From contig JALHNM010000002.1 of assembly GCA_022843485.1 (NCBI GenBank), positions 220,238 through 284,237 on the forward strand: a DNA stretch of 64,000 bases, written 5' to 3'. Under the pieces are notes generated by a model that was not told the origin of the DNA, did no database searches, and saw only the letters and a program-made list of their open reading frames with translations. This stretch comes from Fimbriimonadaceae bacterium (lineage in GTDB: Bacteria > Armatimonadota > Fimbriimonadia > Fimbriimonadales > Fimbriimonadaceae). Positions 1 to 64,000 of this stretch are shown piece by piece; the first letter of the stretch is position 1, and every line of letters starts with the position of its first letter. The translations under genes and the position numbers were made by a program.

Positions 1-193
1 CGAGGGCAAGGGTGCGCTGGTCTGGGCTCAGCGAGAGTCCGAGGGCCTTCTCCGCTCCCGCAAGGTCGCCCACGGACAGCGGGGAAGTGCTCGGAGCCTG
101 GGCCGCAGCCTCGAGGGAGAGCCCGGGAAGGAACAAGGCGGCCAGCGACGAACGGAGGAACGCCTGTCGAGTGAGGACGGGGTCGAAGCCCAT
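1..193 (-). CDS. Exported amidase-like protein, N-terminal fragment (gene runs off the left edge)
   Basis: The reading frame opens with an ATG at 193 and continues past base 1, so only about 64 residues are visible. They form an export signal, TRQAFLRSSLAALFLPG, followed by a mature start near DLAGAEKALGLSLSPDQRTL. The signal resembles a Tat signal, but the second arginine of the RR pair is replaced by Gln. The segment after the signal resembles the N-terminus of secreted amidase-signature (AS family) enzymes; this is a family impression from a short stretch, because the Ser-Ser-Lys catalytic region lies outside the window. The fatty-acid-hydroxylase-like gene lies upstream on the same strand with a 45-base gap, so the two may be co-transcribed. 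Confidence 0.5.
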   Translation of the reverse strand, partial: MGFDPVLTRQAFLRSSLAALFLPGLSLEAAAQAPSTSPLSVGDLAGAEKALGLSLSPDQRTLAL

Positions 194-238
194 CGCACGA
201 TTCTACGCACGGACCTCGACCCCGTCAAGGGCGACGGC

Positions 239-898
239 TTAACCGACTTTCTCTTCTTCTCGCTCGTCCTCACGGACGCGCTGACGCCTGATGGCCTCGG
301 ACTTCCGAATCGCACGGGCCTTTCGCGCCCGGATCGCCCACGGCACTTCGGTCTCTCGCGTCGTGTACCGCCCGGTCATGAGGTCGTACACGGGGAGCAC
401 GACGTTGAAGTTCCGGTCGTCGGCCTGGTGGTGGAGGAAGTGGCGGACGTCGAACCACTCGAACAGCTGCTTCGTGGGCGGGAATGCGTGGTACCAGCGC
501 GGCTTGCCGTCCTCCCGGGGGAAGTGCATGTGCCAGTGCAGGAACTCGTACATCACGTAGTAGAGCGTCAGCACGATCGGCACCGTGATCCCGGCGGCCG
601 GGCCGAGGGTCAGCCAAACGAGCGCGGTGATCGGCGACGTCACGAGCATCGTGGCGGGCCACATCCACGGGCCCAGGCTGATCGGCGACTCGTGGTCGGG
701 CGCGGGGCGGTGGTAGTCGTCGCCCCGGTAGGCGGGGTGGTGCTCGATGGCGTGAGACACGTAGCTCTGCTCCAACAGGCCGCCGAGGAGCTTCTTCTGG
801 CGGGTGTGGAGGATGAACTGGTGGAACAGCCCTTCGATCGTACTGGCGAAGACGATCGTTCCAGCGGCGACGAGCGTGACGATCAATGCAGGGTGCAT
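239..898 (-). CDS. Fatty acid hydroxylase / sterol desaturase-like membrane protein
   Basis: A 219-residue protein with hydrophobic segments near residues 5-25 and 85-115. It carries a set of histidine clusters: HQFILH (about 26-31), HAIEHH (about 49-54), HWHMHF (about 120-125) and HFLHH (about 153-157). This spacing is the hallmark of the fatty acid hydroxylase superfamily, integral-membrane di-iron oxygenases that hydroxylate or desaturate lipids. The exact substrate (fatty acid, carotenoid or sterol) cannot be read from the sequence. The start is the ATG at 898, preceded by AGGAAAGG about 8 bases upstream. Further upstream a TATACT hexamer inside the palindrome ATACTAGTAT (951-960) could serve as a -10 box. 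The C-terminus is strongly charged (EDEREEEK). Confidence 0.8.
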   Translation of the reverse strand: MHPALIVTLVAAGTIVFASTIEGLFHQFILHTRQKKLLGGLLEQSYVSHAIEHHPAYRGDDYHRPAPDHESPISLGPWMWPATMLVTSPITALVWLTLGPAAGITVPIVLTLYYVMYEFLHWHMHFPREDGKPRWYHAFPPTKQLFEWFDVRHFLHHQADDRNFNVVLPVYDLMTGRYTTRETEVPWAIRARKARAIRKSEAIRRQRVREDEREEEKVG

Positions 899-1045
899 AT
901 GTAAACCTTTCCTGGCGGCTTAGGGCAGTCCGTTGCGTTCCCCAGAACCGATACTAGTATAGACGCCCGCCCCACCCGAAACGCCGGAGGGGCCCAACCA
1001 AACGTCCTTCGCAGCGGCGTTCGGCCAAGATAGGGGCAAGCCGCC

Positions 1046-2374
1046 ATGCCCGAGGGCCTCCGCCGCCTCCCGATCCGCCGCCAGCACCAGGCCGTCGAGT
1101 TCGCCGTCCTCTCACCCTGCGTCGTCATCGTCGCGCTCTGGCTCTGGTCGAAGACCCGGCCCGGCGGGTGGGAGGTCACGCTCCCGCAAGCGCTCAGCCA
1201 GGTCCTGAGCCTCATCGCGATCCAGCTCTTCGCCATCGTCCTCGTCATCGCCGCCAGAAGCCGTGGCATCGAGCGCATTTACGGGGGCCTCGACAAGGGC
1301 TACCGAACCCACGGCAAACTCGCGAAGGTCGCGTTCGGGCTGATGCTCGCCCACCCGGTCCTGCTCGTGCCTCACTACCTTGCGACGGGGCAGCCGGTGC
1401 CTGCGCTGTTCTGGTTCGCCGACTTCTGGCCGCGGAACGTGGGCGTCGCCTCGTGGTACCTCTTCATCGGGTTCGTAGGACTCACGCTGTGGCGTAAGGT
1501 CGATTACCAACATTGGCTGGTCAGTCACCGCGTCCTCGGGGTGCCGTTCGTGCTCGCCGGCGTCCATGCGGTCGCCGCCGCGAGCGACGTCCGGGCGTTC
1601 GAGCCGCTTCGGTTCTGGGTCGTTTTCTGGGTCGTGCTCGGGACGGCGTGCTGGCTCTATAAGCTGTTCCTCTACGAGCGCCTCGCCCGGCGGTACGCCT
1701 ACCGGGTCGAGTCGGTGGAGGAGAAAGGGGGCGGCATCCTCGACCTGCGCCTGGCACCGGACGGTGCGAGGATGAGTTACGAGCCGGGCGAGTTCGCGTT
1801 CCTCTCCGTCCAAGGACGGGCCGACGTCTCGCCGGAACAGCACCCGTTCAGCCTTGCCAGCGACCCCGCACGACGGGGGCTCCGTTTCGGCGTCCGGCAG
1901 ACGGGGGATTACACCAAGAGCCTCTCCCGCCTGCGGCCGGGGGACCGGGTCGACGTTTTCGGCCCCTACGGCGAGTTCACCAGTTACAATTTCGACTCGG
2001 CCCGCCGTCAGGTCTGGATCGCGGGCGGCATCGGGGTGACCCCGTTCCTGAGCATGCTTCAACACGAGTCGCACACGGAGGACGGCAAGCGCCTCACGCT
2101 CGTCTACAGCGTGAAGTCCCGGGCGCAGGCCGTCTACGCTGAAGAACTCGAGGCTCTCGTCGCCATGGAACCGGCGATCGACCTCGTCCTCCACTTCAGC
2201 GACGACGAGGGGTTCCTGACGGGCGAACGGCTCGTCGCGCTCACGGACCAGCCGGAGACGACCCTGTTCCTCATGTGCGGGCCGGGCCCGATGATGAAGG
2301 GGCTCCGGCGGCAGCTCCTCGGCCTTGGGCTCAAGCCTCACCAGATCGACTTCGAGGAGTTCGACTTCGTCTGA
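1046..2374 (+). CDS. Ferric-reductase-like transmembrane oxidoreductase with FAD/NAD(P) domain
   Basis: A 442-residue fusion. Residues about 15-215 are a multi-pass haem-binding ferric-reductase-type membrane domain with conserved His residues (THGKLAK, LAHPVLLVPHYL, HWLVSHRVLG, AGVHAV) expected to bind b haems. Residues about 225-440 are a ferredoxin-NADP reductase-type module with the FAD motif HPFSLAS, the nucleotide-binding GGIGVTPFLS and the C-terminal CGPGPMM. Together they would pass electrons from NAD(P)H through FAD and haem across the membrane. Acceptor candidates are ferric iron, oxygen or a periplasmic partner; context does not decide. The gene stands alone and is transcribed away from the hydroxylase gene. 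The ATG at 1046 fits the start of the first hydrophobic segment. Confidence 0.85.
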   Translation: MPEGLRRLPIRRQHQAVEFAVLSPCVVIVALWLWSKTRPGGWEVTLPQALSQVLSLIAIQLFAIVLVIAARSRGIERIYGGLDKGYRTHGKLAKVAFGLMLAHPVLLVPHYLATGQPVPALFWFADFWPRNVGVASWYLFIGFVGLTLWRKVDYQHWLVSHRVLGVPFVLAGVHAVAAASDVRAFEPLRFWVVFWVVLGTACWLYKLFLYERLARRYAYRVESVEEKGGGILDLRLAPDGARMSYEPGEFAFLSVQGRADVSPEQHPFSLASDPARRGLRFGVRQTGDYTKSLSRLRPGDRVDVFGPYGEFTSYNFDSARRQVWIAGGIGVTPFLSMLQHESHTEDGKRLTLVYSVKSRAQAVYAEELEALVAMEPAIDLVLHFSDDEGFLTGERLVALTDQPETTLFLMCGPGPMMKGLRRQLLGLGLKPHQIDFEEFDFV

Positions 2375-2427
2375 GCCAGGCTGGGACGTCGCAACGAACG
2401 AAGGTCTCCCGCGGTAAGGTGCTACGA

Positions 2428-2886
2428 ATGACCGTGCGCACCCTCACCGCCCTCGCCCTGGTCGGCCTCGTCCCGACCGCCTTCGCTCAGAATCTCGCCG
2501 GAACTTGGAACGGCTCGATGAAGCTCGAGTTCTCTCCCGAAGTGCAAAAGCAGATGAAGGGCCAGCAGATTCCCCCGATGCCGAAGCTGACCCTCGCGAT
2601 GCGGCCGAACGGCACCTACACCGTGACGCAGGTCGTGCCCGCCATGGGCCAGAGCCCGGCCCGGACGATGAAGAGCGACGGGACGTGGTCCCAGAAGGGT
2701 CGGACGGTCACCATGACCACCAAGACCCGCGACGGCAAGCCCGTCACGGGCGAAGAGGCCAAGCCGCGAGCGTTCACTCTGAGCGGCGACGGGCGGACGA
2801 TGACCATCGACCTCTCGCGGGAGGTCTCGAAGGCCAGCCCCGAGGCCAAGGGGACGAAGCTCATCGTCACCTTCCGCCGCGCCTGA
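2428..2886 (+). CDS. Small exported protein of unknown function
   Basis: A 152-residue protein with a clear Sec signal peptide (MTVRTLTALALVGLVPTAFA, cleavage after AFA-Q). The mature part is rich in beta-prone, Thr/Lys-rich sequence (AGTWNGSMKLEF..., PNGTYTVTQ, KSDGTWSQKGRTVTMTT), suggesting a small lipocalin- or copper-resistance-like beta-sheet domain of the kind that begins with 'GTW.G'. No catalytic motif is visible. The reading frame is open further upstream into the preceding gene, but the ATG at 2428 places the signal peptide correctly. It follows the reductase gene by 53 bases and could be co-transcribed with it. Confidence 0.75.
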   Translation: MTVRTLTALALVGLVPTAFAQNLAGTWNGSMKLEFSPEVQKQMKGQQIPPMPKLTLAMRPNGTYTVTQVVPAMGQSPARTMKSDGTWSQKGRTVTMTTKTRDGKPVTGEEAKPRAFTLSGDGRTMTIDLSREVSKASPEAKGTKLIVTFRRA

Positions 2887-2932
2887 AGCTCCGGCGACCG
2901 CTCACGGCCGGAGTCCGGTACGATAACTGGTC

Positions 2933-4414
2933 GTGAGCGTCGCCCCGCGTGACCCCGTGGGCCTCGAAGTGCCCGTCGAATCCGGATTCCGGTGGGAGTA
3001 CGCCCCCGCCCCGGAGGCCCGCTCGATCGTGCGTCTCCGTGAACGGTACGACCACTGGATCGGGGGACGGTGGGTCGCCCCGGCGTCCGGGGAGCGGTAC
3101 GAGTCGATCGACCCGTCCACCGAGGAGCCCCTCGCCGAAGTGGCGCGAGGGTCGGCCGAGGACGTAGACCGGGCCGTTCTGGCGGCGAGGGAAGCGTTCG
3201 GACCCTGGAGCAGGCTCCCGGGCGCCGAGCGTGGGAAGGTGCTGTTCAGAGTCTCGCGCCTCATCCAGGAGCGCTCGCGGGAGTTCGCCGTGCTCGAGAG
3301 CATGGACGGCGGCAAACCGATCCGCGAGTCGCGCGACGTCGACCTCCCGCTCGTGGCCGCCCATTTCTTCTACTATGCGGGCTGGGCGGACAAGCTGCCC
3401 TACGCCTTTCCCGGTCGAACCGTCCGACCGCTCGGGGTGGCAGGCCAGATCGTGCCTTGGAACTTCCCGCTCTTGATGGCGGCCTGGAAGATCGCCCCGG
3501 CCCTCGCCACCGGCAACACCGTCGTCCTCAAGCCTGCCGAGACGACCCCGCTCACTGCGCTCCTCCTCGCCGAGGTGCTCGAGGCAGCCGGAGTGCCTCC
3601 TGGGGTCGTCAACATCGTGACCGGGTTCGGGGACGCGGGCGCGGCCCTCGTGCGGCACCCGGGCGTCGACAAGATCGCCTTCACGGGCTCGACGGCGGTG
3701 GGTAAGGAGATCCAGCGGTACGCGGTCGCCCGACACCTCACCCTCGAACTGGGGGGCAAGGGGGCCAACATCGTCTTCGAGGACGCCGCCATCGACCAGG
3801 CCGTCGAGGGGATCGTGAACGGGATCTTCTTCAACCAAGGTCACGTCTGCTGTGCCGGCTCGAGGCTGCTCGTCCAGGAGAGCGTGGCGGACTTGGTCCT
3901 CAAGAAGCTGGAGCGGCGTATCGGAACCTTGATCGTCGGCGACCCGCTCGACAAGAACACCGACGTCGGCGCCGTCAACTCCCGGGCCCAGCTCGACCGC
4001 ATCCGGTCGCTGGTCGATGCCGGAGCGTCCGACGGCGCGACCGTCCACCAACCCGCTTGTCGACTCCCGGAGCGGGGCTTCTGGTTCCCACCGACTGTCC
4101 TCACCGGGGTCGGCCCATCGAGCCGCGTCGTGCGCGAAGAGATCTTCGGCCCCGTGCTGAGCGTCCTCACGTTCCGGACCCCCGAAGAAGCCGTCGAACT
4201 CGCGAACGACACGACCTACGGTCTGAGCGCCGGGGTCTGGACGGACAAGGGCAGCAAGGTCCACAAGGTGTTGGCCGGTCTCCGGGCCGGGGTCGTGTGG
4301 GCGAACACCTTCAACAAGTTCGACCCGGCCTCGCCGTTCGGCGGGGTCCGCGAGAGCGGTTACGGCCGCGAAGGCGGGCGACACGGACTCGCCCCGTACC
4401 TGGAGGTGCGCTGA
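2933..4414 (+). CDS. NAD(P)-dependent aldehyde dehydrogenase (ALDH16-like catalytic half)
   Basis: A 493-residue aldehyde dehydrogenase that oxidises an aldehyde to its acid with NAD(P)+. Visible motifs are the cofactor-site VPWNFPLLMAAWKIAPAL, FTGSTAVGK, the general-base Glu in LELGGKG (about residue 272), the catalytic Cys in FNQGHVCCAG (about residue 306) and the C-terminal EIFGPV and PFGG. The N-terminus carries an extension of about 35 residues before the usual WIGG start, as in ALDH16-type enzymes. The GTG at 2933 is used as start. The stop is followed after one base by the start of a second, shortened ALDH gene, so the two are almost certainly co-expressed. Substrate unknown. Confidence 0.9.
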   Translation: MSVAPRDPVGLEVPVESGFRWEYAPAPEARSIVRLRERYDHWIGGRWVAPASGERYESIDPSTEEPLAEVARGSAEDVDRAVLAAREAFGPWSRLPGAERGKVLFRVSRLIQERSREFAVLESMDGGKPIRESRDVDLPLVAAHFFYYAGWADKLPYAFPGRTVRPLGVAGQIVPWNFPLLMAAWKIAPALATGNTVVLKPAETTPLTALLLAEVLEAAGVPPGVVNIVTGFGDAGAALVRHPGVDKIAFTGSTAVGKEIQRYAVARHLTLELGGKGANIVFEDAAIDQAVEGIVNGIFFNQGHVCCAGSRLLVQESVADLVLKKLERRIGTLIVGDPLDKNTDVGAVNSRAQLDRIRSLVDAGASDGATVHQPACRLPERGFWFPPTVLTGVGPSSRVVREEIFGPVLSVLTFRTPEEAVELANDTTYGLSAGVWTDKGSKVHKVLAGLRAGVVWANTFNKFDPASPFGGVRESGYGREGGRHGLAPYLEVR

Positions 4415-4415
4415 A

Positions 4416-5270
4416 GTGCCCCGGCTGACAGTCGCGAAAACGGCGAAGATGCTCGTCAACGGTCAGTTCGTACGTTCGGAGAGCGGCCGCACGTTCGAGG
4501 CGCAAAACGGGCTAGGACAGGCGTGCCTCGCGTCGCGCAAGGACGTTCGAGACGCCGTCCGGGCTGCGCGGTCCGCCCAGCCTGCCTGGGCAGCGAGGAC
4601 ACCGGTCAACCGTGGCCAGGTCCTCTATCGGCTGGCCGAGATGCTCGAGGCGAGGGCCTCTGGGTTCGCCGAGCTTATCTCCAGGGAGTCGGGCCTGACC
4701 AAGCCCCGCGCCAAGCGGGAAGTCGAGGCCGCGGTCGACCGCGCTGTCCACTACGCGGGCTGGTGCGACAAGGCCGCACAAGTCCTCGGTTCCGTCAACC
4801 CCGTCTCCGGGCCGTTCTTCGACTTCTCGGTCGTCGAGCCGATCGGGGTCGTCGCCGTGCTTGCCCCGTCCGCGTCGCCGCTGGTTGGGCTCGTATCGCT
4901 GTGCCTCCCCCCGCTCGCGGTCGGGTCCACCGTCGTCGCGGTCGCGGCCTCGCCGATGGTGGCCACCGAGTTCGCCGAGGTCGTCGCGACCTCCGACCTG
5001 CCCCCAGGGTCGCTCAACCTGCTTACCGGCGTTAAAGGGGACCTCGCCAAGACCCTCGTCGAGCACCGGGACGTGGACGCGATCGCCGACGCGGACGGGG
5101 ACGACGACTTCCGGCGTGTCCTGGTGAGCGGGGCGGCCGACAGCCTCAAGCGGGTCCGAGTCTGGGGGCCCTTCGACCTCGCCGCCTGGCACTCCCCCTC
5201 GACGCAGGGTCTCGACTGGGTCGAGGCGTTCGTCGAAGTCAAGACCGTGTGGCACCCCGTTGGGATGTGA
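4416..5270 (+). CDS. Shortened, non-catalytic aldehyde dehydrogenase-like protein
   Basis: A 284-residue ALDH-fold protein (LVNGQFVRSESGRTFEAQNG; VHYAGWCDKAAQVLGSVNP; VVEPIGVVAVLAPSASPL). It matches roughly the N-terminal half of an aldehyde dehydrogenase, followed by a short tail. It lacks both the catalytic Glu and the catalytic Cys, and the cofactor-binding 'PWN' is replaced by APSAS. This resembles the second, pseudo-ALDH domain of ALDH16 proteins, where a catalytic and a non-catalytic unit sit in one chain. Here they are separate genes one base apart. I infer a structural or oligomerisation role with the upstream enzyme. The alternative is a decaying duplicate, although the frame is intact over its full length. 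Confidence 0.8.
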   Translation: MPRLTVAKTAKMLVNGQFVRSESGRTFEAQNGLGQACLASRKDVRDAVRAARSAQPAWAARTPVNRGQVLYRLAEMLEARASGFAELISRESGLTKPRAKREVEAAVDRAVHYAGWCDKAAQVLGSVNPVSGPFFDFSVVEPIGVVAVLAPSASPLVGLVSLCLPPLAVGSTVVAVAASPMVATEFAEVVATSDLPPGSLNLLTGVKGDLAKTLVEHRDVDAIADADGDDDFRRVLVSGAADSLKRVRVWGPFDLAAWHSPSTQGLDWVEAFVEVKTVWHPVGM

Positions 5271-5324
5271 ACGCCCGCGCTGGGGTGTGCCTAGCGATGA
5301 TGTACACTCAGTTATAAGGATTTT

Positions 5325-8315
5325 ATGGTTTCCGTCCGCCTCCTCGGCCCGTTCGAACTGCAGGAAGAGGGTCGCGAACCGATCCGCCGGTTCCGGTCCC
5401 GGTCGGCCGCGTCCGTGCTGGCGTACCTCGCCGTCCACGCAGACCGGGCGGTCGCGAGGGAGGAGATCGTCGAAGCCGTCTGGCCGGAGGACGACCCGGA
5501 ACAGGCCCGGGCGAGCCTTCGCACCGCCCTCCACTCGTTCCGAGGGCTGACCTCGGTCGAGGTGTTCGGGGCCGACCGCCAGTTCGTCTGGCTGAACCGG
5601 GAGAACGTCTCGGTCGACCTTCACGAGTTCGACCGGACCGCGCGGGCGGGCCGAGCCGCCGCCGACCCAGCCGCGGCCGCCCGCTCGTTCGACGAGGCGG
5701 TCTTGGGAGTCAGAGGGCCGCTCCTCCCCGCCGCGACGGGCATCTGGGTCGCAGCCCACCAACTCGCGTTCGAGGAGTCGTACTGCCAAGTCGTCGCCGC
5801 CCGAGTGGAGCTGTTTACCCAGCAGCACGAGTTCGAGGCCGCGATCTCCTTGGGCCGGGGGGCGCTACGGCTCTTCCCGCTGCGTGAGGAGCTGCACGTC
5901 GCCCTCATCAAAGCCCTGAACCTCAGCGGGCAGAGGGGCGAGGCGATCCGGCAGTTCGAGACGCTCGAGAGTTGGCTCGACGAGCAGTGGGGCGAGGCGC
6001 CTTCGGCGGAGGCGGTGAAGGCCCTCGACACCGAGACCCGTCCCGAGCGGCCGACCCCGACTCCGACCCGGGCCGCGGTCGAGACCGACACCCCGGACGG
6101 CACGCGCTTACCCTCCCTTGGCCGCCGGGTCTTCGGTCGGGAGGCCGAGATCGCCCGGCTCGCCGACGCGGTGCTCGACGGGGCCGGGCCGCGGGTCCTC
6201 ACGGTCGCGGGGGCGGGGGGGTGCGGCAAGACCCTCCTCGCGCTCGCTGTGGCCCACCGGGTCTGTCAGACGCTGGGGCCGCGCGTCTCCTACGTCGAGC
6301 TCGCCGGGCTGGACGACCCCCGGCTCGTCGCGAGCCGGATCGCCGAGTCGCTCAAGCTGCCGAACCCCGGCACCCCCGACGTAGTGGAGCGGATCGGCGA
6401 GGCGGTGGCCGGTAGCCCGTGGCTAATCCTCCTCGACAATGCGGAGCACCTTCTGCCAGGCCTCGGCGACGAGATCGAGAGACTCTCCTCCGCCTGCCCC
6501 GACCTGCGGCTGCTCGTCACATCGCGGGTGACCATGGACCTCGACATCGAGCGGGTGTTCCCGACAAGCCTGCTCCCGCTCCCGAGCGACCGCGCCACCC
6601 TGGCCGAGATCGCTGAGGTGCCCGCCGTGGCCCTCTTCGTGGACAGGGTCCTCGCTCAACGCCCAGATTTCAGTCTCAACGCAGGCAACGTCCGAGCCGT
6701 CATCGAGCTCTGCCACCGGATGGAGGGCCTGCCGCTCGCGCTCGAACTCGCCGCGGCGCAGACGGCCGTCATGACCCCGGCCCAGGTGCTCGTCCGGCTC
6801 GACGACCAGAACTTCCGCCTCCGGACCTCCGGCCGGTCTGGGCCGGACCGCCACCGGTCGCTCCAGGCCGTGCTCGACCGGAGCTACTCGCTCTTGCCGG
6901 ACGAGACTCAACGCTTCTACCGCGCCCTGAGCGTGTTCCGGGCGAGCTTCACCTTGGAGGCCGCCGAATCGATCAGCGCCGACCCGGACGCGGTGGACCG
7001 CCTCCGAGACCTCGTCCTCGCGTCGCTGGTCGAGCGGGTGGAGGCGTTCGACTCCGTCCGGTTCCACATCCTTCGGCCGCTCCACAGTTACGCCTGGGCC
7101 AAGGCGGTGGAGACGGGCGAGGCCGAGGCCCTCCGCGAGCGCCACCGGGATTGGGCCGTGACCGTCGCCGTCCGCCAGCGCAAGGAGTTCGACGGCCCCC
7201 GGGCCGCCCAGGCGGGGAACTGGCTGGAGGCAGAGCACGACAACTTCCGGCAGGTCGTGGACACCGCCGTCGAGCGTCGGGACTGGGCCGACGAGGCCCT
7301 CCTCATCGGATCGTGCCTCGTCTACTTCATCCGGATGCGCGGGTTCAACGAGGAGTGGATCCAGCGTCTGACCCGGGTGTTCCAGTTCGCCGAGGGCCGC
7401 ACGTCCGAAGCGATGATCGCGCGCGGCACCTCCGTCCTCGGGAACCTCTGCACCAACCTCTCGCGGCACGAAGAGTCCTACACCCACTTCCAGCGGGCGG
7501 TCGAGATCTTCGACCGGGTCGGCAAGCCGGTCGACCAAGCCGCCGCCCGGAGCAACCTATCGATTCCCCTCGTCGCGCTCGCCCGGAACGATGAAGCCAT
7601 TGCGTCGCTTGAGGAAGGCCTGTCCCGGCTCGGAGACAGCACCGAGGAGGGGGTCTGGAAGCCGGAGATTGTCCGTAGCGCGATCGAGGGCAATCTGGCG
7701 ATGCTCTACCGCCAAGTGGACCGCCAGGACGAGGCGATCGAGATCCTCACACGCCTGGCCGAGCGCTGCGAACGGGACGGGGCCCGCCGGTTCCTGCCGA
7801 GTATCACCATCGCGATCGGGCTGAACCATCTCGACAAGGGGGAAACGGAGACAGCCGTTCAGACCCTGCGCCGGGGAGCGGCCTACGCGGACGAACTCGG
7901 GTTCATCGCTGATCACGCGGAGGCCCAGGGCTACCTCAGTTGGGCGGCGGGGCAGGCCGGCGACGGGGTCAGGTGCGTGGAGCACGGCATCGCGGCTGCC
8001 CGGCTCGGGCGGACTGGCCAACTCGATCACTTCGTCGGGGTCGGGTTCGCGCTCGTCGCGCTGGGGGTCATGCTCCGAGACGGGGTGGATCCGGCGAGGC
8101 CGTTCTGGGCCGCTGCGCACAGTGTCTCCGGTCAACTGGCCTCAGAGTTCGTCGCCTGGCAGCACCGGCTCGTCGAGCCGCTCGGGCCGCCTGAAACCGC
8201 CGAAGGGGCCGCGGACGAAGGGCTCGTCCAGGCCACCCTCGACGCTGCGATCGCCTGGCTCCGGGAGCACACTGCCGAACCGAGCCCCGGGGTCGCGAAC
8301 GGGGCGGTTCGCTAG
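5325..8315 (+). CDS. SARP-like transcriptional regulator: winged helix, BTAD, NB-ARC ATPase and TPRs
   Basis: A 996-residue regulator. Residues 1-80 form an OmpR-like winged helix (VRLLGPFELQEEG..., AVWPEDDPEQARASLRTAL). Residues about 85-230 are a bacterial transcriptional activator domain (BTAD). Residues about 265-520 are an NB-ARC/STAND ATPase with Walker A GAGGCGKT (about 294-301) and Walker B LILLDNAEH. The remainder is helical TPR-type repeats. This is the AfsR/SARP layout without a C-terminal LuxR helix-turn-helix. STAND regulators act as ligand-gated switches; ligand and target are unknown. The start codon is preceded by TAAGGAT. A strong hairpin at 8329-8361 follows the stop. The gene follows the ALDH pair and may control it, which is inference from position only. 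Confidence 0.85.
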   Translation: MVSVRLLGPFELQEEGREPIRRFRSRSAASVLAYLAVHADRAVAREEIVEAVWPEDDPEQARASLRTALHSFRGLTSVEVFGADRQFVWLNRENVSVDLHEFDRTARAGRAAADPAAAARSFDEAVLGVRGPLLPAATGIWVAAHQLAFEESYCQVVAARVELFTQQHEFEAAISLGRGALRLFPLREELHVALIKALNLSGQRGEAIRQFETLESWLDEQWGEAPSAEAVKALDTETRPERPTPTPTRAAVETDTPDGTRLPSLGRRVFGREAEIARLADAVLDGAGPRVLTVAGAGGCGKTLLALAVAHRVCQTLGPRVSYVELAGLDDPRLVASRIAESLKLPNPGTPDVVERIGEAVAGSPWLILLDNAEHLLPGLGDEIERLSSACPDLRLLVTSRVTMDLDIERVFPTSLLPLPSDRATLAEIAEVPAVALFVDRVLAQRPDFSLNAGNVRAVIELCHRMEGLPLALELAAAQTAVMTPAQVLVRLDDQNFRLRTSGRSGPDRHRSLQAVLDRSYSLLPDETQRFYRALSVFRASFTLEAAESISADPDAVDRLRDLVLASLVERVEAFDSVRFHILRPLHSYAWAKAVETGEAEALRERHRDWAVTVAVRQRKEFDGPRAAQAGNWLEAEHDNFRQVVDTAVERRDWADEALLIGSCLVYFIRMRGFNEEWIQRLTRVFQFAEGRTSEAMIARGTSVLGNLCTNLSRHEESYTHFQRAVEIFDRVGKPVDQAAARSNLSIPLVALARNDEAIASLEEGLSRLGDSTEEGVWKPEIVRSAIEGNLAMLYRQVDRQDEAIEILTRLAERCERDGARRFLPSITIAIGLNHLDKGETETAVQTLRRGAAYADELGFIADHAEAQGYLSWAAGQAGDGVRCVEHGIAAARLGRTGQLDHFVGVGFALVALGVMLRDGVDPARPFWAAAHSVSGQLASEFVAWQHRLVEPLGPPETAEGAADEGLVQATLDAAIAWLREHTAEPSPGVANGAVR

Positions 8316-8328
8316 GCCACGACAAGCG

Positions 8329-8361
8329 ATGCCCGCCCCAGGGCACTCCCGGGGCGGGCAT
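8329..8361. terminator. Bidirectional terminator hairpin between convergent genes
   Basis: A perfect 11-bp inverted repeat (ATGCCCGCCCC at 8329-8339, GGGGCGGGCAT at 8351-8361) encloses an 11-base loop that itself contains GGG/CCC. It lies between the stop of the SARP-like gene and the stop of the PEP-CTERM gene on the other strand, where a bidirectional terminator is expected. There is no T-tract, so efficiency as an intrinsic terminator is uncertain. Confidence 0.65.
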
Positions 8362-8387
8362 GGCGGCCACGAGGCCGGACGCAGGGC

Positions 8388-9200
8388 TTACTTGCGCCGG
8401 CGGCGGGCAGCGAAGGCGGCAAGGCCCGCGCCGAGGGCGACCATCGTGGCCGGCTCGGGGACGGCCTCGAAGCGGTTGTAGCGGTTCCACTGGACGGGCT
8501 GGTTCGCATTGCCGAAGCCCATGTTGCTCCCTCCGGCGAAGCCTTGCCCCGGGATACCCTCGTTCGACATGAAGTTCGACTCCGAACCGTAGCCGACGAT
8601 GAAGTCGAACCCGGCGAGCGGGGCGCCGAGCGACAGCAGCGAGCGCCCGATCGAGAACTCGCGGGCCAGCGACGGGTTGTTGCCCGTAAAGGCACCGTCG
8701 AACTGCAGGAAGTTGAGGCTGCCCGAGGTCAGCTCGAACGCCACGATGCCGAAGTTCCCGATGACGATCGAGTAGTCCGGGAGGAACGTCGAGAAGAACT
8801 GGTCGTCGCTATCGCGAGTCAGGTTCGTGCTGATGCGACGGCCGCCGTCCGAGGTGTCGCTCATCATCGCGTCCGTGAAGCCACCAGCGCGGGAGTCGAT
8901 CAGGATCACGACGAGGTCGTTCAGGTTCGCGCCGGCCTGGAACCCGATGTTGAGGTTCGTCGCGCTGTAGTCCATGTACAGCGTGCCGTTGCCGACCGTG
9001 CCGCCGAACCCGCCCCCAGCGCCCTTGTAGCTCTGGGCGTTGCCGGCGCCGTATTCGTTGGCGGCGATGACGCCGTCCTTCACGAACGCCGAGTTCGAGG
9101 GGTCGTTGTCGAGGCGGAGGTCCAGCAACTGGGCCGAGGCGACGGCGCTCAGGGCGACGGCGACGGTGCTCAGGGCGACCTTAAAGCGGAAGTGTGTCAT
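8388..9200 (-). CDS. PEP-CTERM sorting-signal secreted protein
   Basis: A 270-residue exported protein. The signal peptide (FRFKVALSTVAVALSAVASA) ends before QLLDLRL. The mature part is Gly/Asn/Ser-rich and has no recognisable enzyme motif. The C-terminus has the tripartite PEP-CTERM layout: VPEPATM, a short hydrophobic helix (VALGAGLAAFA) and the basic end ARRRRK. In known systems the tag is recognised by an exosortase (EpsH family) and the protein goes to the cell surface or exopolysaccharide layer; no exosortase gene is in this window. The start is the ATG at 9200, with AGAGGAT about 8 bases upstream. The frame is open further upstream, but that would run into the divergent gene's region and destroy the signal peptide. 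Confidence 0.88.
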   Translation of the reverse strand: MTHFRFKVALSTVAVALSAVASAQLLDLRLDNDPSNSAFVKDGVIAANEYGAGNAQSYKGAGGGFGGTVGNGTLYMDYSATNLNIGFQAGANLNDLVVILIDSRAGGFTDAMMSDTSDGGRRISTNLTRDSDDQFFSTFLPDYSIVIGNFGIVAFELTSGSLNFLQFDGAFTGNNPSLAREFSIGRSLLSLGAPLAGFDFIVGYGSESNFMSNEGIPGQGFAGGSNMGFGNANQPVQWNRYNRFEAVPEPATMVALGAGLAAFAARRRRK

Positions 9201-9338
9201 GGGTTCGATCCTCTTCTCAGGGCAGGCACTGGAGAGATCCAGAGCCTGCTCACCCAGCCTATTGACCCAAGAATACGAATTCGTGACACGAAACTGAACG
9301 GTCGTGTCGAGTTCTTGGACGGTGGGTATGGTGAGCGG

Positions 9339-10085
9339 GTGGCTGGGAAGACAGCGTTCGTGACGGGGGCCTCGCGCGGGATCGGCCGGGCCATCGCCTT
9401 GAGGCTCGCGGAGGACGGGTGGCGAGTGGCGGTCCACTACGGCCGCGATCGCGCGGCGGCGGAGGAGACCGCGGCCGCTCTCGGCACCTCCGCGGCGGGG
9501 GTTTTCGGCTGCGACCTCTCCGACTCGCAGGCGGTGCCGGGGCTGTTCGACCGTGTCGCAGAAGAGGCAGGCCCCATCCACGCCCTCGTCAACAACGCGG
9601 GCGAGTACGTCAAGCTGGATTTCTTGGGCTCGGAGCGCGAGGAGTTCGACGCCGCGTTCGCCCGGGCTCTCCAGGTCAACTTCCTTTCGCCGGTCGCCCT
9701 CGTGCGGGAGGCATGCCTGCACTTCGCGAGCCAAGGTGGGGGGGCGGTCGTGAACGTGGCGAGTCGGGTCGGACACAGGGGGGAAGCCGGAGCCGCCCCG
9801 TACTCGTGCTCGAAGGCCGCTCTCATCAACCTCACCCGGGCGCTCGCTGTCGAACACGCCAAGGACGGGATCCGACACTTCGCCATCGCACCGGGGTGGG
9901 TCGAGACGGCGATGGCCCGGGAAGGGATGGAGCAGCGCCTGCCGGACATCCTTCGCGACATCCCGCTCGGACGCATGGCCAGCCCGGCGGATTGCGCGGC
10001 GGTCGTCGCGTTCCTGCTCCGCGACGAGGCGGCGTACCTCAGCGGAATCGTTGTGGACGTGAACGGGGCCAGCTACCTGCGCTGA
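9339..10085 (+). CDS. Short-chain dehydrogenase/reductase (classical SDR)
   Basis: A 248-residue classical SDR. It shows the cofactor motif TGASRGIG near residues 9-16, the NNAG motif (VNNAGEYV), the catalytic Ser in NVASRVGHRG, and YSCSK providing the Tyr and Lys. These enzymes reduce or oxidise carbonyl/alcohol substrates with NAD(P)H; the set resembles 3-oxoacyl-ACP reductase-like members but the substrate cannot be assigned. The GTG at 9339 is the only start candidate that begins just before the first beta strand. The gene is divergent from the PEP-CTERM gene across a 138-base intergenic region that must contain both promoters. Confidence 0.85.
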   Translation: MAGKTAFVTGASRGIGRAIALRLAEDGWRVAVHYGRDRAAAEETAAALGTSAAGVFGCDLSDSQAVPGLFDRVAEEAGPIHALVNNAGEYVKLDFLGSEREEFDAAFARALQVNFLSPVALVREACLHFASQGGGAVVNVASRVGHRGEAGAAPYSCSKAALINLTRALAVEHAKDGIRHFAIAPGWVETAMAREGMEQRLPDILRDIPLGRMASPADCAAVVAFLLRDEAAYLSGIVVDVNGASYLR

Positions 10086-10117
10086 CCGTTCGTCCGCAAC
10101 ACTTGCGGGGCGCGGGT

Positions 10118-11977
10118 ATGGTGGGGACTCCCATGCTCGCCCTTATCGCGTTGACGTTCGCCGTGGCGCCCGGCCCGGCCCTCGACGCCCGGGCGAACGG
10201 GGACGAACTGGTCGTCAACGAGGTCCGGGTCCACAGGTTCGCGACATCCAGGGGCCGGGTGCAACCGGAAGCCCGAGCCCGTGCGGCCGCCGAGACCCTG
10301 CAAGCGTGGACACCCGGGACGACGTTCACAGTCCGACCGCAAGGGCGCGACGCTCGCGTAGTGGCAGGCCCACGGACCGTCCTCACCGTGACCCCCGCCG
10401 AGGCCAAGGCGCTGGGGACGACCCCGCCCGCTCTGGCCGCCTCGATCCGCCAACGCCTGGCCGACTCCACCGCGCTCCCGCCTCTGCGGCCCGACGCCCT
10501 CCAGGTCTCTACGGCCCCAGACCGTCCCATCGAGGTCCGCCTCTTGGGCTCGCAGGCGAGGAAGGCCAAGGTGCAGGCCCGGCCGGAAGGGGTGCTTCGG
10601 GTCGAACGGACCCTCGGGCAACTGCGCTTCGTGCCCCTCCGGGCGGGTACGGCCGAGGTGACGATCGGTGGAGCGACAGAGGCGGTGTCGATCGCGGTCG
10701 CCGTAATGCCCTACGCGATCACCCCCGGCCGCGAGTACCAAGCGACCGTGACCGGGAACCCCGCCAGTGCCGAGACGGTGGCCGGTGCTGCCATGGCAGC
10801 CGTGCAGAGCGACCCGGCCCTGAGCGGCGCCGTCGCCGTTCGGGCGCTGGGGGTCGATGCGACTCCGATCGCCGTCGGCCAGGCGGCAACGGCGCGAGTC
10901 CGTGTACGGGCCGAGGGAGCCGGGCACACGGCCAACGAGACCGTCGTGCCGGTCAAGGTCAAGAACACCGGCGTGCTCATCGGCCGCGAGGACGAGCTCT
11001 GGTACAGCAACGCCCCTGAGAACGTCGACCGGCCCCAGCGGCTCTATTGGGGTCGGCTGGCTCCCGGTCGCGCCGTCCGGCTCCTCTACCACCACAAGAA
11101 CGTGACGCAGGGCCCGCTCGTCGTCCGGTTCATGGTCGCGAACCCGACGGACACGCCTGCCCGCGTGGCCACGCTGCTCGGCGACGCTGAGCCCGCGCTC
11201 GACCCGACCAAGGTGGGGTACGAGGCCGGCGAGCGGTTTTGGCCCCTCTGGCTCGTCCGCTCGGCCGAGGTCGTGACTGTGCCCCCACAGAGCGTCGTGC
11301 CACTCTGCGTCCGGCTCACGCGGCCGGAGGAGACGATGAGTGGGCTTGCCACGCTCCAACTCCTGCCAGGCGGGCCGGATCAACTCGTCTTGGTCGGCGA
11401 GAGCGTCTTGCCGACGACGGGCTGGGACAATTGGGCCGCCGCCCAGCGGCACGTCGGTGCGTGGAGGGTGGCTCGCCCACGGAGCCTCGTCGCGACCCGG
11501 CTCGAACTGACCGGCGTCGCCCAAAACGTGTTCCCAGACCCGTTCCGGCCCGGACGTTTTGAGTACCGGGTGGGAGAGCGCTTCGGGCACCTCCGGATCG
11601 GTGAGCAGGGCGTCGCCAACCAACCCGGCGACGGCGTCCTGTTCGGGAACTTCGGGGTTGTCTACGAGATCGAGGGCACCGTCGAGAACCCGGGCCCGTC
11701 ACCGGTCGAGGTCGAACTGGTCTACGAGGCGAGTGCGGGCTACGCCGGCGTCCTGTTCGTTATGGGAGGGCGCCTCGTCCGCGGGGGAATGCTCTTGCCG
11801 AAGGAGACCACCGTGATCGCCACGATCAAGGTGCCTGCCGGGGAACGGCGGGATGTGTCGCTGAAGACGATGCCCCTCAGCGGGGCGAACTACCCGGGGA
11901 CGCTCACCGTTCGACCGGTAGGCATCGAACTCGGGACCGTGACGCGGAAAGCCGAGACGAGCGTCAAAGGGAAGTGA
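10118..11977 (+). CDS. Large exported protein of unknown function (beta-rich)
   Basis: About 619 residues from the ATG at 10118; an ATG at 10133 in the same frame would also fit and leaves the hydrophobic signal MLALIALTFAVAPGPALDA. The mature region contains an early segment resembling SpoIID/copper-amine-oxidase N-type text (DGDELVVNEVRVHRF and following), then long beta-rich stretches with aromatic and charged pairs (RLYWGRLAPGRAVRLLYHHKN; FEYRVGERFGHLRIGE; VVYEIEGTVENPGPSPVEVELVYEASAG). The last two look like tandem Ig-like/CARDB-like beta-sandwich modules. No catalytic motif was found. The protein is presumably periplasmic or surface-attached. It starts 32 bases after the SDR gene and is followed after 10 bases by a TPR gene, so the three may be one transcript. 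Confidence 0.75.
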   Translation: MVGTPMLALIALTFAVAPGPALDARANGDELVVNEVRVHRFATSRGRVQPEARARAAAETLQAWTPGTTFTVRPQGRDARVVAGPRTVLTVTPAEAKALGTTPPALAASIRQRLADSTALPPLRPDALQVSTAPDRPIEVRLLGSQARKAKVQARPEGVLRVERTLGQLRFVPLRAGTAEVTIGGATEAVSIAVAVMPYAITPGREYQATVTGNPASAETVAGAAMAAVQSDPALSGAVAVRALGVDATPIAVGQAATARVRVRAEGAGHTANETVVPVKVKNTGVLIGREDELWYSNAPENVDRPQRLYWGRLAPGRAVRLLYHHKNVTQGPLVVRFMVANPTDTPARVATLLGDAEPALDPTKVGYEAGERFWPLWLVRSAEVVTVPPQSVVPLCVRLTRPEETMSGLATLQLLPGGPDQLVLVGESVLPTTGWDNWAAAQRHVGAWRVARPRSLVATRLELTGVAQNVFPDPFRPGRFEYRVGERFGHLRIGEQGVANQPGDGVLFGNFGVVYEIEGTVENPGPSPVEVELVYEASAGYAGVLFVMGGRLVRGGMLLPKETTVIATIKVPAGERRDVSLKTMPLSGANYPGTLTVRPVGIELGTVTRKAETSVKGK

Positions 11978-11987
11978 GGGCACAGCG

Positions 11988-12851
11988 GTGAGAGCGAACT
12001 TCGAGGCGATACGGCAACTCTTCGACGACGCGGTCGAGCGGCAGGGGCGCGGCGAGTTCGCGGACAAAGCGGGGAAGTCCCCGGACGAGAGCCGGGCCTT
12101 CGGAGAAGGGGCCCTCTACGAAGGGGACTATGAGAGCGCCATCACCCACTTTCGGGAGGCGGTCGCCCAATCGAGCGAGACCAGCCCCTGGACGCTTATG
12201 GAACTCGGGGCCGCCTACGCCACGGCCGGCCGGGTCCCCGAAGCGTTCCGCCAGTACGAGAAGGCGAGGCGGATCCAGAAATCGGGTGAACTGCTCATCG
12301 CGCTGTCGTCGGTCTTCCAACAGTACGGCGGGAGGGCGCACGAGGCACTCGACACCCTCGTCGAAGCGAGCCGGCTCGAACCAGAGAACGCTTTCGTCCA
12401 TTACAAGCTCGCTGAAGCCCTCCGCCGGTACGGGTTCAAAAAGGACGCGGTGACGGCGGTACGGGTCGCCGTCGCGTGCGCCCCCGACCAATCGTTCTAT
12501 CACTACTGGCTCGGGGAGCTGCTCCTTGAGCTGGGTTCTTTTGTGGAGTCGGCCGAGGCCCTCCACGCCGCGCTCGAACTCGCCCCTGGGGACGACGAGC
12601 TCTTCTGCCTCGCCGCTCAGGCCCTTTGGGGCACAGGAAAGAAGGACGAGGCGGTCCGGGCCGTCCGGCTCGCGAGCGACCTCGCCCCGAAGAACGGCTA
12701 CTACCGGGGGCTCCTCGTGAGCCTTCTTCGCGCCCAGGGCGCCACCGAACAGGCCGAGGTCGAGGCTAAAGGGAAGACACAGATGGACGACTACGACCGA
12801 GCGAGCCTCGCCCGCGCCCTCGAACGGATCGGCCTCAGGACCCTGGCGTGA
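11988..12851 (+). CDS. Tetratricopeptide-repeat protein
   Basis: A 287-residue soluble protein composed of helical TPR units, with repeats visible around residues 38-70 (GALYEGDYESAITHFREAVAQ), 74-105, 112-140, 145-180 and 185-250 (AAQALWGTGKKDEAVRAVRLASDLAPKN). There is no signal peptide, so it is likely a cytoplasmic scaffold. The GTG at 11988 lies 10 bases after the stop of the exported protein gene, indicating co-transcription. The last 17 bases overlap the 3' end of the convergent small membrane protein gene. Partner and function are unknown. Confidence 0.8.
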   Translation: MRANFEAIRQLFDDAVERQGRGEFADKAGKSPDESRAFGEGALYEGDYESAITHFREAVAQSSETSPWTLMELGAAYATAGRVPEAFRQYEKARRIQKSGELLIALSSVFQQYGGRAHEALDTLVEASRLEPENAFVHYKLAEALRRYGFKKDAVTAVRVAVACAPDQSFYHYWLGELLLELGSFVESAEALHAALELAPGDDELFCLAAQALWGTGKKDEAVRAVRLASDLAPKNGYYRGLLVSLLRAQGATEQAEVEAKGKTQMDDYDRASLARALERIGLRTLA

Positions 12852-13110
12852 GCCGGAGCAAGGCGAAGAGGAAGACGACCACGAACCCGAGGCGGACGAA
12901 CCGAAGCCAAAGCTGGAGGCGGGGCCGGTCTTCGGGCGTCGACGCCGCCATCATTACGAACGCCGAGAGCAGGTAGATGCCCGCCCCCACGAAGAGCGGG
13001 ATCGGGAGGACGCTCGATCGTGTCCAGGCCGGCACCAGGGCCGCCGCCGAGATGAGCAGCCCGAGGACGCAACAGGCCAACGGGACGTAGGGCGAGACGT
13101 TCAACCGCAC
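12835..13110 (-). CDS. Small three-helix membrane protein
   Basis: A 91-residue protein with hydrophobic segments at about residues 8-27 (VPLACCVLGLLISAAALVPAW), 33-55 (VLPIPLFVGAGIYLLSAFVMMAA) and 70-88 (FVRLGFVVVFLFALLRL), joined by short charged loops. No family is recognised. The GTG at 13110 is the likely start. It is transcribed away from rsmG and converges with the TPR gene, overlapping it by 17 bases at the 3' ends. Confidence 0.65.
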   Translation of the reverse strand: MRLNVSPYVPLACCVLGLLISAAALVPAWTRSSVLPIPLFVGAGIYLLSAFVMMAASTPEDRPRLQLWLRFVRLGFVVVFLFALLRLTPGS

Positions 13111-13151
13111 TGCCCTGAGAGTCTATCCGCAGGTACCCTGACGGGCTGCCG

Positions 13152-13835
13152 ATGGATCTAGGCCCCCTCACCGCCTTCTGCGCCGGGCAGGGGTTCGCGC
13201 TCACGCCAGTCCAGGAGGAAGCGTTCCTCGAGTTCGGCCGTGCGCTCTACGAGACGAACGCGGTCATGAACCTCACCCGGGTGCCGGTCGAGGAGTGCGT
13301 AAGTCGGCACTTCCTCGACTCCGTGCTCGTCGCCCCGCTTCTCGAGGTCGGTTGGTCCGTCGTGGACGTCGGCACCGGGCCGGGCTTTCCAGCCTGGCCC
13401 TTGGCCTGCGCCCGGCCCGATCTGATGGTCACGGCCCTGGACGGTTCGAACAAGGGGCTCGGGTTCCTGAGGCGCCACCCGCTGCCGAACCTTCGGGTCG
13501 TCCAAGCGCGGGCGGAGGAGTGGACCGAGCGGGAACGGTTCGACGCCGCCACCGGCCGCGCCCTCGCCCCGTTCCCGGTCCAGATGGAGGTCTGCGCTCC
13601 GTGGGTGCGAAAGGGGGGGCTGCTCGTGCCCTTCCGGACGCCCGCCGAGCTCGCCCAGGTGGAGGCGTTCCCTGCCGGGAGGCTAGGGTTGCGCCTGGAG
13701 CGGGTAGTCGAGGTGCCCCTGCCGGAGACGGATGTAATCCGGCTCTTCCCGGTATTCGTGAAGGTGGAGCGCACCGACCGGGCGTTCCCGAGGCGGTGGG
13801 CCGAGATCAAGGCCCGGCCCTTGGCGCCGCTCTAG
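13152..13835 (+). CDS. rsmG: 16S rRNA (guanine-527-N7)-methyltransferase RsmG
   Basis: A 227-residue protein of the RsmG/GidB family, which methylates N7 of G527 in 16S rRNA with S-adenosylmethionine. Diagnostic features are the N-terminal helix ending in ETNAVMNLTRV, the conserved HFLDSVLV, the SAM motif VVDVGTGPGFPAWPL and the C-terminal FPRRWAEIKARPL. The length matches the family (about 210-240). Two residues differ from the usual text: the family normally has G.PG.PLA where this protein reads GFPAWPLA. The start ATG at 13152 is the first in frame after the divergent small gene. The gene's 3' end overlaps the ferredoxin gene on the other strand by four bases. Confidence 0.93.
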   Translation: MDLGPLTAFCAGQGFALTPVQEEAFLEFGRALYETNAVMNLTRVPVEECVSRHFLDSVLVAPLLEVGWSVVDVGTGPGFPAWPLACARPDLMVTALDGSNKGLGFLRRHPLPNLRVVQARAEEWTERERFDAATGRALAPFPVQMEVCAPWVRKGGLLVPFRTPAELAQVEAFPAGRLGLRLERVVEVPLPETDVIRLFPVFVKVERTDRAFPRRWAEIKARPLAPL

Positions 13836-14155
13836 TCCTCGACCTCGGGGCCAGGGTCCCAGCCCTGGTCGGAGGCCCGCATGAGCACGGCCACCTCCAT
13901 GTCCCGATCGACCCGGACCTGGCAGCTCAGCCGGAACTGGCCGAGCACGCCGTCCTCTTCGAGCGAGTCGTGCTCCGCTTGCCCCATCGCCGGTTCCTCG
14001 CCGGCGAACGTCACCCGGCAGGTCGTGCACTTCGCTTGCCCCCCGCACCGGTGACTGACGTCCACCCCGTTCCTCTTGAGCGCGTGGACCAGCTTCGTGC
14101 CCTCTTCGACCTCGAACGAACCGAACCCTTCGACGGTGACTTTGTGCCTCGCCAT
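13832..14155 (-). CDS. 2Fe-2S ferredoxin
   Basis: A 107-residue plant-type [2Fe-2S] ferredoxin. Cluster ligands are seen as CGGQAKCTTC (three Cys in the C-x5-C-x2-C arrangement) plus a fourth Cys in FRLSCQV about 35 residues later. The beginning, HKVTVEGFGSFEVEEGTKLVHALKRNG, is the usual beta-grasp fold. It acts as a soluble one-electron carrier; the partner is not evident here. The ATG at 14155 is the natural start, although the frame is open upstream through the convergent or divergent peptidase region. The gene converges on rsmG and is divergent from the M20 peptidase, with 64 bases between the two starts. Confidence 0.9.
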   Translation of the reverse strand: MARHKVTVEGFGSFEVEEGTKLVHALKRNGVDVSHRCGGQAKCTTCRVTFAGEEPAMGQAEHDSLEEDGVLGQFRLSCQVRVDRDMEVAVLMRASDQGWDPGPEVED

Positions 14156-14219
14156 AAGCTCTTGCAGGGTACCGGGGCTTGGCGGACGGCCGCCAGACCC
14201 GGCGGATACACTCGATCCG

Positions 14220-15338
14220 ATGGTGAACGAGTCGCGCCTCAAGGACCTCTTCAAGGCGCTCTGCCTCATCGACGCCCCCGCCTTGCGCGAGGGCAAGGTC
14301 GTTGAGTTCGTGAAGGCGCACCTCGAAGGGATGGGGCTCGAGGTCTGGGAGGACGATGCGGGGATCAAGATCGGCGGCGAGGCCAACAACCTCATTGCCC
14401 GGCTTCGGGGGAACGCCCAGGGGGCGCCGAGCGTCTTCCTGAGCGCCCACTTCGACACGGTCGAGCCGACGGCGGGGCTCGTCATCCAGGAGCGCGACGG
14501 AGTGCTGACGAGCAGCGGGGACACGATCCTCGGGGCGGACGACAAGGCAGGAATGGCCCCCGCGATCGAGGCGGTCGCGATGTTGCTCGAGTCCGGCGCA
14601 CCGCACGGCGACGTCTACCTACTCTTCACCTGCGCCGAGGAGATCGGGCTGCTCGGGGCCCAGGCACTCGACCTTTCTAAGCTCGATGTCGACTTCGGGT
14701 ACGTCCTCGACACGGGCCCCCCGGTGGGCACGTTCGTAACGCGGACGGCGACTCACGACAAGTTGGACTTCACGGTCTTCGGCCGACCTGCCCACGCGGG
14801 GAAGGACCCAGAGAAGGGTGTCAACGCGATCAGCGTGGCCGCGGACGCGATCAGCCGCCTCACGATCGGTCGGGTCGGCCCGGAGACGACGTGCAACCTC
14901 GGCGTGATCTCGGGCGGGACGGCGGTCAACGTTGTCTGCCCCTACGTCCAAATCAAGGGGGAGGCCCGGAGCACGAACCTCGACGAGCTCAATCGAGTCG
15001 TCGACACGATGATCGCCGAGTTCGAACGGGCCGCCCGCGAGTGGGACGCCCAGGTCACGATCGACCACAAGCGGCACTACGACGCCTACCACGTCCCGGA
15101 CGACGCCCGGGTGGTGCGGGTGGCCCAGGCCGCCGCCCGTGGTCTCGGGATGAGCGGGGACCTCCGCTCGACCCTCGGCGGCAGCGACGCCAACGCCTTC
15201 AACGTCCAAGGAGTGCCGACGATCGTCGTGGCGACCGGGATGGAGAAGATCCACACCCACGAGGAGTCCGTGAGCGTGTCGGCGCTCGTGGAGACGGCCC
15301 GGCTGGCCTACGAACTCGTGCTCGAAGCGGCCCGTTGA
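14220..15338 (+). CDS. M20-family metallopeptidase (PepT-like tripeptide aminopeptidase)
   Basis: A 372-residue zinc peptidase of the M20 family. The metal/catalytic landmarks are SAHFDTVEP (His ligand and Asp), GADDKAGM (bridging Asp), CAEEIGLLGA (catalytic Glu and metal Glu), LDTGPPVG (Asp ligand) and the C-terminal KIHTHEESVS (His ligand). The central RPAHAGKDPEKGVNAI marks the dimerisation domain. This pattern is typical of PepT-like peptidases acting on short peptides in the cytoplasm. The ATG at 14220 is chosen because the N-terminal helix (VNESRLKDLFKALCLIDAP) begins right there. A 95-base gap separates it from the next gene. Confidence 0.88.
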   Translation: MVNESRLKDLFKALCLIDAPALREGKVVEFVKAHLEGMGLEVWEDDAGIKIGGEANNLIARLRGNAQGAPSVFLSAHFDTVEPTAGLVIQERDGVLTSSGDTILGADDKAGMAPAIEAVAMLLESGAPHGDVYLLFTCAEEIGLLGAQALDLSKLDVDFGYVLDTGPPVGTFVTRTATHDKLDFTVFGRPAHAGKDPEKGVNAISVAADAISRLTIGRVGPETTCNLGVISGGTAVNVVCPYVQIKGEARSTNLDELNRVVDTMIAEFERAAREWDAQVTIDHKRHYDAYHVPDDARVVRVAQAAARGLGMSGDLRSTLGGSDANAFNVQGVPTIVVATGMEKIHTHEESVSVSALVETARLAYELVLEAAR

Positions 15339-15433
15339 CGAGCCCAGCGATCCTGTCAGCCCTGCTCGACCGTCTTGAATGCTATCATACGGGAGTTCGG
15401 GCATGCGCCCGGGCACCCCGTGAGGAATCAAGG

Positions 15434-15952
15434 ATGAAGAGGACTCTCACCGCCCTTACTGTCGTCGCCGTGTTCGCCGCGGCCCCGGTCGCCTTCGCCC
15501 AGTACGAGAAGCCCATCGGCCTCTCGCCGCGGATCGGCGTGATCTTCCCCCAGAACTCGAGCATGAGGGAGGATGCGGGACGCACGATCCTCGGGGCTGG
15601 ACTCGACTACAAGTTCCGCGACCTGAAGTTCGGCGACGAAGCCGGCAAGAGCGGCACGATCTTCCTTTCGGTCGACTACTACGGCCGGAACAAGTACACG
15701 AACGTGCCCCTCACCGCGAACTACGTCCTTCGGAACAACGAGTTCTACTACGGCGGCGGCCTAGGGATCTCGTTCGGCCGAGTGCCGGACGCCCTCGGGA
15801 ACACCTCGACGACGACCAACCTGGCGTTCGCGCTCACCGTCGGCTACGACTTCGTCCGAGGCGCGACCCCGTTGTTCGTCGAGGTCAAGTACCACGGGAG
15901 CGGCGAGAGCCGGGTGAACGCCCTCGGCTTCTACGCCGGCGTACGCCTCTAA
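15434..15952 (+). CDS. Small exported beta-barrel-like protein
   Basis: A 172-residue protein with a Sec signal (MKRTLTALTVVAVFAAAPVAFA before QYEKP) and a mature region of alternating strands ending in an aromatic or Arg-Leu terminus (ALGFYAGVRL). That pattern suggests a small outer-membrane beta-barrel of the OmpA/OmpW-type fold. Strands such as GIFLSVDYYGR, ANYVLRNNEFYYGGGLGISFG and LAFALTVGYDF support this. Start ATG at 15434, preceded by a purine-rich AGGAATCAAGG. A hairpin follows the stop at 15980-16021. Confidence 0.7.
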   Translation: MKRTLTALTVVAVFAAAPVAFAQYEKPIGLSPRIGVIFPQNSSMREDAGRTILGAGLDYKFRDLKFGDEAGKSGTIFLSVDYYGRNKYTNVPLTANYVLRNNEFYYGGGLGISFGRVPDALGNTSTTTNLAFALTVGYDFVRGATPLFVEVKYHGSGESRVNALGFYAGVRL

Positions 15953-15979
15953 CGAAAAACGACCAGGATCAGAACCCCG

Positions 15980-16021
15980 CGAAGCTGCGGTCCCGAGGCG
16001 CTGAACTCGGCCGCAGCTTCG
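15980..16021 (+). terminator. Hairpin, possible terminator
   Basis: An 11-bp perfect inverted repeat (CGAAGCTGCGG at 15980-15990 and CCGCAGCTTCG at 16011-16021) with a 20-base loop lies between the beta-barrel-like gene and the ECF sigma gene. No T-run follows, so it may be a weak terminator or an mRNA structure in the sigma-factor leader. Confidence 0.45.
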
Positions 16022-16039
16022 TCGTCCTTACCCTACGAC

Positions 16040-16681
16040 ATGAGCGTCCTGTCCGGAGTGTACGGCTTGGCAAGGAAAACCCCGCTCGATTCCGCCACGG
16101 AACAGGCGCTGGTCGCCAAGTGCCGACAGAACGACGGGGAAGCCTTCGGGCGCATCGTCGACGCCTACCAGAACCGGGTGCTCGGGTTCGTCCTGCGGAT
16201 GGTCCGGCACGAGGAAGAGGCCCTGGACGTCACCCAGGAGGTCTTCGTCCGTGCCTTCCAGAGCCTGCACCGCTTCGACGGGCGGGCCTCGCTGCGAACC
16301 TGGCTGTTCCGCATCGCCTACAACCTGTGCGTGGACCGCTCCCGCAAACGCGAGCGGACGCCGTTGCAGACGACCCTTGACGCCACCGGTGACGGCGAGG
16401 ATGGCTTCGAGACCCCGGACCAGCGGTGGAACCCCGAGGTGGTCGCCATGGGCGACGAGCTCGTCGCCGTCGCCGAACGTGCGGTCGAAACGATGAGCGA
16501 GAAGCTCCGGGTCGTTTTGCTGTTGCACGACAAGGAAGGTTTGGGGTACGAGGAGATCGCGCAGATGGTCGATATCCCGGTCGGTACGGTGAAGAGCCGC
16601 CTCTTCCTCGCCCGAGCGCACATGCAGAAATGGGTCGGGGCCTACCTCGACCCCTCGACGGAGGTTCCGAACCATGGATAA
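16040..16681 (+). CDS. RNA polymerase ECF sigma factor (RpoE-like)
   Basis: A 213-residue extracytoplasmic-function sigma-70 factor. Region 2 is visible at about residues 35-105 (FGRIVDAYQNRVLGFVLRMVR, DVTQEVFVRAFQSLHRFDG, LRTWLFRIAYNLCVDRSRK). Region 4 is at about 155-205 (SEKLRVVLLLHDKEGLGYEEIAQMVDIPVGTVKSRLFLARAHMQ). Regions 1 and 3 are absent, as expected for the class. It directs RNA polymerase to envelope-stress promoters when freed from its anti-sigma factor. The downstream anti-sigma-like gene overlaps it by 8 bases, and the RseB-like and PBP genes follow, so the sigma factor is probably tied to cell-wall state. Such factors usually control their own operon, but no promoter motif was identified here. 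Confidence 0.93.
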   Translation: MSVLSGVYGLARKTPLDSATEQALVAKCRQNDGEAFGRIVDAYQNRVLGFVLRMVRHEEEALDVTQEVFVRAFQSLHRFDGRASLRTWLFRIAYNLCVDRSRKRERTPLQTTLDATGDGEDGFETPDQRWNPEVVAMGDELVAVAERAVETMSEKLRVVLLLHDKEGLGYEEIAQMVDIPVGTVKSRLFLARAHMQKWVGAYLDPSTEVPNHG

Positions 16682-17078
16682 GAGCTTGCTTCAGAAGATT
16701 GCCCGGGAGGAGCCGCTCAGCGCCGAAGAGAGCCTGAGGCTCGACCAAGCGCTCGACGTCCAGGAGCCTGTGGCGAACCTTGTGGCACACCTGCCCGAGG
16801 ACGCGCCCAGCCTTGCCTGGAGGAGCGAGCTGAACCAGCGCCTCGCCCACACGAAGGTGAAGCGAAGGCAGTTCAGCCTCTTCCGCTGGGGGTCTGGGGC
16901 CCTGGCCGCGGCGGCTGCGGTGACGGCCCTCGTGGTCGTCGTCTCGAACACCGCCCCCAAGCCGGCCGCGAAGGGGAGCGTCGAAGAGGTCATCCTCTCC
17001 GCCCACCGGGACGAAGGGGTGGCTGTCCACGTCGACTGGAGCGACTCGCTCGACGAGGCGACGCTCGGCTCGCTCTAG
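16674..17078 (+). CDS. Putative membrane anti-sigma factor
   Basis: A 134-residue single-pass membrane protein: a cytoplasmic N-terminal part of about 70 residues rich in charged helices (MDKSLLQKIAREEPLSAEES), one transmembrane helix (GALAAAAAVTALVVVVS, about 77-93) and a short periplasmic C-terminus. Size, topology and the 8-base overlap with the ECF sigma gene identify it as the likely anti-sigma factor. It lacks the zinc-binding HxxxCxxC of ZAS-type proteins, so it would belong to the RseA-like or an unclassified group. The next gene encodes an RseB-like protein that would bind its periplasmic part. Confidence 0.75.
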   Translation: MDKSLLQKIAREEPLSAEESLRLDQALDVQEPVANLVAHLPEDAPSLAWRSELNQRLAHTKVKRRQFSLFRWGSGALAAAAAVTALVVVVSNTAPKPAAKGSVEEVILSAHRDEGVAVHVDWSDSLDEATLGSL

Positions 17079-17084
17079 ACCGTC

Positions 17085-18068
17085 ATGATCCGCCCGACCC
17101 TCGCGACCGTCCTGCTCCTCGCTGTCCTCACCGTTCCGGCCGGGGCGCAGGCGCCGCGCAAGGGGCCCGGACCCGAGCGAGAGCTCCACCCGCTCCTCCG
17201 CCGGGTCGACGACTCACGGTCGGCCGTGCGCATGGTGGGGGTGCGGACGGTCCAAGTCGGGTTCGGCCCGAACTCGCGGGTCACGACCGAGCGGTACTTC
17301 CGCAGTGGGGCCCGCTTCCGGATCGAGACGGTCGGAGAGGGTCAGAACCGGGGGCAGATCGTGGTCGAAGACGGCCGCCGTCGCCTCGTCTACTTCCCGG
17401 CGAAGAACGAGATCCGTGAACAGCCGCCGCTCGAGGGCCGGCTCCTCCACGCGCTCCGGCGGGCGTCGGCAGGACCCCCCGGGCGAGGGGGCAAGCCCAA
17501 GTTCGTCGAATCGGACGGTGGGACGATCGCCGGGCACAAGACCCGGCTCCTCGAGGTTCAGCGCCCGGACGGCCAAGCCTCGATGCGGCTTTGGATCCAG
17601 CCGGAGCAAGCGGTCGTGCTGAAGCTCCAATCCTTGAGCCCGCGCGGGGAGCAACTCGCGTACTTCGAGTTCACGAGGGTCGCGTTCGGACAAGAGATCC
17701 CGGAGTCGCAGTTCCGGCTCGACATGCCCGGCGCCCGGTTCGTCTCGCCCCAAGACGAGCTCGAACGGGTGGCGCGCCAAGCCAACGTGCGGCCGCTCCG
17801 GTTGCCCGAAGACACGGGGTACCGGCTCGAAGCCGTCCGGCGAGTCGGGTCGAAGGGCCGGGAAATCCTGGTTCAAACCTATGCCGGACCGAGGGGGCGC
17901 CTCTCGCTCTTCGTCCTGCGGGGCGAAATCGACGAGCGGCTGCTCGCCCGGATCGCCTCAGGCCGCGAGGACTCGCACGTCTGGCAATCGGGCCCGTTCA
18001 CGCTCGTTCTGATCGGCGACCTCCCACCGGAGCAACTCCGCCGATTGGCGGGTCGAGTGGGTGCCTAG
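17085..18068 (+). CDS. RseB/MucB-like periplasmic sigma-factor regulator
   Basis: A 327-residue exported protein (signal MIRPTLATVLLLAVLTVPAGA). Its body reads as the LolA/RseB-type beta fold: YFRSGARFRIETVGEGQNRGQIVVEDGRRRLVYFPAKNEI, then LWIQPEQAVVLKLQSLSPRGEQLAYFEFTRVAFGQEI, and a second smaller domain with ILVQTYAGPRGRLSLFVLRG. RseB binds the anti-sigma factor in the periplasm and releases it on sensing lipids or misassembled envelope material. It starts 6 bases after the anti-sigma gene, which fits the rseA-rseB order. The alternative reading, an outer-membrane-lipoprotein-sorting domain protein, describes the same fold. Confidence 0.8.
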   Translation: MIRPTLATVLLLAVLTVPAGAQAPRKGPGPERELHPLLRRVDDSRSAVRMVGVRTVQVGFGPNSRVTTERYFRSGARFRIETVGEGQNRGQIVVEDGRRRLVYFPAKNEIREQPPLEGRLLHALRRASAGPPGRGGKPKFVESDGGTIAGHKTRLLEVQRPDGQASMRLWIQPEQAVVLKLQSLSPRGEQLAYFEFTRVAFGQEIPESQFRLDMPGARFVSPQDELERVARQANVRPLRLPEDTGYRLEAVRRVGSKGREILVQTYAGPRGRLSLFVLRGEIDERLLARIASGREDSHVWQSGPFTLVLIGDLPPEQLRRLAGRVGA

Positions 18069-18106
18069 GAACGGCCCGCCGCCCTGGACCGTCATAATCC
18101 TCGCAG

Positions 18107-20332
18107 GTGCCTGCCACTACGCCTAGGGTCAAGAAGGCCCCCGAGCGAGCCGCCTCCAACGGTCGACGCCGTCTGTTTCGCGGCGGGTGCGCCGTTCTGC
18201 TCGCGTTTAACCTGATCCTCGTCGGGCTCTCGGTGTACGTGGCCCAGCGGCTGGACGAAGCCGCCGTGTTGATCCCCAAGCTTCCGGAGGTCATGCGGAC
18301 AGTCAGCACCCGGCCGACGGAGATCGTCAGCGGCGACGGGAAGGTGCTCCACACGATCGCCACCGAGCTCCGTGAGCCGGTGCGGATCGACGACGTGCCC
18401 CAGAAGGTCATCCTCGCGACGTTGGCCGCCGAGGACAAGCGGTTCTTCAATCACCCTGGGATCGACGCGATCGGGATGGGCCGGGCAGCCTGGTCGACGC
18501 TGAGCGGCCGGCGGGTCGAAGGCGGCAGCACGATCACGATGCAAGTCGTCAAGGGGGCGTTCACCGGCAACGACCGGACGATGGACCGGAAGATCCGGCA
18601 GATGGCCCTTGCCTTCATGCTGGAACGGCAACTCACGAAGCGCCAGGTGCTCGAGCTCTACTTGAACCAGGCCTACTACGGGGCGGGGGCCTATGGGGTC
18701 GCGGCCGCGGCCGAGGTCTTCTTCGACAAGCGTATCGACCAACTAACCTGGTCAGAGGCGGCCCTCCTGGCACGGTGCGTCCGCCGGCCGAGCGACCAGA
18801 ACCCCTTCGCCGACCTCGCGGTCGCCACCCGGAACCGGGACGTCGTGCTCGGCATCCTCCGGGACGAGGAGTGGATCACGCCGGCTGAGTACGACGCTGC
18901 GATCGCAGAGAAAGTCACCCTCCGCCGGGGCCGGTTCGAGGGGTTCACGAACCGGAAGCTCGCGCCGTACTTCGTCGACTACGTCCGGGGTTGGGTGCGC
19001 GAGACGATGCCCGGGATCGACCTCGCCGGTGGGGGCTACCGGATCGAGACGACCCTGGACTTCCGAGTCCAACAAGCAGCCGAACGCCACGTCCAGGAGA
19101 CGCTGCGGGCCCTCCGGCGGAACCGTGTGACGACCGCCGCCTTCGTGCTCCTCGAAAGGGACGGACGCATCCTCGCGATGGTCGGGGGTGGGGACTATGG
19201 CCGGAACCAGTTCAACGTCGTCACCCAAGGTCGCCGTCAACCGGGGAGCGCCTTCAAGCCGTTCGTCTACGCCACCGCCTTCGAGTACGGGGTATTGAGT
19301 CCCTACGGCTCGGTGAGCAACGCCCCGTTCAAGATCCGCGAGCAGGACGGGACTGAGCGGTTCGTCCGGGGAGGGGGCCGAGGGGGATCGGTCTCGGTCA
19401 GAAGCGCGATGGCCCAGTCGATCAACGTCCCGGCGATGTGGGCGATCCGCGAGGTGGGCGTCCGCAACGTCGTGACCTTGGCGGAGAACGGGTTCGGGTT
19501 CAGTTCGAACCTCCCCGCCGTGGACTCGCTCGCCTTGGGGTCGGGCGAGGTGTCCCCGCTCGAGATGGCCTCTGGCTACAGCGTCTTCATGACCGGGGGT
19601 ACGCGGGTCGTCCCGTTCGGCGTGCGGCGGGTCATCGGGCCGGACGGGCTGCCAGTCGTCCGGAACGAGCCGACGGAGGTGCAGCGGGTTATCGGCACGA
19701 CGGCCGCGGAAGGGATCGACGGGCTGCTCCGCGCGGTCGTGACCGGCGGCACGGGGCGCCGGGCCGCTGTGGTCAAGAACGCTCGGGGGAAGACGGGAAC
19801 GACCAGCGACAACCGCGACGCCTGGTTCTGCGGCTATACGGACCGCTTCATCGGCGTCGGTTGGGTTGCGAACGAGGTTCGACGCGAGGGCCGATCGCCG
19901 CGCTATGCCCCGATGGCGGAGTGGGTCATGGGAGGACACGTCGTCGCGCCCCTATGGGCCGCGATCCTGCTCGACGCTCAGCGACTGCGGCCGGAAGAGG
20001 ATCGTCTCGGCGTCCGGGCAGCCCCTGAGGAGACCCCAACCACCGGCGAACCCCCCGTGACCGAGCCTGGTGACCAGGCTCCCGGCACCGGCACCGACCC
20101 GGAACCTGTCGATCCCACCAGCGACCCCGCCTCCGGTGAAGGCGCCCAGCCCCCGGTGGCAGATCCACCGCCGGCCCAGCCGACGGGGGATTCCGAGGGC
20201 GAAACGGTCACGGTCGAGGTCTGTGCCGACTCCGGCCAGCGAGCAACGGTCTATTGCCCGGAACGGGCCACGAAGACGTTTCGACGGGGGAGCGAGCCGA
20301 AGGGCCGTTGCCCGCTCCACCGGGGGCCCTAA
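18107..20332 (+). CDS. Class A penicillin-binding protein (bifunctional transglycosylase/transpeptidase)
   Basis: A 741-residue PBP1-type protein that polymerises and cross-links peptidoglycan. One N-terminal membrane helix (residues about 26-48) precedes the GT51 glycosyltransferase domain with AAEDKRFFNHPG (catalytic Glu), GGSTITMQV, RKIRQMALAFMLER and LELYLNQAYYG. The transpeptidase domain has the SxxK motif in GSAFKPF (about residue 380), the SxN motif in AQSINVPA, and KTGTTSDNRDAWF. The C-terminus is a Pro/Glu/Thr-rich tail of about 90 residues ending in a Cys-containing patch (EVCADSGQRATVYCPERATKTF). The start is the GTG at 18107. It follows the RseB-like gene by 38 bases. Confidence 0.93.
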   Translation: MPATTPRVKKAPERAASNGRRRLFRGGCAVLLAFNLILVGLSVYVAQRLDEAAVLIPKLPEVMRTVSTRPTEIVSGDGKVLHTIATELREPVRIDDVPQKVILATLAAEDKRFFNHPGIDAIGMGRAAWSTLSGRRVEGGSTITMQVVKGAFTGNDRTMDRKIRQMALAFMLERQLTKRQVLELYLNQAYYGAGAYGVAAAAEVFFDKRIDQLTWSEAALLARCVRRPSDQNPFADLAVATRNRDVVLGILRDEEWITPAEYDAAIAEKVTLRRGRFEGFTNRKLAPYFVDYVRGWVRETMPGIDLAGGGYRIETTLDFRVQQAAERHVQETLRALRRNRVTTAAFVLLERDGRILAMVGGGDYGRNQFNVVTQGRRQPGSAFKPFVYATAFEYGVLSPYGSVSNAPFKIREQDGTERFVRGGGRGGSVSVRSAMAQSINVPAMWAIREVGVRNVVTLAENGFGFSSNLPAVDSLALGSGEVSPLEMASGYSVFMTGGTRVVPFGVRRVIGPDGLPVVRNEPTEVQRVIGTTAAEGIDGLLRAVVTGGTGRRAAVVKNARGKTGTTSDNRDAWFCGYTDRFIGVGWVANEVRREGRSPRYAPMAEWVMGGHVVAPLWAAILLDAQRLRPEEDRLGVRAAPEETPTTGEPPVTEPGDQAPGTGTDPEPVDPTSDPASGEGAQPPVADPPPAQPTGDSEGETVTVEVCADSGQRATVYCPERATKTFRRGSEPKGRCPLHRGP

Positions 20333-20334
20333 CC

Positions 20335-22209
20335 GTGTCGACCGTCCACATCCCCGTCGAGCCGCAGCTCGGGCTCCGGCAACTGCTCCTCCCGGCGGTC
20401 TTGCTCCTGGTTCTGGGCGTCTACTTCGGTCGGCTCTGGTTCCTTCAGGTGGTCGAGGCGGACGAACTGCGCGTCCGGGCCGAGCGCGGTACCGTGGCGA
20501 GCGTCGAGCGACTCGCCCCTCGGGGCACGATGGTCGACCGCAAGGGTCGAGTCGTCGCTTCGGCGCAGGGTCAGGTGGTCGTCACCGCCCGTCCGCTGAC
20601 GGTACTGAAGGACGACGTCGCCCTCGGGAAGGTGGCGGCCCGGCTCGGGATCACCCCCGCCCGGCTCAAGGCTCGGGTCAGCGAGAACGCCCGCGCTGGT
20701 GAGCTCCCGGCGGCCGTTTTCGTGGGCGCAGACCTCGAGACAGCGAGCTGGATCGCCGAGAACGCATGGCACCTCCCCGGCTGGGGGGTCGAGACCCAGC
20801 CGATGCGGGTCTACACCGCCGGGAGGGAGCTCGCCCACATCCTTGGGTTCGTCCGACAGCCAAGGGAAGAGGACGTCGCCCGACTCGAGTCGCAGGGGAT
20901 CGAACCCGCGGCGTTCGTCGGGATCGCGGGTCTAGAGCGGCAGTACGAGGGTTTGCTCATGGGCCAGGCAGGAGCGGAACGGATGGCGGTCGATGCCCGC
21001 CGACGTCCGGTCCGCGCCCTCGGCACCGAGGTCCCCGAACCTGGCAAAGACCTCGTGCTCGGCATCGACCTCGACCTCCAGCGGTACGCGCTCGCCCTCT
21101 TGGCGGGCCGGGTCGGGTCGGTCGTGGCGATCGAACCGGCCACCGGCGAGGTCCTCGCCCTCGTGAGCAGCCCGACGTTCGACGCGAACCAGTTCCTCGG
21201 AGGGATCAGTTCCGAGGAGTACGCCGCCCTGCGCGACGACCCGGCCCGGCCCCTCTTCTTCAGGGCCGTCGCCGCCGCGTACTCCCCGGGCTCGACGTTC
21301 AAGCTCGTCACAGCGATGGCGGCGGAGCGCGCCGGGCTCTTCGACCCGGAGCGGACGACCGTCTGTCGGGGCGAGTACCGGGTTGGGAACCGGCGGTTCA
21401 AATGCCTGGGCAACCACGGGGCGATCCGGTTCCACAGGGCGATGGAGAAGTCGTGCAACGTCTACTTCGCAGACCTCGCTGTACGCGTCGGCCCGGACCG
21501 GGTCGTCGCCACCGCGCTCGAGATGGGGTTGGGCAAGCGGACGGGGATCGACCTGCCGACCGAGTCGAAGGGCGTCGTCCCGACGGACGAGTGGTGGGCC
21601 AGGAACCGCGATCGTCGGTTCATGACGGGCGATACCGTGAACCTGGGAGTTGGCCAGGGCGAGCTCGCGACGACGCCGATCCAGATGGCCATGGTGGCCG
21701 CCTTGGCCGCGAACCGCGGGCACGCCCTACGCCCCCACCTTTTGAAAGCCTGGCGCCGACCCGGCGACGCGCCGACCTTGGTCGATCCAGTCACGGCCGA
21801 GCGTCTGGACGCGTCGGCCCTCTTTTGGGAGGCCCTCGACCGCTCCCTTGTCGCCGTCGTCGAGTCGGGGACCCTCGCCGGGGCGAGGGTTCCGGGGCTG
21901 GCCTGGGCGGGCAAGACAGGCAGCGCCGAGAACCGGCGGGACGGGAAGACCCACAGCTGGGTCATCGGCTACGCCCCGGCGACGAACCCGAAGGTGGCCT
22001 TCTGCGTCATGGTCGAGGAGGCCGGGCACGGGAGCGAGGTCGCCGGGCCCATCGTGAGGGCGTTCCTCCAGCACATGTTCTTCCCGCCCCAGCCGGTCCG
22101 GCCCCCTCAGCCTTCCGCGAAGATCGAGGCGACCCGGGCGGCTTCGGCCGCTTCGGCCGAATCGCCGGCCGCCAGCGCGAGCGAGCCCCAAGCCTCCGCC
22201 GCGGACTGA
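20335..22209 (+). CDS. mrdA: Class B penicillin-binding protein 2 (transpeptidase)
   Basis: A 624-residue monofunctional transpeptidase. It has an N-terminal membrane helix (LLLPAVLLLVLGVYFGRLWFL), a dimerisation module with LAPRGTMVDRKGRVVA, and the penicillin-binding domain with STFK (about residue 320), the SCN motif in EKSCNVYFADLA and KTGSAENRRDGKTHSW. This fits PBP2/MrdA of the elongation machinery, though a divisome FtsI/SpoVD role cannot be excluded from sequence alone. The GTG at 20335 lies 2 bases after the PBP1 stop, so the two synthases form one unit. The Ala/Ser/Glu-rich tail of about 30 residues overlaps the 3' end of the convergent O-antigen ligase gene by 103 bases. Confidence 0.9.
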   Translation: MSTVHIPVEPQLGLRQLLLPAVLLLVLGVYFGRLWFLQVVEADELRVRAERGTVASVERLAPRGTMVDRKGRVVASAQGQVVVTARPLTVLKDDVALGKVAARLGITPARLKARVSENARAGELPAAVFVGADLETASWIAENAWHLPGWGVETQPMRVYTAGRELAHILGFVRQPREEDVARLESQGIEPAAFVGIAGLERQYEGLLMGQAGAERMAVDARRRPVRALGTEVPEPGKDLVLGIDLDLQRYALALLAGRVGSVVAIEPATGEVLALVSSPTFDANQFLGGISSEEYAALRDDPARPLFFRAVAAAYSPGSTFKLVTAMAAERAGLFDPERTTVCRGEYRVGNRRFKCLGNHGAIRFHRAMEKSCNVYFADLAVRVGPDRVVATALEMGLGKRTGIDLPTESKGVVPTDEWWARNRDRRFMTGDTVNLGVGQGELATTPIQMAMVAALAANRGHALRPHLLKAWRRPGDAPTLVDPVTAERLDASALFWEALDRSLVAVVESGTLAGARVPGLAWAGKTGSAENRRDGKTHSWVIGYAPATNPKVAFCVMVEEAGHGSEVAGPIVRAFLQHMFFPPQPVRPPQPSAKIEATRAASAASAESPAASASEPQASAAD

Positions 22210-24209
22210 CCCCGCCGCAACACCTCCCGCCCCGAAGCCAGGGTCTCTCCGAGGAACTCGGCGTCCGGGGCGTTGCGCAGGTTTCGCTGGACGAGAGGCC
22301 AGGTCGTTTCGGCGTAGCGCGCGAAGCCCATCGCCGCCTCCCGCATCAGCCGAAGCCGTTCGGTCGCGTCGGGTTCGTCCCTGGCTAGGAACACTCGGGC
22401 GTCGAAGGTCTCGACGGGGACGAGCTCGGGGATGGCGCGGACTCGATAGGCGGGGGACTCCTCGACCGCGACGAGCCTCCTCGCCGTCTGCCGCGCCTGT
22501 TCGAGTTCGCCAATCTCGTCTTGGAGTCGGTACCGGCGCTCGAGAGCGGGGAGATTGTTCGGATCGAAGAGCAGGGCGCGGTCGAGCGCCATCACGGCGG
22601 AGAGCGGGTTCCCCGCCTGGCGCTCGGCGTCGGAGAGCGCCCGGAGGTAACGAGGCGTCGGCTGGTACTGGGTCGCTCGCTGCAGCCTAAGGCGCCGGTC
22701 AGCGTTCGACTCGGCGGCGATCAGGGCGCTGAGGAACCAGGCCTCACCGTCGAACGGGCCGGTCCCGACCGCGGAGAGGGCGGCTTCTCGAGCCCTCGCT
22801 GTCTGGCCGGCGCGGGCGGCCATCGCCTCGGACTTCGTCGCCTCTTGAACGGAGGTGTGGACGATCGCAGCGAGTGGGAGCGCGACACCGAGCAGGACCA
22901 GCCCCCAGCGGGCCCCCCGAGGCGTAAGCTCTGGGTTCGACCCGTCCGGCGCGAGTTGGAGGGCCACCCCTAACAACACGAACGCGACGAACCCGAGCCC
23001 GAGATAGTACAGGTTGCTTTCGACGAACCCGTGCGCACCGACGGCCACGACCCCGGACACCACAGACGCCTGGAGGACACGCCGCTCGGGGGGGGTCTTG
23101 AGCATTCCGCCAAGCGCACTACGGAACCAGAGCATCACCGCCGCGAGGAGCGCGAGGAGAGCCGTGACCCCACCCTCGGCCAGGACCTGGAGGTAGGTTT
23201 GGTGCGCGTAGAACGTCTGGACGACGAGGCCCGGGCGGGCCGACTCGAACCGGTACGCCCCGACGCCGACCCCCATCGGCCGGGAGCGGGCGAGTTCCAC
23301 GGTGCTCCTCCACAGCAGGGATCGGAACCCGGCCGAGTGCTCCTGCGAGGCCGCCGCCGTCGTCACCCGGGCGAAGGCCGCGCCGCCCTGAACCTGGGGT
23401 TGGGTCAAGACGAGGAGCCCTCCCAGGCCAGCCGCCACGGCCACCGGGACGACCGCCCCCCACGCCGCACGGCCCTGTCGCCAGACGAGGCAGAGGACGA
23501 CGAACGCGGCCAGCCCAACGCCCAAGGCCAAGACCCCACCGCGCGACTGGGTCAGCACCAGCGAGAAGGCAACAAGCGTGGCCGCAACGAACCCGAGCAG
23601 GCGTTCGACCCGCTCGCCGGTCAGGGCGAGCCCCACCCCGACCGGGAGGACGGCGATGAGCACCCCGGCTAAGGCGTTCGGGTTGTTCCAATCGCCGAAG
23701 ACCCGGTACGACGGCTCCTGCGCACGCACGGCGGCGTACTCCAGGATGGACTTGACCGCGACCAGCCCGCCACCGGCCATAAGGCCCCAGAGCACGGCCC
23801 TCACGCCCGACCAGCGGCCGACCGCCATGACCGTTAGGAACGTCGCCGCTCCATACAGCGCCCACGTGGGCCACGCGGAGTAGGAAGCCCACGGGAACGA
23901 GGAGTTGGCGATCGAGAAGCCTAGGGTCGCCACGAGCACAAGGATCGAGGCCCCCACCGGCAGGCCCGGGCCCTGCAGCACCCGCCGACTGAGCAAAGCG
24001 TAGGCCAGACCCCCGAACACGAGTAGCCCGAGGATCAGCCGGGCCCCCATCGGGAGTTCGAACCCGCCGAGTGCCCCTTCGAAGAAGCCTCCAGGCGGCA
24101 TCGGGAGGGCGTCCATCGTCACCTGGCCCCCGATGACGGGGGCGAGCACGCAGGCCGCGACGAGCGGTACGAGCTCGGGTCGGATCGAGGGCTTTACCGG
24201 GCTGTCCAT
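22107..24209 (-). CDS. O-antigen ligase/polymerase family membrane protein with C-terminal TPR region
   Basis: A 700-residue protein. The N-terminal half has about ten hydrophobic segments, and the periplasmic-loop signature of the Wzy/WaaL family is seen as YRVFGDWNNPNALAG and later RSRPMGVGVGAYRF, HQTYLQVLAEGG. The C-terminal ~270 residues are helical and TPR-like (ALDRALLFDPNNLPALERRYRLQDEIGELEQARQTARRL). The protein likely polymerises or ligates surface polysaccharide at the outer face of the inner membrane. The ATG at 24209 is chosen as start. The gene start overlaps the upstream glycosyltransferase gene by 16 bases, and its end overlaps PBP2 by 103 bases on the other strand. Confidence 0.85.
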   Translation of the reverse strand: MDSPVKPSIRPELVPLVAACVLAPVIGGQVTMDALPMPPGGFFEGALGGFELPMGARLILGLLVFGGLAYALLSRRVLQGPGLPVGASILVLVATLGFSIANSSFPWASYSAWPTWALYGAATFLTVMAVGRWSGVRAVLWGLMAGGGLVAVKSILEYAAVRAQEPSYRVFGDWNNPNALAGVLIAVLPVGVGLALTGERVERLLGFVAATLVAFSLVLTQSRGGVLALGVGLAAFVVLCLVWRQGRAAWGAVVPVAVAAGLGGLLVLTQPQVQGGAAFARVTTAAASQEHSAGFRSLLWRSTVELARSRPMGVGVGAYRFESARPGLVVQTFYAHQTYLQVLAEGGVTALLALLAAVMLWFRSALGGMLKTPPERRVLQASVVSGVVAVGAHGFVESNLYYLGLGFVAFVLLGVALQLAPDGSNPELTPRGARWGLVLLGVALPLAAIVHTSVQEATKSEAMAARAGQTARAREAALSAVGTGPFDGEAWFLSALIAAESNADRRLRLQRATQYQPTPRYLRALSDAERQAGNPLSAVMALDRALLFDPNNLPALERRYRLQDEIGELEQARQTARRLVAVEESPAYRVRAIPELVPVETFDARVFLARDEPDATERLRLMREAAMGFARYAETTWPLVQRNLRNAPDAEFLGETLASGREVLRRGQSAAEAWGSLALAAGDSAEAAEAARVASIFAEG

Positions 24210-25102
24210 CGTCGAAGGGCGTCGAGGCCGTTCTTGGCCAAGAATAGCCCGGCTCGGGTCGAGAGGGCCAGTGCCGCCAGGGCGAAGAGCACGGGTCGGA
24301 GCGGCCAAGGGGCCCGGGGCACGAGGTGCTTGCCGTAGTACCGGAGCATCGACCGGTGGAACCGCACGATCATCTTGTTCGCGACCCGGTCGGTACTGCG
24401 GCCGATAGCGTGGGTGACGACCGCCTCGGGCAGGTAAACGACCCGCAACCCCGCGTCGTGCGCCCGGCGGCAGTAGTCGGTGTCCTCGCAGTACATGAAG
24501 AACGCGGGGTCGAGGCCGCCGAGCCGCTCGACCGCCCGCTCGTGGATGAAGAGGGCCGCACCGCTGACCCAATCGACGTCCCTAGTCTGGCCGTGGTCGA
24601 AGTCCTTCATGAGGTAGTCCCGGACGAAGGGGTTATCGGGGAACAGCCGGCCGAGCAGGGTGTTGCGGAAGGCGGCCGCGACCGGGTTCGGGAACCGTCG
24701 GCAGCTGTACTGGAGGCTCCCGTCCGGGTTGAGCAGCTTCGGCCCGATCACGCCGACGTCCGTCGATCCCTCCAGCGCGGCGTAGAGGGTCGCGATCGCC
24801 CCTGGATGGACGACCGTGTCCGAGTTCAACAGAGCCACGTGGCGGCCTTGGCGGTGGGCGATGGCGAGGTTGTGGCCGCCGGTGAAGCCGAGGTTCTCGG
24901 TCTGGCGGAGCAAGCGCACCCAGGGGAACTCGGCCTCGACCATGTCCGGCGACCCGTCTGCGCTCGCGTTGTCCACGACCACGACTTCGAGCCGGCTTGG
25001 GGGCAGGGTCTCCCGCTCGGCTTCCAGGCTTTCGAGGCAGGCCCGGAGGTCATCGACCGTGTTCCAGCTACAGATCGTCACGCTCAGGTCGAAACCCGGC
25101 AT
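24194..25102 (-). CDS. Glycosyltransferase family 2 (rhamnosyltransferase-like)
   Basis: A 302-residue GT-A enzyme. It opens with LSVTICSWNTVDDLRACLES and continues with VVVVDNASADGSPDMVEAEFP, NLGFTGGHNLAIAH and the metal/nucleotide region LLNSDTVVHPGA. FMYCEDTDYCRRAHDAGLRVVYLPEA marks the acceptor/catalytic part. It is typical of bacterial surface-sugar transferases in which an activated sugar is added to a lipid-linked glycan. A C-terminal hydrophobic stretch (LRPVLFALAALAL) may anchor it to the membrane. The ATG at 25102 precedes the first strand directly. It overlaps the upstream glycosyltransferase gene by 35 bases, indicating one operon with the ligase. Confidence 0.88.
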   Translation of the reverse strand: MPGFDLSVTICSWNTVDDLRACLESLEAERETLPPSRLEVVVVDNASADGSPDMVEAEFPWVRLLRQTENLGFTGGHNLAIAHRQGRHVALLNSDTVVHPGAIATLYAALEGSTDVGVIGPKLLNPDGSLQYSCRRFPNPVAAAFRNTLLGRLFPDNPFVRDYLMKDFDHGQTRDVDWVSGAALFIHERAVERLGGLDPAFFMYCEDTDYCRRAHDAGLRVVYLPEAVVTHAIGRSTDRVANKMIVRFHRSMLRYYGKHLVPRAPWPLRPVLFALAALALSTRAGLFLAKNGLDALRRWTAR

Positions 25103-25949
25103 GGACCCCCCTCGCCCGGACGAGTGCTGCGGCACGGACGGCGAGCGCGACGCAGGGAAGGGCCAGGCGGGTGCCGGGGCCACCGTGCTTGCGCAGGTAG
25201 CGGATCAGGCTCTCGTGGGACTCCCAGACCATAGCGGGGCGGACTTGGCGGGTGCTCGCCCCGTGGTGGTGGAGCACCTGGCCCGTCGGAGTATAGAGGC
25301 ACGGCCACCCGGCTCGCTGGAGGCGGTAGAGGAGGTCGACCTCGTTGAAGAAGATCGGGAACTGCTCGTCGAACGGCTTTCGGGGGTCGCCGACCGTCTC
25401 TAGGGCAGAGCGGCGGAACAGGAGGAAGCTCCCCATCGGCTGAGGGGCGGGGCCTTCGACCCCATAGTCGAACCGGGGCAGGGAATAGCTGCCGAGCGGG
25501 CCCCGGGGGAAGAGGCGGTCGAGGCCGGTGGCGGCGCCGAGGAGCCCGGCGAGGGTAGGGAAGCCCCTCACGGAGCGCTGGGTGTGGCCGTCCGGGCCGA
25601 CGAGGCGCACCGCGAGGCTGCCAAAACGTGGGTTGGCCTCCAAGGTTTGCACGCTCGTCTCGAGCGTAGCGTCCGTAAACTCTGTGTCCGGGTTAAGGGT
25701 TAACAGGTACGAACCGGAGGCCTGGGCGAAGGCAGTGTTGTTCCCGCGGGCGTAGCCCGTGTTGACCGTTAGCGCCAGGGTCTTGGCCCATGGGAACTCG
25801 CGTGCGACAGACTCGGCGCTGCCGTCGTTCGAGGCGTTGTCGACGACGACGACTTCGTAGGCCCTTTGGGGTGGGTAAGCCTCTATGGAGGCAAGGCACC
25901 GACGCAAGAGGTCCCGAGTGTTCCAGTTCACGATCAGGACGCTGACCAT
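25068..25949 (-). CDS. Glycosyltransferase family 2
   Basis: A 293-residue GT-A glycosyltransferase, similar in plan to its downstream neighbour: VSVLIVNWNTRDLLRRCLASIEAYP, VVVVDNASNDGSAESVAREFP, NTGYARGNNTAFAQASG, LLTLNPDTEFTDA and FPIFFNEVDLLYRLQRAGWPCLYTP. The conserved Asp of NPDTEF and the ED-like NEVD motif are in place. The ATG at 25949 starts just before the first strand; an ATG at 25970 in frame would add seven residues. Neither has a clear ribosome binding site. It is the first gene of a three-gene glycan operon running toward PBP2. Confidence 0.87.
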   Translation of the reverse strand: MVSVLIVNWNTRDLLRRCLASIEAYPPQRAYEVVVVDNASNDGSAESVAREFPWAKTLALTVNTGYARGNNTAFAQASGSYLLTLNPDTEFTDATLETSVQTLEANPRFGSLAVRLVGPDGHTQRSVRGFPTLAGLLGAATGLDRLFPRGPLGSYSLPRFDYGVEGPAPQPMGSFLLFRRSALETVGDPRKPFDEQFPIFFNEVDLLYRLQRAGWPCLYTPTGQVLHHHGASTRQVRPAMVWESHESLIRYLRKHGGPGTRLALPCVALAVRAAALVRARGVHAGFRPERDDL

Positions 25950-26028
25950 CGGTGCCGACCATGCTACCATCGGGCTCGGCGGGCGGTGCATAAACGGATA
26001 CGTGGGGTCCCAAATTCCGGGTTTCTCG

Positions 26029-26058
26029 TTGACGAACCGCCCGCCGACCTGGTAGAGT
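26029..26058 (+). promoter_or_regulatory. Candidate sigma-70-type promoter of the LysM/NlpC-P60 gene
   Basis: TTGACG (26029-26034) and TAGAGT (26053-26058) are separated by 18 bases, and lie 55 bases upstream of the start codon. The match to the -35/-10 consensus is good for a GC-rich genome. The stretch 26059-26112 would be the leader, ending in a strong purine-rich ribosome binding site (GGAGGAGGAGAC). Confidence 0.45.
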
Positions 26059-26112
26059 CATCGAACCTCAGCGGGCGCCAGCGTCCGCCGGGGCCGGAGG
26101 AGGAGACTGAGT

Positions 26113-27621
26113 TTGACGCTTTCCGGCACGCTGTGGGCGGCCGCGCTGTTAGCCAGCGGCACCTACACGCCACCGAACCACCATCGAGTCCTTCAGGGCG
26201 AATCGTTCGCGAGCATTTCCCGACACTACGGCGTGGGTTACCAGCGCCTTGTGACGGCGAACCCCGCGTTCGTCCCTGAGCGGGTGCGACCCGGGACCGT
26301 GATCTTGATCCCTGGGCGGATCCGTGAGCCAGAGTCGCGGCCCGTCGCCCAAGCGGGGCGCTACCGAGTCGTGAACGGAGACACCGACTGGTCCATCGCC
26401 CGGCGCTTCGACCTGAAGCCGAGCCAGCTCCGGGCCCTTAACCCGGGAGTGAACTGGCGAACGCTCGCGATCGGCACGAGTTTGCAGGTCCCGAACCGGA
26501 CCGCGACCGTCGCCCGAGCAAACCCGGCCCGGCCGACGGCACAGACCGTCGCGAAGACCCCTGTCGGCCCCACCGTCCGGCACACCGTTCGGCCCGGTGA
26601 GAACGACTGGATCATCGCCCGCGGCTATGGCACGACGCCCAGCCGGATCCGGGCCCTGAACCCGGGCGTGAACTGGACCGCCATGCGACCGGGCACCGTC
26701 TTGACCGTCCCGAAGGGCACCGGGTCTAGCCAGGTCGCCCGCATCACCACGAAGCGGGCGCGGGTCGTCCGCGACAACGTGATCGTCCGTTCCGGCGCCC
26801 GCCAGGACTCGGCTCGGGTCGCGATGGTCGACCAGGGACGGATCGCCTCGGTGGCCGACCGCATCGGCGACTGGTACAAGCTCCGCTTCACGACAGGGAC
26901 CGTCGGCTGGGTCCGTGGGGACTTGCTGAAGCCGGTGAGCGCAGCGGAGCTCGTCGCGAGTGCGACCGCACGGCCGTCGAGCCCGACCCGGCGCCGGATC
27001 GTGAACGACGAAAGGCCGACCCGGGTCGCCTCGCGGACCACCCGGAGCTCCGCCACGCCCCGGACGTTGCGTCGCGGGTCGCTCCCGACGATGCGTCCCG
27101 AGGTCGCCGGCTCGCTGGTGGGGACGGCGCTCTCGAACCTCGGCGTCCGGTATCGCTGGGGTGGGACGAGCCGGAGCGGCTTCGACTGCTCGGGCTTCAC
27201 GACGTACGTCTTCCGGCAGCACGGCAAGTCCCTACCGCGGACCTCGATCGAGCAGAGTCGGGTCGGGGCGTCGGTCAGCCGGGGTGAACTTAAGGAAGGC
27301 GACCTCGTCTTCTTCAAGACCCGGAGCTCGCGAGTCAGCCACGTCGGGATCTATAAGGGTAACGGCAAGTTCGTCCACGCCAGCTCCGGCAGTGGTCGGG
27401 TTCGGGTGAACTCCCTGAACGACCGCTACTACGCCGCCCGGTACGCCGGGGCGCGACGGGTCACCCCCACCAAGGTGGCACGGCCGAGCCGACCCGCTCC
27501 CGAGCAGCGAGCCAAGGTCGAGCCACAAAGCCGGGCCCCTGAAACCAGCGCCTCGATCGATCCGGCCCCGGTCGCTGAGCCCCGGTCGGCACCGGTCACC
27601 ACCGACGCCGTCGGGCGCTAA
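26113..27621 (+). CDS. Cell-wall endopeptidase: LysM repeats, SH3 and NlpC/P60 domain
   Basis: A 502-residue exported peptidoglycan hydrolase. After a short signal (MTLSGTLWAAALLASG) come three LysM repeats (about residues 17-60 HHRVLQGESFASISRHYGV; about 75-120 YRVVNGDTDWSIARRF; about 153-200 HTVRPGENDWIIARGYG). A bacterial SH3 domain follows (about 215-275). The NlpC/P60 catalytic domain at about 335-455 has the Cys in FDCSGFTTYVF and His residues in SRVSHVGIYKG and KFVHASS. It would cut stem peptides of peptidoglycan in the periplasm. The C-terminal tail is Pro/Ser-rich. The start is a TTG at 26113, placed by the GGAGGAGG sequence 8-16 bases upstream. A terminator follows. Confidence 0.9.
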   Translation: MTLSGTLWAAALLASGTYTPPNHHRVLQGESFASISRHYGVGYQRLVTANPAFVPERVRPGTVILIPGRIREPESRPVAQAGRYRVVNGDTDWSIARRFDLKPSQLRALNPGVNWRTLAIGTSLQVPNRTATVARANPARPTAQTVAKTPVGPTVRHTVRPGENDWIIARGYGTTPSRIRALNPGVNWTAMRPGTVLTVPKGTGSSQVARITTKRARVVRDNVIVRSGARQDSARVAMVDQGRIASVADRIGDWYKLRFTTGTVGWVRGDLLKPVSAAELVASATARPSSPTRRRIVNDERPTRVASRTTRSSATPRTLRRGSLPTMRPEVAGSLVGTALSNLGVRYRWGGTSRSGFDCSGFTTYVFRQHGKSLPRTSIEQSRVGASVSRGELKEGDLVFFKTRSSRVSHVGIYKGNGKFVHASSGSGRVRVNSLNDRYYAARYAGARRVTPTKVARPSRPAPEQRAKVEPQSRAPETSASIDPAPVAEPRSAPVTTDAVGR

Positions 27622-27640
27622 GCAACGACGACCACGGACT

Positions 27641-27665
27641 GGGCCCGCGCACCGAACGCGGGCCC
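27641..27665 (+). terminator. Intrinsic-type terminator after the NlpC/P60 gene
   Basis: A 9-bp GC-only stem (GGGCCCGCG at 27641-27649, CGCGGGCCC at 27657-27665) with a 7-base loop, followed by GTTTCGT. It separates the hydrolase gene from the tRNA-Glu gene. Confidence 0.7.
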
Positions 27666-27692
27666 GTTTCGTCCATACTAACGGTCACCGAC

Positions 27693-27768
27693 GCCCCGGT
27701 GGTCTAGCGGTTAGGACGCCTCCCTTTCAAGGAGGAAATCGCGGGTTCGATTCCCGTCCGGGGTACCA
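27693..27768 (+). tRNA. tRNA-Glu (anticodon UUC)
   Basis: A cloverleaf folds from 27693: acceptor GCCCCGG pairs with CCGGGGT (first pair G-U). The anticodon arm is CCTCC-CTTTCAA-GGAGG with anticodon TTC, and the T-arm is GCGGG-TTCGATT-CCCGT. The 3' CCA is encoded (27766-27768). It lies on the + strand between the hydrolase terminator and the convergent NIF3-family gene, whose stop is only a few bases away. Confidence 0.95.
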
Positions 27769-27772
27769 CGAA

Positions 27773-28864
27773 CTACGGTACGAGCGGCCGTCCCGCCGCG
27801 CCTGGTCCAGGCTCGAAGACGAAGACTTCCAGGCCAGGGATCGCCTGCGTGAGCGCAGACGCGAGGGCATCGACTCCCGGTTGCTCGGTCGCGTAGTGTC
27901 CGGCCGCCACGATCGTCACCACGGCCTGGGCGTCGACGGCTTGGTCCTGCTTCACCTCGCCCGTCACGTACGCATCGGCTTGGGCCAGAGACCAAAGCTC
28001 GCCCGCTGCCCCACCGCACACCGTGACCGTCTCGACCGGCCCCCCCGCCGGCCACACCAGGCACCTCGTCCCTAGCCTCTCGTCGATCCACGCCTGGAAC
28101 TCTTCGGCCCGCAGTGGCCGGGGCAGTCGTCCTCGGCGGAGGAAGGTGGGGCCAGGGGTGTCGCGGAGGCGTACCCAATCGTAGGCGGGTTCTTCGTACG
28201 GGTGGGCGGCCCGGAGCGCCCGCTCGACGGCCCGGACGGCGGCGTCTGGCACGACAGTCTCGAGGCGGACTTCCTCGACGGCCTCCGAGCGCCCCACCTC
28301 GCCAACGACCGGCTGCGACCCCTCGAGGCCCCGGAATGTACCGGTGCCCATCGAACGGAAGCTACACCGGTCGTACCGTCCGATCCTCCCCGCCCCCGCG
28401 GAGAAGAGGGCCTCGGACACCCTTTCCACCGCCGACTCGGGGACGCAGGTCACGAGCTTCCAGCCCGCGACCGACTGGCCGTCGGGGATCGACTCGACGT
28501 CGACCAAGCCCAGTCGCGTAGCGAGGGCGTCGTTCACGCCGCCGCTCGCCAAGTCCCAGTTCGTGTGGGCCCCGATGAAGGCGATGTCGTTGGTAAGGAG
28601 AAGGCGAAGCGCCTGCTCGACACGGCTGCCCGCGACGAGGCGCTTCAGGGGGTCCCAGATCAGCGGGTGGTGGGAGACGAGGACTTGCGCCCCTTGCTCC
28701 AGCGCGAACTCGACCGCAGCGACGCTCGAATCGAGGCTGACCGCGACTCGGGTCAGCGGTGAGCCAGGGTTTCCGACTTGGAGCCCGCTCCGGTCCCAGG
28801 TGGTGGCCGTGCTCCAGGGCGCGATCCGGTCGATAGCGTCGAGCAGGTGGCCGACGGTCGTCAC
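27773..28864 (-). CDS. NIF3-family dinuclear metal-centre protein (YbgI/YqfO type)
   Basis: A 363-residue NIF3-like protein. Visible family features are TVGHLLDAIDRIAPWSTAT near the start, the metal-binding VLVSHHPLIW and IGAHTNWDLASGGVND, and the C-terminal VTGEVKQDQAVDAQ..VVTIVAAGHYATEQPGVDALA with further metal ligands (the ..H..TE.P motif). A central insert (about residues 125-235) corresponds to the extra YqfO/CutA-like domain of the longer members. The family binds two metal ions; its physiological role is still poorly defined and 'GTP cyclohydrolase type 2 homologue' is a historical label. The gene is alone, ending just after tRNA-Glu. Confidence 0.9.
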   Translation of the reverse strand: MTTVGHLLDAIDRIAPWSTATTWDRSGLQVGNPGSPLTRVAVSLDSSVAAVEFALEQGAQVLVSHHPLIWDPLKRLVAGSRVEQALRLLLTNDIAFIGAHTNWDLASGGVNDALATRLGLVDVESIPDGQSVAGWKLVTCVPESAVERVSEALFSAGAGRIGRYDRCSFRSMGTGTFRGLEGSQPVVGEVGRSEAVEEVRLETVVPDAAVRAVERALRAAHPYEEPAYDWVRLRDTPGPTFLRRGRLPRPLRAEEFQAWIDERLGTRCLVWPAGGPVETVTVCGGAAGELWSLAQADAYVTGEVKQDQAVDAQAVVTIVAAGHYATEQPGVDALASALTQAIPGLEVFVFEPGPGAAGRPLVP

Positions 28865-28895
28865 AGGGCCAATCTACCTGGGGCAGAAATGGCGA

Positions 28896-28915
28896 AGGCG
28901 GGGGTTACCCCGCCT
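28896..28915 (-). terminator. Hairpin at the 3' end of a small gene
   Basis: An 8-bp perfect inverted repeat (AGGCGGGG at 28896-28903, CCCCGCCT at 28908-28915) with a 4-base loop. The loop holds the stop codon of the small minus-strand gene that ends at 28905, so the structure could terminate its transcript before the NIF3-family gene. Confidence 0.5.
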
Positions 28916-29090
28916 CGCATAGCTCACCGCTAGCCACAATGGGATGATTGCGTGCCTTCTTACAGAACGCGGCCAGTTTGTGCAGTGCATGTTCGGACTC
29001 CGAGTCCAACGCCATCTCGCTTGTCATACACAGAGCGAGTAGCGCGAACGCTTCGTCCTCGGTGAGCTCTAGTCGGTCGAATTGACCCAT
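28905..29090 (-). CDS. Small acidic protein of unknown function
   Basis: A 61-residue protein: MGQFDRLELTEDEAFALLAL, then a Met/Ser/Glu-rich helix and AAFCKKARNHP. It is largely alpha-helical and acidic with two or three Cys residues and no membrane segment. The gene is supported by a textbook ribosome binding site (AAGGAG, 7 bases before the ATG at 29090) and by a hairpin at its end. No family is recognised; a small regulatory or adaptor protein is possible. Confidence 0.7.
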   Translation of the reverse strand: MGQFDRLELTEDEAFALLALCMTSEMALDSESEHALHKLAAFCKKARNHPIVASGELCEAG

Positions 29091-29247
29091 GCTATCGCTC
29101 CTTGGACGACCGTCGGAACACGTCCGCCCAGGTGCATAGACTGCGCGACGACCCCGAAGGTTCCCTCCGGCGGCTCAGTTCAGGTCAAATCGCGGGGGCG
29201 CCGGGTCGGACGGTCCCTCTGGATCGGCCGTAGGTACACTCGCTCGA

Positions 29248-30327
29248 ATGCCCGAGACCCCGCCCCGCGCGACCGCCCCGACGCAAGCCGAGTACTTGAC
29301 GTTCGGCGGGATGGCGGTCGTCGAGGGGGTCATGATGCGGTCGCCGAACCATTGGGCGGTCGCGTGCCGGGCACCGAACGGCCAGATCGTGGTCCGCACC
29401 GAGCCGCTCGCCAAGACCTGGATCGGGCGGCAACAGTGGCTCAAGAAGCCGTTCCTGAGAGGGACGCTCGCCATGCTCGACACGATGGCGCTCGGCGTCC
29501 GGGCAATGAACGTCGCAGGGAACGTCCAGACGGAGGCAAAGTACCAGCCCTTGAACGCGGACGGAACCGCCGCCGAGGCCGCGAAGCCAACCAGCAAGAC
29601 GGTCGACACCCTCGTCATCGCGGCGACGGTGGTCGTCTCGCTGGCGCTCGGGTTCCTGCTCTTCAACGCCGCCCCCCAGTTCGTCGCCGAGTACATCGTC
29701 CGGTTCTCGACGGGTTCACCAGACGTCAACCGTTACTTGACGGCCACGAACTACCTCGCCGAGGTCGTCAAGGTCGTGTTCGTGATCGCCTACCTGGCTC
29801 TGATCAGCCGGCTGCCCGCCATTTTCGAGGTCTTCAAGTACCACGGAGCCGAGCACAAGGCGATCAACACCGTCGAGGCCCGGGAAGAGCTGAACGCCGA
29901 GAACTGCATGGCGCAGACCCGGCTCCACCCGCGGTGCGGCACGAACTTCGTGATCATCGTCACGCTGGTCAGTTTCCTCCTGTTCCCGGCCATCCCGCGC
30001 GACCTTTTCGTGTCTGGAAACTCCCCTGGCTGGCTGATCGCGCTCACCCGGTTGCCGGTCGAGCTTGCCATGCTACCGGTGGTGGCGGGCATCAGCTACG
30101 AGGTCATCCGGGCGGCGGGGAAGGCGAAGGACCAACGCTGGGTGAACGTGATCCTCAAACCGGGCTTGCTCACGCAGTTGATCACGACCGCGGAGCCGGA
30201 CCGGCCGCACGTGGACGTAGCGATCGCGAGCCTCAAGGCGGTCATGAAGGCAGAGGACACCGGTGAGCTCACCGAGACCGACGACTTCGAGAACCAGCAG
30301 CCCACCCCGGTGCCGGCACCAGCCTGA
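29248..30327 (+). CDS. DUF1385 family membrane protein (YqhQ-like)
   Basis: A 359-residue member of the DUF1385 family. Recognisable features are the start FGGMAVVEGVMMRSPNHWAVACR, several membrane helices (VIAATVVVSLALGFLLF, VVKVVFVIAYLALIS, NFVIIVTLVSFLLFPAI) and the hallmark FKYHGAEHKAINTVEAREEL..ENC.AQTRLHPRCGTNF. The latter is rich in His, Glu and Cys and suggests metal binding. The biochemical function of the family is not established. The ATG at 29248 is used. Its 5' end lies 157 bases from the divergent small gene and its stop is followed after 2 bases by the end of the convergent glycosyltransferase. Confidence 0.85.
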   Translation: MPETPPRATAPTQAEYLTFGGMAVVEGVMMRSPNHWAVACRAPNGQIVVRTEPLAKTWIGRQQWLKKPFLRGTLAMLDTMALGVRAMNVAGNVQTEAKYQPLNADGTAAEAAKPTSKTVDTLVIAATVVVSLALGFLLFNAAPQFVAEYIVRFSTGSPDVNRYLTATNYLAEVVKVVFVIAYLALISRLPAIFEVFKYHGAEHKAINTVEAREELNAENCMAQTRLHPRCGTNFVIIVTLVSFLLFPAIPRDLFVSGNSPGWLIALTRLPVELAMLPVVAGISYEVIRAAGKAKDQRWVNVILKPGLLTQLITTAEPDRPHVDVAIASLKAVMKAEDTGELTETDDFENQQPTPVPAPA

Positions 30328-30329
30328 GG

Positions 30330-31421
30330 CTAGCCCCAAGCGGCCCGAGCATAGACCGCCTCGAGCCGTTCGACCATTTGACCGACCGTGAACTTCTCCT
30401 GGATGACGATCCGGGCGTTGCGGCCCATGGTCTGGCACAGGTCCGGGTCGGAGAGGAGCCTAGTCATAGCAAGCCCGAACGCCTCCGGAGTCTGCTCGAC
30501 GAGGAGGCCCGTCTCACCATGGACCACAAGCTCAGCGAGGCCGCCCACGTTGGTAGCGACGACCGGTCGCCCGCGGGCCATACATTCGATGACGGCGAGG
30601 CCGAATGACTCCATGACACTCGGCAAGATCGAGAACGCCATCGCGTCGAGCAACCGGGGGACGTCGCCCCGGTTCCCGGTGAACGTCACGTGCCCCGCGA
30701 CGCCGAGCCGGTCCGCACGGTCGCGAAGGTGAAGGTGAAAGTCGCCGTCGGTCCGGCCGACGAAAAGGAGCTGAGCCGCAGGGTTCTGGTCGAGGACGCG
30801 GGGAAGGGCCTCGAGGGCGATGTGGTGCCCTTTCTCGGGGGCGACCCTGCCGATAAGCCCGACAAGCGCCCGATCGGATGGGATCCCGAACTCCCGGTGG
30901 ACGTGGAACTCGGGGTCGGCGGGGACGTCGGCGAAGTCGGTCCCGTTATAGACGACGTCGATCGCGTCGGCCCGGACGCCTCTCCCCTTAAGGACCCCGT
31001 GGATGTAGTTGCTCACGGCCACGATCCGGTTCCGGCCGCGGCCGATCCACCGGTAGATCGGCTCCCGTGTCTCGACGTGGACGGTCGTGACGAGCGGTAC
31101 CCGGGTGACGAGGCTCGAGACCACGCCGAGGTACGTGGCGCGGCTGAGGTGCGTGTGGACGACGTCGAACCGCCCCGCGCGGACGATCCTGAGCGTCTCC
31201 CGCTGTGCCGGGAGGCCCCAACCGGACTTCATGTCCAAGGGGTGGCAGACGATATCGCTCCGCTCGAGGCCCTCGACCATCCAAGGGATCGGGGGGCAGA
31301 CCACTTCGACGGTGTGCCCGCGGCGGGCGAGGAGTCGGGAAAGGACGAGGGCGTGGTGCTCGGCTCCCGAGGTCGCGGAGCTGGACACAATCTGTAGCAC
31401 ACGAAGGTTCGCCCGGCCCAC
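30330..31421 (-). CDS. Glycosyltransferase family 4
   Basis: A 363-residue GT-B fold retaining glycosyltransferase of the GT4 family. The N-terminal Rossmann domain shows RVLQIVSSSATSGAEHHALVLSR and DVVHTHLSRATYLG. The C-terminal donor-binding domain has LVGLIGRVAPEKGHHIALEAL, VMESFGLAVIECMARGRPVVATNVGGLAELV (the E-x7-E type motif) and GETGLLV. It likely transfers a nucleotide-activated sugar to a lipid-linked acceptor on the cytoplasmic face of the membrane. The GTG at 31421 is preferred because the first strand starts right after it. The gene is divergent from the MFS gene with a 69-base spacer. Confidence 0.9.
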   Translation of the reverse strand: MGRANLRVLQIVSSSATSGAEHHALVLSRLLARRGHTVEVVCPPIPWMVEGLERSDIVCHPLDMKSGWGLPAQRETLRIVRAGRFDVVHTHLSRATYLGVVSSLVTRVPLVTTVHVETREPIYRWIGRGRNRIVAVSNYIHGVLKGRGVRADAIDVVYNGTDFADVPADPEFHVHREFGIPSDRALVGLIGRVAPEKGHHIALEALPRVLDQNPAAQLLFVGRTDGDFHLHLRDRADRLGVAGHVTFTGNRGDVPRLLDAMAFSILPSVMESFGLAVIECMARGRPVVATNVGGLAELVVHGETGLLVEQTPEAFGLAMTRLLSDPDLCQTMGRNARIVIQEKFTVGQMVERLEAVYARAAWG

Positions 31422-31490
31422 GCTTTGAGTCTGTCCTCTCCGGTGGACTATACCCGTCGTCCATCGACCGGCCCTTCCATACTCGAACCT

Positions 31491-32744
31491 ATGGCGAGCC
31501 CTTTCGGGCCGCTCCGGGGGTGGCTCGGGCGAGCCCCCGCCCTCCGTGCCCTGCACTACCGCGACTTCCGGCTCCTTTGGGTGGGCTCGTTCTTCTCGTT
31601 CACCGGCTCGATGGTGCAAAACGTGGCCCAGGGCTACCTGGTCTACGACTTGACCCGGAGCGAGCAGAAGCTGGCCTTAGTCTCGTTCGCGATGTCCTTG
31701 CCCGTGTCGTTCTTCGGGCCGTTCGGGGGGTTCGTGGCGGACTTGTTCGACCGTCGCTGGGCATTGGTCGCGGCGATGGCGGCGAGCGCTCTCGGGCCCA
31801 TCTGGCTCGCCTACGCCACCTGGTCGGGGCGGTTGGAGTACTGGCACTTCCTCGCCGCGGCCGTCTTGATGGGGTTTGTCCAGTGCGTCGAGCTCCCGGT
31901 GCGCCAGTCGATCGTGCGGGCCGTCGTCAGCCCGCAAGACCTTTCGGCCGCGATCCCGGCCCAGGCCTCGACCTTCAACCTCGCGCGGATCGTGGGGCCC
32001 GTGATCGGGGGACTCTTGGCGGCGGCGTTCGGAGCGGCCGTCTGCTTCGTGGTGAACGCCGCGAGCTACATCGCGCTGGCCGTCGCCCCGTTCCTCATGA
32101 AGGCTGACCTGCGGCCCCCGCCCCGGCGCAAGGAACCGGTCATGGACGTGATCTTGGAGGGGATGCGGTACACGTTCCGCGAGCCCTCGCTCCGACTGTT
32201 GTTTTGGATGGAGGCGGCGACGAGCGTCTTCGGCACGTTCTACATCGCCCTGATGCCCGCCATCGCGAAGTCACGGCTTGGGTTGGACCAGGCGGGACTA
32301 GGGGTGGCGCTGAGTTGCATCGGGTGCGGGGCCCTGGCCGGGTTGGTGCTCGTCGCTTCCATGAGCCAGCGGCCGTACAAGGCGTTGTTCGCTCACTCGG
32401 CGATGACGGTCATGGCCCTGGGGCTCGGTTCGCTCGCGCTCGTCCGCTCGACGGCCCTGGCGTTCCTCCTGCTCGGGCTTGTGGGGATGGCGACGATCGT
32501 TCAGTTCAACCAAACGAACCTGTTGTTCCAATTGATCGCACCCGAAGCGCTCAAGGGACGAGTGTTGTCGATGCACGTGTGGGCGATCAGCGGGCTTGCG
32601 CCGATCGGGACGTTGCTGTTCGGCGGGGTCGCCGAGGCGCAAGGGTTGCAGGCGGCGCTCGGGTCCGGCGCGGTGTGCCTCTTGGTGGCGTCCCTGTGGG
32701 CGTGGCGGCACTGGGGGACGGTGAAGGAGCCGGTCTTCGACTGA
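31491..32744 (+). CDS. MFS transporter (enterobactin-exporter-like, MFS_3)
   Basis: A 417-residue major facilitator with about 12 hydrophobic segments. The N-terminal FRLLWVGSFFSFTGSMVQNVAQGYLVYDLTRS and the A-loop FGGFVADLFDRRWALVAAMAAS are characteristic of the MFS_3/EntS-like exporters. The second half contains the repeated pattern KSRLGLDQAGLGVALSCIGCGALAG. The probable role is proton-driven export of a small molecule; the substrate is unknown. No clear ribosome binding site precedes the ATG at 31491, so translation may be leaderless or weak. The stop is 2 bases from the 3' end of tRNA-Thr on the other strand. Confidence 0.87.
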   Translation: MASPFGPLRGWLGRAPALRALHYRDFRLLWVGSFFSFTGSMVQNVAQGYLVYDLTRSEQKLALVSFAMSLPVSFFGPFGGFVADLFDRRWALVAAMAASALGPIWLAYATWSGRLEYWHFLAAAVLMGFVQCVELPVRQSIVRAVVSPQDLSAAIPAQASTFNLARIVGPVIGGLLAAAFGAAVCFVVNAASYIALAVAPFLMKADLRPPPRRKEPVMDVILEGMRYTFREPSLRLLFWMEAATSVFGTFYIALMPAIAKSRLGLDQAGLGVALSCIGCGALAGLVLVASMSQRPYKALFAHSAMTVMALGLGSLALVRSTALAFLLLGLVGMATIVQFNQTNLLFQLIAPEALKGRVLSMHVWAISGLAPIGTLLFGGVAEAQGLQAALGSGAVCLLVASLWAWRHWGTVKEPVFD

Positions 32745-32745
32745 C

Positions 32746-32820
32746 TGGAGCCGCCTGGGAGGGTCGAACTCCCGACCTACCGCTTACAAGGCGGTTGCTC
32801 TACCACTGAGCTAAGGCGGC
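32746..32820 (-). tRNA. tRNA-Thr (anticodon UGU)
   Basis: On the minus strand the acceptor GCCGCCT pairs with AGGCGGC. The D-arm is TAGCTCAGTGGTAGAGCA, the anticodon arm ACCGC-CTTGTAA-GCGGT gives anticodon TGT, and the T-arm is GGGAGTTCGACCCTCCC. The discriminator is U and CCA is encoded at the 3' end (32746-32748). Confidence 0.96.
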
Positions 32821-32850
32821 GCGACGGCGGGAGTGTACCGCCGGTAAACG

Positions 32851-32879
32851 AAGGGGCCGGTCGAATCGACCGGCCCCTT
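32851..32879. terminator. Strong palindromic terminator
   Basis: A near-perfect 29-base palindrome: AAGGGGCCGGTCGA (32851-32864) and TCGACCGGCCCCTT (32866-32879) around a single central base. It separates the minus-strand gene ending at 32899 from tRNA-Thr and could stop transcription in both directions. Confidence 0.7.
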
Positions 32880-32898
32880 GTCGCACTCGAGACAGACG

Positions 32899-33312
32899 TC
32901 AGCTCGACTTTCTGCGGCGTCGGGCGCGCACGACTTTGATCGAACCGTCGGCGTTGTAGCCGACCTTCATGCCGGCCGGGAGTTTGCTCAGCGCGGCCAT
33001 AAGTTCCGCTGGGACTTCGGCGGACTTCTTCGAGCGACTGCCTTGGCCGCCACGGCGTCGGCTCTTTCGGAACTGTTGGGCGGCCTGCTCGGCCTCCGTC
33101 GCGTCCTCCACGATCTGGAGCCCTTCGTCAGTGAGGCGCAAGACCTCGGCGCTCGGCGGGATGTGGACGAAGAGGTAACCCTCAGAGCTCAGCATCCGGA
33201 CCTCGAACGGAAGGACGTGCTTCTTGACCCCGAGTCGCAGGGTCAGGACGCCGTGACGGGGCTCGGTTCTGAGCTTGAGCGCGGACTTGACTTTCTCGAT
33301 ACTTTTCGCCAT
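32899..33312 (-). CDS. Small basic protein of unknown function
   Basis: A 137-residue protein without signal or membrane segment. The first ~80 residues look like a compact beta-rich fold (VKSALKLRTEPRHGVLTLRLG, VLPFEVRMLSSEGYLFVHIPP, AEVLRL). The rest is strongly basic (QFRKSRRRGGQGSRSKKS, and the terminal VVRARRRRKSS). Two Arg/Lys clusters suggest nucleic-acid binding, but no named domain is recognised. An N-terminal extension of seven codons is possible, but the ATG at 33312 is preceded by CTGGGAGCCC, a plausible ribosome binding site. An AT-rich segment upstream (33361-33373) could hold its promoter. Confidence 0.7.
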   Translation of the reverse strand: MAKSIEKVKSALKLRTEPRHGVLTLRLGVKKHVLPFEVRMLSSEGYLFVHIPPSAEVLRLTDEGLQIVEDATEAEQAAQQFRKSRRRGGQGSRSKKSAEVPAELMAALSKLPAGMKVGYNADGSIKVVRARRRRKSS

Positions 33313-33399
33313 CGTGGGCTCCCAGGTAAACAAGGCCGACCGTGGCCTTGAAGACGGAACACAATAATTATGGCCCAGGGGTTTGGGAAATGCAAGCCC

Positions 33400-34233
33400 T
33401 TAGGCACTGTTTCTGACGGGGATGTTATCGAGGAGCCGTACCGCGCCCAACCGTGCGGCGGCGACGAGGCGGGTAGAGTCCGACACACGTTGAACCGGGC
33501 GCATCGTCCAAGGGTCTACAGCGTCGATGTAGTCAGGGACGAGGCCTGCGGCCTCAATCTTCATTAAAGCTTCCTTATACGTTTGGGACGTCCACGCCCC
33601 TTCACGTCTGGCCTCCGCGGCCGCCCATCGCAACGTTTCGACGAGGGTCGAGGCCCGTTCCCGATCCTGATCGCTCAGGTAAGCGTTACGGCTCGACATC
33701 GCTAAGCCCGAGGGTTCGCGGACCGTTTCGAGGAACACGAGCTCGATGGGAAGGAAAAGGTCCTTCACCAACCGGCGGACGACGGCGCACTGTTGCAGGT
33801 CCTTCAGACCGAAGACGGCGTGGGTAGGTGCGAGGATCGAGAACAATTTGAGGACGATGGTCGCGACTCCCGTAAAATGGATAGGGCGAACGTCCCCTTC
33901 GTAGCCTTGCGACACGCTGAGCACACGGACCTCCGTCTCGCCTTCGCCTACGATCTCGTCCCCGCTCGGCACGAAGACCGCCTCGACGCCCGCCTCTTCT
34001 GCCAACGAGAGGTCCCTCTCTTCTTGCCGAGGGTAGCTCGTGAAGTCCTCTGAGGGCCCAAACTGCAGAGGGTTCACGAAGAGCGACACGGCGACGTGGG
34101 GGCTGGACTCCCGAGCCACGCGCATGAGGGCAAGGTGGCCCTCGTGGAATGCGCCCATCGTCGGGACGAGGGCAAGGCTCGGCACGCTCGCTCGATAGCC
34201 CCTGGCCTCGGCGACCGTCCGGAAGACCTTCAC
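33400..34233 (-). CDS. panC: Pantothenate synthetase (pantoate-beta-alanine ligase)
   Basis: A 277-residue enzyme that condenses pantoate with beta-alanine using ATP, the last step of vitamin B5 synthesis. The family signature is complete: VPTMGAFHEGHLALMRVAR (His-x-Gly-His nucleotidyl-binding motif), VSLFVNPLQFGPSEDFTSYPR, FTGVATIVLKLFSIL, FGLKDLQQCAVVRRLV and the KMSKS-like AMSSRNAYLS. The length matches the family. The GTG start at 34233 overlaps the stop of panB by four bases, so both genes are translated together and give a two-gene pantothenate operon. Confidence 0.95.
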   Translation of the reverse strand: MKVFRTVAEARGYRASVPSLALVPTMGAFHEGHLALMRVARESSPHVAVSLFVNPLQFGPSEDFTSYPRQEERDLSLAEEAGVEAVFVPSGDEIVGEGETEVRVLSVSQGYEGDVRPIHFTGVATIVLKLFSILAPTHAVFGLKDLQQCAVVRRLVKDLFLPIELVFLETVREPSGLAMSSRNAYLSDQDRERASTLVETLRWAAAEARREGAWTSQTYKEALMKIEAAGLVPDYIDAVDPWTMRPVQRVSDSTRLVAAARLGAVRLLDNIPVRNSA

Positions 34234-35015
34234 GCCGAGTTCTCCTCGCTAGGGAAGCGCCGGGCCCGTACGTCCTCGGTATAGGCCCGGAGCGCGGCCG
34301 ACATCAGCGGTCCGCCCTCAAGGTAGCACTTCGTGTGCTTGAAGGCCCGCTCGGCCAGGCCAGTCAGGTCGTGGAAGACCTGGATCTCGCCGTCACAGCC
34401 GGGCCCGGCGCCGATGCCGATCGTCGCCGAACGGACGGTCCCGGTGATCCGCTGCGCCAAGTCGGCCGGGATGAGCTCGAGGACGATCGAGAACACGCCC
34501 GCCTCGTCCAGGGCCCGGGCGGCGGCGAGCACCGAATCGCCCTCCTCCCCCCGCCCCTGAACTCGAAAGCCGCCAAAGGCGTTCACCGATTGCGGGGTCA
34601 TCCCGACGTGCCCCATGACTGGGAGGCCGATCGCCTGGATCGCCTGAACCGCATCGATGTGGGGCCCTTCGAGCTTGACCGCCTCTGCCCCGGCCTTGGC
34701 GAGCACGACGGCCGAATCGACGGCCTGGGCGACCGACGACCCATAGCTGCCGAACGGCATGTCGGCCACGAGGAGGGCCCGGGAGACGCTCTTGCGGACG
34801 GCCCGGACGTGGTAGGCCATCTCCTCCAGGGTTACGGGCACGGTGGTCTGGTGACCCTGGACGACGTTGCCGAGCGAGTCGCCCACCAGGACGACGTCCA
34901 CCCCCGCCTGGTCCGCGAGCCGTCCGGTGGTCGCGTCGTAGGCGGTGAGGCAGACGATCCGGGCCCCCTCAGCCTTCATCGCGAGGAGGCGGGGGGCGGT
35001 CACGGGGGCGGCCAT
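34230..35015 (-). CDS. panB: 3-methyl-2-oxobutanoate hydroxymethyltransferase
   Basis: A 261-residue TIM-barrel enzyme that transfers a hydroxymethyl group from methylene-tetrahydrofolate to alpha-ketoisovalerate, the first committed step of pantothenate synthesis. Conserved stretches are IVCLTAYDATTGRLADQAGVDVVLVGDSLGN (Asp metal ligands), GHQTTVPVTLEEM, MPFGSYG, AVKLEGP, PVMGHVGMTPQSV and the C-terminal IGIGAGPGCDGEIQVFHDLTGL. It is complete and of normal length. It is the upstream partner of panC, sharing a 4-base GTGA overlap. Confidence 0.95.
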   Translation of the reverse strand: MAAPVTAPRLLAMKAEGARIVCLTAYDATTGRLADQAGVDVVLVGDSLGNVVQGHQTTVPVTLEEMAYHVRAVRKSVSRALLVADMPFGSYGSSVAQAVDSAVVLAKAGAEAVKLEGPHIDAVQAIQAIGLPVMGHVGMTPQSVNAFGGFRVQGRGEEGDSVLAAARALDEAGVFSIVLELIPADLAQRITGTVRSATIGIGAGPGCDGEIQVFHDLTGLAERAFKHTKCYLEGGPLMSAALRAYTEDVRARRFPSEENSA

Positions 35016-35030
35016 GGGCCGCTGAGTCTA

Positions 35031-35486
35031 CTAGCCCCCCTTTGCGGCGGCTAGGACATCAGCGGCATGTCCGGCGGGCTTGACTTTCGCCCAAGCCTTG
35101 ACGATGACGCCGTTCGCGTCGAGCAGGAACGTCGACCGCTCCACGCCCATGTACGTCTTGCCGTACATCGACTTCTCGACCCAGACTCCGGCCGCTTCGG
35201 CGAGGGTGTGGCCCTCGTCCGCGAGCAGGGTGAAGTTGAGCCCGTGTTTGGACACGAACTTCTGGTGGGACTTCACCGAGTCGGGCGAGACCCCGACGAC
35301 ACGGACGCCGTCGAACTGGGGCGTGGCGTCGCGGAACTCGCACGCTTCGACGGTGCAGCCGCTCGTGTCGTCCTTCGGATAGAAGTAGACGACGGCGGGG
35401 GCGCCTTTCAGGCTGTCGAGCGTCACGGTCGTCCCGTCTTGGTCCGGGAGCGAGAAATCGGGGAACCTCATGCCTTCTTGGATCAT
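35031..35486 (-). CDS. bcp: Thioredoxin-dependent thiol peroxidase (Bcp/PrxQ-type peroxiredoxin)
   Basis: A 151-residue peroxiredoxin that reduces hydroperoxides with electrons from thioredoxin. The active site reads YPKDDTSGCTVEACEFRD: the peroxidatic Cys and a resolving Cys five residues later, the hallmark of the atypical 2-Cys PrxQ group. Other conserved parts are FPDFSLPDQDGTTVTL at the start and YMGVERSTFLLDANGVIVKAW. The ATG at 35486 begins at the usual distance from FPDFSLPD; an upstream start would add an unrelated leader. The gene lies 15 bases upstream of panB, so it may share its transcript. Confidence 0.92.
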   Translation of the reverse strand: MIQEGMRFPDFSLPDQDGTTVTLDSLKGAPAVVYFYPKDDTSGCTVEACEFRDATPQFDGVRVVGVSPDSVKSHQKFVSKHGLNFTLLADEGHTLAEAAGVWVEKSMYGKTYMGVERSTFLLDANGVIVKAWAKVKPAGHAADVLAAAKGG

Positions 35487-35528
35487 AGGGTGAACCTTGC
35501 CGGTCTTCGAACCGGGCACCTCGATAGT

Positions 35529-35933
35529 CTACGGAAGGGCGGCGGTGTCGGTGTCCAGGAGCACGGCCTGCATCAGGTCGACCCGTAGGACCACTCCGTT
35601 GAGCCGGTCGTCCTCGACGATGGGGAGGAGCGTGATCCCCTGGCTGAGCATGAGGTGGAGGGCATCGGCGACCTCGACGTCAGGGCTCGCAGTGGTGGGG
35701 GTCGGGGTCGCGAACCCGAGCGCGGCTTGGGGGCCGATCGCCGTCAGGCTCTCGTGGACCGCTACGGCCCGGCAGAGGTCGCCCTCGGTGAGGACCCCGA
35801 TCGGCCGCGAGTCCTCGTCCACGACGACCAAGGCGGGGAACTGGTAGACGTCCATCTTGTCCACCGCGTCGCGCACCGTGCTATCGACGTGGAGCGTCGG
35901 CACGTGGGCGTGGAGCACCTCCCGCAAGGTCAT
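35529..35933 (-). CDS. Two-CBS-domain protein
   Basis: A 134-residue cytosolic protein made of two CBS motifs: residues about 1-60 (VPTLHVDSTVRDAVDKMDVYQ, VVDEDSRPIGVLTEGDLCRAV) and about 75-130 (TASPDVEVADALHLMLSQGITLLPIVEDDRLNGVVLRVDLMQAV). Paired CBS motifs form one Bateman module that binds adenosine nucleotides and senses energy or redox state. There is no fused effector domain, so the partner is unknown. It lies 12 bases after a membrane protein gene and 42 bases before bcp. Confidence 0.88.
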   Translation of the reverse strand: MTLREVLHAHVPTLHVDSTVRDAVDKMDVYQFPALVVVDEDSRPIGVLTEGDLCRAVAVHESLTAIGPQAALGFATPTPTTASPDVEVADALHLMLSQGITLLPIVEDDRLNGVVLRVDLMQAVLLDTDTAALP

Positions 35934-35945
35934 CGGGAAGGGAGT

Positions 35946-36428
35946 CTACCAGTAGGGGGGGAACGTGGTGGCGTCGAGCTGGCGCTGGAAGGAGTTGACG
36001 ATCTCGCCGTCGGCGACGGCCCAGCCCTGGCCGTCACGCTCGAGGCCGATCTGGACAACGGTGGCTTCGCCCGTGCCCCACTGGTTCGGTTCGTCGATCA
36101 CGGCAATGACCCGGGCCGTCTGGCCGTCGAACCACGTCACCTTCTGATAGGCGAGCCTGCCCGTCACGCCGAGGTCGGTCACGGCGGCGAGCGCCGGTTC
36201 GGACAGCGGCTTCTCAAGGCTTTTGGTGAGGACCTCGACCGCAGCGTAAGGCACGACCATCGCCAGCGCCGTGAACCCGAGGATCCACTTGAGGGCAGGG
36301 AAGGAGTCGTTCTGTCGGATGGGCCGGAACAGGTGGACGAGGACCGTGAGCAGAGCCCCGATCACGAGCGACACGATGGAATAGCCGACGAGCCCGAGCA
36401 TGAGTACCCCTCGGGAGGGGTGTTCCAT
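35946..36428 (-). CDS. Two-helix membrane protein of unknown function
   Basis: A 160-residue protein. Hydrophobic segments at about residues 8-31 (LMLGLVGYSIVSLVIGALLTVLVHLF) and 46-66 (LKWILGFTALAMVVPYAAVEVL) form a hairpin anchor. The remaining ~95 residues are soluble and beta-rich (VTGRLAYQKVTWFDGQTARVIAVID, ATVVQIGLERDGQGWAVADGE). The C-terminal domain resembles an NTF2-like or lipoprotein-type sensor in general form only. It leads the CBS-bcp-panB-panC run on the minus strand and is divergent from the chromate transporter gene with 37 bases between starts. Confidence 0.7.
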   Translation of the reverse strand: MEHPSRGVLMLGLVGYSIVSLVIGALLTVLVHLFRPIRQNDSFPALKWILGFTALAMVVPYAAVEVLTKSLEKPLSEPALAAVTDLGVTGRLAYQKVTWFDGQTARVIAVIDEPNQWGTGEATVVQIGLERDGQGWAVADGEIVNSFQRQLDATTFPPYW

Positions 36429-36465
36429 GTCCAGAGCCGTTCCGTAGGTCGGCTATGCTGGATCG

Positions 36466-37638
36466 ATGGGGCGGGGCCCGGTCGGTGAGGTGTTCTGGGC
36501 GTTCGTCCAGCTCGGACTCCTCGGCTTCGGGGGGCCGGCAGCCCACCTGGCCCTGATGGACTCGGAGTTCGTCGAGCGGCGGGGCTGGATGCCCCGAGAG
36601 CGGTTCTTGCGGGCGGTCTCGGTCGCCAACCTCCTGCCCGGGCCGACGTCCACCGAGGTCGCGATGCTTCTGGGGTACCAGCGGGCGGGGTTTGCGGGGC
36701 TCTTCGCCGCTGGCGCCGGGTTCATCGTCCCTCCGGCGCTCCTCGTTTACGGTTTGGCCGAGGCGTACGTGCGTTTCGGGTCGGGCGCGGTCGGGCTGGG
36801 GCTCCTGAGCGGACTGGTCCCTGCGGCCTTGGCGGTCATCGCCGACGCGGCAGTCCGCTTCTGGCGAACGGTAGTCCGGGACTCGAGGGGCTTGGGGTTC
36901 GCGTTCCTAGCGTTGTTCGGCCTCTCCCCCGGCGGGGTCCTGGCGGCGGTCGGGGCGAGTGCGGCGATCGGGGCGTATCTCGGCTCGCGACGGCCAGGGT
37001 GGGCATGGCCCGTCTTGGCGGGGGCGGTCGCAATCGCCGGGGTTGCCTTATGGGGCGGGGGGTTAGGCGTCCTCGACGTCACCGGGGTGGCTGAGGTCTC
37101 GCGGCCGGTCCCTCTCGCCGCCCTGGCCGGGTACTTCGCGACCGTCGGAGCGACCCTCTACGGCTCAGGTTACGTCCTCGTCTCGTTCCTTCAGCCGTTG
37201 GTTCAGTTCGATCCCGCCTGGCTCACCGGACGGGAACTCCTGGACGCGGTCGCCATTGGGCAGGTCACTCCGGGCCCCCTCTTCACGACGGCGACGTTCG
37301 TCGGCCGGGTGACGAACGGGCCCGTGGGTGCGCTCGTGGCCACGGTCGCGATCTTCCTCCCGGCGGTCGTGGCGGTGTCGCTCGCGGGCCCCGCTTTGGA
37401 CCGACTCGAAGGGAATGGGCGGGTCGAAGCGGCCCTTTCGGCCCTCGCCGCGACCTCGGCCGGGCTCATCGTGGTGACGGCCCTGATGCTTGGCCTCGCC
37501 GTCCTCCGAACGCCGGCGGCCTGGTTCGCGCTCGTGGTCTCGGGGGCGATCCTGGTGCTTGGCCGAGGGGGCCCGATGGTCGCGATGGCGGCTGGAGGGG
37601 CAGCGGGCTGGGCCGCCTCACTCGCCCTCCCCTCATAG
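36466..37638 (+). CDS. chrA: Chromate transporter (CHR family)
   Basis: A 390-residue, 10-12-segment membrane protein made of two homologous CHR halves. The signature FVQLGLLGFGGPAAHLALM and LLPGPTSTEVAMLLGY occurs in the N-terminal half, and the related YFATVGATLYGSGYVL and DAVAIGQVTPGPLFTTATFVG in the C-terminal half. CHR proteins export chromate by proton antiport; sulfate-related anions are alternative substrates. It is a full-length bidomain version, not the paired short form. No ribosome binding site is obvious before the ATG at 36466. The gene converges with the M48 protease gene, with only 4 bases between the stops. Confidence 0.9.
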   Translation: MGRGPVGEVFWAFVQLGLLGFGGPAAHLALMDSEFVERRGWMPRERFLRAVSVANLLPGPTSTEVAMLLGYQRAGFAGLFAAGAGFIVPPALLVYGLAEAYVRFGSGAVGLGLLSGLVPAALAVIADAAVRFWRTVVRDSRGLGFAFLALFGLSPGGVLAAVGASAAIGAYLGSRRPGWAWPVLAGAVAIAGVALWGGGLGVLDVTGVAEVSRPVPLAALAGYFATVGATLYGSGYVLVSFLQPLVQFDPAWLTGRELLDAVAIGQVTPGPLFTTATFVGRVTNGPVGALVATVAIFLPAVVAVSLAGPALDRLEGNGRVEAALSALAATSAGLIVVTALMLGLAVLRTPAAWFALVVSGAILVLGRGGPMVAMAAGGAAGWAASLALPS

Positions 37639-37642
37639 GGGC

Positions 37643-38506
37643 TCAGTCGCGGCGGCCGTCCTTCTTCTTCTTCTGCTCGCGCTCGGCCTTCTTGCGCTCG
37701 CGCTCGGCCTCCTGCGCGGCCAGCTCCTTCTTTGAGACGTCGAGGACCTCCTCGTTTCGGAGCCGGGGGGTGGGCAGAGTCGCTTTCTCCCGGGAGAGTC
37801 GGTCGGTCAGGGCCTTCTGGCGCCGGGTCGTGTCCGGGTGGGTGCTCAGCCACTCCGGACCGCCCCCGCCGCCCCCTGCCTTCAGGACGTCGAACACTTC
37901 GATGAGCCCCTTCGGGTTGTAGCCGGTCCTGAGCGCGAGGTCGTACCCCCAGGAATCGGCCTCAGACTCGTGCTTCCGGGAGTAGCTGAGGGTGAAGAGG
38001 ACGGTGTCGGCGACCGAGGCGAGATCGAAGACGACGTCGCCCGCGCCCAGCACCGTAAGCACGATCCCGAGCCCAAGACGGCGCTTCTGGTTGTCGGCGT
38101 AGGAGCTCGCCCAGTGCTGGTTCCGGACGTGGATGATCTCGTGGGCCAGGATCCCGGCGACCTGGTCGCGGGTCGTGAGGCGATTGAGCAGACCGGAGTT
38201 GAAGAAGATCGGCCCACCCGGGAGGGCGAAGGCGTTGAGCTCCGGGTCGTCGACGACGTCGAAGGTGTACTGGAACGGCCGGTCCTTGCGCTCCTTCTCT
38301 GGGATCCGAGCCACGAGCTCAGCCCCTATCTGGCGCATCTCGACGACGCGGACATCGGTCTCGGGGAGCACCTTCATCTCCTTCTCGACCGTCGCCTTCG
38401 CCCGCTGACCGAGGGCGATCTGGTCCTTCACGCTCGGCCGGAACGGGTCGGCCCAGGTAGAGGAGGCGAGGGCGAGGGCGAGGAACACCGATGCGCGGGG
38501 GTTCAC
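37643..38506 (-). CDS. M48-family metallopeptidase, exported
   Basis: A 287-residue zinc protease with a short N-terminal signal (MNPRASVFLALALASSTWA). The HExxH motif appears as ILAHEIIHVRNQHW, followed about 60 residues later by RKHESEADSWGYDL, which supplies the third zinc-binding Glu. NAFALPGGPIFFNSGLL is typical of the periplasmic M48C/BepA-like group involved in outer-membrane protein quality control. The C-terminal ~30 residues are Lys/Arg/Glu-rich (AEREQKKKKDGRRD). The gene is divergent from the pseudopilin cluster, with a 157-base GC-rich intergenic region. Confidence 0.88.
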   Translation of the reverse strand: MNPRASVFLALALASSTWADPFRPSVKDQIALGQRAKATVEKEMKVLPETDVRVVEMRQIGAELVARIPEKERKDRPFQYTFDVVDDPELNAFALPGGPIFFNSGLLNRLTTRDQVAGILAHEIIHVRNQHWASSYADNQKRRLGLGIVLTVLGAGDVVFDLASVADTVLFTLSYSRKHESEADSWGYDLALRTGYNPKGLIEVFDVLKAGGGGGGPEWLSTHPDTTRRQKALTDRLSREKATLPTPRLRNEEVLDVSKKELAAQEAERERKKAEREQKKKKDGRRD

Positions 38507-38663
38507 ACCCCTCTAGACGGGCGGCCGGGTCCCCGGGGTTCCGGGGTCCCCGATGGCAAGTCCCGTATTCCTGACCGGGAGGGCCCTCAAGGCCCTGTGG
38601 AACCCCATCCCCAGGAGGGTTTGCGCCCCCGAACAGAACCGGCTCACCGGAGGATCCAAGGAC

Positions 38664-39017
38664 ATGAAGAAGCGCTCCAACAAGAAGAAAGGTTTCACCC
38701 TCGTCGAGATCATGATCGTGGTCTTGATCATCGGCATCCTGCTCGCCATTGCCGTGCCGAACTTCATCACGGCCCGTACGAACAGCCGCGCCCAGTCGAT
38801 CATCGCCACGCTCAACCAGGTCGAGGCCGCCAAGGACCAGTGCGGCATGGACCAGGGTCTGACGACCGGCGACAGCTGCCCGGACATCCTCGTCTACCTG
38901 AAGTCGGAGCCCGAGTGGCCGATCCAGGGCACGTTCGAGGAGGGTGCGATCGGCACCGCCGCGACGTTTAACGGCAAGACCGCCGGCGACTGGAAGACCG
39001 ACAAGTCGGGCCTCTAA
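38664..39017 (+). CDS. Type IV pilin-like/pseudopilin major subunit
   Basis: A 117-residue protein with a class III (prepilin peptidase) signal: KKRSNKKKG, cleavage before FTLVEIMIVVLIIGILLAIAVPNF, with Glu at mature position 5. The short globular part contains two Cys (DQCGMDQG, DSCPDILVYL) that may form a disulfide loop. It is small and most similar in plan to GspG-type pseudopilins or to the major pilins of Armatimonadota. The ATG at 38664 follows AGGATCCAAGGAC. It is the first of five genes on the same strand that appear to build a pilus or secretion pseudopilus. Confidence 0.88.
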   Translation: MKKRSNKKKGFTLVEIMIVVLIIGILLAIAVPNFITARTNSRAQSIIATLNQVEAAKDQCGMDQGLTTGDSCPDILVYLKSEPEWPIQGTFEEGAIGTAATFNGKTAGDWKTDKSGL

Positions 39018-39098
39018 GGCTCCGCCAACGGACAACGATCGATGGACGGCGGGGCGATGCGCCTCGCCGTCCGTCTGAGCTTAACCCCCGCCACCCCC

Positions 39099-39557
39099 AT
39101 GAAGACCAACACCTCACGACGCAGCGGCCACACCTTTCTCGAGGTGCTGTTCTCCGCGTTCCTCGCCCTCGTGTCGGCCCTGATCCTCACGGCCAGCATG
39201 CCGGTGGCGAACGTGAGCCGGGCCAAGGCCGACTTCCAGAACCTCGCCCTGAGCCTCGCCCAGAAGCAGATGGAGGCCGTCCGTGGGGTCGACCCCTCGC
39301 TCAGCGCGGCCATCCTTCACCGGGCCGGCTTGATCGACAGCACAAGCCCGATCGGGACGAACACGTGGTCGTTCACCAACGTCGACCACGCCTTGTTCGA
39401 CAACCCCGCCCGTGTCTTACCTAGTGGTACGGGGCGGATCACGGTCGAACTCATCGACGTCGAGCTCCGGCGGGTCACGATCACGGTCACGTGGCGTGAA
39501 CAGGGCCAGACCAGGACGCTCACGATCGGCACGCTTATTGCCGACCTGAACACATGA
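39099..39557 (+). CDS. Minor pseudopilin-like protein
   Basis: A 152-residue protein with a prepilin-type N-terminus (RRSG then HTFLEVLFSAFLALVSALI). The residue after the Gly is His rather than the common Phe/Met, and Glu5 is present (HTFLE). Further on the domain is beta-rich (TGRITVELIDVELRRVTITVTW). It likely caps or primes the pilus like GspI/PilV. The ATG at 39099 sits 81 bases after the major pilin gene; an ATG at 39042 is possible but would add unrelated sequence before the signal. The stop overlaps the next start by four bases (ATGA). Confidence 0.82.
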   Translation: MKTNTSRRSGHTFLEVLFSAFLALVSALILTASMPVANVSRAKADFQNLALSLAQKQMEAVRGVDPSLSAAILHRAGLIDSTSPIGTNTWSFTNVDHALFDNPARVLPSGTGRITVELIDVELRRVTITVTWREQGQTRTLTIGTLIADLNT

Positions 39558-40144
39558 GGACCGCCCTTCGCACTCGACGGCTCCGCGGGGCCACCCTGAC
39601 CGAGGTGATGGTCGCCTCGGTGATCTCGTCGTTCGTCATCCTCGGCAGCCTCATGACCTACGTCTCGGGCATCCAAAGCTGGACCCGGGGCATGGAGCGA
39701 ATGGACGTCGAGGGGGACAGCTCGGGCACGGTCCGCCTCATCGCCGACGCCCTGCGCGAGGCGATGATCGTCACCGTCGACGCGAACGGCCTCGGGCTCA
39801 CCTACTTCGTTCCCGAGCGCAACCCCGACGGGACCTTCCGGACGGACGGCCGCGGCCAACCGGTCTCGGACGGGATCGCCCGACGGGTGTTCCACCAGTC
39901 CGGTCAGATCCGGTTCCAAGACCCCGAGGGGATCCGCATCGTGGCGACGAACGTGATCCTGACCGACCCCCACACGGCAGGCGGGAACGGCGCCTACCGG
40001 ATTTTCACCCCGAACGCGGGCGCGATGGTGCGCCAGATCACCGTGATGGTCGTCACCCGACGCCGGTCGGCCGACCTGACCTTCAAGCACGGGCGCAAGC
40101 GGGAGACGATCTTCCTGCGCAACGTCGCCGACACCACCCGATAA
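39554..40144 (+). CDS. Minor pseudopilin-like protein (PilW/GspJ-like)
   Basis: A 196-residue protein with the prepilin signal RRLRG-ATLTEVMVASVISSFVILGSLM, again with Glu at position 5 of the mature chain. The large C-terminal domain (SSGTVRLIADALREAMIVTVDANG, FHQSGQIRFQDPEGIRIVATNVIL) is the size expected of PilW or GspJ. It overlaps the preceding gene by four bases and ends 12 bases before the next gene. Confidence 0.82.
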   Translation: MRTALRTRRLRGATLTEVMVASVISSFVILGSLMTYVSGIQSWTRGMERMDVEGDSSGTVRLIADALREAMIVTVDANGLGLTYFVPERNPDGTFRTDGRGQPVSDGIARRVFHQSGQIRFQDPEGIRIVATNVILTDPHTAGGNGAYRIFTPNAGAMVRQITVMVVTRRRSADLTFKHGRKRETIFLRNVADTTR

Positions 40145-40156
40145 CGGAGGACGCAC

Positions 40157-42073
40157 ATGCAACGCAATCGACGAACCCCCCGGAGAACCCCTCGGAGTCG
40201 CAAGGGTACAGCCCTCGTGACGACGTTCGGAGTCCTGACCCTGATGGCCCTCGCGGCCGGTTCGTACGTTCAGTCTTCGACCCAGACCCTTCGGCAAGCC
40301 CAGCACGCAGTCATGGAGGTCCGCGCGACGCAGCTCTGCGAGGCGGGCCTGAACGCCGTGCAGCGTGAGCTCTGGCGGCCGTTCCGGGCTTCCCAGAGGT
40401 TCACCGAGATCGCCCAGGCGACCACCGGCGCCTCCCCTGGCAACGAGCGCGTCGTCCGGTCCGGCGAAATCGGGGGCGTGGGGAACTTCGTTGCGGGCGT
40501 GACGGGCTACACCCAGGTGAACCCGTACCTGGCCGTCGTGAACATCCGGACCGTCGGGTTCATCGACCGCAACAACAATGACCTGCTCGACCCGGGCGAG
40601 GCCTCCAAGGAGGTCCATTCGGTGGCCCGCTTCGAGCTCGCCCGAAGCCAGGTGTTCGACTACACCTACTTCGTCAACAACTACGGCTGGATGGACGGGT
40701 TCCGCGAAGGCGATCTCATCGTCAACGGCGACATGCGGGCGAACGGGAACTTCGACTTCTTGAATGGCTCGCCTACGATCAACGGGACGGTCATCGCCGC
40801 GGCAAACGACAAGCTGGTCCCGCCGGCGGCGGGGCTGATCAACACCCCGCCCGTCAAGTGGAACGACACGACCTATAACAATAACTGGAACAACGCCGCC
40901 ACGCCCCATCGCGACCGGTGGCGCCCCGCGTACAACCCGTCTATCCACGGCGCGATCGGCACGGCCGACTTCGAGCGGTGGCGCGACCTCGTCCACTTCT
41001 CGAACGCCCAATGGGTCGCCGGGCGCGACGTGAACGGCACTTACGTGGCCCCGGGGTCCTTCGGCTCCGTGCTCGCCGACGCGACAGGGACGAGCGCCTG
41101 GACCCGTACTTCGACCGGCCAGGTCGCGACCCGCACCGTGCTGGACACTCGGCCGACCCAAGAGGTCGTCATGCCCGACCTGTCGGACCTGGCCCGCTAC
41201 CAGGAGCTCAGCCGGAACTTCAGCACCGACCCTGCGAACTACCAAAAGGCGAACTTCGGGGACGGTACGGCGAACCCGAACTACGGCCAGCCCGCCTACG
41301 TCGAGATCTGGAACTCGACCCTCGGACGGTACGACCGGATCTCCGACGCGAACGGCCGGGTCGCCGGCTCGGCCGTCCTGATCGGGACGACGACGAACCC
41401 GATCCGGATCTACGGCCCTGTCACGGTCGACCAGGACGTCGTGATCAAAGGCAACGTGACGGGCCAGGGGACGTTCTACGCCGGGCGTAACGTCCACGTG
41501 GTCGGCTCGGTGCGCTATTCGAACCCGCCGAACTTCCGTGGGAGCAACCCCGCCGCGCTCGAACAGCAGAACGAGAAACGAGACATGCTGGGCCTCGCCG
41601 CCCGCGGCTCGGTCATCATGGGCGACCCGACCCGGTTCAGCTCGCCGTACCCGCTGGCCTACATGACGCCGCCGTTCACAAAGGGCCGTTTCGACGACAA
41701 CGGCGTGTTCATCCCGCCCTACAACGCGCTCGAGCGGGACGCGACGGGGCGCATGCGCTACCAGAGCGTCGTGCCCGACGCGACGATCCGCGCGATCGCC
41801 GAGGGCGTCAACCAGATCGATGCGATCCTCTATACGAACTTCGTGGGAGGGGGCAACGTCGGCACGGGCGGCGGCGGCATGACGCTCAACGGGACCCTCG
41901 TCAGTAAGGACGAGGCCATCGTCGCCTGGTCGGTGCCGATCCGGCTCAACTACGACAACCGGGTCCGGGAGCGCGGACCGGACGTTCCCCCGCTCATCGA
42001 CCTGAACCTGCCCCGCCAGCCCACGCTCATGCGGAGCACCTGGCAAGACCGCGGCTTCTCGCCGGGCTACTGA
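40157..42073 (+). CDS. Large PilX-like pilus-assembly protein
   Basis: A 638-residue protein. The basic N-terminus (NRRTPRRTPRSRKG) is followed by TALVTTFGVLTLMALAAGSYVQ, the membrane helix arrangement of PilX/GspK-type proteins, which lack Glu5. The remainder is Asn/Gly-rich and beta-rich with repeated 'GTV/NGDV..' turns (LIVNGDMRANGNFDFLNGSPTINGTVIAA; GPVTVDQDVVIKGNVTGQGTFYAGRNVHVVG). These suggest a right-handed beta-helix or polymer-like stalk, far larger than usual PilX. It may be a pilus-tip adhesin displayed by the minor pilins. It starts 12 bases after the PilW-like gene with AACGGAGGAC upstream. Confidence 0.78.
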   Translation: MQRNRRTPRRTPRSRKGTALVTTFGVLTLMALAAGSYVQSSTQTLRQAQHAVMEVRATQLCEAGLNAVQRELWRPFRASQRFTEIAQATTGASPGNERVVRSGEIGGVGNFVAGVTGYTQVNPYLAVVNIRTVGFIDRNNNDLLDPGEASKEVHSVARFELARSQVFDYTYFVNNYGWMDGFREGDLIVNGDMRANGNFDFLNGSPTINGTVIAAANDKLVPPAAGLINTPPVKWNDTTYNNNWNNAATPHRDRWRPAYNPSIHGAIGTADFERWRDLVHFSNAQWVAGRDVNGTYVAPGSFGSVLADATGTSAWTRTSTGQVATRTVLDTRPTQEVVMPDLSDLARYQELSRNFSTDPANYQKANFGDGTANPNYGQPAYVEIWNSTLGRYDRISDANGRVAGSAVLIGTTTNPIRIYGPVTVDQDVVIKGNVTGQGTFYAGRNVHVVGSVRYSNPPNFRGSNPAALEQQNEKRDMLGLAARGSVIMGDPTRFSSPYPLAYMTPPFTKGRFDDNGVFIPPYNALERDATGRMRYQSVVPDATIRAIAEGVNQIDAILYTNFVGGGNVGTGGGGMTLNGTLVSKDEAIVAWSVPIRLNYDNRVRERGPDVPPLIDLNLPRQPTLMRSTWQDRGFSPGY

Positions 42074-42091
42074 CGCACGGAGACACCACCT

Positions 42092-42520
42092 ATGAAGAAA
42101 GCACTCGCACTCCTCGCCTTGTTCGCGCTGTCGGCTTGCGCCTTCGGGTTCATCGAGGGCAAGCCGAAGGGCGAAGAGTTCCGGCCCGAGATGTCCCAGG
42201 AAGAGGTCGCCGCCCAGCAGGGCTACCAAGGCACCCAAGGGACTGTGGGCGAAGTCGTCGTCGACACCGAGCCCGACTTCGTCCCGGAGATCGTCTCTGA
42301 GTCCGAGAACCAGGCCTCTCTCGACCAGGCCGACCGGGACCGCCAGAACCTCGAGGCGTCCGCCGCCCGGGCGGGTAAAGCACCGGAGCCAGACCGGGGG
42401 CCGTGGCTCGCGTTCATCGCACTCGCGGTGTGCGTGCTGGCGGTCTTCGCCGTCCGGCAGTACGCGAACAAGGTCGTGCCCGAGCCCGAACCCAAGGGCC
42501 GCGACCGTCGGCTCTTCTGA
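42092..42520 (+). CDS. Putative lipoprotein with a C-terminal membrane helix
   Basis: A 142-residue protein beginning MKKALALLALFALSAC, where LSAC fits a lipobox with Cys16. The middle is acidic and Gln/Glu-rich (EEVAAQQGYQGTQGTVGEVV; SLDQADRDRQNLEASAARAG). A second hydrophobic helix (GPWLAFIALAVCVLAVFAVRQY) lies near the C-terminus, followed by a charged end. A lipid anchor plus a C-terminal helix is unusual. Alternatively the N-terminal stretch is a normal signal peptide and the protein is a tail-anchored inner-membrane protein. It is 18 bases downstream of the large PilX-like gene and probably belongs to the same operon. Confidence 0.7.
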   Translation: MKKALALLALFALSACAFGFIEGKPKGEEFRPEMSQEEVAAQQGYQGTQGTVGEVVVDTEPDFVPEIVSESENQASLDQADRDRQNLEASAARAGKAPEPDRGPWLAFIALAVCVLAVFAVRQYANKVVPEPEPKGRDRRLF

Positions 42521-42523
42521 CCC

Positions 42524-42589
42524 CCGGTCGGAGTGCGACTGCTTGCAGTCGCTGTGGAGTAGCGAGCTTGCTCGCTAGACTCCGACCGG
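42524..42589. repeat. Cloverleaf-like nested inverted-repeat element
   Basis: An 11-bp outer stem (CCGGTCGGAGT at 42524-42534 and ACTCCGACCGG at 42579-42589) encloses two internal perfect hairpins: GCGACTGC-TT-GCAGTCGC (42535-42552) and TAGCGAGC-TT-GCTCGCTA (42560-42577), joined by TGTGGAG. Together they fold into a three-way junction. It lies between two convergent genes and overlaps the stop codon of asd. The shape resembles REP/BIME or miniature-element sequences and may also terminate transcription in both directions. Only one copy is present in the window. Confidence 0.8.
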
Positions 42590-43594
42590 TGCGAACAGCC
42601 GCTCCGCGATCTGGACGGCGTTGAGGGCCGCTCCCTTGAGCAGTTGGTCCCCAGAGACGAACAGACAGAGGGCCCAGGGGTTGCTGGGATCGGGCCGGAG
42701 GCGCCCGACAAGGACGTCGTCGCCTCCGCTCGCCTCCAGCGGCATCGGGAAGTGGTTCCCCTCCCGGTCGTCGACGACCCGGACCCCAGGGAAGGCCTCG
42801 AGCGCGGCCCGGGCGTCCTCGACCGAAGGCGCGGGCCCGTCGAACTCGACCGTCACCGACTCCGAGTGCGCCCGCAGCACCGGCACCCGCACACACGTCG
42901 GGTTCACTCGCAGGTCGGGACGACCAAGGATCTTGCGGCACTCGGCCACGACCTTCGACTCCTCCTCGTTGAGCCCGTCCGGCCCGACCGGCGTGTTGTG
43001 GCTGAAGAGGTTAAAGGCGTAGGCGTGGGGCGTTACCTCAGGCCGGGGAGGGAGGCCGTCGAGGGCATCCCGCGTCTGGCGCAAGAGGTCCTCCATCATC
43101 GCCGCCCCGCCCCCGCTCGCGCTCTGGTAGGTACTCACAATCACCCGCTCCACGTGACCCAGCCTGGTCAGCGGGGCGAGGGCCATGAGGAGGATGATCG
43201 CCGAGCAGTTCGGGTTCGCGATGAGCCGGTGTTCGGGCTGGACGGCGTCCCAGTTCACCTCAGGGACGACGAGGGGCACCTCGGGGTCCATGCGGAAGGC
43301 GCTCGAGTTGTCCACAACCCGGGCCCCCGCAGCGAGGGCGACCGGAGCCCACTCTCGCGACCGGCCCGCGCCCGCCGAGAAGAACGCCACGTCCAACCCG
43401 GCGAACGACTCCTCGGAGGGTTCGACGACCGGCCACTCCCGACCCAAAGCCGATACCGTTCGGCCCGCCGACCGGGCGCTCGCCATCGGGACCAGCCGTC
43501 CGACGGGGAAGGCCCGACGCTCGAACAGGGCGAGGAACTCTGCCCCGACCGCCCCCGTCACCCCAAGGATCCCGACGTTCAACCCGTCTCCCAC
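42575..43594 (-). CDS. asd: Aspartate-semialdehyde dehydrogenase
   Basis: A 339-residue enzyme that reduces aspartyl phosphate to aspartate semialdehyde with NADPH, feeding lysine, threonine, methionine and diaminopimelate synthesis. Conserved parts are VGILGVTGAVGAEFLALF (nucleotide site), VDNSSAFRMD, the active-site Cys in IANPNCSAIILL, YQSASGGGAAMMEDL and CVRVPVLRAHSESVTVEF. Its length is normal. The GTG at 43594 is the best start. It converges on the pilin cluster; its stop codon lies inside the inverted-repeat element. Confidence 0.95.
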   Translation of the reverse strand: MGDGLNVGILGVTGAVGAEFLALFERRAFPVGRLVPMASARSAGRTVSALGREWPVVEPSEESFAGLDVAFFSAGAGRSREWAPVALAAGARVVDNSSAFRMDPEVPLVVPEVNWDAVQPEHRLIANPNCSAIILLMALAPLTRLGHVERVIVSTYQSASGGGAAMMEDLLRQTRDALDGLPPRPEVTPHAYAFNLFSHNTPVGPDGLNEEESKVVAECRKILGRPDLRVNPTCVRVPVLRAHSESVTVEFDGPAPSVEDARAALEAFPGVRVVDDREGNHFPMPLEASGGDDVLVGRLRPDPSNPWALCLFVSGDQLLKGAALNAVQIAERLFAPVGV

Positions 43595-43735
43595 GTCTGC
43601 GGGGGATACCCGATTGAATTGCGAGAAAAAGGGGCCGGACCCCTGGCATTCCCGAACATATCTCTGATACTATTGATATGACTCCTCCACTCTGCGGTTC
43701 AGATCGCAAGACTCGGGGGGTCTCAGGAGCGGAAT

Positions 43736-44644
43736 ATGCACGGTTCGTTATCGACCAGTTCTCAGGCGGATCACTCCGTCACGCTCAGCCGCCTCCAGTC
43801 CAAAGCCATCGCGGACTTCAGCACCCTCGAGGTGACCGGGTTCTCGGGGGTGATGGCGGAGCCGAGCCCACGGGCTCTGAGCCTGCCTGCCGACCGCTTC
43901 CTCCTCGCCCTGGCGCGGAAGGGCTCGGTCTTGTTCGAGTCTCGGCCGGACGGTCGCCGCGAAGTGCTCGCCCCCAGCGGGGCCCTCTTCGTCGCCGGGC
44001 CGGTCAGCGCGAGCCTCCAGTACGCCCGGGGCCAGCACGACTGGGTCGAGATGGAGTGGAGCCGGGGCACGAACCGGGCCCTGAGCGAGTGGCTGACTCG
44101 CACGGGTCGCCTAAACGAAGAGGGCGGCGCCATCCTTGGCCGGTCGCTCGTCTCGGTCGAAGGTCGGAACGGTTCGACCGTCGGCCACCTGACCCGCGTC
44201 CTCAACTTCCCGTCGCCGATGATCGAGGCGGCCCTCTGGTCGCTGATCTGGGACGTCGTCTCGGAGATCGTGACCAGCGAGTGCTCGCCGCGTTTCGCCT
44301 CGCTCCCGCACGAGACCCCGAGCGCACTCGCCAGCCTCGCCGACGACGTCCGGTCCCGGCCGGAGCGCTCCTGGACGCTCAAGGACGCTGCTGAGGTCGC
44401 GGGCTACTCCCCGTTCCACCTCTCACGCACGTTCAGGAACTTCCTCGAGTACGGCTTCCCGGAATACGTCGAACGGTGCCGCGTCGAGCGGGCGCTGGGG
44501 CAGGTTCTCGGCAGCTCGGTCCCTGTCGAAGAAGTGTCCAAGCAGTGCGGGTTCGGATCGACTCAGGCCATGCGCGACGCGTTCCGACACGTCGTCGGTT
44601 TCCTGCCGTCCGAACTGCGCTCGATCCCGGTCGCCTCGACCTAA
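43736..44644 (+). CDS. AraC-family transcriptional regulator
   Basis: A 302-residue regulator. The N-terminal ~190 residues form a cupin-like sensor region with low similarity to known ones (FLLALARKGSVLFESRPDGRREVLAPSGALFV). The C-terminal ~100 residues hold the double helix-turn-helix DNA-binding domain of the AraC/XylS family: WTLKDAAEVAGYSPFHLSRTFRNF and VSKQCGFGSTQAMRDAFRHVVGFLPSELR. It binds DNA as a dimer, but its target is not visible here. The start ATG at 43736 has a good ribosome binding site (CAGGAGCGGAAT). The upstream 43670-43680 segment (TGATACTATTGATATG) could contain the -10 box. Confidence 0.87.
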   Translation: MHGSLSTSSQADHSVTLSRLQSKAIADFSTLEVTGFSGVMAEPSPRALSLPADRFLLALARKGSVLFESRPDGRREVLAPSGALFVAGPVSASLQYARGQHDWVEMEWSRGTNRALSEWLTRTGRLNEEGGAILGRSLVSVEGRNGSTVGHLTRVLNFPSPMIEAALWSLIWDVVSEIVTSECSPRFASLPHETPSALASLADDVRSRPERSWTLKDAAEVAGYSPFHLSRTFRNFLEYGFPEYVERCRVERALGQVLGSSVPVEEVSKQCGFGSTQAMRDAFRHVVGFLPSELRSIPVAST

Positions 44645-44645
44645 G

Positions 44646-45842
44646 CTAGGCCGACGCCGCCGGGCCGTAGCCGAGGATCTCGGCCGCCCGGGCCATGTCC
44701 TTGTCGCCTCTTCCGCTCAGGTTGACGAGGACGTGGTCTCCAGGCTTGAACAACCCCTCGGCCCGCAAGGCCACGAAGGCGTGCGCCGACTCGAACGCTG
44801 GGATAAGTCCCTCGAGCCGGGCGATCCACTGGAAGGCGGCCAGAGCCTCTTCGTCGGTCGCGGCGAGGTAAGTCACCCGCCCCGCCTCCTTAAGGAAGGA
44901 GTGCTCCGCGCCGACACCGGGATAGTCCAAACCGGCGGAGACGCTGTGGGTGGGCTGAACCTGACCGTCGTCGTCCTGCATCATGTAGCTGAACGACCCG
45001 TGGAGCACGCCGGGCGTCCCGGCGGTGAGCGGGGCGGCGTGCTCTCCCGTCCCCACCCCACGCCCGCCAGCCTCCATCCCGACGAGCCGCACATCGTCGC
45101 CGAGGAAGGCGTGGAAGAACCCGATCGCGTTCGACCCCCCGCCGACACACGCCACCCCCGCGTCCGGGAGGCGACCGTGACGTTCGAGGTACTGCGCACG
45201 GGCCTCGCGGCCGATGACGGACTGGAACTCGCGGACCATCCATGGGTATGGGTGGGGGCCGGCGGCGGTGCCGATGACGTAGTGCGTCTCCCGGACGTTC
45301 GTCACCCAGTCGCGCATCGCCTCGTTCAAGGCGTCCTTGAGCGTACGGGTACCGCTGGAGACGGGCTCGACCCGGGCACCGAGGAGACGCATCCGGAACA
45401 CGTTCAACTCCTGCCGGACGGTGTCCTCCTCGCCCATGTAGACCACGCACTCCAGCCCGAGGAGGGCGCAGACCGTCGCGGTCGCGACCCCGTGCTGTCC
45501 GGCGCCGGTCTCGGCGATGATCCGGGTCTTGCCCATTCGCTGGGCGAGCAGGCATTGGCCGAGCGCGTTATTGACCTTGTGAGCCCCGGTGTGGCAGAGG
45601 TCTTCTCGCTTGATCGTGACGTGCAGGCCGCTGGCTTCGCTGAGACGGCGAGCCTCGGTGAGCGGGGTCGGCCGCCCGACGTAGTCGCGGGACAGGTTCT
45701 CGAACGTCCGCCGGAAGTCTGGATCCGCCCAGGCCCGCTCGAACTCGGACTCGAGCTCGTCGAGGGCAGGGACGAGGGTCTCAGGCACATAGCGCCCTCC
45801 GAAGGCGCCGAAACGCCCGGCCACCGGCTTCACGTCGTACAC
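44646..45842 (-). CDS. trpB: Tryptophan synthase beta chain
   Basis: A 398-residue PLP-dependent enzyme that joins indole and serine to make tryptophan. The hallmark sequence [19 protein letters not shown] contains the PLP-binding Lys, and [38 protein letters not shown], the tail SGRGDKDM and LNLSGRG-type end are all conserved. Length equals that of the family. The start is the GTG at 45842. No trpA follows: the next gene on this strand is a membrane protein upstream, so the alpha subunit must be encoded elsewhere. Confidence 0.96.
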
Positions 45843-45880
45843 ACCGGGATTCTACGTCGCCACCCGGGAGACCGACGCCT

Positions 45881-46552
45881 TTAGGCTGGGTCGTCGGCGG
45901 CGCACAGGGCCGTGGCAGCGGCGACGAAGCCGGGGACGAGCAGCAGGTTGAGGAACGGCACGAGGGCGGAGAGCCCCGCGAGGGCGGCGAAGGGAAGGCC
46001 CCATCTCGTCCGGAGCGCCCGGAACGGCTGGCCGGGGAAGTAGACCCCCCGGCGGGCGTAGGCGGGGGCCGACGTGTCCGCCAAGCCCAGGAACCCCGCC
46101 AACCCGACCGCCACCAGCCCAAAGAACAGGGACCCGAACAGGAGGATCGCCAGGGCGAAGACCAGTGCGGTGACAGAGCGGAGGGCGGTGTCGACGCCCA
46201 CTCTGACCAGACCAGCGGTCTGGTCGACGACCCGCCCCGTAAGGCGCTCCTCGACCCGCCGGCTCAGCCGGTCCCAGGTCAGTCCAGAGAAGATCCCCGC
46301 GAAGGCGAGGAACACCGGCCCCGACGCCAAGGCCCAGAGGACACCGAAGACCACCGTGCTCCCGCCCCAGCTGAGCCAGCTCACCACGCGGAAGCTCTCG
46401 GCCGCCCTCGCCGCCATCGGAACTAGAACGGCGAACCCGAGGGCGAGAAGGAGGACGTAGACGATCGCTGCCCCGAGCAGCGGCCCCGCAAGGTAGGGCC
46501 AGAACGACCGGTCCCGGTAGACCATCCCGAACGCTTCCAACGCACGTTTCAC
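45881..46552 (-). CDS. EI24/CysZ-type membrane protein
   Basis: A 223-residue membrane protein with four to six hydrophobic segments (LAGPLLGAAIVYVLLLALGFAVLV; WGGSTVVFGVLWALASGPVFLAFAGIFSGLTWDRLS; LVFALAILLFGSLFFGLVAVGLAGFLGLAD; FLNLLLVPGFVAAATALCA). The pattern WDRLSRRVEERLTG between the helices and the C-terminal double-Pro-containing helix match the EI24/CysZ family. CysZ proteins are linked to sulfate uptake, but most relatives are uncharacterised. The GTG at 46552 starts the chain MKRALEAF. It sits upstream of trpB on the same strand with a 38-base gap. Confidence 0.75.
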   Translation of the reverse strand: MKRALEAFGMVYRDRSFWPYLAGPLLGAAIVYVLLLALGFAVLVPMAARAAESFRVVSWLSWGGSTVVFGVLWALASGPVFLAFAGIFSGLTWDRLSRRVEERLTGRVVDQTAGLVRVGVDTALRSVTALVFALAILLFGSLFFGLVAVGLAGFLGLADTSAPAYARRGVYFPGQPFRALRTRWGLPFAALAGLSALVPFLNLLLVPGFVAAATALCAADDPA

Positions 46553-46657
46553 TGCGAGTGAGGACGCGGGGGAGGGAAGGGAGGTTGCGGCCCCAGCGTC
46601 GCACCGGCAATCCCACCCTCATAGCCGCCTGTCACCTACAGCGGACCTGAGAGTTGC

Positions 46658-47998
46658 TTACCGTCGGCGACCGAACTTCTTGAACTTCTTCTCCATCTTC
46701 ATCATCTGCTTCATCCCCTTGCGCATCTCGTAGAGCTGTTCGACGAGGCGGTTGACGTCTTCCTGGCTGGTGCCGGACCCGCGGGCGATGCGGCGGCGGC
46801 GGGAACCGTTGAGCGACTCTGGGTTCGCCCGTTCGAAGGGGGTCATGCTGAGCACGATCGCCTCGAGCCGGTCGATGCGCCGCTCGTCGAGGTTCTCGAG
46901 CGCCTCCTCGGGCACCATCTGAGACAGCCCCGGCACCATCTTGATCAGGTTGCGCATCGACCCCATCTTGCGCACCATTCGGGTCTGCTGGAGCATGTCG
47001 TTGAAGTCCATCTTGCCGGACCGCATCTTGTCCTGCATGTCCAGCACGTTCTCGCCCTCCATGGCGATTTCGGCCTTCTCGATGATGCCGAGCACGTCGC
47101 CCATGCCGATGATGCGCCCGGCCATCCGGTCAGGGTCGAAGGCCTCGAGGGCGTCGGTCTGCTCGCCCACCCCTAAGAACCGCACGGGGACGCCGGTGGC
47201 CTGGCGCACGCTGAGGACGGCCCCGCCCCGGGCGTCGCCGTCGAGCTTGGTGAAGACCGCCCCGCTCAGGGGCACGCGCTCGTGGAAGGCCTGGGCCACG
47301 TTGACGGCCTCCTGCCCGGTGGTCGAGTCGAGCACGAGGAACGTCTCGGTCGGCGAGACGGCCCGGCCGACTCGGGCGAGCTGGTCCATCAGCTCCTCGT
47401 CGATGCTGAGCCGGCCGGCCGTGTCGACGATGAGCACGTCCAGGAAGAGGTGACGGGCCCGGTCGAGGGCTCGGCGGGCCACCTCGACAGGGTCCGTCGC
47501 TCCCCCCGCCTGCTCGGGGGTGAAGACGGGGACATCGACCTGTCCACCGAGGACTTCGAGCTGAGTGATCGCAGCGGGGCGCTGGAGGTCGCATGCCGCC
47601 ATGATCGGCTTCTTGCCCTGCTTGACGAACCAACGGGCGAGCTTGGCGCAGGTCGTCGTCTTGCCAGACCCTTGCAACCCGACCATCAGTACGACCGACG
47701 GGGGGGAAGGGCTCCACCGGAATTGGGGCTCGCCGGTCTGGAGGAGGCCCACAAGCTCGTCCCGAACGATGCGGACGAGGGTCTGGTCCGCGGTCAGGCT
47801 CCCGTAGAGCTCTTCGCCGACCGCCTTCTCCTTGACCCGCGCCATGAAGTCTTTGGCGACCTGGAAGTTGACGTCCGCCTCTAGGAGGGCCACCCGCACC
47901 TCGCGGAGCATCTGGGTGACGTCGTCCTCGCTGAGGCGGCCCTTCTTGCGCAGTCCCGCGAAGATCCCGGTCAAGCGCTTGGTCAGGTTGTCGAGCAC
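46658..47998 (-). CDS. ffh: Signal recognition particle protein (SRP54/Ffh)
   Basis: A 446-residue SRP GTPase that binds signal sequences with 4.5S RNA and delivers ribosomes to FtsY. The N domain starts LDNLTKRLTGIFAGLRKKGRLSEDDV. The G domain has GLQGSGKTTTCAKLAR (P-loop), DLQRPAAI, DTAGRLSIDEELM and TKLDGDARGG. The Met-rich M domain has MGSMRNLIKMVPG, SRRRRIARGSGTSQEDVNRLVEQLYEMRKGMKQMMKME. It is complete and of normal length. The GTG at 47998 begins the conserved N-domain. The frame runs on upstream without a better start. The gene is divergent from a small membrane-protein gene. Confidence 0.96.
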   Translation of the reverse strand: MLDNLTKRLTGIFAGLRKKGRLSEDDVTQMLREVRVALLEADVNFQVAKDFMARVKEKAVGEELYGSLTADQTLVRIVRDELVGLLQTGEPQFRWSPSPPSVVLMVGLQGSGKTTTCAKLARWFVKQGKKPIMAACDLQRPAAITQLEVLGGQVDVPVFTPEQAGGATDPVEVARRALDRARHLFLDVLIVDTAGRLSIDEELMDQLARVGRAVSPTETFLVLDSTTGQEAVNVAQAFHERVPLSGAVFTKLDGDARGGAVLSVRQATGVPVRFLGVGEQTDALEAFDPDRMAGRIIGMGDVLGIIEKAEIAMEGENVLDMQDKMRSGKMDFNDMLQQTRMVRKMGSMRNLIKMVPGLSQMVPEEALENLDERRIDRLEAIVLSMTPFERANPESLNGSRRRRIARGSGTSQEDVNRLVEQLYEMRKGMKQMMKMEKKFKKFGRRR

Positions 47999-48106
47999 AG
48001 GTGGGGAGTGTACCGACGCGGTGAAACCACGGCCCTGTCCCCCCTGTTGAACAGGGTGGAAACAACCAAGACTCAATCTGCGTCCGATCTCGAGGGCGAC
48101 CGCGAC

Positions 48107-48325
48107 ATGGCACACGATTCTCAGGCACCCGACCGAACGACCACGACCCCGTGGGGGCTCGTCGTCGCAGCCGCCGCTGTGGGCCTCACGGCCGCCGTCC
48201 TCTATATGGCGAGCCGTCGGCGCGGCCAGACGTTGGTCGACGTCGACTCCATCATTGACGCCTGCGACCGGGCGGCCGCCAAGCTCGAGACCGTGATCCT
48301 CGGCGACCAAGCCAAGGCCAGCTAG
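48107..48325 (+). CDS. Small single-pass membrane protein
   Basis: A 72-residue protein with one hydrophobic helix (WGLVVAAAAVGLTAAVLYMAS, about residues 16-36), followed by RRRG and a soluble acidic C-terminus (VDVDSIIDACDRAAAKLETV). The frame is open upstream to base 48008, so a longer form with about 33 more residues is possible; GAGGGCGACCGCGAC before the ATG at 48107 favours the short one. No family is recognised. Confidence 0.6.
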   Translation: MAHDSQAPDRTTTTPWGLVVAAAAVGLTAAVLYMASRRRGQTLVDVDSIIDACDRAAAKLETVILGDQAKAS

Positions 48326-48368
48326 GCCCCTCGCAATCACCCCTTCTCCGCTCACCCACGACTCTTCT

Positions 48369-48381
48369 GATAATCATTATT
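48369..48381. promoter_or_regulatory. AT-rich palindrome resembling a Fur-type operator upstream of rpsP
   Basis: GATAATCATTATT is a 6-1-6 palindrome with one mismatch, matching 12 of 13 positions of the core GATAATCATTATC of Fur boxes. It is a striking AT-rich island in a very GC-rich region, 90 bases before the rpsP start. It could instead be a -10 region (CATTATTATGG). Function is not shown. Confidence 0.3.
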
Positions 48382-48471
48382 ATGGGATGCACGGCCCTTC
48401 CCCTGGGTTGAGGGGTCTGGGCCCGGGAGGGGTTGGCAGGAGCGGGTATACACGTCCGTTACGCATCTGCC

Positions 48472-48966
48472 ATGGTCAAGATCCGCCTGCGCCGCATGGG
48501 CAATAAGCACCGCCCCTTCTACCGAATCGTCGTCGCCAAGAGCGCCGCGGGCCGGAACGGGAGTTTCATCGAGGTCCTCGGGACGTACAACCCGCTGACC
48601 CGGCCGTCGACGATCGCTCTCAAGGGCGACCGGGCCCTGGAGTGGCTCATGAGCGGCGCCCAACCGACGGAGACCGTCGCCGTGATCCTCAAGCGCGAGG
48701 GGGTTCTCGAGTCGTTCTTCGAAGCCCGCCCGGCCGCCCGGAAGGACTACAAGTTCCTGGATAAGCGGGTCGCACCCACCGCCGCCGCCGCCGTCGCCGT
48801 GGCCGCCCCGGTCGAGGAAGCGTCCGCCGCCGCAGAAACGGCCCCTGCCGAGGCTCCGGTTGCCGAGGCCCCGGTCGCTGAGGCCACCGCCACTGAGGCC
48901 CCTGCCGAGTCGCCCGCCGAGACCCCGGCTGAGCCTGCTCCCGCGGCCCCTGAAGAGACCGCCTGA
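48472..48966 (+). CDS. rpsP: 30S ribosomal protein S16 with a long acidic tail
   Basis: A 164-residue protein. Residues 1-85 are standard S16 (VKIRLRRMGNKHRPFYRIVVAKSAAGRNGSFIEVLGTYNP; KGDRALEWLMSGAQPTETVAVILKREGVLE), a primary binder of 16S rRNA needed for 30S assembly. Residues about 105-164 are a low-complexity Ala/Glu/Pro-rich tail with AEAPVAEAPVAEATATEAPAE-type repeats, nearly doubling the usual length of about 80-90. The tail is likely disordered. The ATG at 48472 is the natural start. It leads a ribosome-biogenesis operon; its stop overlaps the khpA start by one base. Confidence 0.95.
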   Translation: MVKIRLRRMGNKHRPFYRIVVAKSAAGRNGSFIEVLGTYNPLTRPSTIALKGDRALEWLMSGAQPTETVAVILKREGVLESFFEARPAARKDYKFLDKRVAPTAAAAVAVAAPVEEASAAAETAPAEAPVAEAPVAEATATEAPAESPAETPAEPAPAAPEETA

Positions 48967-49205
48967 TGAGCCTCGCGCCGTTCGTCCAGAAACTCGTCCA
49001 GCTTGTTGTCATGGAGCCGGAGATCGTCACGGTCCGCGAGGCCCGCGACCGCGGCACCCAGGTCTACAACGTCACCGTCTCGCCCAACGACGTGGGCCGG
49101 GTGATCGGCAAGGACGGCAGGGTCGTCGGCTGCATCCGGCAGCTCGTCTCGGCCGCCGGATCCAAGGGCAACCTTCGCACCGTGGTCAAGGTCGTCACGG
49201 ACTGA
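48966..49205 (+). CDS. khpA: RNA-binding KH-domain protein KhpA
   Basis: A 79-residue single-KH-domain protein. The conserved loop GRVIGKDGRVVGCIRQLV is the GXXG RNA-binding motif region, and the start FVQKLVQLVVMEPEIVTVREA is typical of KhpA. In other bacteria KhpA pairs with KhpB to bind RNA and influences cell-wall and division genes. It is normally found between rpsP and rimM, as here. Start and preceding stop share one base (TGATG), so translation is coupled to rpsP. Confidence 0.95.
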   Translation: MSLAPFVQKLVQLVVMEPEIVTVREARDRGTQVYNVTVSPNDVGRVIGKDGRVVGCIRQLVSAAGSKGNLRTVVKVVTD

Positions 49206-49230
49206 CCCGGGACGACCAACGGGGACCTTT

Positions 49231-49758
49231 GTGACCCGACCGACCGCACCCCCGCCCGGCCACACCGTCGTCGGCCAGGTCGTTGGACCCCACGGCATCA
49301 AGGGCGGCCTACGCGTCTCCGTCCTGACCGACTTCCCTGAGCGCTTCGACCGGGGCCGGCGGCTCTGGCTCGACGGTACCGAGAGGCGGGTGGTCGAGAC
49401 CACCTGGCACAAGGGACAAGCTCGGCTCGTCTTGGAAGGGGTGGCCACCGTCGAGGAGGTAGAGCGGCTCAAGTGGTCCTACCTCACCGTGCCCGACACC
49501 GACCGACCCAAGCTCGACGACGACGTCTTCTACGCGAAGGACCTGCTCGGCTGCGAGGTCGTCACCCCTGAGGGCACCCTGATCGGCAGCCTCGACGAGG
49601 TCGTCCACGCCCCGGCCCACGACCTCCTGCGGGTCGGCCAGGCCCTCGTCCCCGCCGTCTCCGAGTTCGTGCTCCAGATCGACCTCTCTGCCCGGCGCAT
49701 CGTCGTCCGGCCGATCCCAGGGCTCTTCGACGACTCCGAAGCCGAGGTGGCTGAGTGA
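49231..49758 (+). CDS. rimM: Ribosome maturation factor RimM
   Basis: A 175-residue protein of the RimM family, needed for processing of the 16S rRNA 3' domain and S19 incorporation. The N-terminal domain reads TVVGQVVGPHGIKGGLRVSVLTDFPERF, and the PRC-barrel half DDVFYAKDLLGCEVVTPEGTLIGSLDEVVHAPAHDLLRV and the C-terminal IPGLFDDSEAEV. The GTG at 49231 is the start. It is followed by a 4-base overlap with obg (GTGA). The usual next gene trmD is missing here. Confidence 0.95.
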   Translation: MTRPTAPPPGHTVVGQVVGPHGIKGGLRVSVLTDFPERFDRGRRLWLDGTERRVVETTWHKGQARLVLEGVATVEEVERLKWSYLTVPDTDRPKLDDDVFYAKDLLGCEVVTPEGTLIGSLDEVVHAPAHDLLRVGQALVPAVSEFVLQIDLSARRIVVRPIPGLFDDSEAEVAE

Positions 49759-51023
49759 GCTGGGTCGACGAGGCGGAGGTCGTGTTCGAGTCCGGCCGAG
49801 GGGGCAACGGCGCGGCCAGCATGCACCGGGAGAAACACGTCCCTCGGGGCGGCCCGAACGGTGCCGACGGAGGCAAGGGGGGCGACATCGTCCTCGTGGC
49901 CGACCGCGGGATGCGCACGCTCTACGAGTTCAAGCTCCGCGACACCTACCGGGCGGGGGACGGGACCAACGCGGTCGGCAACAAGACCGGCAAGGACGGC
50001 CAGTCGCTCAAGGTCCGTGTGCCCATCGGGACCGTCGTCACCGAGGTCGGCGACGACGAGCCCATGGTCGACCTCCACGCCCACGGCATGAGCTACGTCG
50101 TAGCCCGGGGCGGACGGGGCGGACGTGGCAACCTGCACTACACGAACTCCGTGCGCCAAGCCCCGACCTTCGCCGAGCGAGGGGCCCCTGGCGACGAACT
50201 CCGCGTCAAGCTCGAGATCAAACTCCTCGCCGACGTCGGGCTCATCGGCCTCCCCAACGCGGGCAAGAGCACGCTCATCAGCTCCTGTTCGGCCGCGAAG
50301 GCCAAGATCGGGGCCTACCCGTTCACAACCATCGTCCCCAACCTCGGCGTGGTCGAGCTCGAGGGCAAGACGTTCGTGATGGCGGACATGCCCGGGCTGA
50401 TCGAGGGGGCAAGCCGCGGGGTGGGCCTGGGCCACCAGTTCCTCCGACACATCGAGCGCACGCGGGTCCTCGTGCACCTGGTCGACCTCTTCCCTGTCGA
50501 CGAGACTGACCCGCTCGAGAACTTCAAGACGGTCGAGCGGGAGCTCGCGCTCTATTCTGCCGACCTCACCGGTCGCCCTCGGCTCCTCGCGCTCAACAAG
50601 ACCGACCTGGGAGACCCGACAGAGGTCGCCGAGCGGGCGGAGCGGTTCGCGGGGGTGGGCCTCGAGACGTTCCAAGTGTCCGGGGCGACCGGGCAGGGTC
50701 TGCGGCCCCTACTCTTCCGGTGTCTCGCCCTCATCGAGGAGGCCGAGGCCACGCTCGAGCCCGTCGTCCTGCGCCCGCTCCCGACCGTCCGCAAAGAGGG
50801 CGAGTGGGACGTCGTTAAGGACGAAGACGGCTATGTCGTGACCGGGAAACGGGTCGAGCGGCTCGTCCAGATGACGGATCTCAGCAACAGCGAGGCCGTC
50901 CGCTACCTCCACCGGAAGCTCATGAGGATCGGCGTCATCGACCGTCTCCGCGAGGCCGGGGCCGAGGAGGGCGACCAGATCATCATCGCCGATTGGGTCT
51001 TCACGTTCACGGACTGGTCATGA
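49755..51023 (+). CDS. obg: GTPase Obg (CgtA)
   Basis: A 422-residue large GTPase of the 50S assembly and stringent-response pathways. The glycine-rich N-terminal Obg fold is clear (FESGRGGNGAASMHREKHVPRGGPNGADGGKGGDIVL). The G domain has GLPNAGKSTLIS (P-loop), DMPGLIEGAS, and NKTD. The C-terminal OCT domain follows residue 340 (GEWDVVKDEDGYVVTGKRVERLVQMTDLSN). It overlaps rimM by four bases and nadD by four bases, so translation is coupled along the operon. Confidence 0.96.
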   Translation: MSWVDEAEVVFESGRGGNGAASMHREKHVPRGGPNGADGGKGGDIVLVADRGMRTLYEFKLRDTYRAGDGTNAVGNKTGKDGQSLKVRVPIGTVVTEVGDDEPMVDLHAHGMSYVVARGGRGGRGNLHYTNSVRQAPTFAERGAPGDELRVKLEIKLLADVGLIGLPNAGKSTLISSCSAAKAKIGAYPFTTIVPNLGVVELEGKTFVMADMPGLIEGASRGVGLGHQFLRHIERTRVLVHLVDLFPVDETDPLENFKTVERELALYSADLTGRPRLLALNKTDLGDPTEVAERAERFAGVGLETFQVSGATGQGLRPLLFRCLALIEEAEATLEPVVLRPLPTVRKEGEWDVVKDEDGYVVTGKRVERLVQMTDLSNSEAVRYLHRKLMRIGVIDRLREAGAEEGDQIIIADWVFTFTDWS

Positions 51024-51616
51024 AGTACGGCGTTTTCGGCGGCACCTTCGACCCTCCCCACGTGGGCCACCTCGCCGTGGCCCGGGCTGTGCGCGACCAC
51101 CTCGAGCTGGACGAGATCGTGTTCGTCCCTGCCGCCCGCAACCCGCACAAAGCGCGCCGGGCAGTAGCGAACAGCAAGCAGCGGCTCGAGATGGTGCGCC
51201 GCCTCATCGAGGACGACCCCACCCTTAGCGTGAGCGACGTCGAGGTCACCCGAGGCGGGGTCAGCTACGCCGTGGAGACAGTCGAGGAGCTGCGCATGGT
51301 GCGTCCCGGCGACTACTGGTTCGTCGTGGGGGCCGACGCCTACCGCGACCTCCAAGACTGGAAGGACCCCGCCCGGCTCATCCAGTTGTGCCGGCTCGCC
51401 GTCGTCGAGCGTGACAAACTCGAGGTCGAGGCCCTTCGCAAGGCCAAGGCCGACGAGTTCCGCCGGGCGACGGACCCCGTCCCGTTCGACGCCATGCCCG
51501 TTTCATCGTCTAAGATTCGTGAGGACACCGCGTTCGGTCGGCCCGTCTCCCAGTGGCTGACGCCGAGCGTGGAGGCCTACATCCAGCAGGAAGGGCTCTA
51601 TCGAGAACAAGTCTGA
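51020..51616 (+). CDS. nadD: Nicotinate-nucleotide adenylyltransferase
   Basis: A 198-residue enzyme that adds AMP to nicotinate mononucleotide in NAD synthesis. The signature KYGVFGGTFDPPHVGHLAVAR with HxGH is at the start, and the second motif SSSKIREDTAFG near the end. The ATG at 51020 overlaps the obg stop by four bases. The TGA stop at 51614-51616 is followed by C, a weak termination context, and rsfS continues in the +1 frame from that very point. Confidence 0.95.
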   Translation: MKYGVFGGTFDPPHVGHLAVARAVRDHLELDEIVFVPAARNPHKARRAVANSKQRLEMVRRLIEDDPTLSVSDVEVTRGGVSYAVETVEELRMVRPGDYWFVVGADAYRDLQDWKDPARLIQLCRLAVVERDKLEVEALRKAKADEFRRATDPVPFDAMPVSSSKIREDTAFGRPVSQWLTPSVEAYIQQEGLYREQV

Positions 51617-51968
51617 CGCCACCTCGGCCGAGAAGGCCGGTCTCATCCGCGAGTTCGCCGACGACCTGAAGGCCGAGCGCATCGAGGTCATCGACGTCCG
51701 TGCCAAGACGTCGGTCGCGGACTACTTCGTCGTGTGCTCCGGCACGAGCGACACCCACGTGAACGCCATCGCCGAGCGGGTCGAGGAGAAGATGCGTCTC
51801 TCCGGGCTACGGCCGTTGCGGTCCGAGGTCGGGGCCCGCGCGGGTGGGTGGGTGCTCTACGACTATGGCGACGTCCTCTTCCACGTGATGCTGGAGGAAA
51901 AGCGGCAGTTCTACGACCTTGAGGCGCTATGGCGGACGATCCAGGCCGACCCGAACCTGATCGACTGA
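51600..51968 (+). CDS. rsfS: Ribosomal silencing factor RsfS (no canonical start codon)
   Basis: The reading frame encodes an RsfS/Iojap protein that binds uL14 and blocks subunit joining. The conserved text runs LIREFADDLKAERIEVIDVRAKTSVADYFVVCSGTSDTHVNAIA to EKRQFYDLEALW. No ATG, GTG or TTG lies in frame between the upstream stop (51558) and GTG 51732, which would cut off the conserved first part. An ATC at 51600, preceded by AGGAAGGG four bases upstream, is the best start candidate; I use it as the boundary. The alternative is +1 frameshifting from nadD at GTC-TGA-C, which would fuse NadD and RsfS. A sequencing error is a third option. Its end overlaps the next gene by 40 bases. Confidence 0.8.
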   Translation: MENKSDATSAEKAGLIREFADDLKAERIEVIDVRAKTSVADYFVVCSGTSDTHVNAIAERVEEKMRLSGLRPLRSEVGARAGGWVLYDYGDVLFHVMLEEKRQFYDLEALWRTIQADPNLID

Positions 51969-52645
51969 CCCCCGAGGAGGCCCTCCCGCCCGCCCCGACC
52001 CCCGACCAGCTCGAGGCGGCGGAGCAGCTCCTGCGCCAGGCCAACCTCGCTCGCATGAGGGGCCGACTCGACGATGCACGCCGGCTCTTGGACGAAGCGC
52101 TCGCCACCGCGCCGGGGTCGTCGGCTGTCCAGGAGGCGGTCGGGGACGCCTATATCGCCGACCGACAGACTCGCAAGGCCCGAGACGCTTACCACACTGC
52201 CGTCCGGCTCGAACCCGGCAACGCCAGCGCCGAGCGCAAGTACGGCGAGACGGTGCTCGCTGTCCAGCTCGCCCTCGACCCTTCGTTCGCGACCGTCGCC
52301 CGGGACGAGAGCTTTGCGAGCGGGAGGGCGGCCGTGATCATGAACTTCCTGCTGCCCGGCCTCGGGCACCTGACGCTCGGACGCCAGCGCGAGGGCACGG
52401 TTCTACTTGCGGTATGGGTCGCGTCCGTGGGGCTCGCGCTGGCGGTGCCGAACGGGCTCAGCGGCTTCCCTGCCCTCTTCGGCCGCCCCGGGCCTCCCTT
52501 CAACGGCCTCGTGCTCCTGCCCCTCTTCACCGCCGCCGCGGCGTGGCTCTACGCGATCGGCGACTCGAGCGCGGCCGCCAAGCGCATGGACCTCAAACAA
52601 ATCCCCCGCCCCACCCCGCCGGTCGATAAGGACTTCGAACTCTAA
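51929..52645 (+). CDS. TPR protein with C-terminal membrane segment
   Basis: A 238-residue protein. Residues about 28-100 form TPR-like helices (AAEQLLRQANLARMRGRLDDARRLLDEAL; GDAYIADRQTRKARDAYHTAVRLEPGNA). The last third has hydrophobic segments (VIMNFLLPGLGHLTLGRQREGTVLLAVWVASVGLALAV; LLPLFTAAAAWLYAIGD), in which the first part resembles the TM2-type 'LPGLGHLTLGR' motif of small membrane proteins. The ATG at 51929 lies within rsfS, giving a 40-base overlap and probably coupled translation. It closes the operon. Function unknown. Confidence 0.75.
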   Translation: MADDPGRPEPDRLTPEEALPPAPTPDQLEAAEQLLRQANLARMRGRLDDARRLLDEALATAPGSSAVQEAVGDAYIADRQTRKARDAYHTAVRLEPGNASAERKYGETVLAVQLALDPSFATVARDESFASGRAAVIMNFLLPGLGHLTLGRQREGTVLLAVWVASVGLALAVPNGLSGFPALFGRPGPPFNGLVLLPLFTAAAAWLYAIGDSSAAAKRMDLKQIPRPTPPVDKDFEL

Positions 52646-52859
52646 CCCCGGAGGGCGGCGCTCTGCGGCGCCATCTCACCCGAGCCCCGCAGGCCTCCAG
52701 GAGCGCGGGTCCGCGACCCGCTCCCCGGACCCCGGAGCCGCGCTCCGGCTCGCTGGTCTCCAGCCCGGTCTCTGCTCCCCAGTAAGGGTCGAGTACCCGG
52801 CTCAAGAGTCCGGCCTGCCCACCAGGTCGGTCTGCTAGCCTTGGCCGTCCTTCTGAGTC
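52646..52859. other. Intergenic spacer with GC-rich inverted repeats
   Basis: About 214 bases between the ribosome-biogenesis operon and the convergent Rhs array. It contains short GC-rich repeats such as GCGGCGCTCTGCGGCGCC. No tRNA, open reading frame or clear T-tract terminator was seen. Confidence 0.4.
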
Positions 52860-53348
52860 TTACGAAGAGTCGAACACGAGATCGACGACCTTCTCCTGAT
52901 CGGGCCCCGATATCCCATGAATGATGACGATCTTGTGGGTCTTGCCCGAGGATCTCCCAATGTAGGTCACTTCGGTGACGGTACCCAGGTGCCAAATCGA
53001 GTGGGGCTTGAGGCTCTCGCCGGGTCGTCCGGTCGCCTCGACTGTCTTCATCCACTCCATGACCTCCTTTGGCACTGGATCCAGGTCGGGTGCGTCCGGG
53101 CGGTGAAAGTGAGCCCTTGCGGTCACCGGCATCTTTGCCCCCTGACCGGCTACGGCGTCGGATTCCCTTAAGGCGTCAGATAAGGACGCTATCTCGCTTC
53201 CCTCGGCCAAACTCCGCATCACCCGGACCACCCAGACCCCGAATACGACCGCCAGGGCGAGCCCGGCCCCGAAGAAGAACAGGGCGAACCGGCCGAGGGT
53301 GCGCAGGACAACCCTCCAGAGCCCGCCGTCAGTACCGCTCCTGCTCAC
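52860..53348 (-). CDS. Putative partner (immunity) protein of Rhs tip cassette 1, single-pass membrane
   Basis: A 162-residue protein with an N-terminal membrane helix (FALFFFGAGLALAVVFGVWVVRVM, about residues 19-42) and a soluble C-terminal domain (HSIWHLGTVTEVTYIGRSSGKTHKIVIIHGISG). It starts at the stop of the preceding Rhs tip gene with a four-base overlap (ATGA). Tight linkage to an Rhs C-terminal variable domain is the usual position of the cognate immunity gene, which is the basis for the guess; no immunity family is recognised. It is the last gene of the array. Confidence 0.6.
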   Translation of the reverse strand: MSRSGTDGGLWRVVLRTLGRFALFFFGAGLALAVVFGVWVVRVMRSLAEGSEIASLSDALRESDAVAGQGAKMPVTARAHFHRPDAPDLDPVPKEVMEWMKTVEATGRPGESLKPHSIWHLGTVTEVTYIGRSSGKTHKIVIIHGISGPDQEKVVDLVFDSS

Positions 53349-54160
53349 CGCTTTGCTTTGCCCCCGCCCGTCTTGGGGCCCACTTTCGGCTTAGGGGGCT
53401 TCGTAAACCACTGGGGAACACTCGAATTCGTCGGCCCGGGGAAGCCGACGATTTCCTTGGCAAGGCCAAGCCAGTTCCCGACCCTGACATCCTCGGCAGT
53501 CGTATAGCAACCTCCGAGATAGGCGAACTTGATCTTCCCCTTCCCTAGCGCTGCCCGGCGCCGGTTGATCTCCGCAACGTCCGCCTGGGTCAACTTGGTC
53601 ACGGACACGGTCTCTCCCTCTTCATTAACCTCTCGATGAAGGTAGAGGCTTCCGTGCGAATCGGCGTGGCCGTAGAACCAGAATTCGTCGTCCTCACCCG
53701 CAGCGACGAGAGCCTCGACCAGCGCACCCTTGTTCTGACCCGAATAGTGTTGATCCCCGTCTCGGTGGCCGATGAATCGTTCGGCGGCCCACTCCCCGCC
53801 TAGCACGTCGGGGTTAGTTAAGCATCCGATGACGATGAGCCTGTCCAGCCCAGCCGGGTCGGCGGAGTCGAGGGGGCTGTTCTCGCAGTAGACGTACCAG
53901 TTCCTCCCGCTGTAAGCCGGGTCGCGGCTGAGGAAGCGGCCGGTCGTCGGGTCGTACCAGCGGTGGCCCATTTGCGTCGGCCGGTTCGCGGCCTCCGTCC
54001 AATAACCGAACGCCCCCGCCGCGTTTGTCTGCAGGTCTGCGTTCTTTACCACCCGTGCAAGAACCGCGACGCCCCGCCGCTCGGTCATACCGGGAGTATA
54101 GCGCAGCTCGGGCTCCCGTTGGGCTTCACTCGCTCTTGACCGACCCTTCCCAGTCGTCAC
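53345..54160 (-). CDS. Rhs tip cassette 1: shortened Rhs core with a His/Cys-type C-terminal domain
   Basis: A 271-residue protein from GTG 54160. Residues about 45-95 are the Rhs core end (VGHRWYDPTTGRFLSRDPAYSGRNWYVYCEN-type, here with MGHRWYDPTTG). The variable domain begins after DPAGL at about residue 105. It contains DEFWFYGHADSHGSLYL and KIKFAYLGGCYTTAEDV, a His and a Cys in a spacing like the CHAT/caspase-type (clan CD) peptidase dyad; this is a motif impression only. Compared with the other copies, 30 residues of the core are missing by an exact 90-base deletion. It has no Rhs beta-shell and no signal peptide. Its start overlaps the previous partner gene by 35 bases. Confidence 0.75.
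   Translation of the reverse strand: MTTGKGRSRASEAQREPELRYTPGMTERRGVAVLARVVKNADLQTNAAGAFGYWTEAANRPTQMGHRWYDPTTGRFLSRDPAYSGRNWYVYCENSPLDSADPAGLDRLIVIGCLTNPDVLGGEWAAERFIGHRDGDQHYSGQNKGALVEALVAAGEDDEFWFYGHADSHGSLYLHREVNEEGETVSVTKLTQADVAEINRRRAALGKGKIKFAYLGGCYTTAEDVRVGNWLGLAKEIVGFPGPTNSSVPQWFTKPPKPKVGPKTGGGKAKR
53883..54105 (-). repeat. Rhs core repeat, copy 1 (internally deleted)
   Basis: Collinear with the other core copies from TCGCAGTAGACG (53883) but lacking 90 bases. In copy 2 the missing segment is flanked by the direct repeat CGCCCCCGC (55271-55279 and 55361-55369), while here one CGCCCCCGC remains (54011-54019). The outer part is also more diverged (GGTCATACCGGGAGTATAG in place of GCTCACGCCCGGAGTGTAG). 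Confidence 0.85.
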
Positions 54161-54632
54161 GAGTTACTTGAAAAGCCGTCCAATCCCTAAGGAACGTTTC
54201 GACCTCCACTACGGTAGCCCCCTTGGCAGACAGAACTAAGAGACCATCGTGCTCTAGATAGGCGTGCGCGGTGCCTTGTACCGCCCACACTTGCACGTCG
54301 AGGCCGGTCAGCCCGGCGACCGTGAAGAGACGAGCGGCTACTTGCAGGGATTCGTTGTCGTACTGTAGCGCCTTGGCGTCCCAGCTCGAGAACTCGCCCA
54401 GGCCGTAGAGAGAGCAGAGCTCGCTCAACAGGTCGAGTCGGACATCCTCGGAGCCCAGGTAGTCGTCAAACCGAATGAATCCGCCTTCGCAAAACGGCAG
54501 AGAAGTGTCGAACAGCCCTGCCGACAAACTTGACATCGTCGCGAGAAGCTCGCTTGTGACGGGAACTCGTCCCAGAACGTGTTCCTCACCGAGCCCAGAT
54601 GGGCATTCAGCGATAGAAAGCAGCCTGATCAC
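54126..54632 (-). CDS. Putative partner (immunity) protein of Rhs tip cassette 2, soluble
   Basis: A 168-residue soluble acidic protein (IRLLSIAECPSGLGEEHVLG..., FDDYLGSEDVRLDLLSELCSLYGL, AHAYLEHDGLLVLSAKGATVVEVETFLRDW). It starts with a GTG that shares four bases (GTGA) with the stop of Rhs tip cassette 2, the typical position of a cognate immunity gene. No signal or membrane helix is present, so a matching toxin would act in the cytoplasm. No family is recognised. Its base composition is visibly less GC-rich than its neighbours. Confidence 0.65.
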   Translation of the reverse strand: MIRLLSIAECPSGLGEEHVLGRVPVTSELLATMSSLSAGLFDTSLPFCEGGFIRFDDYLGSEDVRLDLLSELCSLYGLGEFSSWDAKALQYDNESLQVAARLFTVAGLTGLDVQVWAVQGTAHAYLEHDGLLVLSAKGATVVEVETFLRDWTAFQVTRDDWEGSVKSE

Positions 54633-55516
54633 CTGCTATGGCCTTCGCGGGTCAATCGCGGATCGGGCAAAGGTTCCATGCGGCCGCACGCACGGCACTT
54701 ACCCGGTGGATGTAGCATCCCAGTGCAAGACGGCGAGGAGGCGTTCGAGGGCATTAGGATGAGGACTAGGGTCAAGGGCAGCCGGATGAGTGGCGGTAGC
54801 GGTCGATTAGAGCCTGGAGGCACTTGGGGAGCGTGAGCTTTATCGTTAGGCAGTAGATAGCCCTTTTCAGAGAAACGCAGTCGCGTACCGCGCCCATCGT
54901 CGTAGTCCCAATGCTTGAACTTCGGATCCCAACTCACTTGTGGCTGGCTACCCTTCGGAGTCTTGAGCGACTTCTTGGGCACCCACTTACCGGGCCGAGA
55001 TCGAGGGTTGCTCGGGTCGTGGTTCGGGTTTGGTACCCACTTCCATTCCCCGTCCTTCGTCCCGGGAACTGGTATTGGAGGCTGCGTTTGACCAGGGATC
55101 GGCTCTAGACCACTCGGATCTGCCGAGTCCAGCGGCCCGTTCTCGCAGTAGACGTACCAGTTCCTCCCGCTGTAAGCCGGGTCGCGGCTGAGGAAGCGGC
55201 CGGTCGTCGGGTCGTACCAGCGGTGGCCTACCTGCGTCGGCCGGTTCGCGGCCTCCGTCCAATAGCCGAACGCCCCCGCGTACCCGAACGGGCCCGTCCA
55301 GATCCCCGAGAACGTCTGCACCCCGTCCCCGAACGCGTCGTACCGCCGGCGGCTCACCGTCGCCCCCGCCGCGTTCGTCTGCAGGTCAGCGTTCTTCACC
55401 CCGCCGTGCAGGAACCGCGACGCCCCGCCCCGCCGCTCGCTCACGCCCGGAGTGTAGCCCACCGCCGCAGCCCCGACGTCCGACTCGGGCCTTACGGAAT
55501 CACTCGACTTGCTCAA
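54629..55516 (-). CDS. Rhs tip cassette 2: full core with variable C-terminal domain
   Basis: A 295-residue protein from TTG 55516. Residues 1-20 are unique; residues about 21-130 are the conserved core (YTPGVSERRGGASRFLHGGV, ATVSRRRYDAFGDGVQTF, FGYWTEAANRPTQVGHRWYD, DPAYSGRNWYVYCENGPLD). The variable part begins after DPSGL and contains GEWKWVPNPNHDPSNP, WDPKFKHWDYDDGRGTRLRF and a Pro/Leu-rich end with CRACGR. The WDP..HWD.DDG motif resembles polymorphic-toxin nuclease tips that I cannot name with certainty. The start overlaps the previous partner gene's stop by four bases (TTGA). Confidence 0.78.
   Translation of the reverse strand: MSKSSDSVRPESDVGAAAVGYTPGVSERRGGASRFLHGGVKNADLQTNAAGATVSRRRYDAFGDGVQTFSGIWTGPFGYAGAFGYWTEAANRPTQVGHRWYDPTTGRFLSRDPAYSGRNWYVYCENGPLDSADPSGLEPIPGQTQPPIPVPGTKDGEWKWVPNPNHDPSNPRSRPGKWVPKKSLKTPKGSQPQVSWDPKFKHWDYDDGRGTRLRFSEKGYLLPNDKAHAPQVPPGSNRPLPPLIRLPLTLVLILMPSNASSPSCTGMLHPPGKCRACGRMEPLPDPRLTREGHSR
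55143..55457 (-). repeat. Rhs core repeat, copy 2 (complete)
   Basis: A 315-base block, 55143 (TCGCAGTAG...) to 55457 (...GTGTAG), identical in length to copy 3 and about 98% identical to it: only six differences were found by eye. It codes for the end of the Rhs core. Sequence on both sides is unrelated between copies. Confidence 0.92.
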
Positions 55517-55923
55517 CGTGACTCGACTCGGAGAACCGAGTTCTTGTGCCAGAGATAGAAGCTGACGCCAATCATGGCTAGACCGGCGGGGATCGTCAAG
55601 AACAAGGCCTCTTCGTTGTCGATACCAGCTCCCAAGATGACAAGGTGAAGGACGGCGACCGCGGACTGAACTACGAGGGATCTATGTAGTCGATCGGAAC
55701 TACTTGAAGAACGGCGGGACCCAAAGCGAAGACTCAGTAGCAAGACGAGGATGAGCAGGGGCGTGAGGATGAGTAAAGAGATCAGCAGCTGTCCCACGTT
55801 CTGAGCTAAAACCCAGAACAACTGCGTCGACACGTGCCAGAGCCGTGAAGGGGACATAGGAGGATCAAGCCCTATCGGCGACGGAGCACTCGGGCCCTCA
55901 GACGGGGCTTCTCCTGAGCCCAT
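55513..55923 (-). CDS. Putative partner (immunity) protein of Rhs tip cassette 3, multi-pass membrane
   Basis: A 136-residue protein from ATG 55923 with hydrophobic helices at about residues 38-60 (LISLLILTPLLILVLLLSLRF), 75-95 (LVVQSAVAVLHLVILGAGI) and 103-122 (LFLTIPAGLAMIGVSFYLWH). AGGAT precedes the ATG at a suitable distance; a GTG at 55968 and an ATG at 55857 are alternatives. It overlaps the Rhs tip cassette 3 gene by 52 bases in a different frame. A membrane immunity protein suggests that the cognate toxin acts on the envelope. No family is recognised. Confidence 0.6.
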   Translation of the reverse strand: MGSGEAPSEGPSAPSPIGLDPPMSPSRLWHVSTQLFWVLAQNVGQLLISLLILTPLLILVLLLSLRFGSRRSSSSSDRLHRSLVVQSAVAVLHLVILGAGIDNEEALFLTIPAGLAMIGVSFYLWHKNSVLRVESR

Positions 55924-56735
55924 GGGCCATATCCTGGCGTCCAGCAGGGCTGCGGGACCGGAACACACCCCTTAGGGATAGGGTTCCGCTTTGCCTTTCT
56001 GATGTCAGCCAGCCAGTCCTTTACTGGAACGAATGGGACTACGAGCGGCCCCGACACCGAGCCGTCCTTGCCTACGTAGTAGTCGACCGGCCCAGGACAG
56101 ATGTACCCGACACCCATCAGGAACCTCCTCTCGACCGTCCCGTCTGGGTAGACAATCACGACGAGATCGACGTCCATGCCGGGCGGCGAGCTCTTCCCCC
56201 GAGGCACCTTCATGCAAACCTGATCCTCCCTGCCATCACCATCGATATCGTATCCCTTGTGAGGCTCCCCGATGACGTAGACCTCGCCTTCGAAGTTCGG
56301 GCTCACGTGGACCTGGGCAGGGTCGGGCCACTCAAGCCCCGTCGGATCGACGTTCTGGAACGGGTTGTTGTCGCAGTGGACGTACCAGTTCCTCCCGCTC
56401 TTGGCCGGGTCGCGGCTGAGGAAGCGGCCGGTCGTCGGGTCGTACCAGCGGTGGCCCACCTGCGTCGGCCGGTTCGCGGCCTCCGTCCAATAGCCGAACG
56501 CCCCCGCGTACCCGAACGGGCCCGTCCAGATCCCCGAGAACGTCTGCACCCCGTCCCCGAACGCGTCGTACCGCCGGCGGCTCACCGTCGCCCCCGCCGC
56601 GTTCGTCTGCAGGTCAGCGTTCTTCACCCCGCCGTGCAGGAACCGCGACACCCCGCCCCGCCGCTCGCTCACGCCCGGAGTGTAGCATTGAGTCACGTTC
56701 CCCAATGCTCCACGAGTGCTCCGCAATGACCGCAT
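55872..56735 (-). CDS. Rhs tip cassette 3: full core with variable C-terminal domain
   Basis: A 287-residue protein from ATG 56735. Residues about 17-125 are the conserved Rhs core (CYTPGVSERRGGVSRFLHGG to RNWYVHCDNNPFQNVDPTGL). The variable domain has YVIGEPHKGYDIDGDGREDQVCMKV, in which DIDGDGRED resembles a calcium-binding loop, VVIVYPDGTVERRFLMGVG, and a C-terminal stretch rich in Pro, Cys and Arg. No catalytic motif is recognised. It starts 17 bases after the previous partner gene ends. Confidence 0.78.
   Translation of the reverse strand: MRSLRSTRGALGNVTQCYTPGVSERRGGVSRFLHGGVKNADLQTNAAGATVSRRRYDAFGDGVQTFSGIWTGPFGYAGAFGYWTEAANRPTQVGHRWYDPTTGRFLSRDPAKSGRNWYVHCDNNPFQNVDPTGLEWPDPAQVHVSPNFEGEVYVIGEPHKGYDIDGDGREDQVCMKVPRGKSSPPGMDVDLVVIVYPDGTVERRFLMGVGYICPGPVDYYVGKDGSVSGPLVVPFVPVKDWLADIRKAKRNPIPKGCVPVPQPCWTPGYGPWAQEKPRLRARVLRRR
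56371..56685 (-). repeat. Rhs core repeat, copy 3 (complete)
   Basis: A 315-base block from 56371 (TCGCAGTGG...) to 56685 (...GTGTAG), collinear with copy 2 (55143-55457) without insertions. The six substitutions seen are clustered near the variable-domain side. Confidence 0.92.
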
Positions 56736-56752
56736 GAGTGAGGGCTGCCCAC

Positions 56753-57127
56753 CTACAAGCTACCCATAGGACTATGAGCGTAACTCACTGAGCGAAGACG
56801 TCCGTCCTCCCGCAGCTTTAGCCAAGCCGTTCTCTCCAGCCAACCCTTTGGGGCCAGGTAGACGAAACCAAAGGTCACGATCCGTCCTGTCTCTTCGTCG
56901 CGCATCCTATCCCATCCCACCTGGACGCCGAGATCGGCCATCCTCAGCTCGATCTGGTCTTGGCTACACTCCTGCACAAGGCATTCGTCAAGAGCGATGA
57001 CTGCCTCAAGGCTTCTGTCCAAAGATGATGCCCGACCTAACGCACCTACCAGGCTTAGCGTGAGAACCGCCGCCAAGAACCAGAACAATGCCTTCCGTTG
57101 ACGGTCACTCATAGGCTGGTACCGCAT
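56753..57127 (-). CDS. Putative partner (immunity) protein of Rhs tip cassette 4, single-pass membrane
   Basis: A 124-residue protein from ATG 57127 with one membrane helix (ALFWFLAAVLTLSLVGAL, about residues 14-31) and a soluble C-terminal part (ALDECLVQECSQDQIELRMAD; IVTFGFVYLAPKGWLERTAWLKLREDG). AAGG lies about 10 bases before the ATG, behind a run of seven T (A on this strand) that is prone to slippage. It follows the fourth Rhs tip gene by 127 bases. No family is recognised. Confidence 0.6.
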   Translation of the reverse strand: MRYQPMSDRQRKALFWFLAAVLTLSLVGALGRASSLDRSLEAVIALDECLVQECSQDQIELRMADLGVQVGWDRMRDEETGRIVTFGFVYLAPKGWLERTAWLKLREDGRLRSVSYAHSPMGSL

Positions 57128-57254
57128 CCAATGACCTTTTTTTGGGGCGAGGAGCTTCACGAGTTGTTCAAGCCGCTCTCGCTCTGCCCCGAGACTACCT
57201 GCACGAACTGGTTCCGGGCTTCAACTCGATTCGCTCGGCACCTCTCTGCCCGAA

Positions 57255-58046
57255 TCAAATGCGGCCTCGCTCCGGGGGAACCGGCCCCCATGGATCCCGA
57301 CCGTACCCAGGCAACCACTTGTCTGGATGGCCCGCTCTTCGGCGCTTTTTGAGGGCCTTCTCGAACTCGTCCAAGAGTCCTGCTTCCTTGAGAAGCTTAT
57401 ACGCCCATGAGTTAGAGTTAACGCCGAGTACGCCGTATCCGACGTAACCTTGGGCTAGCTCGTCTTCGATTTGGTTGAATCGCTTGAGCCACGGTCCGAC
57501 TGGCGACTGATCGTCCACGAGAACGACTCCGCTCGTGATCTCGTGCTTGGAGTCTTGAAGCGTTTCGTCGTCTTTAGGGCCCGATTTTGACTGCAGTGCT
57601 CCCTGATTAAGAGTTCCGTAGCTCTCCGGACCACCGTTGTATCTCCACTTCTTGCCGTAGGTGGGGCTCCCCGGTACGTTGTCTTCAACCTCGATTCCTA
57701 AGTGGTACCCCTCGGTGCCTTTGACAGGGTACCAGTAGGCGGTGATCTTGACCAGCCCACTCGGGTCGGCGCTCTGCAGCGGCCCGTTGTCGCAGTAGAC
57801 GTACCAGTTCCTCCCGCTCTTGGCCGGGTCGCGGCTGAGGAAGCGGCCGGTCGTCGGGTCGTACCAGCGGTGGCCCACCTGCGTCGGCCGGTTCGCGGCC
57901 TCCGTCCAATATCCGAACGCCCCCGCGTACCCGAACGGGCCCGGCGAGCAGCGACAAACTGAGCGAGAAAGGTGTGTCACGGAAGGATCGAAACGTTGCA
58001 ACCCTCTGGCTGACCGTAGTCTAGCAAAGCCAACGGGTGTGACCAA
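57255..58046 (-). CDS. Rhs tip cassette 4 (5'-truncated core) with papain/NlpC-like C-terminal domain
   Basis: A 263-residue protein from TTG 58046. The first ~34 residues are unrelated to Rhs (TPVGFARLRSARGLQRFDPS); the core enters at GPFGYAGAFGYWTEAANRP and continues to DPSGL. The variable domain shows TEGYHLGIEVEDN, KWRYNGGPES and GVNSNSWAYKLLKEAGL. A His in 'YHLGIEV' and an 'NSNSxAY..L' helix are the pattern of permuted papain/NlpC-like domains, with Ser where a Cys might be expected. The break with the core at about 57943 marks a recombination junction. It is the 5'-most cassette. Expression of this gene is uncertain because the native start has been lost. Confidence 0.65.
   Translation of the reverse strand: MVTPVGFARLRSARGLQRFDPSVTHLSRSVCRCSPGPFGYAGAFGYWTEAANRPTQVGHRWYDPTTGRFLSRDPAKSGRNWYVYCDNGPLQSADPSGLVKITAYWYPVKGTEGYHLGIEVEDNVPGSPTYGKKWRYNGGPESYGTLNQGALQSKSGPKDDETLQDSKHEITSGVVLVDDQSPVGPWLKRFNQIEDELAQGYVGYGVLGVNSNSWAYKLLKEAGLLDEFEKALKKRRRAGHPDKWLPGYGRDPWGPVPPERGRI
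57790..57943 (-). repeat. Rhs core repeat, copy 4 (truncated at 5' side)
   Basis: A 154-base block collinear with copy 2 (55143-55296), ending abruptly at CGGGCCCG where the other copies continue with TCCAGATCCCC. The outer half of the core is missing and replaced by unrelated DNA. Confidence 0.88.
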
Positions 58047-59011
58047 GTAGACGCGTGTCTCTCTTCAATCAGGCTCCGAGTTGCGCCGGGTCGGTTCGGC
58101 GCCGGGGTGCCCTCAGACGGTCGATTGCGTTTCGAGCCCCCCCTTCCGTCTGCGCGCGCCCTGTGAGGCGGCTTGGGGCGAGGTGTCGGGCCCAGGGGTC
58201 ACCGGGGGAATCGCCGGGAGTACCTTACCTCTCCCTTACCTGTCCGATACCCATTCTTTACCTCGAAGGTAGCGACGGCGTACGCACGTCAATGGATCAC
58301 GTTCGGCAGACACTTCGTTCCGGGATCGTGTCTCCCGCAGCCCGCTTCCAGCGGGGGCGCGGAGGGGGCAGGCGCCTGCCGAAGTCGAGTGTCACGTGCT
58401 TGGGAGAGACGGCGAGGCCAAAGGAGCGGTGGCGCCAAGTGTGAGTGGAGCCGGGACCCGGGATCACCTGGCTGTTCGCGCCGAAGCTCAGGACGCCTGC
58501 GACCCCGTCGAGCCAAGCTCCGGTGAGTCGCAGTCCCTCGCCGCCTCGGCTCTCGATGGGGGCGATCCCGGGGAGTATCGGTCGCTTGATACCCCGGCGA
58601 TGACTCTCACCGGCCAATCGAGGAACCCCGAGGGATACGGGATCGACTCCTTCGCCCATTCCCTTGTCCGTCACCGCCCTCGGCTTTCCCCCCGAGCCAG
58701 ACCGGGCCACCCACCCAGCCGCTCGCTCACGCAGGGAGTGTGGGCCATCACCGACGCCCACACCGTTCGGGCCCGGCCGATGGAGATGGGACAAGAGCAA
58801 AGGCCCGGGTGTCGAGAGGCAGGGGGTGCGCGTCCTCCAGCCGACCTCGGAAGGGAGGACTCCGAAGAGCGAAAGGCTCCGGCCTAAGTCCGCTTCTCGA
58901 ACGGGCCGGTGGGGCGAAAACAGTTCCACGCGACCAATGTCGAGACTCTAGCGCGACGGCCAGCAGTCGGACTCCAAGGGACGAGCCGTCGCACCCCCCG
59001 AATAGGGGGGC
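58047..59011. other. Gene-poor region with decayed Rhs-like sequence
   Basis: About 965 bases without a convincing gene. Open frames on both strands are low-quality. At 58717-58746 a stretch reading GCCGCTCGCTCACGCAGGGAGTGTGGGCC closely matches the outer border of the Rhs core (GCCGCTCGCTCACGCCCGGAGTGTAG), so a degraded cassette probably existed here. A 210-residue minus-strand frame (58297-58929) contains the odd sequence VIPGPGSTHTWRHRSFGLAV, but has no gene-like start. No terminator or RNA was recognised. Confidence 0.5.
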
Positions 59012-59656
59012 CTAGAGCACGACGGAGCGGTCTTTGGCCCTGGTGAGTTCGTCCATGAGGCCCCGTTGGACGACGGTCATCGTGACGTCGCTGCGGGTGC
59101 GTTCGATCACGGCGCGGAGGGCGTCGCAGGTGCGGCGCAGGCCTCCGGTCAGTGCGTCCGGGTAGTCGAAGGCGATGAGGTCGTCGTAGACCGTCTCCAT
59201 CAGCCGCAAAAGCCGCTCGGCCTCGGCGAGGTGGCCCTTGCGGAGGTCGTCGAGCACGTACCTCCGGCACTCCGACGCGGCCTCGGCCACGCCGTTCAGG
59301 TACGACGCCGGGCCGACCTGCAACGCCTCGGCGAGCGGCAGCGTGTTCCCCTTCACCATCGCCAGCAGCACGGCCGCCTCGACCATCTCCTTCTCGGCGT
59401 CCTGCAGGAACCCGGTGAAGTAAAGCTCCGGGTGCGGCGCCAGCAGCCCGCGCGCCCGGTCCGCCACGGCTTGGGCCTCGGCGAGCAGCCCCTGCGCCTC
59501 GGTGAACTGCCGACGGTGGACGTGCCGGATGCACTTCGAGCTCGTCTGGATCAGCAGCCGGCACTCGCGCAGGGCCCCCTCCCGCGTCTGGTGCATCGCG
59601 TCCATCACCGGCCGCAGCCCGGCCACCGCCTCCTCCCACTCTCGTTCGAACGTCAT
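59012..59656 (-). CDS. Translin-family protein
   Basis: A 214-residue all-helical protein with the translin layout: an N-terminal helix with RECRLLIQTSSKCIRHVHRRQF, the central PHPELYFTGFLQDAEKEMVEAAVLLAMVKGNTLPLAEAL, and the C-terminal ECRRYVLDDLRKGHLAEAERLLRLMETVYDDLIAFDYPDALTGGLRRTCDALRAVIERTRSDV. Eukaryotic translin binds single-stranded nucleic acid and, with TRAX, cuts RNA; translin homologues in bacteria are sparse. The ATG at 59656 overlaps the stop of radC by four bases (ATGA), so both are made together. Confidence 0.85.
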   Translation of the reverse strand: MTFEREWEEAVAGLRPVMDAMHQTREGALRECRLLIQTSSKCIRHVHRRQFTEAQGLLAEAQAVADRARGLLAPHPELYFTGFLQDAEKEMVEAAVLLAMVKGNTLPLAEALQVGPASYLNGVAEAASECRRYVLDDLRKGHLAEAERLLRLMETVYDDLIAFDYPDALTGGLRRTCDALRAVIERTRSDVTMTVVQRGLMDELTRAKDRSVVL

Positions 59657-60312
59657 AGCATCCCCCGCTCCTGCAGGCTCGTGTAGCGGCCATTGTGACC
59701 GATCACGAGGTGGTCGAGCACCGGGACGTCGAGGAGCTCGCCCGCTTCCTTGAGCATTCGGGTCACGCGGACGTCCTCGGGCGAGGGGGTCGGGTCGCCG
59801 CTCGGGTGGTTGTGGGCCACGATCACGCTCGCCGCGTTGTGCCGCACCGCCTCGCGGAAGACCTCCCGGGCCCCGACGACGCTCATGTTCAGCGTCCCGA
59901 TGTGGATGGTCTTCCGGGTGATCAGGGCGCCCTTCGAGTCGAAGAACGCGGCGCAGAAGTGCTCCTGCTTCTCGTCCGCCAGGTTGCGGAACACCTCGTA
60001 GGCGTCCTTCGAGTTCGCGACGACCGTGGCCCGCTCGCCCTGCGTCGCGAGGCCGATCCGGCGCCCGAGCTCGAGCGCGGCCAGGACCCGCCCCGCCTCG
60101 TACGCCTCCAGCCCGGCCACTCGGTGCAGGTCGGCGGGCGAGAGGTCGCGGTAGTGCGGGAGCTGATAGTCGCCGAACGCCTGGCGCACTTCGGTCTCGG
60201 TCGTCGCCACGTCCCGTTCGTCGCGGGTGACGGCAAGCGTCAGGAGCTCGATCGGGGTCAGGGTCGCCAGACCGGTCTCGAGGGCCTTTGTCCAAGCCGA
60301 TGTGGGCCTCAC
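59653..60312 (-). CDS. radC: RadC/JAB-domain protein
   Basis: A 219-residue RadC-family protein. The N-terminal helix-hairpin-helix part (PADLHRVAGLEAYEAGRVLAALELGRR) is followed by the JAB/MPN metal-binding motif EHFCAAFFDSKGALITRKTIHIGTLNMSVVGAREVFREAV and VIVAHNHPSGDPTPSPEDVRVTRML. RadC was once linked to repair, but its role is unclear; the His-x-His and Asp residues indicate a zinc protease-like fold. The start is the GTG at 60312, overlapping the rluD stop by four bases. It is co-translated with the translin gene. Confidence 0.92.
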   Translation of the reverse strand: MRPTSAWTKALETGLATLTPIELLTLAVTRDERDVATTETEVRQAFGDYQLPHYRDLSPADLHRVAGLEAYEAGRVLAALELGRRIGLATQGERATVVANSKDAYEVFRNLADEKQEHFCAAFFDSKGALITRKTIHIGTLNMSVVGAREVFREAVRHNAASVIVAHNHPSGDPTPSPEDVRVTRMLKEAGELLDVPVLDHLVIGHNGRYTSLQERGML

Positions 60313-61211
60313 TCCCACCCCTCCACCATCGCCCGCTCGACTGTGGCCAAGAAGTCGGCCGGGGGCGCCGAGTAGAGCGTGACCCGCTCGCCGGTCGTGG
60401 GGTGGTCGAAGGACAGGAGCGCGGCGTGGAGCTGCAACGGGCCCGAGGCCAGGGAGGCGGGGGCGTAGAGCGGGTCGCCGAGGACGGGGAGCCCGCACGC
60501 CGCCAAATGGACCCGGATCTGGTGCGTCCGCCCGGTCGAGAGGCGCAGGGCGAGCAACCACCCCGGTCCCGCTTGGCCGATGCGAAGGGCGTGGGTCAAG
60601 GCGGGCTTGCCGTCGGCCCGCACAGCGCGCCGGGTCGGCCGGGTGGGGTCGCGGCCGATCGGAGCCTCGATGCTGAACCGTTCCTGCCCCGGCTCCCCGC
60701 CTACAAGGGCGACGTAGCGACGGTCCGCCGTCTTCGCCTGGATCTGGCGGGAGAGGGCGACGTGGGCGGCGTCGTTCTTCGCGACGACGATAAGCCCGGT
60801 GGTGTCCTTGTCCAGCCGGTGCACGATCCCGGGCCGGAACGCGCCCCCGGCCTGGCTGAGGTCGTGCGAGCGGGCGAGGAGGGCGTTGACGAGGCTCGGC
60901 GCACGGGAGGTCGCGGCGGGGTGCGTGGCCAGACCGCGGGGTTTCTCCACGACCAGGAGGTCGGCGTCCTCGTAGGCGATGGTCAGGGCGATCTCGACCG
61001 GCGTGAGGTCGTGCACCGGGCTCTCGGGAGGCCGGACGAGCTCGACCTCGTCGCCCGGCCGCAGCTCGTGCGACGGCCGGACGACGACCTGGTCGCCCAC
61101 CCGGACCTCCCCGTCCTCGATCCATCGGGCGAGCTTTGTGCGGCTGTGCTCCGGCAACGACCGGCTCAGGAAGCGGTCGAGTCGCTCTTTCGACTCAGCG
61201 GTCAGGCGCAC
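60309..61211 (-). CDS. rluD: RNA pseudouridine synthase, RluD family
   Basis: A 300-residue pseudouridine synthase with an N-terminal S4 RNA-binding domain (VRLTAESKERLDRFLSRSLPEHSRTKLARWIEDGEV) and the catalytic domain PGIVHRLDKDTTGLIVVAKND, where the Asp of HRLDKDTTG is the catalytic residue. STGRTHQIRVHLAACGLPVLGDPLYA is conserved. It probably modifies 23S rRNA. The GTG at 61211 follows GAGAGGCC. It heads a rluD-radC-translin operon. Other family members (RluC, RluA) cannot be excluded. Confidence 0.92.
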   Translation of the reverse strand: MRLTAESKERLDRFLSRSLPEHSRTKLARWIEDGEVRVGDQVVVRPSHELRPGDEVELVRPPESPVHDLTPVEIALTIAYEDADLLVVEKPRGLATHPAATSRAPSLVNALLARSHDLSQAGGAFRPGIVHRLDKDTTGLIVVAKNDAAHVALSRQIQAKTADRRYVALVGGEPGQERFSIEAPIGRDPTRPTRRAVRADGKPALTHALRIGQAGPGWLLALRLSTGRTHQIRVHLAACGLPVLGDPLYAPASLASGPLQLHAALLSFDHPTTGERVTLYSAPPADFLATVERAMVEGWE

Positions 61212-61277
61212 GGCCTCTCTGTACCCTTTCTGCCGGGGTTGGGGCGGGCCTGGGGGAGGTCGCGGTACAAACGGGGG

Positions 61278-61646
61278 ATGCCGAAGGCCGTGACCTGGTA
61301 CCGGGTGTACTGTCTCGCCTCGGCGATCATGAACGGGGCCCTGGCTCTGGCGTCCCTCGGTGCGATCCTCGGGCGCGACCGGCTTGCCTCCGAGGCCGTC
61401 CCGGTCTGGGTCTTCGTGTTGGCGGGGGCGATGTTCTTGCCGGTCGGGCTCGTGTTCGGGGCCGTCGCCCTTTGGCTGCCGACGATCCCGCCCGACCGCC
61501 GAGCCTGGGCCCTCCACCTCACGAACATCGTGCTCGGCGTCGGCAGCGTGTGCCTGACGCCCCTGTGCCTGCCGCTCCTGGTGGCCTGGCTCAAGCCCGA
61601 CGTCCAGGCCTACTTCGGCCGCGGGCCCGCTACCCCGTCATCGTGA
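61278..61646 (+). CDS. Small membrane protein of unknown function
   Basis: A 122-residue protein with three to four hydrophobic segments (VYCLASAIMNGALALASLGAILG; AVPVWVFVLAGAMFLPVGLVFGAVALWL; LHLTNIVLGVGSVCLTPLCLPLLVAWL). The C-terminus (KPDVQAYFGR) is of the 'DUF-type' small membrane protein kind. The ATG at 61278 is used; a purine run (GGGGG) sits in front of it. It is divergent from rluD. The last 17 bases overlap the 3' end of the TPR lipoprotein gene on the other strand. Confidence 0.6.
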   Translation: MPKAVTWYRVYCLASAIMNGALALASLGAILGRDRLASEAVPVWVFVLAGAMFLPVGLVFGAVALWLPTIPPDRRAWALHLTNIVLGVGSVCLTPLCLPLLVAWLKPDVQAYFGRGPATPSS

Positions 61647-62253
61647 TGAGCCGCAGGAGTTGGCGCGCCCGAGCGTTCTGAGGGTCGACCTTGAGGGCCC
61701 GATCGAGCAACTCGCGGGCTCGCACGACCTCCTTATCCTGGACGAGGACGGAGGCGAGGTTGACGAGGGCGTCGGGCGAGCCGGGCGCCAGCTGGACGGC
61801 GCGCTCGGCCGAGTTGCGGGCTGAAGTAAGGTCGTTCCGGCCGAAGGCGATCCGGCTGAGCTCGCTGAACGCCCGACCGATCGCGATCTTGTCCTCCGGC
61901 CGGGTGGGCTCGGGCAGGATGACCACGGCCTGGCTGTACGCCTGCTCGGCCGACTCGTCTTCGCCCAGGGCGGCCCGGATCTCGCCCTTCAGCAGGTGCG
62001 GCGGATAGTTGCGGGGATCGAACCCGATCAGCCCCTCGGTGAGGAGGGCGGCGGCGCGGAGGTCGGCGATCTGGGCGGGGGTGAGCTCTTCCCCGCTCGC
62101 ATGGGCGACGAGCGGCCCACGGGTGAGTCGCTCGATCTCGGCCAGGGTCGCCACGTACTCCTCCGCGTTGCGCAGCACGGGCACGCCCCCTGTCCGGGGC
62201 CCACAGCCCGCGACCAGGGCCAGGACTGCGATGAAAGCCCACCTAGCCCACAA
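61630..62253 (-). CDS. TPR-containing lipoprotein
   Basis: A 207-residue protein with a lipoprotein signal (MWARWAFIAVLALVAGC; lipobox LVAGC with lipidated Cys17) and TPR-type repeats in the mature part (SAEQAYSQAVVILPEPTRPEDK; SARNSAERAVQLAPGSPDALVNLA; RARELLDRALKVDPQNARARQLLRL). It is probably membrane-anchored on the periplasmic side and acts as an assembly scaffold. The start is TTG at 62253, which overlaps the leuS stop by 11 bases, implying coupling with leuS. Confidence 0.8.
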   Translation of the reverse strand: MWARWAFIAVLALVAGCGPRTGGVPVLRNAEEYVATLAEIERLTRGPLVAHASGEELTPAQIADLRAAALLTEGLIGFDPRNYPPHLLKGEIRAALGEDESAEQAYSQAVVILPEPTRPEDKIAIGRAFSELSRIAFGRNDLTSARNSAERAVQLAPGSPDALVNLASVLVQDKEVVRARELLDRALKVDPQNARARQLLRLITMTG

Positions 62254-64000
62254 CGACGTTCACCAGCTTCCCGGGGACGACGATCACCTTCCGGACCTGT
62301 TTGCCATCGATGAAGGCCTGGACTTTGGCCGAGGCGAGGGCGGCGGCCTCGAGGTCAGCCTGGCTCGCATCGGCAGCCACCTCGACCGTATCGCGGAGCT
62401 TGCCGTTCACCTGCACCGCCACGGTGACGGTCTCGTCCCGGGCGATCTCTGCGTCGTAGGCCGGCCAATCGGCGTGGTACGTGAACCCCTCGTGGCCCAA
62501 GCCCTCCCACATCTCGTCCGCGCTATGGGGGGCCCCCGGGCTTAGGACGAGCACGAGCGACTCCAGGGCCTCACTCCAGGCCAGCCGCTCCCTGGCGTCC
62601 GGTTCCGACCCCTTCCGGAGGTCGTTGTAAGCGTTGAGCGTCTCCATCATCGCCGAGACGTAGGTGTTGAAGGCGAACCGCTCGATGTCCTCGGTGGCCT
62701 TCTTGACCAGCTTGTGGGTGACCCGTCGCAGAGCACGGGCCCGTTCCGACAGCTCCTCCCCGCCGATCCGCGACCGCCAGGCGGGATCGTAGACGCCGTG
62801 GAGGTCGCTGACGAGCCGGAACACCCGGGAGAGGAACCGGGAGGTCCCGTTCATGCCCTCGTTCGACCACTGCACGTCCGCCTCGAACGGTGCGACGAAC
62901 AGCTCGTACAGCCGAAGCGAGTCGGCCCCGAACTGGGCGACGGCCTCGTCCGGAGTCACGACGTTGCCCTTGGACTTGCTCATCCGCACCCACCGCCAGG
63001 TCACCTCCCCTTCCGGGAGCGCCGCCGCCTCGGCGAAGCTCACGAGCACCCCGTCCTCACCGACCCCGAGCGTCTCCCCTTCGCGGGCTTGGCGGTACGG
63101 GGTGTGCCCGAGGACTTGGCCCTGGTTCATGAGTCGCTGGAACGGCTCCTCGACCGGCACAAGCCCGGCGTCGTAGAGCACCTTCGTCCAGAACCGGGCG
63201 TAAAGCAGGTGCATGACGGCGTGCTCCGCCCCGCCCACGTAGGCATCGACCGGCATCCAGTACGCCACCCGCCCGGGGTCCCACGCCTGGTCGGGGTTGT
63301 GGGGGTCACAGAAGCGCAGGAAGTACCACGAGGAGCAGGCAAAGCCGCCCATCGTATCCGTCTCCCGCCGGCCGAGCGTCCCCTCGGGGGTAGTGCAGTT
63401 GACGAACTCGGGGATGCCCGCAAGGGGCGAACTGCCGTCGTCCCCCGGCTCGTAGCTCTCGACCTTCGGGAGCTCGACGGGGAGCTGGTCGACCGGGATG
63501 AGCATCTCGTCGCCCTCGGCCGAGTAGCAGACCGGGATCGGACAGCCCCAATAGCGCTGGCGACTGATCAGCCAGTCACGGAGCTTGTAGTTGACCTTGC
63601 GCTCGCCGAGTTCGTTCTGCTCGAACCACTCCCCGAGCGCCCGCTGGGCCTCGGCCACAGGCATCCCGCTGTAAGCCCCCGAGTTGACGAGCACCCCGTC
63701 TTTCGCCTCGAACGCCCGGTCGGCGTCCGGGCCAGTCGGCGTTTCGGCCCCGGCGGGCGCGATGACCGTCCGCACCTCGACCCCGTGCGCCTTGGCGAAG
63801 TCGAAGTCGCGTTGGTCGTGCCCGGGCACGGCCATGATCGCGCCTGTCCCGTAGCCCATCAGGACGTAGTCCGCCACGTAGATGGGGATCCGCTCGTCGG
63901 TGAGCGGGTTGACCGCGTGGGCCCCGAGGAACACTCCGGTCTTCTCTCTGCCCTCGGCCTGTCGGTCCGTGTCGGAAAGGCGTTTCGCCGACGCCACATA
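62243..64000 (-). CDS. leuS: Leucyl-tRNA synthetase, C-terminal part (gene runs off the right edge)
   Basis: About 585 residues of LeuS are visible; the N-terminal catalytic HIGH region lies beyond base 64000. Present are part of the editing (CP1) domain (DYVLMGYGTGAIMAVPGHDQRDFDFAK), the catalytic domain GGAEHAVMHLLYARFWTKVLYD and the KMSKS loop as WRWVRMSKSKGNVVTPDEAV. The anticodon-binding domain and the C-terminal fold with IARDETVTVAVQVNGKLRDTVEV and VRKVIVVPGKLVNVVV follow. It charges tRNA-Leu. The visible part is intact with no frame breaks. Confidence 0.97.
   Translation of the reverse strand, partial: YVASAKRLSDTDRQAEGREKTGVFLGAHAVNPLTDERIPIYVADYVLMGYGTGAIMAVPGHDQRDFDFAKAHGVEVRTVIAPAGAETPTGPDADRAFEAKDGVLVNSGAYSGMPVAEAQRALGEWFEQNELGERKVNYKLRDWLISRQRYWGCPIPVCYSAEGDEMLIPVDQLPVELPKVESYEPGDDGSSPLAGIPEFVNCTTPEGTLGRRETDTMGGFACSSWYFLRFCDPHNPDQAWDPGRVAYWMPVDAYVGGAEHAVMHLLYARFWTKVLYDAGLVPVEEPFQRLMNQGQVLGHTPYRQAREGETLGVGEDGVLVSFAEAAALPEGEVTWRWVRMSKSKGNVVTPDEAVAQFGADSLRLYELFVAPFEADVQWSNEGMNGTSRFLSRVFRLVSDLHGVYDPAWRSRIGGEELSERARALRRVTHKLVKKATEDIERFAFNTYVSAMMETLNAYNDLRKGSEPDARERLAWSEALESLVLVLSPGAPHSADEMWEGLGHEGFTYHADWPAYDAEIARDETVTVAVQVNGKLRDTVEVAADASQADLEAAALASAKVQAFIDGKQVRKVIVVPGKLVNVVVG

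Follow-up and report, generated by a model that had tools for sequence, protein, structure and literature searches.

Gene content and genomic setting

The window, by which we mean the whole stretch of 64,000 nucleotides that was analysed, comes from a draft genome (20 contigs, 98.78% complete) of a member of the Fimbriimonadaceae (Armatimonadota). The minus strand from 52860 to 58046 carries four intact Rhs tips (C1 to C4), in each of which an Rhs core end leads to a DPxGL motif and then into an unrelated C-terminal domain (CT1 to CT4), with a small partner gene (I1 to I4) directly downstream of every CT (Table 1). An earlier note on this DNA had described four Rhs tips, each with its own partner, and this description held: the ORF list returned the same eight reading frames at the same coordinates, and TIGR03696, the Rhs-associated core, matched all four tips above its cut-off (E 3e-13 to 1e-14).

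The two genes that flank the insertion are 9 bp apart in a relative (G005), in which the insertion site is thus empty, and no inverted repeats that would suggest a mobile element were found at the array borders. The gene junctions that had been reported, overlaps of 4, 4 and 35 nt and a gap of 17 nt, are all present; a third overlap of 4 nt, at the C3/I2 junction, and the 94 nt that separate the end of C1 from the start of I1 had been missed. An apparent overlap of 97 nt between I2 and C2 disappears if I2 starts at its most likely ATG, 14 nt past the C2 stop. GC content is 57–59% in the partner and CT stretches versus 69% in one core stretch. A scan for sigma-70 promoters and terminators returned nothing above chance level, Rfam gave no match, and no Pfam family matched the window proteins above its cut-off.

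Table 1. Features of the Rhs tip array and its surroundings, in window coordinates
Feature	Position	Strand	Description
TPR gene	51929-52645	+	housekeeping; flank of insertion
Whole insertion	52646..59011		between two convergent housekeeping genes
I4, partner of C4	52860..53348	-	one N-terminal transmembrane segment; start overlaps C4 stop by 4 nt
Tip C4	53345..54160	-	core with in-frame deletion + CT4; possible leaderless start ATG 54088
CT4	53348-53848	-	clan-CD-like peptidase domain (predicted)
CT4 His61 (53666-53668) to Cys114 (53507-53509)	53507..53668	-	invariant in 12-sequence alignment
TATACT in C4	54095..54100	-	-10-like hexamer; 6 nt before ATG 54088
I3, partner of C3	54126..54632	-	soluble protein; start overlaps C3 stop by 4 nt
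Tip C3	54629..55516	-	117-codon Rhs core end + CT3; possible leaderless start GTG 55444
CT3	54632-55108	-	hydrophobic stretch close to C-terminus
TACACT in C3	55451..55456	-	-10-like hexamer; 6 nt before GTG 55444
I2, partner of C2	55513..55857	-	small multi-transmembrane protein; most likely start ATG 55857
Tip C2	55872..56735	-	117-codon Rhs core end + CT2; possible leaderless start GTG 56672
CT2	55875-56336	-	variable C-terminal domain of C2
TACACT in C2	56679..56684	-	-10-like hexamer; 6 nt before GTG 56672
I1, partner of C1	56753..57160	-	small, one N-terminal transmembrane segment; putative immunity protein
Tip C1	57255..58046	-	short Rhs core end (from ~57942) + CT1
CT1	57258-57755	-	predicted NlpC/P60-PPPDE-like fold; NSNS motif
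Decayed fifth core-start copy	58710..58759	-	80% over 50 nt to C3; open core frame lost
Translin-like gene	59012-59686	-	housekeeping; flank of insertion

Core repeats and the search for a parent gene

The array core is a single repeat family of four copies, which have their core DNA in common and are flanked on both sides by unrelated DNA, that of the CTs included. DNA identity among the copies is about 84–98%, with 98% across 320 nt for C2 versus C3, 89–94% for C1 against the other copies and 83–91% for C4, a likeness that is far above chance. Both C2 and C3 have kept 117 codons, from YTPG to DPxGL, C1 has just the last ~64 codons left, and the in-frame deletion in C4 removed ~30. Over the first 93 codons (279 nt), just 2 nt separate the C2 core from that of C3, and copying was therefore recent. 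The decayed fifth core start lies upstream of the four tips.

No full-length parent had been seen in the window, and this absence extends to the genome: a full-length rhs gene with a near-identical core is present neither at the locus nor anywhere in the 98.8%-complete draft. Searching the genome for RHS_repeat, a check that the earlier note had proposed in broader terms, returned just two full-length genes, C5 (1389 aa) and C6 (~1685 aa), both with different cores, and one fragment on C2; the best DNA match to the array core outside the array, in this same genome, is 76% over 103 nt. A parent at a contig end was considered and rejected, as the genome contains the array core nowhere else; one in an assembly gap could exist since this is a draft of 20 contigs.

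Several genera of this lineage likewise have arrays with no parent next to them. The Fimbriimonadales also have a split Rhs class, in which the long Rhs gene ends and a separate tip, opening with MP..Y, follows behind a ribosome-binding site. The window tips fall outside this class, as they begin YTPG(V/M)SERR and have no ribosome-binding site. An apparent repeated frame break just before YTPG in one relative (G033) goes back to changes in the length of G and C runs and was thus not read as a programmed frameshift.

C-terminal domains and partner genes

Relatives of all four CTs sit behind an Rhs core elsewhere, and those of CT3 and CT4 do so on frames of more than 1300 aa, as the ends of Rhs proteins of 1337 aa (G030) and 1444 aa (G027), respectively. 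Within this genome, C5 carries an additional tip, the CT of which is a CT2 relative; a CT2 match in G088, located inside a sensor-kinase protein, was dismissed as chance.

Structure prediction, for which the alignments were shallow and excluded loci from the genome search, suggested folds for two of the domains. The CT1 model (pLDDT 64) has TseH and PPPDE/NlpC-P60 among its best fold matches (Z 5.8 and 4.5), so that CT1 is predicted to resemble NlpC/PPPDE folds, at low Z. The catalytic Cys of the NlpC/P60-PPPDE NC box is absent, the CT1 alignments reading NSNS or NSNT/NSNA, and a search of solved structures with the CT1 alignment gave no match. For the CT4 model (pLDDT 62.6), nearly all of the best 50 rows from VIA were legumains, CHAT and caspases (Z up to 8.0); Foldseek alone returned no significant match. 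GH61 and C114 of CT4 are invariant in a 12-sequence alignment, and each dyad residue follows a hydrophobic strand (E55-59 and E108-112 in the model). CT4 itself matches no Pfam family above cut-off, and some of its relatives weakly match DUF6345, Peptidase_C13 and C50. With its invariant His/Cys pair, CT4 resembles the clan-CD peptidases (legumain/CHAT/caspase-like).

Partner topology tracks CT family. Where the gene downstream of a CT1 relative is intact, its product has the I1 topology, most CT4 partners likewise have one transmembrane segment, multi-transmembrane proteins follow most CT2 relatives, and the CT3 partner is soluble. Neither hhalign nor shuffled local alignment found homology above controls between the array partners and those of related CTs, and the immunity role is thus inferred from where the genes lie and from their topology, which make them probable protectors of their tips.

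The decayed fifth core start, the shortened cores of C1 and C4 and the missing parent would suit a dead remnant, in which a lost Rhs gene has left a decaying 3' end whose tips and partners are unexpressed and only drift. We consider this very unlikely, because none of the eight reading frames, tip or partner, is interrupted, CT4 has kept His61 and Cys114, CT1 and CT2 have kept the invariant positions of their family alignments, and the near-identity of the C2 and C3 cores indicates recent copying. The earlier note had pointed to an in-frame start in every tip; the frames are indeed intact, and CT family residues are retained wherever a family alignment exists.

Promoter-like elements at the cassette borders

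In three of the four tips (C2, C3 and C4), cassette homology starts 1–2 nt before a TA[CT]ACT hexamer that is followed, after 6 nt, by GTG or ATG, and the DNA upstream is unrelated. This 6-nt spacing is enriched before the genes of this genome (16 versus ~4, Poisson 7e-6), and the tips may therefore be expressed from leaderless promoters. The hexamer requires the Thr codon ACT, which makes up 4.4% of Thr codons; relative to C2, both elements are improved in C4 (TACACT to TATACT, GTG to ATG); and some 50 other YTPG tips in relatives mostly have ACG, with no ATG, GTG or TTG at the start position in any that carries ACT. The signature favours expression of C2, C3 and C4.

These observations, the tips of the split Rhs class, each with a ribosome-binding site and start of its own, and an orphan rhs of Salmonella expressed from promoters within its core (PMC7043789) can be read to mean that C2, C3 and C4 are autonomous genes with a leaderless promoter within the codons of the YTPG(V/M) motif. 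Their short core-CT proteins and partners would then act intracellularly like a toxin–antitoxin pair, or the tips would load in trans onto another Rhs shell. We regard this as possible, if on the unlikely side. The TA-AC- of the hexamer is dictated by the YT codons, the three copies derive from one ancestor and so amount to roughly one event, and the signature was noticed after the fact. C1 has no such element, and the sigma-70 scan gave no two-hexamer site at the cassette borders. Moreover, the lack of an evident signal peptide on any tip and the membrane-anchored partners of three of the four, a poor fit to a cytoplasmic toxin, argue against a useful stand-alone toxin.

It is doubtful, in our judgement, that the tips have turned into independent genes for which the leaderless promoter in the core-motif codons is the 5' border of the cassette. 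If they had, each cassette inserted by core recombination would carry its own promoter and start and, needing no parent, would yield a short core-CT protein and its protector; alongside the split Rhs genes, this would point to a lineage where Rhs tips are often separate proteins.

Origin and maintenance of the array

The reading that we favour, as probably correct, is that of a displaced array of Rhs CT/immunity cassettes that outlived its parent, or was moved from it, and is now mainly a store of immunity genes and tips. By analogy with the family, the cassettes would have come in and been displaced by homologous recombination via the shared core DNA. The partner genes are probably the main thing that keeps the array, as an immunity bank against neighbours delivering these CTs, with the tips probably retained so that any Rhs that arrives with the array core can recombine with them; without a matching parent, a reservoir role requires incoming DNA. 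Possibly, C2, C3 and C4 each have a promoter at the cassette start and a leaderless translation start, an arrangement that would serve the partner genes as well. As a point against the store, these promoter-like starts could mean that the tips themselves are used.

The parentless array raises the question of why bacteria keep toxin tips without a delivery protein. As most cassettes start exactly at a promoter-like element, it becomes testable whether the partners are kept or the tips are made alone, in a family where parentless arrays are numerous and where the tips of the split Rhs class clearly start on their own.

Comparison with known systems

The earlier note had called the array the most likely undescribed system in the window, a view that the literature does not bear out. 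In the literature searched, no paper on Rhs toxins in this phylum was found under the name Armatimonadetes. Dissociated arrays of Rhs tips have already been described (Jackson et al. 2009, PMC2935791), and they share with the present one a near-identical core DNA followed by unrelated C-termini, several tips in a row and a lower GC content of the tips. In the published cases a full-length rhs of the same core clade precedes the tips, whereas here there is none at the locus or in the assembly.

Orphan rhs-CT/rhsI modules have also been described, and shown to work as toxin/immunity pairs (Poole et al. 2011, PMC3150448). Like these and the cdiA-CT/cdiI modules, the array combines CTs with downstream partners, and its CTs have relatives on full-length proteins elsewhere. 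The reported cdiA-CT orphans are generally without translation starts, whereas three tips here have, at the cassette border, a start codon behind a promoter-like element. Partner function was shown for the published modules; the array partners are putative immunity proteins.

As for the domains, CT4 is like the caspase-like domains of polymorphic toxins (Zhang et al. 2012, PMC3482391) in its C-terminal position, clan-CD-like character and His/Cys pair, and differs in that it matches no Pfam family above cut-off itself. CT1 has the T6SS effector TseH and the PPPDE/NlpC-P60 hydrolases among its best model matches, but the usual Asn-Cys box of these is Asn-Ser in its family.

Internal expression of Rhs tips as toxin–antitoxin pairs is likewise known (Starsta et al. 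2020, PMC7043789), the Salmonella orphan having a proposed transcription start within the conserved core, a short way ahead of the CT, which gives a short core-CT protein, as may be the case here. That orphan has an adjacent parent and mapped transcripts, whereas the array has a sequence signature, of the leaderless type. The array is thus not a new system; what sets it apart is a shared core for which no matching parent was found in the assembled genome.

Core DNA and insertion site

The TIGR03696 model (Rhs-associated core) scored above its cut-off in all four tips, C1–C4, and no other NCBIfam or Pfam model reached cut-off in any of the eight array proteins. The core DNA forms a single repeat family. 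C2 and C3 are 98% identical across 320 nt, with 2 differences within the first 279 nt, and divergence sets in shortly before DPxGL, the motif ending the core ahead of the C-terminal domain (CT); in C1 just the final portion of the core remains, and in C4 a stretch lying between short direct repeats has been deleted in frame. GC content is lower in the CTs and partner genes (57-59% in places) than in the core stretches (up to 69%). Convergent translin-like and TPR genes flank the array, and because the same genes lie only 9 bp apart in a relative (G005), the entire 6.4 kb region looks like an insertion. Named relatives place the host genome in Fimbriimonadaceae (Armatimonadota). The array core had no match in the same-genus relative G001; cores of this kind occurred in 53 of the 61 genomes searched.

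Coordinates of the array and of loci discussed in the text
Feature	Location	Strand
Rhs tip array, four tips (C1–C4), each followed by a small gene (I1–I4)	58046 down to 52860	minus
Decayed fifth core start	58710-58759	
CT1	57258-57755	
CT2 relative in the extra tip behind the contig C5 Rhs gene	L017, 6057-6482	minus
Split Rhs class, L159	G032, C1:2740000-2753000	
Split Rhs class, L156	G008, C1:755000-763000	
Split Rhs class, L160		
Split Rhs class, L019	Host genome, contig C2, about 417-420 kb	

Absence of a parent gene

The earlier note had described an array without a parent in the window and proposed seeking a full-length Rhs gene with the same core genome-wide. Contig C5 carries a full-length gene of 1389 aa whose N-terminus resembles a signal peptide, and contig C6 carries another of about 1685 aa. 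One extra tip lies behind each gene, and the cores of both differ from that of the array (best DNA match 76% over 103 nt). As an RHS repeat search of the genome added no further long Rhs gene, the array lacks a parent of its core in this draft assembly (2.96 Mb, 20 contigs, 98.78% complete), with a parent in a gap possible. Tip arrays adjoining a parent were frequent in the genomes searched, and the parentless state is recurrent, since arrays without a full-length Rhs gene in the surrounding stretch occur, for example, in G008 (one contig; eight tips), G018, G025 and G041. At both record ends of CP021424.1 (G033; L083-L085), several copies in a many-tip array are out of frame through changes in G- or C-run length just before YTPG, the motif at the core start, reflecting sequencing errors or phase variation.

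C-terminal domains and partner genes

On sequence comparison, all four array CTs belong to families that occur as Rhs CTs. Relatives of CT1 were found in eight further genomes of the order, almost always behind an Rhs core; where the downstream gene is intact, its product is small and has a single TM segment at the N-terminus. Structure comparison of the CT1 model gave likeness, at low Z, to the T6SS effector TseH and PPPDE1, and the family has Asn-Ser where the NlpC/PPPDE Asn-Cys box is expected. The predicted CT1 fold resembles NlpC/PPPDE folds, with Ser at the place of the usual catalytic Cys. CT2 has relatives in tips of several other genomes and in the extra tip behind the contig C5 gene, so this family occupies two Rhs loci of one genome. 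Downstream of most CT2 relatives a multi-TM protein is encoded; the two partners in the host genome are both multi-TM and different from each other. A CT3 relative ends a 1337-aa Rhs protein in G030 and precedes a soluble protein.

CT4 relatives include the end of a 1444-aa Rhs protein in G027, other tips and some apparently free-standing proteins; L117, L119 and L120 (G007, G061, G036) seem to be such short CT4-like proteins without an Rhs core. Most CT4 relatives on Rhs tips have behind them a gene for a small protein with a single TM segment near its N-terminus. Gly-His and Cys positions are invariant in a 12-sequence alignment, some relatives match DUF6345, Peptidase_C13 and C50 weakly, and legumain-type proteases rank top, with marginal E, when the CT4 profile is compared with solved structures. 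Neighbours of the weak CT4 model (pLDDT 62.6) by VIA-align were almost all legumains, CHAT and caspases; Foldseek alone gave no significant match with this model. We read CT4 as a putative clan-CD-like peptidase domain, a known domain kind among polymorphic toxins (PMC3482391).

The topologies of I1–I4 match those of the partners of related CTs. Because no sequence homology to those partners was detected, we infer that I1–I4 are putative immunity proteins from where they lie, from their topology and from what generally holds at Rhs loci (PMC3150448).

Cassette borders and the role of the array

Cassette homology begins 1-2 nt before TACACT (C2, C3) or TATACT (C4), with unrelated DNA upstream, and 6 nt after each hexamer stands a start-like codon (GTG, GTG and ATG, respectively). 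ACT, the Thr codon within the motif, is rare (4.4%); YTPG tips elsewhere in the family mostly have ACG, and none of the others with ACT has ATG, GTG or TTG at the corresponding place. Among 259 genes of the host genome, TANNNT precedes candidate starts at 6-nt spacing 16 times, compared with about 4 for the remaining in-frame offsets, a pattern that use of leaderless transcripts would produce. The enrichment of TANNNT at exactly 6 nt, about fourfold across the window and L168-L187 (contig C1:1-400000), suggests that leaderless transcripts are widespread in this Armatimonadota genome.

The border signature supports expression of the cassettes on their own, though it is not proof; as it was noticed after the fact and the C2-C4 copies share ancestry, we weighed it as one event. 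C1 lacks the hexamer-N6-start element. Self-expressed tips have a precedent in a Salmonella orphan Rhs tip expressed internally as a toxin-antitoxin pair (PMC7043789), and we hold this role to be a tentative alternative. The array would instead probably serve as a store of immunity genes that also keeps tips in reserve; that it is a dead remnant seems very unlikely. Its origin probably lies in displacement of tips through core recombination, the accepted explanation for arrays of this type (PMC2935791) and one that fits every feature seen.

Relation to known systems

Literature joining Armatimonadetes, Rhs and toxin was not found under those names. The suggestion of an undescribed system gives way to a known kind, that of displaced-tip arrays (PMC2935791), of which this array is a variant by its missing parent and promoter-like cassette border. 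Relatives and the host genome also hold a split Rhs class, in which the long gene ends after ...VWDGxDYLxE and the tip begins within a few nt of its stop at ATG/GTG-Pro, often preceded by a GGAGG-like ribosome-binding site; further array tips begin likewise. This class is similar to the TcB/TcC split, with a tip of only about 110 core residues.
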